From the IMG/VR virus record IMGVR_UViG_3300035698_035380, positions 1 through 30,653 of that record: a stretch of 30,653 nt of DNA. The stretch is one strand, 5' to 3'. The translations under genes were made by a program, and so were the position numbers. Each line of letters begins with the position of its first letter. Within the stretch, counting starts at the first letter, position 1. Source of the stretch: a virus. A model generated the notes under the pieces. The model ran no database searches, was not told the origin of the DNA, and was given only the letters and a program-made list of their open reading frames with translations. Below are positions 1-30,653 of this stretch, one piece after another.

Positions 1-501
1 TTACACCACCGTGAGCGTTGGGGTTTCATCACAGCCGCAGACACGCTGATACACACCGGCCGGGCTGAACTCGACGGTTTTCGTGCCCGCCCAGATCACC
101 CAGTATTGTAAAGTGCTGGTGATGCAGGTGATCGCCAACTCCCACCGACAATCGTCGCGGTTGTACCAGATGCCTACCCCGTTACTTGAGTGATCGATGG
201 GACAACCTCCGCCAATGCCACTTGAGAAGGAAGGTCGTTTTCCGCTGAGCGAGGCAATGGTGTTGAGCTGCCATTGGCAGCCGCCGGTGTATTCCATCAC
301 GCCATTCCACTGCGGCCAGGTACTGGACAAGCAAGCCGCACACCCCGCCAGGCTGTTCACGCCCAGGATGGTGTACGCAGAGGCCATGGTCGTGCAGTTG
401 ATGTCACAGGTGGGTTCGACGCTGCCACAATCAATAACCAGATGACCTGCAGCATTACGCAGCAGATGATTGCCCGAGCCAAGCTTAAGGTGGGTACTCA
501 T
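1..501 (-). CDS. Cysteine-rich late protein, probable tail-tip/fibre component
   Basis: I do not recognise a named family. The protein is 166 residues, complete (TAA at the left window edge), with 11 cysteines scattered in short pairs such as CDIN-C, CAAC and CGC, plus many Trp/Gly residues. This suggests a disulfide- or metal-stabilised extracellular module. The start at 501 is chosen because GGAGGA lies six bases upstream and the ATG overlaps the upstream stop (ATGA); the ATG six bases further upstream touches the ribosome-binding site. It is the third gene after the tape measure, where distal tail, baseplate and fibre proteins normally lie. The role is inferred from position only. Confidence 0.6.
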   Translation of the reverse strand: MSTHLKLGSGNHLLRNAAGHLVIDCGSVEPTCDINCTTMASAYTILGVNSLAGCAACLSSTWPQWNGVMEYTGGCQWQLNTIASLSGKRPSFSSGIGGGCPIDHSSNGVGIWYNRDDCRWELAITCITSTLQYWVIWAGTKTVEFSPAGVYQRVCGCDETPTLTVV

Positions 502-1544
502 GGACATTCCTCCGGTGTATCAATCACCACGCGACTTTCAGGCCCGATGGCGATCAGATGGCCATTGGCATCAAAGGTCAGGTTCCGCAGGTAGGCGTAG
601 AGGTTCGGTGACGCAGCATTGTGGTCATATCGTGACCCAGTCTGAACCGTCAGGCTCACACCACGTGACGTGGTTTGATTGTTGATGTCCCAGGCAACAG
701 AAGAGGCACTGTCACCGTGCTCGCCTGAATAAGCCATGTTGGCTGGCGAACCGACGTTTCCCATGCCCAGGTCGAACATGTACGTCGTGCTGTCATCACT
801 GGCATTAACAGGCATCATCCACACGATCGTGTTGATGGGCACTGCAGTCCGACCATTGATTTCGTAGGCGGCATCTTCTGTTGTCGTCCCACTTCGCCCG
901 CCACCCAACGAACCGAATCCACCACTCGCAGTGGCCTGCATTTCAGTCCACCCATGCGCACCGTTGTCGGCGCTATCGATCTTCGCAGGGAATACGTCAT
1001 TGCCACCTTCACCCAGTCGCACGATGGCCCAGCGCCAGCCGTCGGGTTGTGCCTCTTCTTCTGTCCAGAGCACCGAGCAGCCATTGCCACCGGCGGTAAG
1101 CCAGTTGGTTTCACCGACAACGATACTGGCGGTCAAAACATCCGGGGTGTCCGTCTGCAGTTTCACGTTCGTGACACCGCTGATACAGGCTTTGCCAATA
1201 GCGCCGACAGCCAGTGGTTCCTGCAGAATCACAAATCGCCCCCCGGAAGCAGCGTGCTCAGCAGTCGGTATCACACATGACAACGCCACCTGGCGTTTGA
1301 ATTCGTCTTCATGGTCGGTGGGCAGGATGATCGGCACATCGATCCCCATGACCGCGAACTGCAGTTGGTCCTGATCCGAAGCATTCTTGACCAGAACTAT
1401 GCCGGGAGACCGGTTGCCAGCCGAAGCTGCCTTACGCGCCGATGCTCCCTTGGCCTCCTGCTGCGCGCGGGCGGCATCAATGATCTTGTTCCAGTCCGCC
1501 GCTGCGATCTTGAGCGCCTGACCTTTTTGGACATGTTGTAGCAT
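498..1544 (-). CDS. Late structural protein downstream of tape measure (unknown family)
   Basis: The protein has 348 residues. The N-terminal ~35 residues (QKGQALKIAAADWNKIIDAA) form a helical start that I associate with tail-region proteins of planctomycete prophages. The middle looks beta-rich, and the C-terminal third is Gly/Asn/Ser-rich with repeated short beta-type segments, as in fibre or baseplate proteins. There is no signal peptide or membrane segment. The start is ATG 1544, which overlaps the preceding stop (TGATG); a GTG one codon upstream is possible. It is translationally coupled to both neighbours in the post-tape-measure cluster. Tail-tip or baseplate assignment is inference from position and composition. 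Confidence 0.65.
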   Translation of the reverse strand: MLQHVQKGQALKIAAADWNKIIDAARAQQEAKGASARKAASAGNRSPGIVLVKNASDQDQLQFAVMGIDVPIILPTDHEDEFKRQVALSCVIPTAEHAASGGRFVILQEPLAVGAIGKACISGVTNVKLQTDTPDVLTASIVVGETNWLTAGGNGCSVLWTEEEAQPDGWRWAIVRLGEGGNDVFPAKIDSADNGAHGWTEMQATASGGFGSLGGGRSGTTTEDAAYEINGRTAVPINTIVWMMPVNASDDSTTYMFDLGMGNVGSPANMAYSGEHGDSASSVAWDINNQTTSRGVSLTVQTGSRYDHNAASPNLYAYLRNLTFDANGHLIAIGPESRVVIDTPEECP

Positions 1545-2353
1545 CACGTCCCAATCCCAAGAAGTGAAAAGTTCCCATACCGGTACACCTGCTCAACGTA
1601 CGCCGCCAGAGGTTTTTGGATCAGCATCTTGGCGTCTGTATCCTCAGCCTCCTGATACCGCACCCACAGATACTCCCAACCTTTCTTCGCTACCCCAGCG
1701 ATACTGCCGATATTCAAACCAGTCACATTGGGTGATCCTGCAAATGCAAAACTGATCTCCCAAACCCCGCCTCCGGAAGTGCTCCTCATCGAACCTGCTG
1801 CGCCCAGGAATAAACATTCACCAGCCGCCAGGCCTTTGAACGATCCGCTGTTCACACTGCCGGTCAGATTGAAGAGTGTGCCCTTGTACGCATTGGTGAC
1901 ATCCGCAGAGGGCAGGTAATGCGTCTCACTAAAAGTGTAAATGGGGACCGTGATGTCCACGCCATCCACACCATCAGCCGTCACGCCAACTGCTCCATGG
2001 AAGTCAGGTGCCCCCGCTCCCGGAAAGCCTGGTGCGGCATAACTGGACACGGTCGCCAAAGATTGTGTGATGTGCTGACTGCCGCCGCGTGTCTCAAAGC
2101 TGAAGCTTGATTCGCCTGCCTCTGGCTCGGCGCTCTGAGGTGAGGTGTAACGCACCACACACAACCACATGCCTGAAGCGATTTCTTCGACCTCAATGTC
2201 ATCGCGTTTGAGACCATCGTGCCAGGTGGGTGCGACGGACATCAGTTCGCTGCGGGCATCGACGTCGCTGTCGGTCCCACGCACGATGTAGGTCAACTCT
2301 GCTGAGGCATTCGAAAGCACCCGACCAAACTTTTCCTCGGTGGTGATGGACAT
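1544..2353 (-). CDS. Late structural protein, probable distal-tail/baseplate component
   Basis: This 269-residue protein is the first gene after the tape measure, where siphoviruses usually encode the distal tail or first baseplate protein. The N-terminal ~75 residues look like a compact alpha/beta domain (EKFGRVLSNASAELTYIVRG...). The rest is Gly/Ser/Ala-rich with aromatic beta segments. No catalytic motif is visible. GGGAG lies about nine bases before ATG 2353. A perfect 12-base palindrome (2368-2379) sits just upstream in the short gap behind the tape-measure stop. Function is inferred from gene order. Confidence 0.65.
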   Translation of the reverse strand: MSITTEEKFGRVLSNASAELTYIVRGTDSDVDARSELMSVAPTWHDGLKRDDIEVEEIASGMWLCVVRYTSPQSAEPEAGESSFSFETRGGSQHITQSLATVSSYAAPGFPGAGAPDFHGAVGVTADGVDGVDITVPIYTFSETHYLPSADVTNAYKGTLFNLTGSVNSGSFKGLAAGECLFLGAAGSMRSTSGGGVWEISFAFAGSPNVTGLNIGSIAGVAKKGWEYLWVRYQEAEDTDAKMLIQKPLAAYVEQVYRYGNFSLLGIGT

Positions 2354-2367
2354 GAGACAGACTCCCT

Positions 2368-2379
2368 ATCTATATAGAT
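2368..2379. repeat. 12-base AT-rich perfect palindrome
   Basis: ATCTATATAGAT is its own reverse complement and lies in the 31-base gap between the tape-measure stop and the next gene's ribosome-binding site, in a GC-rich environment. It could be a small operator or an RNA hairpin without loop. No matching -35 hexamer was found at proper spacing on the minus strand. Confidence 0.4.
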
Positions 2380-2384
2380 GCTGT

Positions 2385-4373
2385 TCAGCCGAACGTGAGC
2401 ATTCCGGTATTGGCCTGGCGTTCGATGCGTTTGGCGCTGCGTGCGGTCTGCTCCGTGGCTGCAGCTGTGCGCTCGGCGGTGTCTGACGTTGATGCCAAGC
2501 CCTGCACTGCTGCAGCGTTGAACGTGCCACGCACCTGAACAGCTCGATCCATCGCCTGATCAAGGGCATCAGCCAGGCCATCGAGTTTCGGCAACTGGCT
2601 GCTGGTGTCACCTGACTGGCCAGAAGGAGAATTCCGCAGACGCTTGGCTTCATCCAGACTGTCCTGGTATGCCTTACGTGCTGCGATGAGTTTGGCATTG
2701 GCGGCGTCCACCTGGGCCTGCGCGGCGGACTGTTGTTTTTTGCCTGCCTGCACCGCAGCTGCATCCAACGCCTTGAGCGTGCCTTCAAACTCTGACCCGA
2801 TATCCGCCAGGTCTTTATCACGCTGCTGGTTACTCTGGTTCAGACCCGTCTGCTTGCCCGAATCAATCTGCTTCAGATCAGCCTGCTCATTGGTCTGGGC
2901 TATGTGAATCGCGCCTTCAACATCAAAGCTTTTATCAAACATTCCCTGCAACTTGAGCAGCTGCTTGGTCACCAGTCCCACCGCCTGACGATGGGCACTG
3001 GCCAATGTCGACGTAAACGATATCCAGGTGTTTTTGAGGAACGCCACGGTCTGCACCCACGCCGCCCGCAGGCCTGCCCATGCACCCGCTGCAATCTTCA
3101 CTGCGCCATAAAACGCCTGGGCTGCATACTGCATGAAGTTGGTCTTGAACCCCAGCCAGATTCCCAGCAGCGCATTGACCCCCTTGAGCCATTGCACTTC
3201 CAAAGCCTGCCAGAGGACTTTGACCGCCAAGCTAATCGATCCACCAGAGAGCGCGTCTGCAATCCCCTGGTACGCCTCCATCGCAGCAGCTTTGAGTGTG
3301 CCAAACTGCTCACCAAGCCAGGCCAACACTTCAACTGCCACATTCGAGGTTTTGAGGAAGTACGCACCCATTCCAACCATGGCCGCAATGACCATGCCAA
3401 TGGGCGAGATCAAAGCGCCAATGACTGTTCCAAGGACGCCCAAGACAGAGCCCACGGCACCGATGACCGTGATGATCACACCCAGGACCGTGCCCATGCC
3501 AGAAAGAATCGTCCCCAGCACCACCAGCGAAGCCCCCACAGCGAAGACAACACCCGCAAGTTTTAATGCCACCACGATGATCTGATGGTTTTCTTTGATC
3601 CAGCTGCTGACCAGGACCATCACCTTCATCATCTTTACAACGAGCATCTGCAGCGTGGGCACGAGCGCTGAACCCAGATTAAAAATGCCCATCTTGACCA
3701 CAGACCAGAGTCTGCCCAGTGCGTCGCTAAATTCCTCAGCGGCCTTGGCGTCCGCACCGCTCATGGTGATGCCCAAACTTCGTGCCTCGGCCTGCATCGC
3801 CTCGATCCCTTTTGCACCATCGGCAAACAGGGGCAGAAGTTTTGTCCCCGATATCCCAAAAATCTTCATGGCCACCGCAGCCTTGAGCGTAGGGTCGGTG
3901 ATCTTGCTGATCTGATCCGCCAGCAACTTGAACTGTTGTTCGGGCGAGAGATTCGCCAAGTCATCGGCGGTCATGTTCAGATCTGCCAAAGCGTCTGTTG
4001 CAGAGCTCAGGCCTTTGCCAGCGTCATACACAGTGCGCTGCATGCCACGAATACCCTTTTCCAGACTCTCGATATTCACATCACTCAGTTGGGCTGCGTA
4101 ACTAAGTTCGCTCAGGGCTTCGACAGAGAGACCGGTACGTTTAGCCATCTTGGCGGTTTCATCACCGTAGCTGGCAAACAGCTTGACCGACCCAGCTAAC
4201 GGCGCAAACATCGCGGCCCCCAGGCCTGCGATCTGCATGCCCAGAGCGCGAACACGATTACCAAACGCCCGGAGCTTCTTCTCGGCAGCGCGCAGGCCAC
4301 GCAAGAGCTTGCTGTCATCTGCAAACAGTTCGACAAATGCTTTACCGGCTCGGATGCCCTGGGTCGTGGCCAT
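2385..4373 (-). CDS. Phage tail tape measure protein
   Basis: At 662 residues this sets the length of the tail tube and is expelled on DNA injection. The N-terminal ~60 residues resemble a phage-tail tape-measure start (AFVELFADDSKLLRGLRAAE, then heptad-like helices). A region typical of PhageMin_Tail/TP901-type tape measures follows (residues ~60-220; TGLSVEALSELSYAA). A long hydrophobic stretch (about 255-345) has several Gly/Ala/Val/Ile segments able to span membranes. The C-terminal half is Ala/Gln/Lys-rich coiled coil. At roughly 1.5 Angstrom per residue a tail near 100 nm is predicted. ATG 4373 overlaps the upstream stop (TAATG). Residues ~470-530 are rich in Gln/Asp/Lys. Confidence 0.9.
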   Translation of the reverse strand: MATTQGIRAGKAFVELFADDSKLLRGLRAAEKKLRAFGNRVRALGMQIAGLGAAMFAPLAGSVKLFASYGDETAKMAKRTGLSVEALSELSYAAQLSDVNIESLEKGIRGMQRTVYDAGKGLSSATDALADLNMTADDLANLSPEQQFKLLADQISKITDPTLKAAVAMKIFGISGTKLLPLFADGAKGIEAMQAEARSLGITMSGADAKAAEEFSDALGRLWSVVKMGIFNLGSALVPTLQMLVVKMMKVMVLVSSWIKENHQIIVVALKLAGVVFAVGASLVVLGTILSGMGTVLGVIITVIGAVGSVLGVLGTVIGALISPIGMVIAAMVGMGAYFLKTSNVAVEVLAWLGEQFGTLKAAAMEAYQGIADALSGGSISLAVKVLWQALEVQWLKGVNALLGIWLGFKTNFMQYAAQAFYGAVKIAAGAWAGLRAAWVQTVAFLKNTWISFTSTLASAHRQAVGLVTKQLLKLQGMFDKSFDVEGAIHIAQTNEQADLKQIDSGKQTGLNQSNQQRDKDLADIGSEFEGTLKALDAAAVQAGKKQQSAAQAQVDAANAKLIAARKAYQDSLDEAKRLRNSPSGQSGDTSSQLPKLDGLADALDQAMDRAVQVRGTFNAAAVQGLASTSDTAERTAAATEQTARSAKRIERQANTGMLTFG

Positions 4374-4681
4374 TACGGTTTAATCCTTCTTGGTGGGCTG
4401 AGAGTCTCTAAGCCGTTGTGGAACTTGCGCACGACATGCCAACGGAACCCGAGCTTGTAGAATGCAGCGTGCAAGGCACGCATCTGGTCGGTGTTGACGG
4501 GCTTGTCCACACCCAATAGTTCGATGGTTTGGGGTCCGTGAGTTTTAACGGTGGCGGACCAGGTGTAGTCGTCACCATAAACACCCCCTTGATCGCCGTG
4601 GTTCTTTGGGCCATCAGCTTCCAGACCAAAACCACGGACGATCATGGTGAGGATTTCGATATGGGCGGTGTATTTGGACAT
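4373..4681 (-). CDS. Small protein preceding the tape measure (unknown)
   Basis: The protein has 102 residues. I chose the start at 4681 (MSKYTAHIEIL) because GAGGT stands just upstream and it follows the previous stop by a few bases; a longer version starting at 4729 would overlap the previous gene. It looks like a small alpha/beta domain containing KTHGPQTIELLGVDKP and an amphipathic helix (TDQMRALHAAFYKLGF). There is no membrane segment. It is immediately upstream of and coupled to the tape measure. No family is recognised. Confidence 0.6.
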   Translation of the reverse strand: MSKYTAHIEILTMIVRGFGLEADGPKNHGDQGGVYGDDYTWSATVKTHGPQTIELLGVDKPVNTDQMRALHAAFYKLGFRWHVVRKFHNGLETLSPPRRIKP

Positions 4682-4688
4682 GGTGACC

Positions 4689-4895
4689 TCATGGAGTTGA
4701 GGGGGTAAGGCGTTGCCGGGCAGAGGCAATGGCTTGGTCCACCTGGGTGTCGGTCATGTTGGCGGCTGCGAGAATGTCGGCCTTCTGCTGCTCGGTGAGC
4801 TTGCCTGCCTGTTCTGCCAGGCGGTACTGCGACATGCCAAGATCAAGCAGTGCACGGGCAGACTGGATGAGAGCGAGGATTTCAACGAGGGTCAT
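4689..4895 (-). CDS. 68-residue helical protein (unknown)
   Basis: The protein is small and almost entirely helical (LVEILALIQSARALLDLGMS... ILAAANMTDTQVDQAI), with no Cys and a short Pro-rich end. AAGGAG lies seven bases before ATG 4895. Its start overlaps the end of the lipoprotein gene by 14 bases, so the two are probably translated together. It belongs to the four-gene group between the tail-assembly chaperones and the tape measure. No function is assigned. Confidence 0.55.
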   Translation of the reverse strand: MTLVEILALIQSARALLDLGMSQYRLAEQAGKLTEQQKADILAAANMTDTQVDQAIASARQRLTPSTP

Positions 4896-5256
4896 AAGCA
4901 GGCTCCTTGGAGGTGGTCGTGTCGAAGATGGGCTTAGAATCAGAGGGAATTGGAGGTGTGGTCAGCTGGATCAAAATGGCTTGTACGACATCCAATGCGC
5001 TATCAAAAGCGCTGCCGCCTTCAGGTAACTGTGCGTGCGCTGTGGTGAGACTCGCGCGTGCGGCCTGGAGCAGCTGGCCACGCTGGACGATCTGTTGATC
5101 ATCCATGAGAGGCACATTGGCCAGGTAAATCTGGTTGGCAGTGTTGAGCGCTTTGCGCTGCTGATACCAGCGGTCTTGAGGCGTGGCAGCACAGCCAGCA
5201 GAGGCCGTCATGATCAACAGCAACAACAGAGCGATCAGGTAACGTGGATGAGACAT
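4882..5256 (-). CDS. Small lipoprotein (o-spanin-like or superinfection-exclusion candidate)
   Basis: The protein has 124 residues from ATG 5256, which has AGGAGA six bases upstream; in-frame upstream codons lack a ribosome-binding site. It has a classic type II signal peptide: basic start (MSHPRY), hydrophobic core (LIALLLLLIMTA) and lipobox SAGC, giving a lipidated Cys near residue 22. The mature part is short and helical (QRKALNTANQIYLANVPLM, IVQRGQLLQAARASL) with a Pro-rich tail. It follows a gene for a single-span membrane protein, so an outer-membrane spanin partner is possible. Lysogen-expressed lipoproteins near tape-measure genes can instead block superinfection. The export signal is seen; the role is inferred. 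Confidence 0.65.
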   Translation of the reverse strand: MSHPRYLIALLLLLIMTASAGCAATPQDRWYQQRKALNTANQIYLANVPLMDDQQIVQRGQLLQAARASLTTAHAQLPEGGSAFDSALDVVQAILIQLTTPPIPSDSKPIFDTTTSKEPAYDPR

Positions 5257-5325
5257 GGGATTCTCCTGTACAGAAGTAATTGTCAAAGTGGCCAGGCACA
5301 ATCGAGTTTTCAGGAACTTTCGCTA

Positions 5326-5718
5326 CTACTTACCGAGCGCTCCCTGGCGATCCATTTCGTCATGCTTGATCTGGATGGCCTGCTTGAGCTGCTCGGTAAG
5401 TTGTTCTGGCGGAGCTTTGCCACGGTTGGCGTCGGCGTAGGCCTGCAGCACGAAGCGCAGGGCGGTGTCGAGTTTGGCGAGGCCTTTATTTCCCGGGGGA
5501 CTTCCGGGGGTTTCGGGGGTGTCATTGGGGATGGCTTTTTCCGCGAGTTTGATGGCAGTGATGATGGAGCCTTCCCACTGCCGCCACTTTTCCTGGAAAG
5601 GGTTGAACTTGCTGGCCAGCCAGAAGAACAAAAGCACCAGCAGCAGCCAGATGACACCTAAACCCAGGCCAGAATTAAACAGGTGATCGAGAATAGGGAG
5701 CAGAGATTGTGTGTCCAT
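5326..5718 (-). CDS. Single-span membrane protein, holin (LLH-family)-like
   Basis: The protein has 130 residues from ATG 5718, with AAAGG eight bases upstream; the longer frame has no supporting start. One strong transmembrane segment lies near residues 16-37 (LGVIWLLLVLLFFWLAS). It is followed by an amphipathic helix (EGSIITAIKLAEKAIPN), a Pro/Gly linker and a helical tail (LDTALRFVLQAYADANRGK; LTEQLKQAIQIKHDEMD). TM, then a charged helix, then a conserved helical tail resembles the phage holin LLH arrangement. The linker PETPGSPPG is encoded by a TTCCGGGGG repeat. Alternatives are an i-spanin or an unknown membrane protein. No endolysin gene is present in the window to support a lysis cassette. 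Confidence 0.55.
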   Translation of the reverse strand: MDTQSLLPILDHLFNSGLGLGVIWLLLVLLFFWLASKFNPFQEKWRQWEGSIITAIKLAEKAIPNDTPETPGSPPGNKGLAKLDTALRFVLQAYADANRGKAPPEQLTEQLKQAIQIKHDEMDRQGALGK

Positions 5719-5731
5719 GGAGAGAGCCTTT

Positions 5732-6040
5732 CTAAGGGCGGGAATTCCGGGGGTTTTGGGTGACGAGTGCCTCTTTGAGAATGGAGAGCGACTGTTTGTC
5801 TGCGACGGGTTGTTTGCGATGATCCAGTTCGACGTACGGATTAAAATCTTTGGGCTTGAACGGGCGTGTCTTCTTGGGGTCACGATGAGCGTTGGCGATC
5901 AGGGTGCAGATGATGGAAGTATGCGCCCAACGTTCGCGGCCCTGTCCCTCAGCCATCCACAGCAGTTGTCGCAATGTGAATGGCCGTGGATCAATACCTA
6001 GCGACCCCGCGATCCGCCAGACCTCGCACGATGGGGCGTT
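5732..6040 (-). CDS. Tail-assembly chaperone T-like extension, reached by -1 frameshift
   Basis: This reading frame has no proper initiation codon (only TTG at 5974 with no ribosome-binding site), yet it reads as a conserved-looking domain from about 6040 to 5735: CEVWRIAGSLGIDPRPFTLR, LLWMAEGQGRERW and IANAHRDPKKTRPF. I recognise this as the second part of phage tail-assembly chaperones. It overlaps the end of the preceding chaperone gene in the -1 frame, as lambda T overlaps G. A shift at GGA-ACG (6037-6043) gives a 252-residue G-T fusion: 150 residues of G, then 102 of T. The domain is seen; the shift mechanism is inferred. Confidence 0.65.
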   Translation of the reverse strand, partial: NAPSCEVWRIAGSLGIDPRPFTLRQLLWMAEGQGRERWAHTSIICTLIANAHRDPKKTRPFKPKDFNPYVELDHRKQPVADKQSLSILKEALVTQNPRNSRP

Positions 6041-6489
6041 CCCTGTATCGCCGTCTTCACCATCTGCCCGGGGTCGATCAGATCGATCTTCGCTTCGATG
6101 GCCTGCACCGCTGCGTCGATCAGAGCCATCTGCTTGCTCAGCGCTTTGGCGCGATCGTTTCGGCCCCGGGAGTGGAAAAAATCAATGAGTTCCTCATAGA
6201 ACGCTTTCTGCGCGGCAAGCAGTGTCTGGCCATCGAAGGCAGATCGCACCTGTGCGGCCGTGACCTTGTGGGTTTCGAACTGGTTGTCCAGCAAGGCACA
6301 GAGCACTTCGCCCAAAAACATTTCGTCGGTCCCGAGCAACGTCAGAATAGGTTGGCCGTCCGGATCACCTTTCCGGGGGGCTTCGGGTTGAAGCAGGTCC
6401 ACGCCCAACTTGTCTTTGACCGCCATGGCGGTGCCAAGGTTCAAGGCAAGGGTCCAAGTACGGCCCGCTGCATCACTAAACGTTTTCAT
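5998..6489 (-). CDS. Tail-assembly chaperone, G-like (unshifted product)
   Basis: The protein has 163 residues and lies directly after the tail-tube gene and before the T-like frame, the standard G/GT position. The N-terminus KTFSDAAGRTWTLALNLGTA is typical of chaperones that coat the tape measure during tail assembly. The middle has LGEVLCALLDNQFE and a helical AFYEELIDFFHS, ending in a positively charged tail (HRARSGGSRGR) that is read only if no frameshift occurs. That odd Arg/Gly tail is what one expects from the terminated frame. G would be made in excess over the GT fusion. A TTCCGGGGG repeat at 6371 encodes APRKG here. Confidence 0.75.
   Translation of the reverse strand: MKTFSDAAGRTWTLALNLGTAMAVKDKLGVDLLQPEAPRKGDPDGQPILTLLGTDEMFLGEVLCALLDNQFETHKVTAAQVRSAFDGQTLLAAQKAFYEELIDFFHSRGRNDRAKALSKQMALIDAAVQAIEAKIDLIDPGQMVKTAIQGTPHRARSGGSRGR
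6037..6043 (-). promoter_or_regulatory. Candidate -1 ribosomal slippery heptamer
   Basis: In the G frame the mRNA reads CAG GGA ACG; the heptamer G GGA ACG differs at one base from the lambda site G GGA AAG. Slipping one base back gives GGG-AAC and enters the T-like frame exactly. Earlier alternatives such as C CCC GGG (about 6067-6073) are also within the open overlap. A downstream stimulatory structure was not worked out. Confidence 0.45.
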
Positions 6490-6492
6490 GAT

Positions 6493-6933
6493 TTAAGACT
6501 CCACCTCGACCCATTGATCAAAGACGGCGAGCTTGGCCGTCACGCTGACGGTCACGCCTTCTTCCAGCGGTTCACTTCGACTGAAGTTTGTAATGGCAAA
6601 GTCGCCAAGCGGACCTTCACTCCCTACTGCGTCGCTTGCGCCGGTCAGTACCGCCAGGCGAACATTGCCTGCTGTGAGGAACGCTGTTTTGATCGCGTCA
6701 AAGCCTGCGTCGCCCGGCTTCCACAACATCTCAAACTCTGCGGTACATTCGCGCAGCGTCGGTGCCGTGGCACGCCAACCCTGGTTAGCACGTGTGGTGA
6801 CGTCCGCCTCACCTGCTTCAAGATTGAGCGTCACGTCCTTGACGTTGCCCATCTCTGTCAGCGTGGCCAGTGCGCCTCCTGTGGCCCCCTGGTAAATCTT
6901 GGCGTTCATGCCAAGGACAAATGATTGAGACAT
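6493..6933 (-). CDS. Major tail tube protein
   Basis: The protein has 146 residues, beta-rich throughout, the usual size of a siphovirus tube subunit. Features I associate with tube proteins are an N-terminal strand-turn region (GMNAKIYQGATGG), the segment VTLNLEAGEADVTTRA with the W-R-A motif after it, CTAEFEMLWKPGDAGFDA, and a final beta region (VTVSVTAKLAVFDQWVEV). AAGGAG is nine bases before the ATG. Gene order (tail completion proteins, tube, chaperones, tape measure) supports the call. It polymerises into the tail tube around the tape measure. Confidence 0.8.
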   Translation of the reverse strand: MSQSFVLGMNAKIYQGATGGALATLTEMGNVKDVTLNLEAGEADVTTRANQGWRATAPTLRECTAEFEMLWKPGDAGFDAIKTAFLTAGNVRLAVLTGASDAVGSEGPLGDFAITNFSRSEPLEEGVTVSVTAKLAVFDQWVEVES

Positions 6934-6946
6934 TTTTAGTTACTCC

Positions 6947-7375
6947 TTATCGAACTGAATCTTTCCACATGGATGGAAGCTGAGGCTTTTCCTTCTCAAA
7001 CGCTGGTCCCATGAACGGCCTGCCACGGATAAAAGCTGACTTCGTTTTGCCGTACTGGGTGACTTTGCCGATGCCGCCATACTCCAGCAGACTTGGTGCC
7101 TCACCCCGACCGTTCTGTGTCAGCTGTACCGGCCCGATCACCACACTGCGGCTTTCCGGGGCATACCCGAAGAAGATGAACTTCTTTAGTAACCCTGTGT
7201 GACTACTGGGTGGCTGACCTGGCGGTGATGGACTCTTTCGTTTGCGAATCGAGGACTTTGCCGTGCGACGCACAAACGCACCGAACTTACTGAGCACACG
7301 TCGTGTGGTTTTGTCGACCTTGTTGGTAACAGCCTTCTTGTCGAAGAAGAGCTTGGTGATTTCAAAGTCGATCAT
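6947..7375 (-). CDS. HK97 gp10-like head-tail/tail-completion protein
   Basis: The protein has 142 residues. The N-terminal helices (KAVTNKVDKTTRRVLSKFG) are strongly basic, followed by SIRKRKSPSPPGQPPSSHTG, where the Pro/Ser loop and HTG resemble the HK97 gp10-like family (R-S-x-PGxPP...G.L). The C-terminal part has RPFMGPAFEKEKPQLPSMW, the conserved RPFM/xPA ending of that family. ATG 7375 overlaps the previous stop by four bases (ATGA), and no strong ribosome-binding site is seen, so translational coupling is likely. It probably acts at the head-tail junction. Confidence 0.7.
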   Translation of the reverse strand: MIDFEITKLFFDKKAVTNKVDKTTRRVLSKFGAFVRRTAKSSIRKRKSPSPPGQPPSSHTGLLKKFIFFGYAPESRSVVIGPVQLTQNGRGEAPSLLEYGGIGKVTQYGKTKSAFIRGRPFMGPAFEKEKPQLPSMWKDSVR

Positions 7376-7809
7376 TTGATCGCTCGATAGGTGACGGTCA
7401 GGACACTGGTGAAGACGCTTTGCTGCGCCAGATGCTCAGGGACATAAAGCGGGTCATTGGCAATCGACACCCACGTGGCCCAGGGGAATCCGACAAGCTG
7501 TCGTCGCTGAAGATGATTGGCGATTTGATCCACCAGCGTGCCCAGTGATGCGACCTCGGTGTCCATGCTTGTTGGGGCGAGTTTTTTCTGCAGACCGATA
7601 TCGATAGCGATCTCGTACTGACTGCTGGTGCGCGTGGCACCCGTGATATTCACACTGCGTGGCACCACGGTCACCTTCAGTTCCGCCAGATCCTTAAGTT
7701 CAAATTCTGGCAGGACACGACGCACCGCCCCCGGAATGCCTGATGGCAATAAACCTGCCGCGTTAATCTCTGCGGTCACTGCATCTGCAATATCAAGGGC
7801 AAGACTCAT
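7372..7809 (-). CDS. Probable tail terminator/completion protein
   Basis: The protein has 145 residues from ATG 7809 (AGGAG nine bases upstream); a longer frame would overlap the upstream gene without a ribosome-binding site. An N-terminal helix (LALDIADAVTAEINAAG) is followed by beta segments (ELKVTVVPRSVNITG; QYEIAIDIGLQKKL), a helix with LGTLVDQIANHLQRRQ, and an ending FTSVLTVTYRAI. This helix plus beta-sheet size and its location between connector and tube genes fit gpU/tail-terminator type proteins. Identity is by fold impression and gene order. Confidence 0.6.
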   Translation of the reverse strand: MSLALDIADAVTAEINAAGLLPSGIPGAVRRVLPEFELKDLAELKVTVVPRSVNITGATRTSSQYEIAIDIGLQKKLAPTSMDTEVASLGTLVDQIANHLQRRQLVGFPWATWVSIANDPLYVPEHLAQQSVFTSVLTVTYRAIK

Positions 7810-7813
7810 GTAA

Positions 7814-8056
7814 TTAGCTCCTGGTGATCCAGGCCACGAGGCCTGAGGTGATGGAAGTGACAACTGCGCCGATGATCAGCCAGATCAGTTTGGACTGACG
7901 TTTGGCATCCTGCTCCAGACGATCCAATCGCATCTTGATGCCAGGTTCACCATTGCCACGAATCGCTTCGTCCAGGTGATCCAATTTGCCCTGAATCACT
8001 TCGAACTGTTTTTCACAGTGCGTTCTGAATTCGTCTTGCGTGGTGGTGTCGGTCAT
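7814..8056 (-). CDS. Coiled coil plus C-terminal membrane anchor (XhlA-like)
   Basis: The protein has 80 residues. An N-terminal helix (DEFRTHCEKQFEVIQGKLDH) with heptad spacing leads into a basic stretch (LDRLEQDAKRQSK) and one C-terminal transmembrane segment (LIWLIIGAVVTSITSGLVAW). The topology matches XhlA-type hemolysin/holin-associated proteins, cytoplasmic coil and membrane tail. ATG 8056 overlaps the previous stop (ATGA). It is odd to find a membrane protein between the connector and tail-completion genes. A role in lysis is inferred from topology only. Confidence 0.6.
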   Translation of the reverse strand: MTDTTTQDEFRTHCEKQFEVIQGKLDHLDEAIRGNGEPGIKMRLDRLEQDAKRQSKLIWLIIGAVVTSITSGLVAWITRS

Positions 8057-8424
8057 GACAGGTTTCCGGGGGGGCCGATGTCTTTGGTGTGAATGCGTAG
8101 GGTGTTGTGGTACGGGTCGGACCAGCGCCAGAAGCCATCGCCGAGCAGATCGAGTACTTCGTACTGCGTGTCATCATTGATGATGATGTCGCCGCGTTGT
8201 GGCGGATACAGCAGGCCTAGGTCTTCAGCCAGCATCAAGAAGTCCACCACATGTGCACGGATCGAAGCGCCAGTGTTATCGGTGACGTCGAATTCTGTCC
8301 TGCCGAACGTGGCCTGCAGCGTGACTGGCGACTGACCAATACGTTGGTACAACACCACGCTGGCCATGTGATCCGTGCGCTGCTTGGCGAGCCACGCTAA
8401 ACCTTGTTTGAGCATGTCAACCAT
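8053..8424 (-). CDS. Head-tail joining/stopper-type protein
   Basis: The protein has 123 residues. The N-terminal helix (MLKQGLAWLAKQRTDH) is followed by a beta barrel-like domain with VVLYQRIGQSPVTLQATFGR, the DFLMLAEDL motif, PQRGDIIINDDTQYEVLDL and a final FWRWSDPYHNTLRIHTKDI. I associate this with small connector proteins of the stopper type in planctomycete prophages. GGAG lies nine bases before ATG 8424. It follows the cement protein gene and precedes tail-completion genes. The C-terminal GPPGN is encoded by a TTCCGGGGG repeat. Confidence 0.65.
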   Translation of the reverse strand: MVDMLKQGLAWLAKQRTDHMASVVLYQRIGQSPVTLQATFGRTEFDVTDNTGASIRAHVVDFLMLAEDLGLLYPPQRGDIIINDDTQYEVLDLLGDGFWRWSDPYHNTLRIHTKDIGPPGNLS

Positions 8425-8427
8425 GGA

Positions 8428-8769
8428 TCATTGCTCCAGCCGGGTGCGCACCACAGCATCGGTATCAGCTGCGATGAGAATGGATTTACCCAGGTACTTG
8501 TTGGCACCCGAGTCATCGTCAGCTGTGGCCAGCGTGTTGGTCGCATCCCAATACAACTTGGTGCCAGAAGCGAAGCCACTACCCACAGTCACAGCCTTGG
8601 GAAAATCAAAAACACCAGTGACTGCCAACGCGCCCAATGCGCCAGCGGGAATGTCGACCTTGGTGACACCCACCAGATCGCCTTGTACAACGACCGAACC
8701 TGCGGGCACCTCGGATGATGGGGTGTAGTCAATCGTGTTGCCGTCTTGAATAAATCGAGTCTGAGCCAT
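8428..8769 (-). CDS. DUF2190-type capsid cement/decoration protein
   Basis: The protein has 113 residues and is beta-rich. Characteristic segments are FIQDGNTIDYTPSSEVPAGS, VVQGDLVGVTKVDIPAGA, LGALAVTGVFDFPKA, GTKLYWDATN and the closing VVRTRLEQ. This matches the DUF2190 family, a small beta-barrel decoration protein. AAGGA lies seven bases before the ATG. It should bind the expanded capsid surface and is encoded after the capsid gene and the fibre-like genes. Confidence 0.85.
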   Translation of the reverse strand: MAQTRFIQDGNTIDYTPSSEVPAGSVVVQGDLVGVTKVDIPAGALGALAVTGVFDFPKAVTVGSGFASGTKLYWDATNTLATADDDSGANKYLGKSILIAADTDAVVRTRLEQ

Positions 8770-8825
8770 GGGGCAGTTCCTTGTATGGAAGGGGAAAATG
8801 AGGGAATTTGCATGAACGGGTTTAC

Positions 8826-10076
8826 TTAAGGAATCGCGTTACCCAGGTGGGCTGCCAGTTGTTCGGCCAGGCGATCCACAGCGTCGCCAATGGTCGGTGG
8901 GGTTGTGCCAGCCCATGATCCGACCACACTCTCATAGTTCACCTGAACCCCTTGAATGAGCCGGACGATCTGGGATGGATTCGCCATGATTTCCACCGGC
9001 AGACCGTTGTTGTGAACACAGACGCCCAGCAGCACCGTGACACCTGCCGATGCTGTAATCATGCCTGGGCTGTCATCATCAACCAGTACGTCATGGACAC
9101 CGATGAATCCGCCGGTGCCGCCGTGATAGATAACGTCACCTGGGCCAACCGGTCCGGCAGCGACATCTCTGAGGTTGATCGAAGAAGTGCCCGCCAAGTA
9201 GACCAGCGTCGTGACGTTCATCCCGATCGCGCTGAGTTGACCGTCACTCATGCTCAATGAGGCCGCACCTGACAAATTGATGGCCGTGGCGTCCCCACCG
9301 ACGACATTGCAACCGCGCATGACCAGGCGACCGCGTGTCATGGTCACGACACTGCTGTTGTTGTTCTCATCGGAGTAGAAGACGGTCTGCCCGGACGCTG
9401 TGATCAGGACATCACCGCCGCCGTTGTCCACGTAGAAGGCGATTTTGCCGGTATGGATGGCGTTGACCTGCACATCACTGATGGACAAGAGCAATTTACC
9501 GGTAAAGCTGGCATGTCCTTTAACGTAGAGCACCTTATCCGTGGTAACAGCAGACGTGGACTCCAGAGTCAGCCCGCGCAGGGCAATGGCATTACTCGAA
9601 GCATTGCTGGGACTGTCAATACGCAATGGCGGCAGCACGGTGGCCTTTGCTGCACCGATTGAATCGGTCACGATCGCCAGATTCCGGGTGGTGACGCTAT
9701 CGCTGGGCAGTGTCATGACCAGTTCATCGGTCTGTGCCAGGTACTTGCCTGAAGGCGACACCACCAATGCTCCATGGAGTACGGTGCCGTCGGGACTCAT
9801 GGCCAAGAGGGCATCAATACCATCTTGAACCAGGACATAAGGCTTGTCGAAGGTGCCGTCGGCGGTGTACACATCGGTGCGCTCAGCATCGACGTAGATG
9901 GTGTTCACGCTGCCCAGCGCACTGCCGCCACCGCCCGGTTCGCCAATCTCCGACAGCAGCGCCAGTACCCGACCGTCCGGGTCGGCGATGCGGTCATTAC
10001 CCGTGGACCAGTCTCCCTGCTGGTGAAGGACAATGCCGCCTGTAATGTCACCAATAAGCACTTTACGATCACTCAT
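8826..10076 (-). CDS. Beta-solenoid-like virion protein (fibre/spike or capsid decoration)
   Basis: The protein has 416 residues from ATG 10076 (AGGAG nine bases upstream; a TTG upstream is ignored). The N-terminal ~60 residues start VLIGDITGGIVLHQQGDW with a GEPGGGGS hinge. From about 70 to 350 it has many short repeated beta strands with turns and hydrophobic ladders (TGKLLLSISDVQVNAIHTG, VTMTRGRLVMRGCNVVGG, LSGAASLSMSDGQLSAIG), typical of a right-handed beta-solenoid. The C-terminal ~60 residues include VRLIQGVQVNYESVVG and a helix DAVDRLAEQLAAHLG. It sits among head genes rather than tail-fibre genes, so a head fibre or decoration role is as likely as receptor binding. No catalytic motif was identified. 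Confidence 0.65.
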   Translation of the reverse strand: MSDRKVLIGDITGGIVLHQQGDWSTGNDRIADPDGRVLALLSEIGEPGGGGSALGSVNTIYVDAERTDVYTADGTFDKPYVLVQDGIDALLAMSPDGTVLHGALVVSPSGKYLAQTDELVMTLPSDSVTTRNLAIVTDSIGAAKATVLPPLRIDSPSNASSNAIALRGLTLESTSAVTTDKVLYVKGHASFTGKLLLSISDVQVNAIHTGKIAFYVDNGGGDVLITASGQTVFYSDENNNSSVVTMTRGRLVMRGCNVVGGDATAINLSGAASLSMSDGQLSAIGMNVTTLVYLAGTSSINLRDVAAGPVGPGDVIYHGGTGGFIGVHDVLVDDDSPGMITASAGVTVLLGVCVHNNGLPVEIMANPSQIVRLIQGVQVNYESVVGSWAGTTPPTIGDAVDRLAEQLAAHLGNAIP

Positions 10077-10078
10077 GA

Positions 10079-10285
10079 TCAAGACTCCTGTTGTAGTTCG
10101 GGAATGGTGATTCCCAGATGTTGTTCAAGTAATTCAGCGATGCGATACAAAGCCTGTCGTTCGGCGTCAGTGATGATTTTGCCGCTGCCTGCAGTTGTGA
10201 TCTGATCCAGCACAGCTTTGTTCGGGTGCGAGTGTCCGCTGCCAGAACCAGAGCTTCCGGGGGTTCCGGGGGAGTAATAGCCCAT
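10079..10285 (-). CDS. Small fibre-type protein with HSHPNKAVLD motif
   Basis: The protein has 68 residues. The Gly/Ser/Pro-rich leader (SPGTPGSSGSGSG) is encoded by two tandem TTCCGGGGG repeats, followed by HSHPNKAVLDQITTAGSG, a motif frequent in phage fibre and neck-appendage proteins. It ends with a helix (DAERQALYRIAELLEQHLG). GGAGGG lies about twelve bases before ATG 10285. It is encoded between the unknown 86-residue protein and the beta-solenoid protein, and may connect the latter to the virion. Function is inferred. Confidence 0.6.
   Translation of the reverse strand: MGYYSPGTPGSSGSGSGHSHPNKAVLDQITTAGSGKIITDAERQALYRIAELLEQHLGITIPELQQES
10255..10272 (+). repeat. Tandem TTCCGGGGG nonamers
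   Basis: Two adjacent copies of the nonamer, back to back, within the start of the 68-residue fibre-type gene. On the coding strand they read as Pro-Gly-Ser/Thr codons. They are part of a window-wide family: exact copies were also found at 5502, 5745, 6371, 8064, 10604, 10619, 12800, 17311 and 18370, and one inverted copy at 1240. Confidence 0.75.
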
Positions 10286-10288
10286 GGG

Positions 10289-10549
10289 TCACCATGTCCC
10301 TCCGATGAGGGTTACCTTGTCGCCAGCGGTGCCTTTGACCTGGAGGGCAGAGAGTTCAATACGTTTGAAGTCATGCCATTCGCCGTTGATCAGGAACACC
10401 TCATGCGCCGGATCATCTGCACTGCGAAGCAAAACTGTGGCAGCGTTGGTTGGCGGAGTACTGAGCGTGACCGAACCCACCAGCGGTGTGGCTGACAGTG
10501 GCTGCCAAGCGCTGGTGACCGTGATTGTTCGAAGAATGACGTTGTGCAT
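10289..10549 (-). CDS. 86-residue beta-rich late protein (unknown)
   Basis: The start is ATG 10549 (MHNVILRTITVTS) with TTGGAG upstream; an earlier in-frame ATG at 10582 has less support. It has a compact beta pattern (VGSVTLSTPPTNAATVLLRS, HEVFLINGEWHDFKRIELS, LQVKGTAGDKVTLIGG) with no helix or membrane segment. It is encoded immediately after the capsid fusion gene in the transcript and before fibre-like proteins, so a small head or fibre part is plausible. No family is recognised. Confidence 0.55.
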   Translation of the reverse strand: MHNVILRTITVTSAWQPLSATPLVGSVTLSTPPTNAATVLLRSADDPAHEVFLINGEWHDFKRIELSALQVKGTAGDKVTLIGGTW

Positions 10550-10603
10550 GCTCAACACTCCAAGGGGGACGACGAAACACACCAGTTAGCAACGATGGAA
10601 AAA

Positions 10604-10627
10604 TTCCGGGGGCCGGGGTTCCGGGGG
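10604..10627 (+). repeat. Two TTCCGGGGG nonamers in the gap after the capsid gene
   Basis: Copies at 10604-10612 and 10619-10627 lie entirely between the capsid fusion stop (10630) and the next gene. Because they are non-coding here, peptide selection cannot explain them. Confidence 0.75.
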
Positions 10628-10629
10628 GG

Positions 10630-12726
10630 TTAGGCTTCGCCTTTGAGTTTCAACGCGCCACGGTAATCCTGCTCTCTGACACCGAAGTCGATGTAGCCTC
10701 GGAACTGCACGCCCAGGGTGTTGAAGTCGGCGTCGGTCTTTTCCACGGTGGGACGATCGATCCCATTGAGGAACGCCACTTCAATCGCAGGCAGGCGATT
10801 GGGGTCTGACAGCAGATACCAGGCCTTGAGAGAGTTGCCTGTAAAGCTGGCGTTGGAGAGGTAGGACGAACTGACCACTTCAAACTTGCCCACATGCGGG
10901 TTGCTGTTAGGTTTGGGCTTGTTGGCCGTGGTGGTTTCATTGACCTGCATGCTGGTCATCAGCAATTGGGCAGGAACTTTGAGGGCTGTGGGCACCAGGA
11001 GAATGGAAGCGGGGATGCCCAGGGGTCGACCGTTGGGTTTGACCTGCTGGCCGAAGCTAATTTCAGCAGCGGTCAGACCGTCAATGGTCAGAGCGGTGTC
11101 GACACCGTCGAGGTAGTTTTTGTGCTCGGTAGAGAAAAATGCATGGCTGTCAGATTGCACAGGGTTGTTGAGCCAGAGATTCCACACGGCATCGGCGATG
11201 GATTCACCTGCGCCCATACCGATCTGGCGCGGGATATCAGTAAAGGCGCCCATGTCATCGTTGATGATCATCTGCCTTGTCAGCGCGAACATGATGCCAT
11301 GCGTCTGAGCTTTTTGGCCATATTTTTGCTCAGCGAGTTTTCCGTGCTTGAGCTCACCGTCCGGACCCACTTCCTCAAAGGTGAATGAGCCGGTCATGCG
11401 GTAGCGGCTGTGCTCCTTAAAATCGTTGACACTGGCGATCTTGGCCACCTTGCGCCAGCTGTCCTCGATGTAGGTGTAACCTTCCAACAGCATTTTGTTG
11501 GCAATGTTGGACAGGATGCCAGGAAGCGAGGTGGTGGAGAATGCAGCTTGAAGCCAGCCCGCAGCGTCACGTCGGAAGCGTGGCAACTGCTGACCGCAGG
11601 CAAGCTCACAGAATTCCTGGATGCCGATACCGCGCAGCTTGTCGGCGGCTTCGAGGATGGGTTCACTGTAGAGGGCTTCGATGCGGGTGTTGGGACAGCC
11701 TGAGGCCATCAGTCCGACTGCTTCAAAGACCTGGGGCGTAGTATTACGCGGCGTGTGACGCCCGGAACCCAAGCCGGTGCCACTGATCTGCGGTCGTGAG
11801 GCGCGGAGGATGGCAAGTTCGGTTTTGGTTTCATCCCAACCTTCTTCGATGGCTTTTGCTTGGATGTCGGCGTGCTTATTGTTGTCGGTCACGCAGATTT
11901 TCTGGATGGATTCGATGCGCCGGGTTTCAGCGGCGACACGCTGACGCAGTTGCTGCACGGGGTCTGCAACATCGGTGTTGGCGTGGGCGTGCAGTGTGGC
12001 CGACGCGTTGACTGTGGCAAGCGTCGCTGGCTTGGGAGGGACGACAGGCTGCTGCGTGTTTTTGGCAGTCCCTTCATCGTTGGGCTTGGAATCGGCTTCA
12101 ACGGTGTTGGTCGAGGTGGTAGAAGTGTTGGTCTGCTGAGTGGTCATGGACGGTTTCTCCAAAGAGAGTGATTGAGATTGCATGGCGGCGATACGGGCGG
12201 ACGTTGCGGCGTCGGCACCGCTGTCGACAAACGAGATTTCTTTAAGAATGGCCTGGCGGACGATGTGAAGCGGCCCGTTAAAACTTCGACCATTCACAGT
12301 GACGCTCTGGCCGTTGGGAATAAACTCGGCGTCCACCACGGCAGCACCGATGCTCGCCTGCCACGGAAAGCCTTTGACGCCGCTCTTGGCCACATCACGA
12401 GCCCAAGATGTGTCACGACTGACGACGCCTTCGGCGATCACTTCTCCCTTCTCGATAGACACGCGCTGAGTGTGACCCACGCCTTGACGTGGGTTGTGAT
12501 CCAGCCGAACCGGGATGTCCTGGCGATCAATGGCAAGACCCTCAAGGTCCACCACCACAGGGTGTGGGAACCCAGCGATGCGCATGACCCCGCCGGTGTA
12601 AGCCACCATGCTGAACTTGGGGGCCTGTGTATCAGCGTCGCCTGCGGCCTCGATGGTCAGTGGACATTCAAAGACCAGATATTCAGGCTGCGTCAGCGTC
12701 TTGATTGGCATCGTTGATGTCGTCAA
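10630..12726 (-). CDS. Prohead protease - scaffold - major capsid protein fusion
   Basis: The protein has 698 residues. Residues ~1-185 look like a herpes/HK97-type prohead protease: IPVRLDHNPRQGVGHT with His77, WQASIGA with Ser125, and KEISFVDSGAD with acidic residues near 163-168. Residues ~194-330 are Thr/Asn/Pro-rich then helical (VQQLRQRVAAETRRIESI), like a scaffold or delta domain. Residues ~340-698 look like an HK97-fold capsid protein (HGIMFALTRQMIINDDMGAF, FGQQVKPNGRPLG, LPAIEVAFLNGI, YRGALKLKGEA). A TTG at 12726 has GGAGG six bases upstream; ATG 12711 is the alternative. The first 44 bases overlap the portal gene. The protease would assemble with the shell, cut out the scaffold and itself. 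The fusion is seen; maturation is inferred. Confidence 0.8.
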   Translation of the reverse strand: MTTSTMPIKTLTQPEYLVFECPLTIEAAGDADTQAPKFSMVAYTGGVMRIAGFPHPVVVDLEGLAIDRQDIPVRLDHNPRQGVGHTQRVSIEKGEVIAEGVVSRDTSWARDVAKSGVKGFPWQASIGAAVVDAEFIPNGQSVTVNGRSFNGPLHIVRQAILKEISFVDSGADAATSARIAAMQSQSLSLEKPSMTTQQTNTSTTSTNTVEADSKPNDEGTAKNTQQPVVPPKPATLATVNASATLHAHANTDVADPVQQLRQRVAAETRRIESIQKICVTDNNKHADIQAKAIEEGWDETKTELAILRASRPQISGTGLGSGRHTPRNTTPQVFEAVGLMASGCPNTRIEALYSEPILEAADKLRGIGIQEFCELACGQQLPRFRRDAAGWLQAAFSTTSLPGILSNIANKMLLEGYTYIEDSWRKVAKIASVNDFKEHSRYRMTGSFTFEEVGPDGELKHGKLAEQKYGQKAQTHGIMFALTRQMIINDDMGAFTDIPRQIGMGAGESIADAVWNLWLNNPVQSDSHAFFSTEHKNYLDGVDTALTIDGLTAAEISFGQQVKPNGRPLGIPASILLVPTALKVPAQLLMTSMQVNETTTANKPKPNSNPHVGKFEVVSSSYLSNASFTGNSLKAWYLLSDPNRLPAIEVAFLNGIDRPTVEKTDADFNTLGVQFRGYIDFGVREQDYRGALKLKGEA
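12145..12160 (-). promoter_or_regulatory. Internal ribosome-binding site and start for scaffold-capsid product
   Basis: In-frame ATG (12147-12145) is codon 194 of the fusion, right after the protease domain, preceded by TTTGGAGAAACCGTCC, with GGAG nine bases upstream. It would yield a ~505-residue scaffold-capsid protein without protease, analogous to lambda Nu3 made from inside gene C. This would solve the stoichiometry problem of a protease fused to every capsid subunit. Confidence 0.55.
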
Positions 12727-14194
12727 GTTGGTCCTCCATATCGTTGGGGTTGGTAGAGGGTGAGGCCTGGGATTTCGGGGGTTCCGGGGATACCGGGGAT
12801 TCCGGGGGGGCAGGCATCAGGCCCAGCTTGTTCATGAGCGTCAGTTCTTTGGCGCGCTGGTGTAATTCCACTTCCCAGTCTTTGCCCTGGCGGGCATATT
12901 CGGCGGCAAGGGTGGTGGTATTGCTGCTTAGTCGTGTGGCTTGGGCATTGGCTTCTTTGGCAGGGTCCACATGCTCGGTGCCATCAAAGAACCATTGGTG
13001 GGCGATGGTTGTTTGCCTGCCCAAGCCCAGGACGATCTGAGCCTCATGCAGCCACGCACTAAAAATGCGATCCAAAACCTGCTCAGCCAGATGGGCCTGT
13101 TCCACGCGGATGCTCTTAAAATACGTCTGGTGATCCAGGCGGCCTGAGGCGTAGTTGTAACCAGCGCTGTTACCGGCGGCGACGTTGAATGGGAGATTTA
13201 AGCAACGTGCGATTTCGTTGAGGATTTCGTGCTTGAATTCGGCGTAGGTGGTGGTGGGCTGCTGCGCTTCGATCTGGCCAAGCCGCCAACCGTCGGGCAG
13301 GACGGTGGCCATGCGTTTTTCCAGTGAGACCACGTCCATCGGTTCGAGCGCCTGTGCTTCACCGTTGGCAGGCGAATCGGTAAACAACACGGCAGCAAAA
13401 TCCGCGGCCGTCTCTGCGGCTGCAATCACTGCCAGGGTGTAACGACGAAGCTGCGCGAACAGTGGTAATGCGGGTGTAATCTCAGGCACACCACGATGCT
13501 GGCCAGGCCGATCACCACGGAACCAGTGAATCACCGCGTCGGCAGGCACGATGTCATACGGGGTCTGCCAAGTGCTTAGACTCCGGGGGCTTCCGGGGTC
13601 GCCAGGGTGATTGCGCAGGATGCTGTAACTTGATGGATTGCCATACGCATCCAGTGTGATGCCATCGATGTCGGTGCTGCTGGAATAATCCGGCGACACC
13701 ACGCGGTCCGCTTCAACCAGTCGAATGTCCAGGCTGACGGGTGAATCAATGCTTGGGTTTTCAGTCAGGATGGCGAAGGTTTCGCCATCGGTGCTTTTGG
13801 CCATGCGCATGGTGCGGAGTTTTTCAGGAAGATTGACGGCGCGTGCCCACTGGGTGAATGCGACCTCCACATCGTGATTGGTCTTGTCATGACCGCTGAG
13901 TAATTGCAGGCGTGGTCCGGTGCCGATGCAGTCGTTGGCCAGGGTCAGAACAATGCCCTTGGCGTAGCTGTTGTTGGCGACCTCGTAGCGGGCGCGTTCA
14001 CGCAGCTTGCGCCGCACATCTTCTGAAGCAGAACTGTCAGCAGACAGTGAATCGGCCATGGCCCAGTGACGAGCGTTATCGCGCGTGGTCTGTGCGGCGT
14101 CGTAGCGGGCTTGGATCACCCTGGGCGTTGTCGCCGTGCGACCGCGTGCCTCAGCAGGCTGTTGGTCCTTGTTTTTACGACGAAGTGGCCACAT
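12683..14194 (-). CDS. Portal protein, lambda family
   Basis: The protein has 503 residues from ATG 14194 (AGGA about ten bases upstream); the longer in-frame ATG has no ribosome-binding site. Lambda-type portal signatures are present: ANNSYAKGIVLTLANDCIG (~residues 75-95), AKSTDGETFAI, RLVEADRV, RGDRPGQHRGVPEITPAL and LPFNVAAGNSAGYNYASG with RLDHQTYF after it. It forms the dodecameric vertex through which DNA is packaged. The C-terminus has a Pro/Glu/Ser linker (PPESPVSPEPPKSQ), encoded by three near-copies of the TTCCGGGGG repeat (12782-12808), and an acidic Asp-rich tail. It lies directly after the gpW-like gene and overlaps the protease-capsid gene. Confidence 0.9.
   Translation of the reverse strand: MWPLRRKNKDQQPAEARGRTATTPRVIQARYDAAQTTRDNARHWAMADSLSADSSASEDVRRKLRERARYEVANNSYAKGIVLTLANDCIGTGPRLQLLSGHDKTNHDVEVAFTQWARAVNLPEKLRTMRMAKSTDGETFAILTENPSIDSPVSLDIRLVEADRVVSPDYSSSTDIDGITLDAYGNPSSYSILRNHPGDPGSPRSLSTWQTPYDIVPADAVIHWFRGDRPGQHRGVPEITPALPLFAQLRRYTLAVIAAAETAADFAAVLFTDSPANGEAQALEPMDVVSLEKRMATVLPDGWRLGQIEAQQPTTTYAEFKHEILNEIARCLNLPFNVAAGNSAGYNYASGRLDHQTYFKSIRVEQAHLAEQVLDRIFSAWLHEAQIVLGLGRQTTIAHQWFFDGTEHVDPAKEANAQATRLSSNTTTLAAEYARQGKDWEVELHQRAKELTLMNKLGLMPAPPESPVSPEPPKSQASPSTNPNDMEDQLDDINDANQDADAA
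12782..12808 (+). repeat. TTCCGGGGG-type repeat run in portal C-terminal linker
   Basis: Three consecutive units TTCCGGGGa, TaCCGGGGa and TTCCGGGGG occur about nine bases apart, preceded by TTTCGGGGG. They encode the Pro-Glu-Ser linker in a different codon register from the copies at 10255 and 13581. Confidence 0.7.
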
Positions 14195-14286
14195 TAAAGG
14201 CGGGTCCTGATGAGGATCGGGGAGGAACAAATCACAAAGAAATTGCAGGCGGACACTGGAATGGGGGCAGCGGAACTACCCCAGTT

Positions 14287-14487
14287 TCATTCTGAACTTC
14301 CGGGTGGAGAGATTTTGAAGAGCTTGATGCCCAGGCCACGTGTGCGGCTGGCCTTTTTGGATTCGAGATATTTGTCGGCGGCGATCTGGTCCGGCAGGCT
14401 GTGCTGCTGGACGTTCACGCCGTCGGCGCTGGCCTGTTTAGGGCCAGCAGCGTTCTCTTTGATCGTTTCATCCAGTTCTTCTGTCAT
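14287..14487 (-). CDS. gpW-like small head-tail joining protein
   Basis: The protein has 66 residues from ATG 14487, which overlaps the preceding stop (TGATG). The central segment SADGVNVQQHSLPDQIAADK and a basic tail (KKASRTRGLGIKLFK) resemble lambda gpW, 68 residues, where DG..V...S..DL..YI precedes a basic tail. It lies between terminase and portal exactly as W lies between A and B in lambda. An ending PPGSS is common in the planctomycete-phage version as I recall it. The similarity is short, so the assignment is moderate. Confidence 0.6.
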   Translation of the reverse strand: MTEELDETIKENAAGPKQASADGVNVQQHSLPDQIAADKYLESKKASRTRGLGIKLFKISPPGSSE

Positions 14488-14702
14488 CACATCAGCTCCA
14501 CTACTGCCGAACTGACCAGCGTGCGTTGTCGATTTCGACGAAGTCGTTGGGCAAACGTGGCCACTGCACGAGCTGGGTCGCGACCCTCCAGATGCGCGAG
14601 CCACGCTTCTTGGATGGCGTCGTCTCGGTCTTTAGGATTCACGAACCGCAGCTCGATGAGCAGTGGGCCACTGTCCGGCACTGGGGGTAGTTTCATCTTC
14701 AT
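14487..14702 (-). CDS. 71-residue protein resembling sigma region 2 fragment
   Basis: The recognisable part reads ELRFVNPKDRDDAIQEAWLA then HLEGRDPARAVATFAQRLRR. DRDDAIQEAWLAHLEG resembles the ECF sigma region 2 pattern (D-x-x-D-x-x-Q-E/D-x-x-L), but no region 4 follows. The start is uncertain: ATG 14702 (MKMKLPPVPDSG) has no clear ribosome-binding site, and the frame is open further upstream. The stop overlaps the gpW-like start. It may be a small DNA- or polymerase-binding protein, or a head protein whose helix mimics the pattern. The function is unknown. Confidence 0.5.
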   Translation of the reverse strand: MKMKLPPVPDSGPLLIELRFVNPKDRDDAIQEAWLAHLEGRDPARAVATFAQRLRRNRQRTLVSSAVVELM

Positions 14703-14781
14703 CACAAAGGATGTGTCAGCACGAAAGGGTTTGTGCGCGATCAAAGTTGAAATATTCGCCAGATAGTTCCACCGGTGTAAT

Positions 14782-15018
14782 TCAGACGTGGTACTGGCCC
14801 CGTGCGGGATCGCCCTGGAGGGTTTCTCGGGTGACAATGCGTCTTGCACAATGGCGGCAGGACCGCACACGGGTGATGCCGTGCTGAGTCGGACGGGTGT
14901 AGACCACGTGAAAATGTCGGCAGCCACAGCCTCGGCACTCAAACCCTGAGGGCGAGCTGGAGGTATTCGTCAGATGGATCGGTTTGCGGGGTTCTGGGTG
15001 TGAATTCTGTGTGGTCAT
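14782..15018 (-). CDS. Small zinc-ribbon protein
   Basis: The protein has 78 residues. The core CRGCGCRHFHVVYTRPT followed by RVRSCRHCARRIVTRE holds two Cys pairs (CRGC and CRHC) about 25 residues apart, the spacing of a zinc ribbon, with an Arg-rich beta hairpin between them. The sequence resembles the NrdR/TFIIS-type ribbon. GGGAGGAG precedes ATG 15018, which overlaps the terminase stop (TGATG). It is likely a nucleic-acid binding accessory to packaging or late transcription. I know this type as frequent next to terminase in planctomycete prophages. Confidence 0.7.
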   Translation of the reverse strand: MTTQNSHPEPRKPIHLTNTSSSPSGFECRGCGCRHFHVVYTRPTQHGITRVRSCRHCARRIVTRETLQGDPARGQYHV

Positions 15019-17324
15019 CAGCTCCTCCCTTGCAGCATCGAAAGCTTCAGACGTGGACGGTTGTGGTCACGTCTGGTATCGGTTCCAAAGAGCACACAAC
15101 CCTGCATGCTTGCTGCCGCGGCGCAACCGACCAGGCAGTCCAGCCAGTGGTTGTCCAGACCAGGTTTGCGCAGCTTCCATTCGTCGACCTGACGGCCGCG
15201 TCCCTCGGTCTTCACGCGGTACTCGGCCGTCAGGTGCTCTGAGAGAAGTCGATGATCAAGCCCTCCCCCGGACCCTACCCCGGAAGGAGGCGCGAACAGC
15301 GAGAGACACCCCGGATCACCCATCGTCACTGCCAGCCGCGCATGGACAAAGCTCTTCCAGTAATTGATATCCATCAGAGCGTGACGCACGGCACGTCGGC
15401 CCTGGACGTTGGGCACACGCCAGTGCAGGCCCGTACGGTCGCCTCGCTTGGGCTTGTAATCAGAGAACGGGATACTTGACGCACCCACGTAGCGCCCGTG
15501 GCTGGGCATCAGTACTGCGGCATGCGGACTCTGGCGACAAAATTGGTAGACCACATCGGTTGAGTTACCCCAGTTGGCGTCGATCAGGCATCGCTCAATA
15601 GTCATCTGGGCACCATCGTCGCGTCGCCAATGTCGGGTCAGATATTTTTTGGTGAATGTGTCCAATCCCGCGTAGATCGCCCCTTCCTGCCCTGCCCCAG
15701 AATGAACAGCCATGAGTGTCTGCCGAATATCACGCAGAGTGAAGTAGGCCCGCTTCTGATCGGGGTATGTTCCATAGTCCAGCAGATAACCTGTGAAGTC
15801 CTCCTCCCAGCCGCAGAGCGTCCAGAACAATGCGCTTCCCTGCACGTCGATGAACATCGTCAGGTGGTTGACGCCCACTGGCACCTCACCACGTTTCATG
15901 CCATTGGTCTTGGCTGCTATGACTTCAGGCGTAAGCAGATCATCAGTTTCATCCGATTCTGAGAGCGGTTCGTTCTGATATTCCGCCCAGAATGCCGCCT
16001 CACCCTGGTCTAGCTTCAGGTTCATCGCGTGCTGGATGGCACTGAGTTCGTCGGGGTTGTGGCGCTGCGGCCAGGCGATCACTGATCCCACGTCCATTTC
16101 GACCTGGTTGTCCCGGTAAAACTCGGTAGATTCTCCCACACCACGGTCCGCGCGTTGTCCCTCGGCACGCAGACGGGCGTACTCCTGCCAGAGCTTTTCG
16201 TGCGTCGGGAAGGCGTAGACCATCTTCGTGCGCTGGCCCTGCCATTGGGGATGTTTTTCCCGGTCTAGGATTCGGTCGGCCATGTCATCCGGACGGACCA
16301 CTGTCAGGGTCATCAGGCCCGCGATCTTCTTTCCCGGACCGGCCAGGCCCAGAATCGCACCAGCTAGGATCTGTTCGCGCGTCGTGCATTGTGAACGTGA
16401 GCGTGCGGACTCATCCGTCTGTGGATCATCCAGCAGCACCAGCGACGGACGGGGTGTCTTACCGTCAGCGCGTTTGTGTTTCATGCCACGGATACGACCG
16501 GTGATCCCGGCGACCTTGATGATGCCGCCACTGGCAGGCGATCCTTCGATGGTTGGTAATACGATCTCTTTGGCAGTCCAGCCCACGTGGGTCCGTGCCC
16601 CACGATACAGCTGACCTGCGGCACGCTGATGAATCCCTTCCAACGCGCGGATCGGACCGGTGACTTCCGCGAAGTCCTCATCCAACAGATCGTTGTTCTC
16701 CAGTTCGCTCTTCATGGAATCCAGCATGTCGGCGGCGTGGTCTTCGTCTGAACCGATCAGAGCCACGAATTCCCTGTGTCCATACAACAGCGCCCACAGA
16801 CAGGCGGTCTCACACAACGTGGTCTTACCCGACCCACGTGGCATGGCCATCGCAAACAACCCGCCTTCAATCACAGCGGTCTCAATCTTGGCAATCACTT
16901 TTAGATGGTCAGGCGACCAGGCCAGGTGGAACGTCTGAGGGAAGTACGCCTCACAGAACCCTCTAAAACTCTGACGACAGGTTTCTTTGCGGCCAGGGTT
17001 GATCGGTGGGTGGACCCAGCCTTCGGAGCCTATGTCACGCGAGGACTCTGACGAAGCCCGGCTGCGGGCGTTGACGGCGTCCTTGTGGGCCTCGTAGTCG
17101 CCTTCGGTCCAGCCCGGCTCAAACGTCTCACGCCGGGCATGGAACAACCATGCGGCGTAGCGCACCAGGTCGATACGTTTGCCGTCACCAATCTTGTATG
17201 CGGCACGGTTCAGGTGCCGGTAGACCAGATGCGGCTGAACCACTTCACCTTGCGGCGTGGAGTTGAGCAGGCGCACGGCCTCTGCGACACGAAGTTGGCG
17301 TGGGTCGACGTTCCGGGGGTTCAT
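15018..17324 (-). CDS. Terminase large subunit with N-terminal HTH-like domain
   Basis: The protein has 768 residues from ATG 17324, with GGGAGGT ten bases upstream and ATGA overlap with the previous gene; an upstream ATG has no ribosome-binding site. Residues 1-65 form a small domain ending in IDLVRYAAWLFHARRE, homologous to the whole upstream gene. The ATPase has Walker A MPRGSGKTT at 161-169 and Walker B PSLVLLDDPQTDES with Asp299/Asp300. The C-terminal nuclease starts around TMFIDVQGSALFWT (Asp493), with CLIDANWG near 580 as a second acidic site. It packages and cuts phage DNA. The length is larger than usual (~500-650) because of the extra domain. The N-terminal MNPRN is encoded by a TTCCGGGGG repeat. 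Confidence 0.9.
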   Translation of the reverse strand: MNPRNVDPRQLRVAEAVRLLNSTPQGEVVQPHLVYRHLNRAAYKIGDGKRIDLVRYAAWLFHARRETFEPGWTEGDYEAHKDAVNARSRASSESSRDIGSEGWVHPPINPGRKETCRQSFRGFCEAYFPQTFHLAWSPDHLKVIAKIETAVIEGGLFAMAMPRGSGKTTLCETACLWALLYGHREFVALIGSDEDHAADMLDSMKSELENNDLLDEDFAEVTGPIRALEGIHQRAAGQLYRGARTHVGWTAKEIVLPTIEGSPASGGIIKVAGITGRIRGMKHKRADGKTPRPSLVLLDDPQTDESARSRSQCTTREQILAGAILGLAGPGKKIAGLMTLTVVRPDDMADRILDREKHPQWQGQRTKMVYAFPTHEKLWQEYARLRAEGQRADRGVGESTEFYRDNQVEMDVGSVIAWPQRHNPDELSAIQHAMNLKLDQGEAAFWAEYQNEPLSESDETDDLLTPEVIAAKTNGMKRGEVPVGVNHLTMFIDVQGSALFWTLCGWEEDFTGYLLDYGTYPDQKRAYFTLRDIRQTLMAVHSGAGQEGAIYAGLDTFTKKYLTRHWRRDDGAQMTIERCLIDANWGNSTDVVYQFCRQSPHAAVLMPSHGRYVGASSIPFSDYKPKRGDRTGLHWRVPNVQGRRAVRHALMDINYWKSFVHARLAVTMGDPGCLSLFAPPSGVGSGGGLDHRLLSEHLTAEYRVKTEGRGRQVDEWKLRKPGLDNHWLDCLVGCAAAASMQGCVLFGTDTRRDHNRPRLKLSMLQGRS

Positions 17325-17539
17325 CGGGTCTGTACCTCCCGCACGAGCCATGCAGCGTACTGGACCAGGTTCATCCGTCCCCCCGGACTGACCGGTGCTC
17401 CGGCGTCCAGGTCAGATTGAATCTGCTCTACGGTGATGCGTTTTCCTCCAGCAGCTGACAGCAGCCGTGACACTTCCTCTATGGATAGAGACATCGGATT
17501 GACCTGGTCCGGGGCACGGGCTTGGGTAGATTCTGCCAC
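17321..17539 (-). CDS. Small terminase-like HTH protein
   Basis: The protein has 72 residues from GTG 17539 (AGGATGG upstream); ATG 17494 is an alternative, 57 residues. It contains IEEVSRLLSAAGGKRITVEQ then MNLVQYAAWLVREVQ. The ending matches LVRYAAWLF in the large terminase's N-terminal domain. It is the first gene of the late operon, where the small terminase subunit normally lies, and may provide or share its DNA-binding role. Size is well below typical small terminases. Assignment is by position and by homology inside the window. Confidence 0.6.
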   Translation of the reverse strand: MAESTQARAPDQVNPMSLSIEEVSRLLSAAGGKRITVEQIQSDLDAGAPVSPGGRMNLVQYAAWLVREVQTR

Positions 17540-17591
17540 AGTTTAACCATCCTAACATGCTGCAATTACTTGGATTATGAACGAATATCGC

Positions 17592-17620
17592 TTGATGTCA
17601 TCGCCAACCCATGGCTTAAT
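17592..17620 (+). promoter_or_regulatory. Candidate sigma70-like promoter for the plus-strand cassette
   Basis: TTGATG (17592-17597) and CTTAAT (17615-17620) are separated by exactly 17 bases and lie 30 bases before the first ribosome-binding site of the cassette. The interval 17540-17649 is the divergent gap between this cassette and the late operon. Matches to the consensus hexamers are four of six each, so support is modest. Confidence 0.3.
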
Positions 17621-17649
17621 GAACATGTCACCACGCAAAGGAAAACACC

Positions 17650-17895
17650 ATGAGCAAAGACACGACCAACAGACCTCACGACGCCTACCAGGCACGCGCC
17701 AACGACATCGCCCGCCTGATGGATGTGCTGCAGATGGAACTGGCCAAGCACGCGCAGGCCGCCAGCACGAATGCCAAATGCTGGGGCGAAGCAGAAGAAA
17801 TCGGAAAGGTCCGAAGCGACCTGATCGACCTGGTCGGATTCATCAGCGGATTCGACCGCCAGAACATCGAAGATTTTTTGACCGAAGCCGAGTAA
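17650..17895 (+). CDS. 81-residue helical protein, first gene of plus-strand cassette
   Basis: The protein is helical: NRPHDAYQARANDIARLMDV, KHAQAASTNAKCWGEAEEIG and KVRSDLIDLVGFISGFDRQN, ending in DIEDFL-like NIEDFLTEAE. I have seen similar short proteins in planctomycete genomes but know no function. AAAGGA is seven bases before the ATG. It starts a run of four genes on the opposite strand from both surrounding operons. There is no membrane or zinc motif. Confidence 0.7.
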   Translation: MSKDTTNRPHDAYQARANDIARLMDVLQMELAKHAQAASTNAKCWGEAEEIGKVRSDLIDLVGFISGFDRQNIEDFLTEAE

Positions 17896-17919
17896 CCCAC
17901 CCTTCAAAGGACCACCACC

Positions 17920-18198
17920 ATGCGTACCAGACGAATTGAACTTGACGGAGAGACTGGGCACGTCGCCATTGAGCGGAACCCACCCCGGAATGGCGAAACC
18001 ACCATCCGCATCGACAGCATCATCCGCGACCCACAACGCGGGCAGCAGGCATGGAAGACCTGGAACCTGCCCGCCAACATCAGCGACGAGCACCTCTTCC
18101 ATATCGCCATTGAGGTGCAGTTCCGCAGCGACGGGCATACCGGCACCAACAGCGACATTCACGACTACTTCCGCGAAATGCAGCGGTTTCAGGATTGA
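17920..18198 (+). CDS. 92-residue protein (unknown), second gene of cassette
   Basis: AAAGGA is eight bases before ATG 17920. It has a beta-rich start (TRRIELDGETGHVAIERN, TTIRIDSIIRD), a WKTWNLPANISDEHL segment and a helical end with IHDYFREMQRF. No family is recognised; it looks like a small alpha/beta protein. It lies 24 bases after the previous stop. Confidence 0.65.
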   Translation: MRTRRIELDGETGHVAIERNPPRNGETTIRIDSIIRDPQRGQQAWKTWNLPANISDEHLFHIAIEVQFRSDGHTGTNSDIHDYFREMQRFQD

Positions 18199-18210
18199 AA
18201 GGAAAGTCCT

Positions 18211-18525
18211 ATGATCACGAAACATGAAATCTTCACGCAGATCGCCAGCGAGCACCTGGGCATCGAGACGCTTGAGCAGCGCAACCGCGACTGCCTGGAC
18301 TTCCACGACGTCGGGGTGGTTGGCGTGCAACGGGCACTGGACGCCGCCTACCGCGCTGGGCAGAGCGAGTTCCGGGGGCTGCTCGCCGCAGCCGAAGCGC
18401 TGGTGAGCGAAAACGATCAGCAATCCGAGTCGGTTGAGCATTACAAGCGGCTGGCTGAATACTGGCGACGCCTTCGTCAGGCCATACGCCACGCCAAAAA
18501 ACAGAACACACCCCCGAAGCGCTGA
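18211..18525 (+). CDS. DUF6900-like small protein
   Basis: The protein has 104 residues. The N-terminal half IFTQIASEHLGIETLEQRN then CLDFHDVGVVGVQRALDAAY matches what I recall of the DUF6900 family (IA.EHL.I.TLETRN.DSLDFHDV.VW...AL..A). The C-terminal half adds helices (SESVEHYKRLAEYWRRLRQA) and a basic tail. AAAGGA is seven bases before the ATG. The function of the family is unknown. A TTCCGGGGG copy at 18370 encodes FRGL, in plus orientation to the gene. Confidence 0.65.
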   Translation: MITKHEIFTQIASEHLGIETLEQRNRDCLDFHDVGVVGVQRALDAAYRAGQSEFRGLLAAAEALVSENDQQSESVEHYKRLAEYWRRLRQAIRHAKKQNTPPKR

Positions 18526-18603
18526 ACGAGCGTTCGGATGATTCACGGGGCACATCGCCCTCAGGGCATGGCCAGCCCGAATACGGCCACAGGAGATTTC
18601 GTC

Positions 18604-19119
18604 ATGAAGAAGGAACAGATCAAAATCGGACAGGTGTACACCGCCAAGGTCAGCGACAAGCTGGTGCCGGTACGCATCGAGAAAGAACATGCGGGCGGCG
18701 GATGGGACGCCACGAACTTGAAGACCAACCGACCGGTGCGGATCAAAAGTGCCCAGCAGCTGCGGAACGCGCTCTCCCATCAGGATGAACCGGCTACGGC
18801 AGCTGAAACCACACCAGCCAATCCTGTCAAAGCCCCAAGGCAAGAGACCAAGCCAACACCTACGCCCGCAGTACCCAAGCCCACCAAGACCAAGAAGGTC
18901 AGCGGTCTGGATGCCGCCGCCCAGGTCCTCAAGGACGCAGGCGAACCGATGGGCTGCAAGGTGATCGTCCAGACCATGCTCGACAAAGGCATGTGGTCCA
19001 CTGGAGGCGCAACGCCGCACGCCACGATCTACGCTGCCATCCTCCGCGAGATCAAGACCAAAGGCAGCGAAGCACGGTTCAAGAAAACCGATCGCGGCTT
19101 GTTCGCCCTTAACGCCTGA
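18604..19119 (+). CDS. HARE-HTH winged-helix protein with N-terminal beta domain
   Basis: The protein has 171 residues from ATG 18604 with AGGAG eight bases upstream; the frame is open further 5' but lacks a start signal. Residues 1-57 form a small beta domain (KIGQVYTAKVSDKLVPVRIE, GGGWDATNLKTNRPVRI). Residues ~60-98 are a Pro/Thr/Lys linker. Residues 101-171 are a HARE-HTH domain: GLDAAAQVLKDAGEPMGCK, IVQTMLDKGMWSTGGATPHA, TIYAAILREIKTKG, FKKTDRGLFALN. HARE-HTH domains bind DNA or link chromatin, transcription and modification enzymes. It is the last gene of the cassette, followed by a terminator. It is probably a regulator; the target is unknown. Confidence 0.85.
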   Translation: MKKEQIKIGQVYTAKVSDKLVPVRIEKEHAGGGWDATNLKTNRPVRIKSAQQLRNALSHQDEPATAAETTPANPVKAPRQETKPTPTPAVPKPTKTKKVSGLDAAAQVLKDAGEPMGCKVIVQTMLDKGMWSTGGATPHATIYAAILREIKTKGSEARFKKTDRGLFALNA

Positions 19120-19164
19120 GACACAACCATGAAGCGCTGACATCACTTGGCATCTCCCTCACTT

Positions 19165-19190
19165 ACCCTGGCCATCTCGGCTAGGGTTTT
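19165..19190 (+). terminator. Intrinsic terminator of the plus-strand cassette
   Basis: ACCCTGGC (19165-19172) pairs with GCTAGGGT (19180-19187), eight pairs with one G-T wobble, around a seven-base loop, followed by TTTTCT. It lies 46 bases after the HARE-HTH stop, facing the end of the convergent methyltransferase gene. There is no T tract in the minus direction, so it serves the cassette. Confidence 0.7.
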
Positions 19191-19207
19191 CTCCGGCATG
19201 TCCGTTC

Positions 19208-20587
19208 TCATCGCATGGCCTCCTCACGTGCTTTCATGGGGATGGGAGCCTGGCCGGTGCGCTGGAGAATTGCGGGCTTGCCGGTAAAACGCTGGTAGCG
19301 ATCAGCAATGACATCGCAATAAGGCTCGTCGATCTCCATGAGGAACGCGCGACGACCGGTCTGTTCTGCGGCGATCAATGTGCTGCCGCTGCCTCCAAAT
19401 AAGTCCAGGACGTTTTCCCCTACGAGGCTGCTGTACTGCATCGCACGCACAGCCAGCTCCGCGGGCTTGGCCGTTAAATGTTCCATCTGCTGGGGTGGGA
19501 TTTTCTTGACGTGCCAGAGGTCCGTGGCATTGTTGGGGCCGTAGAACCGGTGAGCCGCGCCTTCTTTCCAGCCATAGAAAGCGATTTCGAACGCTCCCAT
19601 AAAATCCTTGCGGGTCAATACAGGGTGCTGCTTGTCCCAGATGATTCCCTGGCTGAAATACAGACCGTTCTTTTTGAGGAATGGCGGGTAGTTGCCAAGA
19701 TTGGCGTAGCCACCCCAGATGTAAAACCCACAACCTTCCTTGAGCACCCTTGCCATGTTCCCAAACCATGCGTCGAGCATGCCGTCGAATGCTTCGTCTG
19801 TCACAAAATCGTTGGCCAGCGGACGGTCCTTGGCTCGCATCTGTTTGGTGGTGCCTTTGGCTTTGGTCTTGTCTCTGGCCAGATCAAAGCCTTGATGGTG
19901 CATGCCCTTGGCGTCGGCGCTGTCGATGGCGCTGCGCTTGGTAGCGGCGAACGATGACAGACCAGCTGCGATAGCATTGTTGCTGCGTGGCTCGACCTTC
20001 ACGTTGTACGGCGGATCGGTATTCACCAGGTGGATCACTTCACCATCCAGCAGGCGATCCACATCTTCAGGCTTGCTCGAATCGCCACAGAGCAGGCGAT
20101 GGTTACCCAGAATCCACAGGTCGCCGGGCTGTGTGATCGCCTCATCCGGTGGTGCGGGTACGTCGTCCGGATCGGACAAGCCTTCATTCACATCGCCGGA
20201 CATGATCCGCTGGAGTTCTTCCTGGTCAAAGCCGAGCATTCCGATGTCAAAGTCCATGTCCCGCAGCGCTGAAAGCTCGATGGGCAGCAGCTGGTAATCC
20301 CACTGAGCAATCTCGTTGGTTGCGTTGTCGGCGATGCGATACGCCTTGACCTGCGTCGGTTCCAAGTCCGTGGCCACATGGACCGGCACCTGTTTGAGGC
20401 CCAATTTGAGCGCTGCCTTGTACCGAGTATGCCCGACGATGATGATGCCATCGGCGTCCACCACGACTGGCTGGCGGAAGCCAAACTCTTTGAGCGACGT
20501 GGCCACGGCATCTATCGCCTCATCGTTCTGGCGGGGATTGTTTGGGTACGGTTTGATCTGGTCAATCGGACGAAGTTCAATCAGCAT
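19208..20587 (-). CDS. ParB-domain DNA adenine/cytosine-N4 methyltransferase
   Basis: The protein has 459 residues. Residues 1-~115 form a ParB/Srx-like domain (YPNNPRQNDEAIDAV, IIIVGHTRYKAALKLG), and the rest is an amino-methyltransferase of the N6_N4_Mtase type. The catalytic motif NTDPPYN is at ~189-195 and the SAM-binding motif DLFGGSGSTLIAAE at ~395-408, giving the beta-class order. TAGGAGA is six bases before the ATG. There is no restriction endonuclease or specificity gene beside it, so it is a solitary phage methylase, likely for anti-restriction or regulation. It is the last gene of the early block and converges with the plus-strand cassette. Target sequence cannot be read. Confidence 0.9.
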   Translation of the reverse strand: MLIELRPIDQIKPYPNNPRQNDEAIDAVATSLKEFGFRQPVVVDADGIIIVGHTRYKAALKLGLKQVPVHVATDLEPTQVKAYRIADNATNEIAQWDYQLLPIELSALRDMDFDIGMLGFDQEELQRIMSGDVNEGLSDPDDVPAPPDEAITQPGDLWILGNHRLLCGDSSKPEDVDRLLDGEVIHLVNTDPPYNVKVEPRSNNAIAAGLSSFAATKRSAIDSADAKGMHHQGFDLARDKTKAKGTTKQMRAKDRPLANDFVTDEAFDGMLDAWFGNMARVLKEGCGFYIWGGYANLGNYPPFLKKNGLYFSQGIIWDKQHPVLTRKDFMGAFEIAFYGWKEGAAHRFYGPNNATDLWHVKKIPPQQMEHLTAKPAELAVRAMQYSSLVGENVLDLFGGSGSTLIAAEQTGRRAFLMEIDEPYCDVIADRYQRFTGKPAILQRTGQAPIPMKAREEAMR

Positions 20588-20622
20588 GGGAGTCTCCTAA
20601 AAGTTTTTTTCACGAAAGAAAG

Positions 20623-20862
20623 TCAGTCGATATTGGCTACTGTTCCCGCGGGCATCAGGAAAAGACTTTGCCCGGGAAGGAACCATGCCATCCAATGAGG
20701 TCTGCCACTCTGGCACACGACCGCCTGATCGCCCACGTTGGCCCGTGTTGGCCAGTGGCGTCTGGTGGTAGGTCTGGACGCCTCGATCACCTTGCCCGCG
20801 ACGTGGACCGACGTGGCGTACGTTTTGCGTTTCGTTTTGCGCTTGGCTTTGGCGCGGGGCAC
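20623..20862 (-). CDS. 79-residue basic protein (unknown), GTG start
   Basis: GTG 20862 begins PRAKAKRKTKRKTYATSVHV, a very basic tail whose Lys-Thr-Lys codons coincide with the GTTTCGTTTTG repeats. The rest, RHWPTRANVGDQAVVCQS and HWMAWFLPGQSLFLMPAG, looks like a small folded domain. No ribosome-binding site is visible, and stop codons close the frame about 40 bases upstream. It might bind DNA or RNA next to the putative origin. Alternatively the frame could be chance; the competing overlapping frames look worse. Confidence 0.45.
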   Translation of the reverse strand: MPRAKAKRKTKRKTYATSVHVAGKVIEASRPTTRRHWPTRANVGDQAVVCQSGRPHWMAWFLPGQSLFLMPAGTVANID

Positions 20863-21017
20863 GCCGGTGCTGGTTCGTTTCGTTTTGTGTGCGCCCCTTT
20901 AGGGGGCGCACAAAACGAAACGAGACCGGCGTGCGGATATTGTTTTGTGCGCGCAAAACGAAACACAAAACGAAATGCCAACCAACTCGTTTTGTGCGCA
21001 AAACAAATCACAAAACG
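20821..21017. repeat. GTTTCGTTTTG iteron cluster, candidate replication origin
   Basis: Exact 11-mers occur at 20829-20839 and 20877-20887 and, inverted, at 20911-20921 and 20954-20964, with a 10-of-11 copy at 20966-20976. The core CGTTTTG/CAAAACG occurs eight times in about 200 bases. GTTTTG...CAAAAC mini-hairpins lie at 20942-20959 and 20989-21004. It is located just past the primase-helicase gene. Clustered iterons plus inverted repeats by replication genes are usual for phage origins. Operator sites are the alternative. Confidence 0.55.
20877..20921. repeat. Large inverted repeat (19-pair stem)
   Basis: Arms 20877-20897 and 20903-20921 form 19 base pairs with a two-base bulge (20890-20891) and a five-base loop. 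Both outer arms are iterons; the inner arms are CGCCCC/GGGGCG. There is no T tract on either side, so it is not a standard terminator. It could be an origin cruciform or an mRNA end structure. Confidence 0.7.
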
Positions 21018-21022
21018 ATTCC

Positions 21023-23005
21023 TCATGGCTGGTCCTCCTGTCTCAAGGTCGTCGTTCGCTGGTAGGTGAATGGCTCGTTGCGTTTGCCTTCGCCATGCCG
21101 GGTAAGCCATCCGTCGCTGTCGGCAGACCGCAATAGGCGGTCAGCCAACCAATGCGACAACCCAGCCTGCACCGCTTTGTCCAGGATCACCGAGCGTGTG
21201 GCGGGTTGATCCGAGACGAACGCCTCCACGAACATCTCCACGGTCCATTCCTCTTTCTTCTCAGCCCGTTTCTTACTGCTCTCGGATCGCAGCTGTACCG
21301 GGTCCAGGTCATCCGCCGTTGACCAGACCGGAAACGACCAGCGCAGACAGCACGGTGAAACCGGTGGCCAGGAGCGGACGGCGGCGTCCAGCACGACAGC
21401 GTCCTCTTCCTCATGCGGCCGCAAGATCATGTGCGTGTCAGTCGCCCGGCTTTGACTGCCTGCACCCGCACCGACATCCGTCACGCTCTTGGACGATTGG
21501 TTGCCCTTGGTCGTGTGGTGGATCAGCACGAATGAGCAGCCCAGGCGGTCGGCGTAGCGGTCTATGTGGTTGTAGAGCGAGGCCATCGTGCCGTTGTCGT
21601 TCTCGTCCATGTCCCGGGGCATGAACCGGTAGAAGGCATCCAGAATGATGACCTTGAACTGGCCCGGTTGGAGCGACTCGAAATATGCGCCCAGCGTAAA
21701 AACGTCCTGCAGGTAGCCGCGCAGGTTCTGTACCCACACACGATCGGCGTAAGCATCGACGGGCACCTGCCGCGAGACGGCGACCTTGGGGATACGGTGG
21801 GCGCTGGTCTCGCCGTGCAGTTCGTTGTCCAGGATCAGCACATGACCACGCTCGCAGCGAAATCGCCCCAGCCAGTCCCGGCCTGTAGCGATGGACAGGG
21901 CCAGATCGGTCACCAACCAGCTTTTGCCGGTCTTTGGGCTGGCGATGATGTTCATCGTCTCACCCTCGCGCAGCAGGCCGTGGATGATCGGTCGACGCAG
22001 CTGGGGGTACGAACCCACCAGATCGCGGACGGTCATCGGCTGCATTTCCACTGGAATGGCATCGAGCGCAGACACTGTGGCCGGTGAAGCAGTACCGGGC
22101 AAAGGCGAAGGTGACCCAAACCCCTGCGCTCGCAGCGCTGCCGCAGCATGTGTCCAGTCGCCACAGTGCTCAAGCAGCGTGTAAACAGAAAACGGCGAGT
22201 AGGCCCGGTTGGCCTCGAAAGGATTTGCGTTGGCGCTAAAAACGTAGAAAACATTGTCCTTGAGTGTGGCGCTCCAGCTGTGCGATTTATCCGGCCGACG
22301 CCAGTACTCATTTTCTCCGTTGCGTACACATGTCCAGCCGTTTCGCTTGATTACCGCTCGGATATCACCGCGAGCATTGAAGTCGTCACCAGGTCTCTGC
22401 GACGTATCATCCGATGACGACGAGCGTTGTCTGGCCTTTGGGCCATCGACTGCAGGCGGCACATACTCATTGAGCTCGCACGCCGCCTGCAGCAGGGTGT
22501 CACGCTCGGTCTCGCTGAGGATGGGCAGCTTGGTCAGGTCGCCTTGGACGAGTTCGTACCCGGGGGTCGGAGCGCAGAGAAACAGACCACCTTCACCCCG
22601 GGTTTCAATCAAGGTGATGGCCTTCTGTCCGTCATGACGTTGGGCCAGCTTGAGGTTGCCACAAACTTGGGCCACGTAGCGATAAACGACGTGGTAGCCG
22701 CCTGACGGGGTATGTTCGACGACCAGCTTGTTTCGCAGATCAGACGGGACACGATCCCACCATGGCGAGAATTTTTCACCACCCGAATCAAAATCAATGA
22801 TCTCGGTATTGCTCGAGGCGCGTCCGCAGAGAATGCACAAGGCGTCGGGGTTGTTGGCGAACCATGCCGATAGCTCTGCCTCGGTGGGCATGCGATCCCG
22901 GTACTGCTTCCACGCACCAACGGTCGGGCGCTTCTCGGCACGGCGGGCGGGCAGCACGGTCAAACCGGCTTGCTGGTACAAAATGGCAATGTCACGCAGG
23001 CTCAT
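21023..23005 (-). CDS. Primase-polymerase fused to RepA/DnaB-like AAA helicase
   Basis: The protein has 660 residues from ATG 23005 (GGAG five bases upstream). Residues ~1-180 form a bifunctional primase-polymerase: IIDFDSGGEKF (Asp71/Asp73), SGGYHVVYR (His105) and TRGEGGLFLCAPTPGYEL. Residues ~215-300 form a PriCT/CHC2-like region (NEYWRRPDKSHSWSATLKDN, FSVYTLLEHCGDW) without the zinc cysteines. Residues ~340-560 form a RepA-like ATPase: Walker A ASPKTGKSW at 355-363, Walker B VIILDAFYRF with Asp456, and FVLIHHTTKGNQ. The last ~100 residues form a helical tail. It primes and unwinds phage DNA. It follows the SF2 helicase gene. Confidence 0.9.
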   Translation of the reverse strand: MSLRDIAILYQQAGLTVLPARRAEKRPTVGAWKQYRDRMPTEAELSAWFANNPDALCILCGRASSNTEIIDFDSGGEKFSPWWDRVPSDLRNKLVVEHTPSGGYHVVYRYVAQVCGNLKLAQRHDGQKAITLIETRGEGGLFLCAPTPGYELVQGDLTKLPILSETERDTLLQAACELNEYVPPAVDGPKARQRSSSSDDTSQRPGDDFNARGDIRAVIKRNGWTCVRNGENEYWRRPDKSHSWSATLKDNVFYVFSANANPFEANRAYSPFSVYTLLEHCGDWTHAAAALRAQGFGSPSPLPGTASPATVSALDAIPVEMQPMTVRDLVGSYPQLRRPIIHGLLREGETMNIIASPKTGKSWLVTDLALSIATGRDWLGRFRCERGHVLILDNELHGETSAHRIPKVAVSRQVPVDAYADRVWVQNLRGYLQDVFTLGAYFESLQPGQFKVIILDAFYRFMPRDMDENDNGTMASLYNHIDRYADRLGCSFVLIHHTTKGNQSSKSVTDVGAGAGSQSRATDTHMILRPHEEEDAVVLDAAVRSWPPVSPCCLRWSFPVWSTADDLDPVQLRSESSKKRAEKKEEWTVEMFVEAFVSDQPATRSVILDKAVQAGLSHWLADRLLRSADSDGWLTRHGEGKRNEPFTYQRTTTLRQEDQP

Positions 23006-23023
23006 GGTTACTCCATTCACTCC

Positions 23024-24787
23024 TCAAAACGGGATGTCATCGTCGGCTGGCGTGTACGCAAGAACGTCGTCAGATACTTCTGTTGGTTCCGGTGAACCCA
23101 AGCCGCTTGAGTCGGGCTTGGCATCAAGCTCGTAATCCACGATGCGGTCATACTTCTCCCCAGCCACAGCACGCACCTTGATCGACCGTGCCAAGGCCAG
23201 CGCTCCAGCGTTCGCCAGTGCCACCGCGTCATCGGCGTTATTCGGGACCGGTAGACTCGAGCGCAGCCGCCACCACGTCTGGGCTTTCTGACGTGCATAA
23301 CCACTGTGCTCAAAGCAGACCCATTCGGACTGGTGCTGGTGATAGCCGACCTGGTAGTCAACCCGCATGGTTCGCGGTGTTTGGGGTGGAGCGTCGCGTT
23401 TAGCGTGAACGCTGTAGTAAACGTCCGCCACCTCGTATTCCGTGATGGTTACCTCGCCCGACAGAATGCCGTTCTCACCAGCCGTAGCCTCGTGCCTGCG
23501 ACGCTCAGGCGGCGGAAATTCATACCCGCACTCAGGACACGCCGCATAACCCGTAGCGATCAGAGCCTGGCACCGCGGACATTCCTTCGCTGGTGCTTCA
23601 CCAGAACCTTTGCCTGGGATATCGGTGATGCGAATGGCATCCACAGGGCCGTGCCGCAGTACGTTGCCGCCAAAATCCAGTACCAGGCAGTCGGTCTTAC
23701 CCTCGCATTGCCGGAACCCTCTTCCGACCATCTGGTAGTAGAGTCCTGGCGACATTGTCGGCCGCAAGAGAGCCACGCAGTCGACGTTGGGCGCATCAAA
23801 GCCCGTGGTCAGAACATTCACATTCACCAGGAATTTCAGACCGCCGTTGCGGAAACGTCGGATCAGCTCATCGCGGTAGAGCGAAGGCGTCTGTCCATCG
23901 ATAAAGCCACATTCGCCTTGAGAAAATTCTTCAAGGGTGCGTGTGACGTGCTTGCCGTGCTCGACACCTGAGGCAAAGACCAGGCATGCACGACGGCCAT
24001 CAATGCGAACGGCATCAACGATCTCCCGACAAGCCGATTGGACCAGCATGTCCTGGTCCATCAGTGCCTCGACCTCATCGGCCATGAATTCGCCAGCGCG
24101 CACATGCAAAGATTGAAAATCAGCTTTGTACCGACCCGCTTTGGATTTCAGGGGCGAGAGGTAACCATCACGGATCAATTCACGGATACCGATCTCGTAA
24201 CAGATCGCATTGAGAATTCCATCTGGCGGCGGGACACAGATCGGTCCCGAAGACATACGGAAAGGCGTAGCCGTCAGGCCGATGACCCGCAGGTGTGGAT
24301 TGACCGCGCGAGCAGCCTCAAGAAAGCGGCGATACATGCCCTCCCCATCCCCGCTCCGAGACTCACCAGGGGGAATCATGTGTGCTTCGTCTACGATCAC
24401 CAAATCGAAACGTCCCAGGTCATCAGCTTTCTGGTAGACCGACTGAATGCCTGCGATGATCACCGGGTGCGTGCTGTCACGACGATTGAGGCCCGCAGAA
24501 TAAATGCCGACATGGATGTCCGGACAGACCAGGTCCAATTTGTCCCTGGCTTGCTCCAGCAGCTCCTTCACATGCGCCAAGATCAACACGCGCCCATTCC
24601 AGAGATTGACTGCATCCGAGCAGATCGTTGCGATCACCGGCGTCTTGCCTCCACCGGTGGGAATTACCACGCACGGGTTGTCCTCCCGCTCGCGCAAATG
24701 CCGATAGACCGCCTGGACCGCATCCATCTGATACGGGCGAAGCGTCATCGGTTTGGATTCAAGGTTTCGTGGGGTGAATAAATTCAC
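23024..24787 (-). CDS. SF2 DEAD/DEAH-box helicase with zinc ribbon
   Basis: The protein has 587 residues. GTG 24787 has GAGGAGG just upstream and overlaps the preceding stop (GTGA); ATG at codon 14 is the alternative. The motifs of an SF2 helicase are complete: Q-motif region LRPYQMDAV, PTGGGKT (43-49), VIVDEAH (130-136), LTATP (171-175), VLTTGFDAP (325-333) and QMVGRGFR (352-359). A zinc ribbon has Cys403, Cys406, Cys417 and Cys420 (CPRC...CPEC). The C-terminal ~160 residues form an uncharacterised domain with SEWVCFEHSGYARQKAQTWW. It is likely a DNA helicase or translocase for replication or recombination. Confidence 0.9.
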   Translation of the reverse strand: MNLFTPRNLESKPMTLRPYQMDAVQAVYRHLREREDNPCVVIPTGGGKTPVIATICSDAVNLWNGRVLILAHVKELLEQARDKLDLVCPDIHVGIYSAGLNRRDSTHPVIIAGIQSVYQKADDLGRFDLVIVDEAHMIPPGESRSGDGEGMYRRFLEAARAVNPHLRVIGLTATPFRMSSGPICVPPPDGILNAICYEIGIRELIRDGYLSPLKSKAGRYKADFQSLHVRAGEFMADEVEALMDQDMLVQSACREIVDAVRIDGRRACLVFASGVEHGKHVTRTLEEFSQGECGFIDGQTPSLYRDELIRRFRNGGLKFLVNVNVLTTGFDAPNVDCVALLRPTMSPGLYYQMVGRGFRQCEGKTDCLVLDFGGNVLRHGPVDAIRITDIPGKGSGEAPAKECPRCQALIATGYAACPECGYEFPPPERRRHEATAGENGILSGEVTITEYEVADVYYSVHAKRDAPPQTPRTMRVDYQVGYHQHQSEWVCFEHSGYARQKAQTWWRLRSSLPVPNNADDAVALANAGALALARSIKVRAVAGEKYDRIVDYELDAKPDSSGLGSPEPTEVSDDVLAYTPADDDIPF

Positions 24788-25041
24788 CTCGCCTCCTCGT
24801 TAATGCCTACACTCTGGAGCACCAGGTCACGGTGTCCGCCGCCGCGCATCGCCTTGGCTCCCAGACCACGAAGCTCGGATTCGACGTGATTGAATACGTC
24901 CAGTGCCTCGGACACTGACATGTGCCGATGCCAAGTGCATGGGTGCGCTTCGAACCAGTCGGCCACAGCGCAGTAGCGCAACGCAGCACCGAGCAATTCA
25001 GCCTGAGAGACCACCGGGTTGTCATTCGTCTTTTGGGGCAT
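24784..25041 (-). CDS. 85-residue early protein (unknown)
   Basis: The start is ATG 25041 (MPQKTNDNPVVSQ), four bases after the rusA stop, with weak GAGAA upstream; an earlier in-frame ATG would lie inside rusA. It is helical, containing ELLGAALRYCAVADWFEAHP and SEALDVFNHVESELRGLG. It is translationally coupled to both neighbours. No family is recognised. Confidence 0.6.
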   Translation of the reverse strand: MPQKTNDNPVVSQAELLGAALRYCAVADWFEAHPCTWHRHMSVSEALDVFNHVESELRGLGAKAMRGGGHRDLVLQSVGINEEAR

Positions 25042-25042
25042 T

Positions 25043-25438
25043 TCAGTTCTCGCTGGGTAAAACCGAATTGCAGATTGGGCATCGAAGTAGTGGCAGCAAC
25101 ATGATCCGCACATGGATGTGAGGCTGATCCGATGGCTCACAACGACGCGTGATCAACAGATCAACCTGGCTGTCGTCCTGGTAAACCCCGGCGTGCTGCA
25201 TGGCGTCGAGCGAGGGTTTCTGGAGGTTGTCCAGATCACGCCGTCGCCGATCCGGTGGGAACGCATCCATGCACAGTGCGATGCGACCCTGGGTCGGAGG
25301 CTTGCGACCGCCACTGGCCAGCAGCAGGCACACTTGCTCACGGAATGCCCGGCCTTCGCGGCTGATCAAAGTGCGACCCTGCACATTGCGGTAGTAACGA
25401 TTCGTCGACGGCGGGTAGGGAAGTTCCAAGTTCAACAT
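25043..25438 (-). CDS. rusA: RusA-type Holliday junction resolvase
   Basis: The protein has 131 residues from ATG 25438 with GAGGT five bases upstream; the longer frame has no supported start. RusA signatures are LPYPPSTNRYYRN at the start, RRRDLDNLQKPSLDAM with Asp68, Asp70 and Lys74, and GVYQDDSQVDLL with the third catalytic acid (Asp88/Asp89). These match E. coli RusA Asp70/Asp72/Lys76/Asp91. It resolves recombination and replication branches so that DNA can be packaged. A C-terminal extension carries RCPIC, a cysteine pair that could hold a metal. A strong hairpin lies upstream. Confidence 0.9.
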   Translation of the reverse strand: MLNLELPYPPSTNRYYRNVQGRTLISREGRAFREQVCLLLASGGRKPPTQGRIALCMDAFPPDRRRRDLDNLQKPSLDAMQHAGVYQDDSQVDLLITRRCEPSDQPHIHVRIMLLPLLRCPICNSVLPSEN

Positions 25439-25471
25439 GTACACCTCGCAGGGATTTTGTCCGAAGCAGAT

Positions 25472-25500
25472 CTTCCGGCGACGAGAACCGTCGCCGGAAG
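25472..25500. repeat. Perfect 11-bp hairpin in the rusA leader
   Basis: CTTCCGGCGAC (25472-25482) and GTCGCCGGAAG (25490-25500) are exact inverted repeats around a seven-base loop, in the 94-base gap between the DUF669 gene and rusA. No T tract follows on the minus strand, so it is more likely an mRNA stability, processing or attenuation element than a full terminator. Confidence 0.75.
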
Positions 25501-25532
25501 GTCCGCTGGGAGGGGTGAAAGGATGAATCGAC

Positions 25533-25991
25533 TCAACGCCGCCACGGAGGTGTGGCATTGGCTTCTTGTGCAGGCTGAGCACTACCGGGTGCGGCTTCCC
25601 GCTTGGAATAGCCGCGCACCTCGTTGGTCATGTCACCGGTGTCGTCGCGCTTTTTGAGCTTGACCGTGATGACCAGCGGAATGTTGTGCAGCTCGACGCT
25701 GTCCGCAGGCGTCATCACACCCACTGTGCGGCAGATGGACGAAAGTTCCTGTCGGGCAAGCTGCACGGCGGTCGGGTTTGCGTTGTGCAGATTCAGCCGC
25801 GCCCACACCTTGCGGCCCTTGTACGGACCCTCAAGAACCTGGAAGGTCATCTCAAGGTATTGCCCGTTGCCGTTTTTGGTCGGTTTCATTTCCGACTCGG
25901 TGATCACCGCCAGGTACTTGCCTGCGGGAATCGGCTCAAAGTCCTGGGACGGTTCGATTTGAGCTGCGTTGAATCCATTAAGGTTGGCCAT
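25533..25991 (-). CDS. DUF669 family protein (recombination-associated)
   Basis: The protein has 152 residues. Family features are FEPIPAGKYLAVITESEMKP then TKNGNGQYLEMTFQVLEGPY, KGRKVWARLNLHN and the ending with a helix (QLARQELSSICRTVG), a beta segment (VITVKLKKRDDTGDMTNEVR) and TPPWRR. DUF669 genes lie in phage recombination/replication modules next to Sak4 or AAA_24 ATPases and probably bind ssDNA. AAGGAG is eight bases before the ATG. The low-complexity Pro/Ala/Gln tail before the aromatic end resembles ssDNA-binding proteins that recruit partners through their tips. Confidence 0.85.
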   Translation of the reverse strand: MANLNGFNAAQIEPSQDFEPIPAGKYLAVITESEMKPTKNGNGQYLEMTFQVLEGPYKGRKVWARLNLHNANPTAVQLARQELSSICRTVGVMTPADSVELHNIPLVITVKLKKRDDTGDMTNEVRGYSKREAAPGSAQPAQEANATPPWRR

Positions 25992-26021
25992 GTGAGAATC
26001 TCCTTGCTCTATAGGTAAGTG

Positions 26022-26816
26022 TCAGTTGGAGGCATGAATGTCAGATTCGGATGAAACTGTTTGGGCTTGGACGGGCGCAATGTCGGCCTTGCCGGAATGG
26101 GCCATGCGCGCGTAGTAGTCGTATGCCGCCCATTCCAGTGGCAGCTCGTTAGGCATGCCCAGGCGGTTCTTGGCCACGTGCGTCGGGCCTTCGCAGGTGC
26201 GCATCAGTCGCTCCGGCGAGGTGGTCTTCTTCACTTTCTTGGGATCGGTGCTGGTCGAGTACGTGGCGAAGAAAACCTCGTCACACCATTCCATCACCAC
26301 CGACGCTGCGAGCTTGTGCAGGCGTGGCGCGAAACGGTCGAAGGCAGAATCTTCAGGCGTCTGGAACTTTTCGATCTTGGTATGAGCAATCAAGATGACC
26401 GCCATACCGCGCTGACGCCGCACTGCGTCCAGAGCATCCAGGAACTTGCGCCAGTAATTCAGGGCGTAGGTGTAGCCCTTCTGGAAGCCGATCTTCTCGA
26501 TGTTGGTGACGTTTTCAGCGATGCAGACTTCCTGCCAGATCTGCCGTTCGAGCCAGTCCAGCGAATCGACGACCACAGTCTGGAAGTCGTGGTCTTGTGA
26601 CGCCAGTTCCGTCAGTGCTGCCATGACGTCGGCAAACGTCTGGGCCAAAGGGAACTTCACGCAGTCGATTTCACCCAGGCCTTCTTCGATTTGGATGAAC
26701 ACCGGCTTAGAGGCACTGGCCCCGAAGGTGCTTTTGCCCACGCCTTGGACGCCGTGAATCATGCAGCGACGCGGGGCAGAACGTTTACCGACTTGGAGTT
26801 GCGATAACAAGCTCAT
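26022..26816 (-). CDS. AAA_24/Sak4-type ATPase (probable single-strand annealing protein)
   Basis: The protein has 264 residues with a RecA-like core: Walker A HGVQGVGKSTFGA (22-30), Walker B FQTVVVDSLDWLE (~79-91), a sensor-like GMAVILIAHTKIEKF, and later segments CDEVFFATYSTSTD and GPTHVAKNRLGMP. AAA_24 proteins of this size in phages are Sak4-like recombinases that work with an ssDNA-binding protein and an exonuclease, both encoded next door. AAAGGAG is nine bases before the ATG; that site is the 3' arm of a small hairpin (26826-26838). The C-terminal ~30 residues are disordered. Confidence 0.8.
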   Translation of the reverse strand: MSLLSQLQVGKRSAPRRCMIHGVQGVGKSTFGASASKPVFIQIEEGLGEIDCVKFPLAQTFADVMAALTELASQDHDFQTVVVDSLDWLERQIWQEVCIAENVTNIEKIGFQKGYTYALNYWRKFLDALDAVRRQRGMAVILIAHTKIEKFQTPEDSAFDRFAPRLHKLAASVVMEWCDEVFFATYSTSTDPKKVKKTTSPERLMRTCEGPTHVAKNRLGMPNELPLEWAAYDYYARMAHSGKADIAPVQAQTVSSESDIHASN

Positions 26817-26825
26817 GTTTGTGTA

Positions 26826-26838
26826 CTCCTTTCAGGAG
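26826..26838 (-). promoter_or_regulatory. Small hairpin covering the ribosome-binding site of the AAA_24 gene
   Basis: On the minus strand CTCCT-GAA-AGGAG forms a five-pair stem with a three-base loop, and AGGAG is the ribosome-binding site. It is short but directly sequesters the Shine-Dalgarno sequence, so it may tune translation. Confidence 0.35.
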
Positions 26839-26862
26839 GTTGGAATTGACGGGGATTGAGGA

Positions 26863-27687
26863 TCACATCCAGTCGAAGGTGCGCAGTTCCTCGTACCCAG
26901 TGGGCCATACGTCGCGTTGACGACAATCGCGCAGGTGCTTGACTGCTTCTTCGTTCTCTTTCTGTGCGATCGCCAGGACGTCCTGGGCCATGCGCCACAC
27001 GCCACAGCGAAATGGTGGTTGTTTTTCCACAGCGATCAGATGCACGGGTAGCTCACGCGGATCGATACCCGCTGCCATCGCAGTGATTGAGCGGTAGAAG
27101 GCCAGCTGATGCGGATAGCGGTACTTGCGAGCGTCGGCCTCGAAGTAGTCCATGTTGTCGGTCGTCTTGAGGTCGACGATGGCCCCGCCTGCCATATGCG
27201 TGAACCAGTCCATGCGAATCTGACATTCGACGTCGTGCCAGCGTGTTCGCAGTACGGCCTCAGCGACGCCCAGCACCAGTAGCTGTCGCGCCATTTCGTG
27301 TGACATCACACCTGCGGCCAGTTGTTCGATCTGCTGCGCCTGTTTCTCGCTGACCACCGCTTTGCCCTGTGCCTGAGCCCAGGTCTGGTAGGCCTGCGAG
27401 TCGCTCTTGTAGGGCTTGCCGGTGGTTTTATTGACCGGCCCATCGCCCACGACGTACTCGGCCAGGAATTTCTCACGGCCTTCAAGAATCATCGTGTGCG
27501 CAGCACGCCCCAAAAAGTAAGCCGGGCGATCCTCGTCTTGAATCAGGCCGGTCTGCTTCCACTGGTACAGCAGTGGGCAGCGACGAAAGTCGCCCAGGCG
27601 ATGGCTGGACAGGTAGTCCTTGGCCGACGCGTGGTAAATTTCAGCGGGCTCGAAGATGAATTGGTTGGGTAGAGATGTGGGAATCAT
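26863..27687 (-). CDS. PD-(D/E)XK phage exonuclease (DUF3799/exonuclease VIII-like)
   Basis: The protein has 274 residues from ATG 27687, with GGAGGT upstream and ATGA overlap with the previous gene; upstream in-frame ATG excluded. Nuclease motifs: FRRCPLLYQWK (~35-44), GRAAHTMILEG with His64, Asp160 in QIRMDWF, and GAIVDLKTT with Asp172/Lys174, then PHQLAFYRS with Gln194/Tyr198. That order (H, D, DxK, QxxxY) is typical of lambda-type/RecE-type exonucleases. It would make ssDNA tails for annealing by the neighbouring AAA_24 protein. Confidence 0.85.
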   Translation of the reverse strand: MIPTSLPNQFIFEPAEIYHASAKDYLSSHRLGDFRRCPLLYQWKQTGLIQDEDRPAYFLGRAAHTMILEGREKFLAEYVVGDGPVNKTTGKPYKSDSQAYQTWAQAQGKAVVSEKQAQQIEQLAAGVMSHEMARQLLVLGVAEAVLRTRWHDVECQIRMDWFTHMAGGAIVDLKTTDNMDYFEADARKYRYPHQLAFYRSITAMAAGIDPRELPVHLIAVEKQPPFRCGVWRMAQDVLAIAQKENEEAVKHLRDCRQRDVWPTGYEELRTFDWM

Positions 27688-27986
27688 TGCGACACCTCCA
27701 CGCCTCGCATGGGCAGCCAGGTCATGCTGGGGTTGCCGGTGACCGTGCAACGACGCACCGGTCCGGTCTTGATCTGTCGAGCCTTACGCAGTTCAGGGAG
27801 TCGACGTGAGGGAACGTGGCGCTCCAACCCGGTCGCCACCGCGATTTCGGCGGCGGTCTGACCGGGCTTCTTCCAGACCTCCAGCAGGCAGACCTGCCGA
27901 TGCGAAGCGGCGCAGCCGTTGGCTTCAACTTCCTGGGCAGCCTGGTGTGATGTGATTGGATCGTCTCTTCGGGCCAATGCGTGCAT
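27684..27986 (-). CDS. Winged-helix HTH protein, first early gene
   Basis: The protein has 100 residues. It begins ARRDDPITSHQAAQEVEANG, a start found in many phage HTH proteins (DDP.TS..AA), followed by RQVCLLEVWKKPGQTAAEI and VATGLERHVPSRRLPELRKA, a helix-turn-helix with a basic recognition helix, then a beta hairpin (wing). GGAG is nine bases before ATG 27986. As the first gene of the leftward early operon, next to the divergent control region, it could autoregulate or control early expression. DNA binding is inferred. Confidence 0.7.
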   Translation of the reverse strand: MHALARRDDPITSHQAAQEVEANGCAASHRQVCLLEVWKKPGQTAAEIAVATGLERHVPSRRLPELRKARQIKTGPVRRCTVTGNPSMTWLPMRGVEVSQ

Positions 27987-28306
27987 TGATGGTTCTCCAG
28001 CAGGTGGTGTCGTTGCGTGTGGATCGCCTGTGATCCGTGACGCCGTTACCTGTTATTTGCCGCTGGTAGAAAACTTGCTCGGTCAAAAAGATGTGACCCA
28101 CTAAACACACATGCGCCACATGTGGGCTATGGGCTGCGCCGGTGAACCTGTAATGCGGCGCATGTGTGGCGCAGATGAAGTGAGCGGCGCAGCGTTGAGC
28201 CTAGATACCCGACCCAGTACCGCGCAGAGCATGGGAGACATGAAGTCCAGACCCCGGAATGTGGTCTTGACACCAAACCAATGGCCAACCCATGAAAGGC
28301 CCAACC
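27987..28306. promoter_or_regulatory. Divergent control region, 320 bases without a gene
   Basis: This lies between the leftward early operon and the rightward sigma-recombinase operon. I see no convincing ORF. It contains a TGCGCC repeat cluster (28106-28192), a GGATC...GATCC repeat at 28020-28035, AT-rich sequence at 28050-28105 where early promoters could lie, and TTGACA at 28267-28272 without a matching -10 hexamer. No clean promoter was identified on either strand. Confidence 0.6.
28106..28192. repeat. TGCGCC/CACACATG inverted-repeat cluster (candidate operators)
   Basis: CACACATGCGCC (28106-28117) is repeated exactly inverted at 28157-28168. TGCGCC occurs at 28112 and 28135, and its complement GGCGCA at 28157, 28168 and 28186. 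TGCGCCACA at 28112 is inverted at 28165-28173. The palindrome CCACATGTGG is at 28116-28125. Paired repeats in a divergent promoter region suggest protein binding sites. Confidence 0.65.
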
Positions 28307-28864
28307 ATGCACGTAAACAGCTATGTCGGAGTCATCGAACAGGAAGTGTCTCGTCTCTTGGTCAGTCGCGCCCATCGCCTGCGGATCGGTATCGAAGAGA
28401 TCGATGACCTTCAGCAGAAAATCGTTCCCATGCTCATCGCGTTCAAATACGACGAGGCCAAATCCAACGGTGCATCCTTCACCACGGTCATGACCAGCGT
28501 GATTGATCGGCAGATCAAGCAGCACTTGCGCGGCAAACATCGTTACCAGATGCATCTGGAAAAACTCAAGGCGATAGGCAGTACCTCCTCGGCTCCCACT
28601 GCTTGGCCAGAGCCTGTCGCTAATCCTGAACCCGTTGATCTGCGTATGGACCTGACTGCCACAATGGAGCGCCTCTCTGAGCGCGACCGCACCATCTGCC
28701 GCAACTTGGGCGAAGGCCACACCATCAAAGACATCGCCCGAAAACTTGGATGTACCCGGGGCACCGTCTCCTTGGCAATCGCCCGTATCCGGCGCATTTT
28801 CGAACAGGCCGGACTGCGTGCGTGGATTGACCCCAACTATGGCAGCGAAGCAAACCGAGCCTAA
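28307..28864 (+). CDS. Sigma-70 family-like phage transcription factor
   Basis: The protein has 185 residues from ATG 28307, with AAAGG seven bases upstream; the ATG 15 bases before it has no ribosome-binding site. Residues ~28-75 resemble sigma region 2 (IEEIDDLQQKIVPMLIAFKY, TVMTSVIDRQIKQHL). Residues ~118-170 are region 4 with a clear HTH: LSERDRTICRNLGEGHTIKD followed by IARKLGCTRGTVSLAIARIR. Region 3 is missing, as in ECF factors. It is transcribed with the recombinase. It could redirect host polymerase to phage promoters or control lysogeny. Function is inferred. Confidence 0.8.
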   Translation: MHVNSYVGVIEQEVSRLLVSRAHRLRIGIEEIDDLQQKIVPMLIAFKYDEAKSNGASFTTVMTSVIDRQIKQHLRGKHRYQMHLEKLKAIGSTSSAPTAWPEPVANPEPVDLRMDLTATMERLSERDRTICRNLGEGHTIKDIARKLGCTRGTVSLAIARIRRIFEQAGLRAWIDPNYGSEANRA

Positions 28865-28878
28865 ACTCAAGGAGAAAT

Positions 28879-29148
28879 ATGATGTCCAAGCCTACCGAAT
28901 CGACTGGATTACTTACGCCAATTGAGCGACTGTGTCCCAGGCAAGATGCATCGGACCTGTCCACTACCGCTGCTGCTGCCCGCTATGTACCTGGGGCTGC
29001 GTGGATCACACAGACGATGATCGAAAACACGCGGCAGGTATGGTCGCCGCACTACGGATACGACCTGCCTGACGCTCAAGCCGTGGAGATTCTAATGAAC
29101 GTTCGACACCTGGTTCAGGTTCTATGGAAAGGAGCTCAATCATCATGA
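28879..29148 (+). CDS. 89-residue protein between sigma and recombinase (unknown)
   Basis: AAGGAG stands just before two adjacent ATGs (28879 and 28882); the second has the better spacing. The C-terminal half ENTRQVWSPHYGYDLPDAQA and VEILMNVRHLVQVLWKG forms helices of a type I recall from planctomycete prophages beside recombinases (HYG..LS..DAVEIL.NV..L). It overlaps the recombinase start by four bases (ATGA), so it is translated with it; it may be an excision factor or regulator. No DNA-binding motif is clear. Confidence 0.65.
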   Translation: MMSKPTESTGLLTPIERLCPRQDASDLSTTAAAARYVPGAAWITQTMIENTRQVWSPHYGYDLPDAQAVEILMNVRHLVQVLWKGAQSS

Positions 29149-30653
29149 CCAATTGCATACTATGGGCACGAGTGTCTTCGCGTGAGCAGCGAGAAGGTTA
29201 CTCCATCGACGCCCAACAGCGAATCACCCGGGAGAAGGCCAAGCGAGAAGGCTGGAACGTCGTCCGCGAATTCGTTGTGGCCGAATCCGCCAAGCGCGGG
29301 GCCGAACGCGTCGCATTCAACCTGATGCTCAAGTGGGTCATCGCCAACGCCCGCAAGCATCAGATCACCATCATTCTTGCCCATAAACTCGACCGCATCT
29401 GCCGCAACATGCGTGACGCAGTGCGCATGCAGGAACTCGAAGACAAGCATGGCATTAAGCTGGCTTTCATTGAGAACCATTTCGGTCCAGGTGCGGCGGG
29501 AGCCTTGTCGTTCAACATCATGGCTGCCGTTGCCCAATACTACTCTGACAACCTACGTCAGGAGGTTCTCAAAGGCATCGAGGAACGTGTCCGTCAAGGC
29601 TGGACGCCAGGCTTGGCTGCCTACGGGTACATGAACGTACCTACCCAACCCAATCAGCCGGTTCAGCCGCACCCCGAGAACACCAAAGCCGTGCGACGCA
29701 TCTTTGAGATCTATGCCATGGGCAACACGACCTTTGAGCAAGTCGGCGAGCAGATGCAACGTGAAGGCTTCACCTATCGTCCGAGCCAACCACGCTTCCA
29801 TCGGACCGCTGTCTCATACATCCTCAACAATCCGTATTACACCGGTCTGGTCCGATTCCGAGGGGAGTTTTTTGTCGGGAAGCACGAACCGATTATCAAC
29901 AAAGAAAGTTTTGAGCACTGCCAGCGCCTGCTCAAGAAGAAGAACCACCGTACCAGCAAGGTTAACCTCTATCTGGCTGCGGGCATGTTCGTCTGTGGAC
30001 ACTGCAGATATGGGATCACTGCCGAACGCCTCCGCCGCACCAACAAGAAAAACGGTGCGGTCCGAGAGTACATCTACTATCGCTGCGCCAACCTCAAGCC
30101 AGACAAAGACCACCCAAGCGTACGGTGGCGGCAGGACCAACTTGAAGCGGCGATTCTGACCGATCTGGAATCATTGCAGATCAAGGGCGATAAAGAACGC
30201 CAATGGTTCCGCGACCAACTGGTTGAGTCGTGCCGCGATGAAACAATGCTGCGGGAAGAACGGCTCAAACATCTCCGCCGTCGCAAAATTGATCTGGCGG
30301 CCATGGAGCAGCGTCTGCTTGATGCTTACCTGGCCGGGGCGGTAGATAAAAATACCTTCACCGCCAAGACGTTGTTGCACAAGGAAGAAATGGAGAAAGT
30401 CGAGATCAATATCCAAACCAGCCGTGCAACACCACTGACTGGAATCGAACAGGCCGTAGAGGCGTTTGACCTGGCACAAAGTGCCGCTGATCGATGGCGG
30501 ATTTCAAACAAAGACGAGCGGCGGGCACTTTTGGACGCGGTCTTATTGAACAAGACATTGAACGCCACAAGTCTAGTAACGACAAAAAGAAAGCCCTTCG
30601 ACGTACTCGCCGAAGGGCCTATTATCAAACTAAGTCGGGGAGACAGGAATTGA
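29145..30653 (+). CDS. Large serine recombinase (phage integrase)
   Basis: The protein has 502 residues from ATG 29145 (AAGGAG nine bases upstream), ending at the window edge. Residues 1-~145 form the resolvase catalytic domain: WARVSSREQ with Ser11 as likely nucleophile, and LAHKLDRICRNMRDAV with catalytic arginines. Residues ~155-260 form the recombinase domain (GWTPGLAAYGYM, SYILNNPYYTGLVRFRGE). A zinc ribbon starts at FVCGHCRYGI; only one later Cys (YYRCAN) is obvious. A coiled coil spans ~365-430. It catalyses integration between attP and attB, and with a directionality factor, excision. The end KRKPFDVLAEG is a tail I know from planctomycete members. The last codons overlap a terminator hairpin. 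Confidence 0.95.
   Translation: MTNCILWARVSSREQREGYSIDAQQRITREKAKREGWNVVREFVVAESAKRGAERVAFNLMLKWVIANARKHQITIILAHKLDRICRNMRDAVRMQELEDKHGIKLAFIENHFGPGAAGALSFNIMAAVAQYYSDNLRQEVLKGIEERVRQGWTPGLAAYGYMNVPTQPNQPVQPHPENTKAVRRIFEIYAMGNTTFEQVGEQMQREGFTYRPSQPRFHRTAVSYILNNPYYTGLVRFRGEFFVGKHEPIINKESFEHCQRLLKKKNHRTSKVNLYLAAGMFVCGHCRYGITAERLRRTNKKNGAVREYIYYRCANLKPDKDHPSVRWRQDQLEAAILTDLESLQIKGDKERQWFRDQLVESCRDETMLREERLKHLRRRKIDLAAMEQRLLDAYLAGAVDKNTFTAKTLLHKEEMEKVEINIQTSRATPLTGIEQAVEAFDLAQSAADRWRISNKDERRALLDAVLLNKTLNATSLVTTKRKPFDVLAEGPIIKLSRGDRN
30584..30618 (-). terminator. Intrinsic terminator on the minus strand inside the recombinase 3' end
   Basis: GCCCTTCG (30593-30600) and CGAAGGGC (30611-30618) form a perfect eight-pair stem with a ten-base loop. 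Read on the minus strand it is followed by TTTCTTTTTG, so it should stop transcription arriving from the right. On the plus strand only CTATTAT follows. It is embedded in the last 25 codons of the recombinase. Confidence 0.6.

Follow-up and report, generated by a model that had tools for sequence, protein, structure and literature searches.

The window analysed here is the whole 30,653-nt stretch of the virus record IMGVR_UViG_3300035698_035380, and all the genes relevant to this study lie on its minus strand. An open reading frame (ORF) for a G-like tail assembly chaperone (5998–6489, minus strand) encodes 163 amino acids in the zero frame and ends with the TAG codon at 6000–5998. The tail tube protein gene (6493–6933, minus strand; Phage_tail_2, E = 1.8e-9; PHROG 1407, E = 4e-16) is located directly upstream of G. 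The tape measure protein gene (2385–4373, minus strand; PHROG 8462, E = 1e-39) is located downstream of a T-like frame that overlaps the end of G. The gene order is tail tube–G/T–tape measure, with small genes between T and the tape measure gene. The window also encodes a lambda-family portal, a GpA-type terminase and a serine recombinase, which fits a temperate lambda-like siphovirus.

Three to four small genes at 5718–4376 (minus strand) separate T from the tape measure gene. They include genes for a membrane protein, a lipoprotein-like product and two others. A membrane protein gene also follows T in 56 relatives, and the lipoprotein-like product carries an LLIMTASAGC motif and matched spanins very weakly. 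Among the head-tail joining genes, the region 8056–7814 (minus strand) encodes a coiled-coil protein of 80 aa that has a membrane segment at its C-terminus and no match in Pfam.

The T-like frame (5732–6181, minus strand) is in the −1 frame relative to G and is open from 6181 to the TAG codon at 5734–5732. It comprises a linker and a T-like domain (about 6025–5735), includes VWRIAGSLGIDPRPFTLRQLLWMAEG, and has no start codon of its own. No ATG, GTG or TTG was found in this frame ahead of the conserved T domain in the window, and the sole start candidate, TTG at 5974, is inside the T domain. The T-like sequence of the window matched Phage_tail_T (PF06223) with E = 9e-5 and 23.3 bits, just under the 25.9-bit cutoff, and all 35 aligned T members matched this family (35/35; best E = 2.5e-6). 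Judged by sequence, the T-like domain is homologous to the Phage_tail_T family, which includes lambda T. The confidence of the T structure model was low (pLDDT 72.7), so T fold matches were not relied on. The AlphaFold2 model of G had a pLDDT of 88. Sequence searches of Pfam and PHROG with G yielded no convincing or named family and no TAC family, and a fold search of the PDB yielded nothing. The top Foldseek matches of G were rich in annotated tail assembly chaperones, but they were weak (E > 0.05).

Relatives were collected by using the T-like and G-like proteins as queries against IMG/VR and prokaryotic genomes, which gave 112 non-redundant loci holding both. G relatives with about 60–75% identity were present in many viral contigs and Planctomycetota genomes, and the host names of the relatives were mostly Phycisphaerae and other Planctomycetota. 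In relatives, the tape measure match was located 0–2.2 kb after T. Among isolated phages and plasmids, tblastn of T detected no relative, and the search with G returned only chance-level Lactococcus matches. The T frame was at −1 relative to G in 112 of the 112 relatives, and it overlapped or nearly abutted the end of G. A start codon near the T domain was present in only a handful of them, and none was conserved. A preliminary description, made from the window alone, had noted a T-like frame without a credible start that overlaps the end of G in the −1 frame, and this is what both the window and the relatives contain. It had also named T homologues with a conserved start codon and ribosome-binding site as grounds for refuting the frameshift; the outcome of this test was negative, and the frameshift reading stands.

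The heptamer T_TTT_TTC (6175–6181, minus strand), read as GAT TTT TTC in the G frame (6183–6175), is the probable −1 slip site. TTTTTTC was identical in 111 of the 112 relatives (110/110 plus the locus L061), and the remaining contig, L068, has lost the segment. In L068 (about 1017–1458), roughly a dozen G codons, the heptamer among them, are deleted in frame, and T is still in the −1 frame; the deletion is either a real loss or an assembly artefact. The codon before TTT TTC varied among relatives (GAT, GGT, GCT and AAT, encoding D, G, A and N), but its third base was always T. Dereplication below 85% nucleotide identity left 37 loci, and TTTTTTC was found in all of them (37/37). Elsewhere in the same genes of these loci, TTT made up 24% of the Phe codons, and T was the last base in 15% of the D/G/A/N codons. 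Because the −1 frame is untranslated before the slip, conservation of the heptamer cannot stem from coding in that frame. TTTTTTC is not rare in the window (three occurrences versus 2.5 expected); its weight as evidence comes from frame, position and conservation. The in-frame T_TTT_TTC was the sole one among the 23 minus-strand genes checked.

A Shine-Dalgarno-like sequence, GAGGAA (6190–6195, minus strand), is the presumed stimulator, and its GAGG ends 10 nt before the heptamer. GAGG was found at the same spacing in 107 of 108 unique relatives. The GAG codon was retained in 36 of the 37 dereplicated loci, compared with about 60% of the Glu codons elsewhere in G. Motifs resembling ribosome-binding sites are reported to play a role in −1 shifting (PMC10885494). 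A TGA stop codon in the −1 frame (6182–6184, minus strand) directly precedes the heptamer and thus bars a slip further upstream in the window; the last −1 stop abuts the slip site in 4 of the 37 dereplicated loci. No conserved RNA stem was found 3′ of the slip site, where RNAalifold predicted two pairs without covariation. Folding z-scores from synonymous shuffling just 3′ of the site were mildly negative, with a mean of about −0.7.

We estimated the number of −1 stops expected by chance in the 37 dereplicated loci by holding the G protein fixed and redrawing synonymous codons in 2000 simulations. Between the heptamer and the T domain, no −1 stop was observed, compared with 30.7 expected (lowest of the 2000 simulations, 14). 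Upstream of the heptamer, 104 were observed and 86 expected. The open −1 overlap in the window begins exactly at T_TTT_TTC. The dual-coded stretch (6001–6174, minus strand) encodes the C-terminal 58 amino acids of G in the zero frame, and the R/D/G-rich linker and the start of the T domain in the −1 frame. Beyond staying open, the −1 linker showed little amino-acid conservation. The substitution pattern turned from G-frame to T-frame character about 43–50 codons past the T6 site. Position-specific divergence marked the start of the T domain instead of the slip site, as constraint on the linker is weak. For the same reason, similarity changes frame near the site proposed in the preliminary description, although the slip is upstream.

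The frame relation, the missing start codon, the invariant heptamer and the open −1 frame bear out the earlier reading of the locus as a G/T −1 frameshift, and it is strongly supported by these sequence comparisons that a programmed −1 frameshift joins the G-like and T-like tail assembly chaperone frames. The slip almost certainly occurs at T_TTT_TTC (6181–6175), about 140 bases upstream of the site first proposed. Very probably, the locus is the G/GT cassette for tail assembly chaperones in a temperate, lambda-like siphovirus that infects Planctomycetota, with its slip at T_TTT_TTC.

The site was followed into more distant relatives. In divergent G proteins (28–48% identity), T6 was mostly found at the same place, and one locus, L177, carries T7 at the slip site. 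Two loci (L229 and L327) have GCA AAT TTT ACC, which allows two readings, A_AAT_TTT and T_TTT_ACC. Among 89 distinct loci from Planctomycetota genomes, 36 had T_TTT_TTC, 40 had T_TTC_TGC, and six had T_TTT_TCC, and the base before the Phe codon was T in 88 of the 89. The 53 loci without TTTTTTC had no downstream −1 stops, compared with 72 expected. In the G plus T tree, nearly all T_TTC_TGC sites grouped in a single clade that had T_TTT_TCC at the base (bootstrap support was not fully settled), and T_TTT_TTC was spread through the family. In this sister clade (L330 and others), T_TTC_TGC is at the expected heptamer position, and T still precedes the Phe codon there, whichever of several amino acids the preceding codon specifies.

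From its sequence, T_TTC_TGC is a candidate single-tRNA −1 slip site. Its A-site codon cannot re-pair, so tandem slippage cannot fully account for the sister clade. As it has no homopolymer and the peptidyl-tRNA-Phe can move from UUC to UUU, T_TTC_TGC favours ribosomal over polymerase slippage.

The preliminary description had placed the slip at G_GGA_ACG (6037–6043, minus strand) and had allowed that the true site might be elsewhere in the open overlap, which is where T_TTT_TTC lies. G_GGA_ACG is present, it is one base off lambda GGGAAAG as had been stated, and a substitution change that comes only 43–50 codons past T6 would suit a shift at this point. GGGAACG occurs four times in the window, compared with five expected by chance. 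It is not conserved even in close relatives, which have nothing like it at this position, and the A-site codon ACG is unable to re-pair on AAC; on these two grounds, it was rejected as the slip site. A slip there would also leave unexplained the stop-free −1 frame over the preceding 40–50 codons in every relative, as well as the conservation of T_TTT_TTC and GAGG. We consider a shift at G_GGA_ACG, or elsewhere near the T-domain start where similarity changes frame, highly improbable. The predicted length of the joined product, 252 residues, was correct, but a −1 slip anywhere in the overlap would give the same length, so length cannot pin the slip site. The junction IQGNAPSC was not supported; the predicted junction for a slip at T_TTT_TTC is ...EELIDFF/PLPGPK.

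Two other explanations dispense with a ribosomal shift. RNA polymerase might slip on T6 and add a U, and the edited mRNA would then be read normally. The T6 run followed by C and the one relative with T7 are in line with such transcriptional realignment, and polymerases are known to slip on T/C runs, T5C5 among them (PMC5009743). However, the constraint tracks the phase of the codons (X_XXY_YYZ, X being a codon that ends in T), relatives share a Shine-Dalgarno-like element at a spacing suited to the ribosome, and in the sister clade the −1 frame is just as open although T_TTC_TGC contains no run of more than three T. T6 is, moreover, a short run for polymerase slippage. We therefore regard realignment as unlikely. 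T might instead be translated independently by internal initiation or reinitiation, as small downstream tail genes are often separate and TTG 5974 is in the T frame. Neither the window nor most relatives have a T-frame start between the upstream stop and the domain, initiation at TTG 5974 would remove the conserved N-terminus of the domain, and an independently translated T gives no reason for a heptamer 150 nt upstream to be conserved. An independent start for T was rejected on the missing conserved start codons in relatives, and we assign this explanation practically no probability.

The slip at T_TTT_TTC precedes the G stop codon by 174 nt, and across 111 loci this distance was 150–234 nt (median, 174 nt). 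GT is thus not simply G plus a tail. In the model of G, the slip falls at the end of a predicted helix (residues 87–107). GT would lack the last 58 of the 163 G residues, including predicted helices 111–137 and 140–148, and would gain a polar R/D/G-rich linker of about 50 residues and the T domain in place of the G C-terminus. The predicted junction peptide for a T6 slip is AFYEELIDFFPLPGPK, and its unshifted counterpart is AFYEELIDFFHSR.

We propose that most ribosomes would translate G (163 aa) to the G stop codon, and that a minority would pause at GAT TTT TTC. The upstream GAGG would help the pause by pairing with the anti-Shine-Dalgarno sequence of 16S rRNA. Both tRNA-Phe would then move one base back (TTT-TTC to TTT-TTT), and −1 reading would yield the 252-aa GT protein, composed of G residues 1–105, the roughly 50-residue polar linker and the T domain. 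If the proteins act as in lambda, G and GT would cover the tape measure protein, and the tail tube protein would be recruited through the T domain. We infer the ribosomal nature of the slippage, its efficiency, expression and the protein functions.

The locus shares many features with lambda G/GT (Levin 1993; Xu 2004, 2013): a small G ORF that follows the tail tube gene, a T frame at −1 that overlaps the end of G and has no start of its own, an X_XXY_YYZ slip, a T domain in Phage_tail_T, and a downstream tape measure gene. The heptamer is T_TTT_TTC here and G_GGA_AAG in lambda. From the end of the heptamer to the G stop there are 15 nt for lambda GGGAAAG, compared with 174 nt here; a lambda-type GT contains almost all of G, but here 58 of 163 residues would be missing, and the GT linker is read from a dual-coded stretch. 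In addition, lambda T abuts H, but here T and the tape measure gene are separated by small genes.

E. coli dnaX (A_AAA_AAG) likewise has an upstream Shine-Dalgarno-like element and a homopolymeric heptamer read by one tRNA species. Its element is located 10 nt before the slippery heptamer. The two systems differ in their codons (Phe here, Lys in dnaX) and in gene and purpose, and no conserved 3′ stem was found here. The SEA-PHAGES and Xu et al. phages analysed with PRFect share the gene pair, and the second part is also expressed by frameshift (PMC10885494). Their published mean distances from the slip to the zero-frame stop are 26 nt and 36 nt, respectively, in contrast to the 150–234 nt found here, a range in which PRFect performed poorly (PMC10885494).

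In a partial literature search, no paper was found that names TTTTTTC/UUUUUUC for a tail chaperone or describes this planctomycete-phage system. The mechanism itself is known, and what is unusual here is a slip deep inside G and a long dual-coded overlap. The conserved tail-chaperone frameshift is extended to Planctomycetota (pro)phages, with a chaperone whose shifted form would lose part of the unshifted form. Prediction tools whose training covered short overlaps will probably overlook the long dual-coded overlap and a T gene without a start codon. T_TTT_TTC, T_TTT_TCC and T_TTC_TGC form a natural series of slip sites at one homologous position, which is useful for asking what the bacterial ribosome needs for −1 slippage. 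We see an even chance that, in planctomycete phages, GT is a different isoform in which two C-terminal helices are swapped for a disordered linker and T, and that, with the evolution of T_TTC_TGC in the sister clade, where re-pairing is open to the P-site tRNA-Phe alone, the family spans a natural series from tandem to single-tRNA −1 slippage at one homologous site.

A T match was found in 41 of the 392 sampled Planctomycetota genomes, some with several copies. Five genomes (G358, with loci L373, L374 and L375; G398; G401; G403; and G508) held 5–11 T-domain copies each, which suggests that a single chromosome can harbour numerous related prophages or tail elements derived from prophages.
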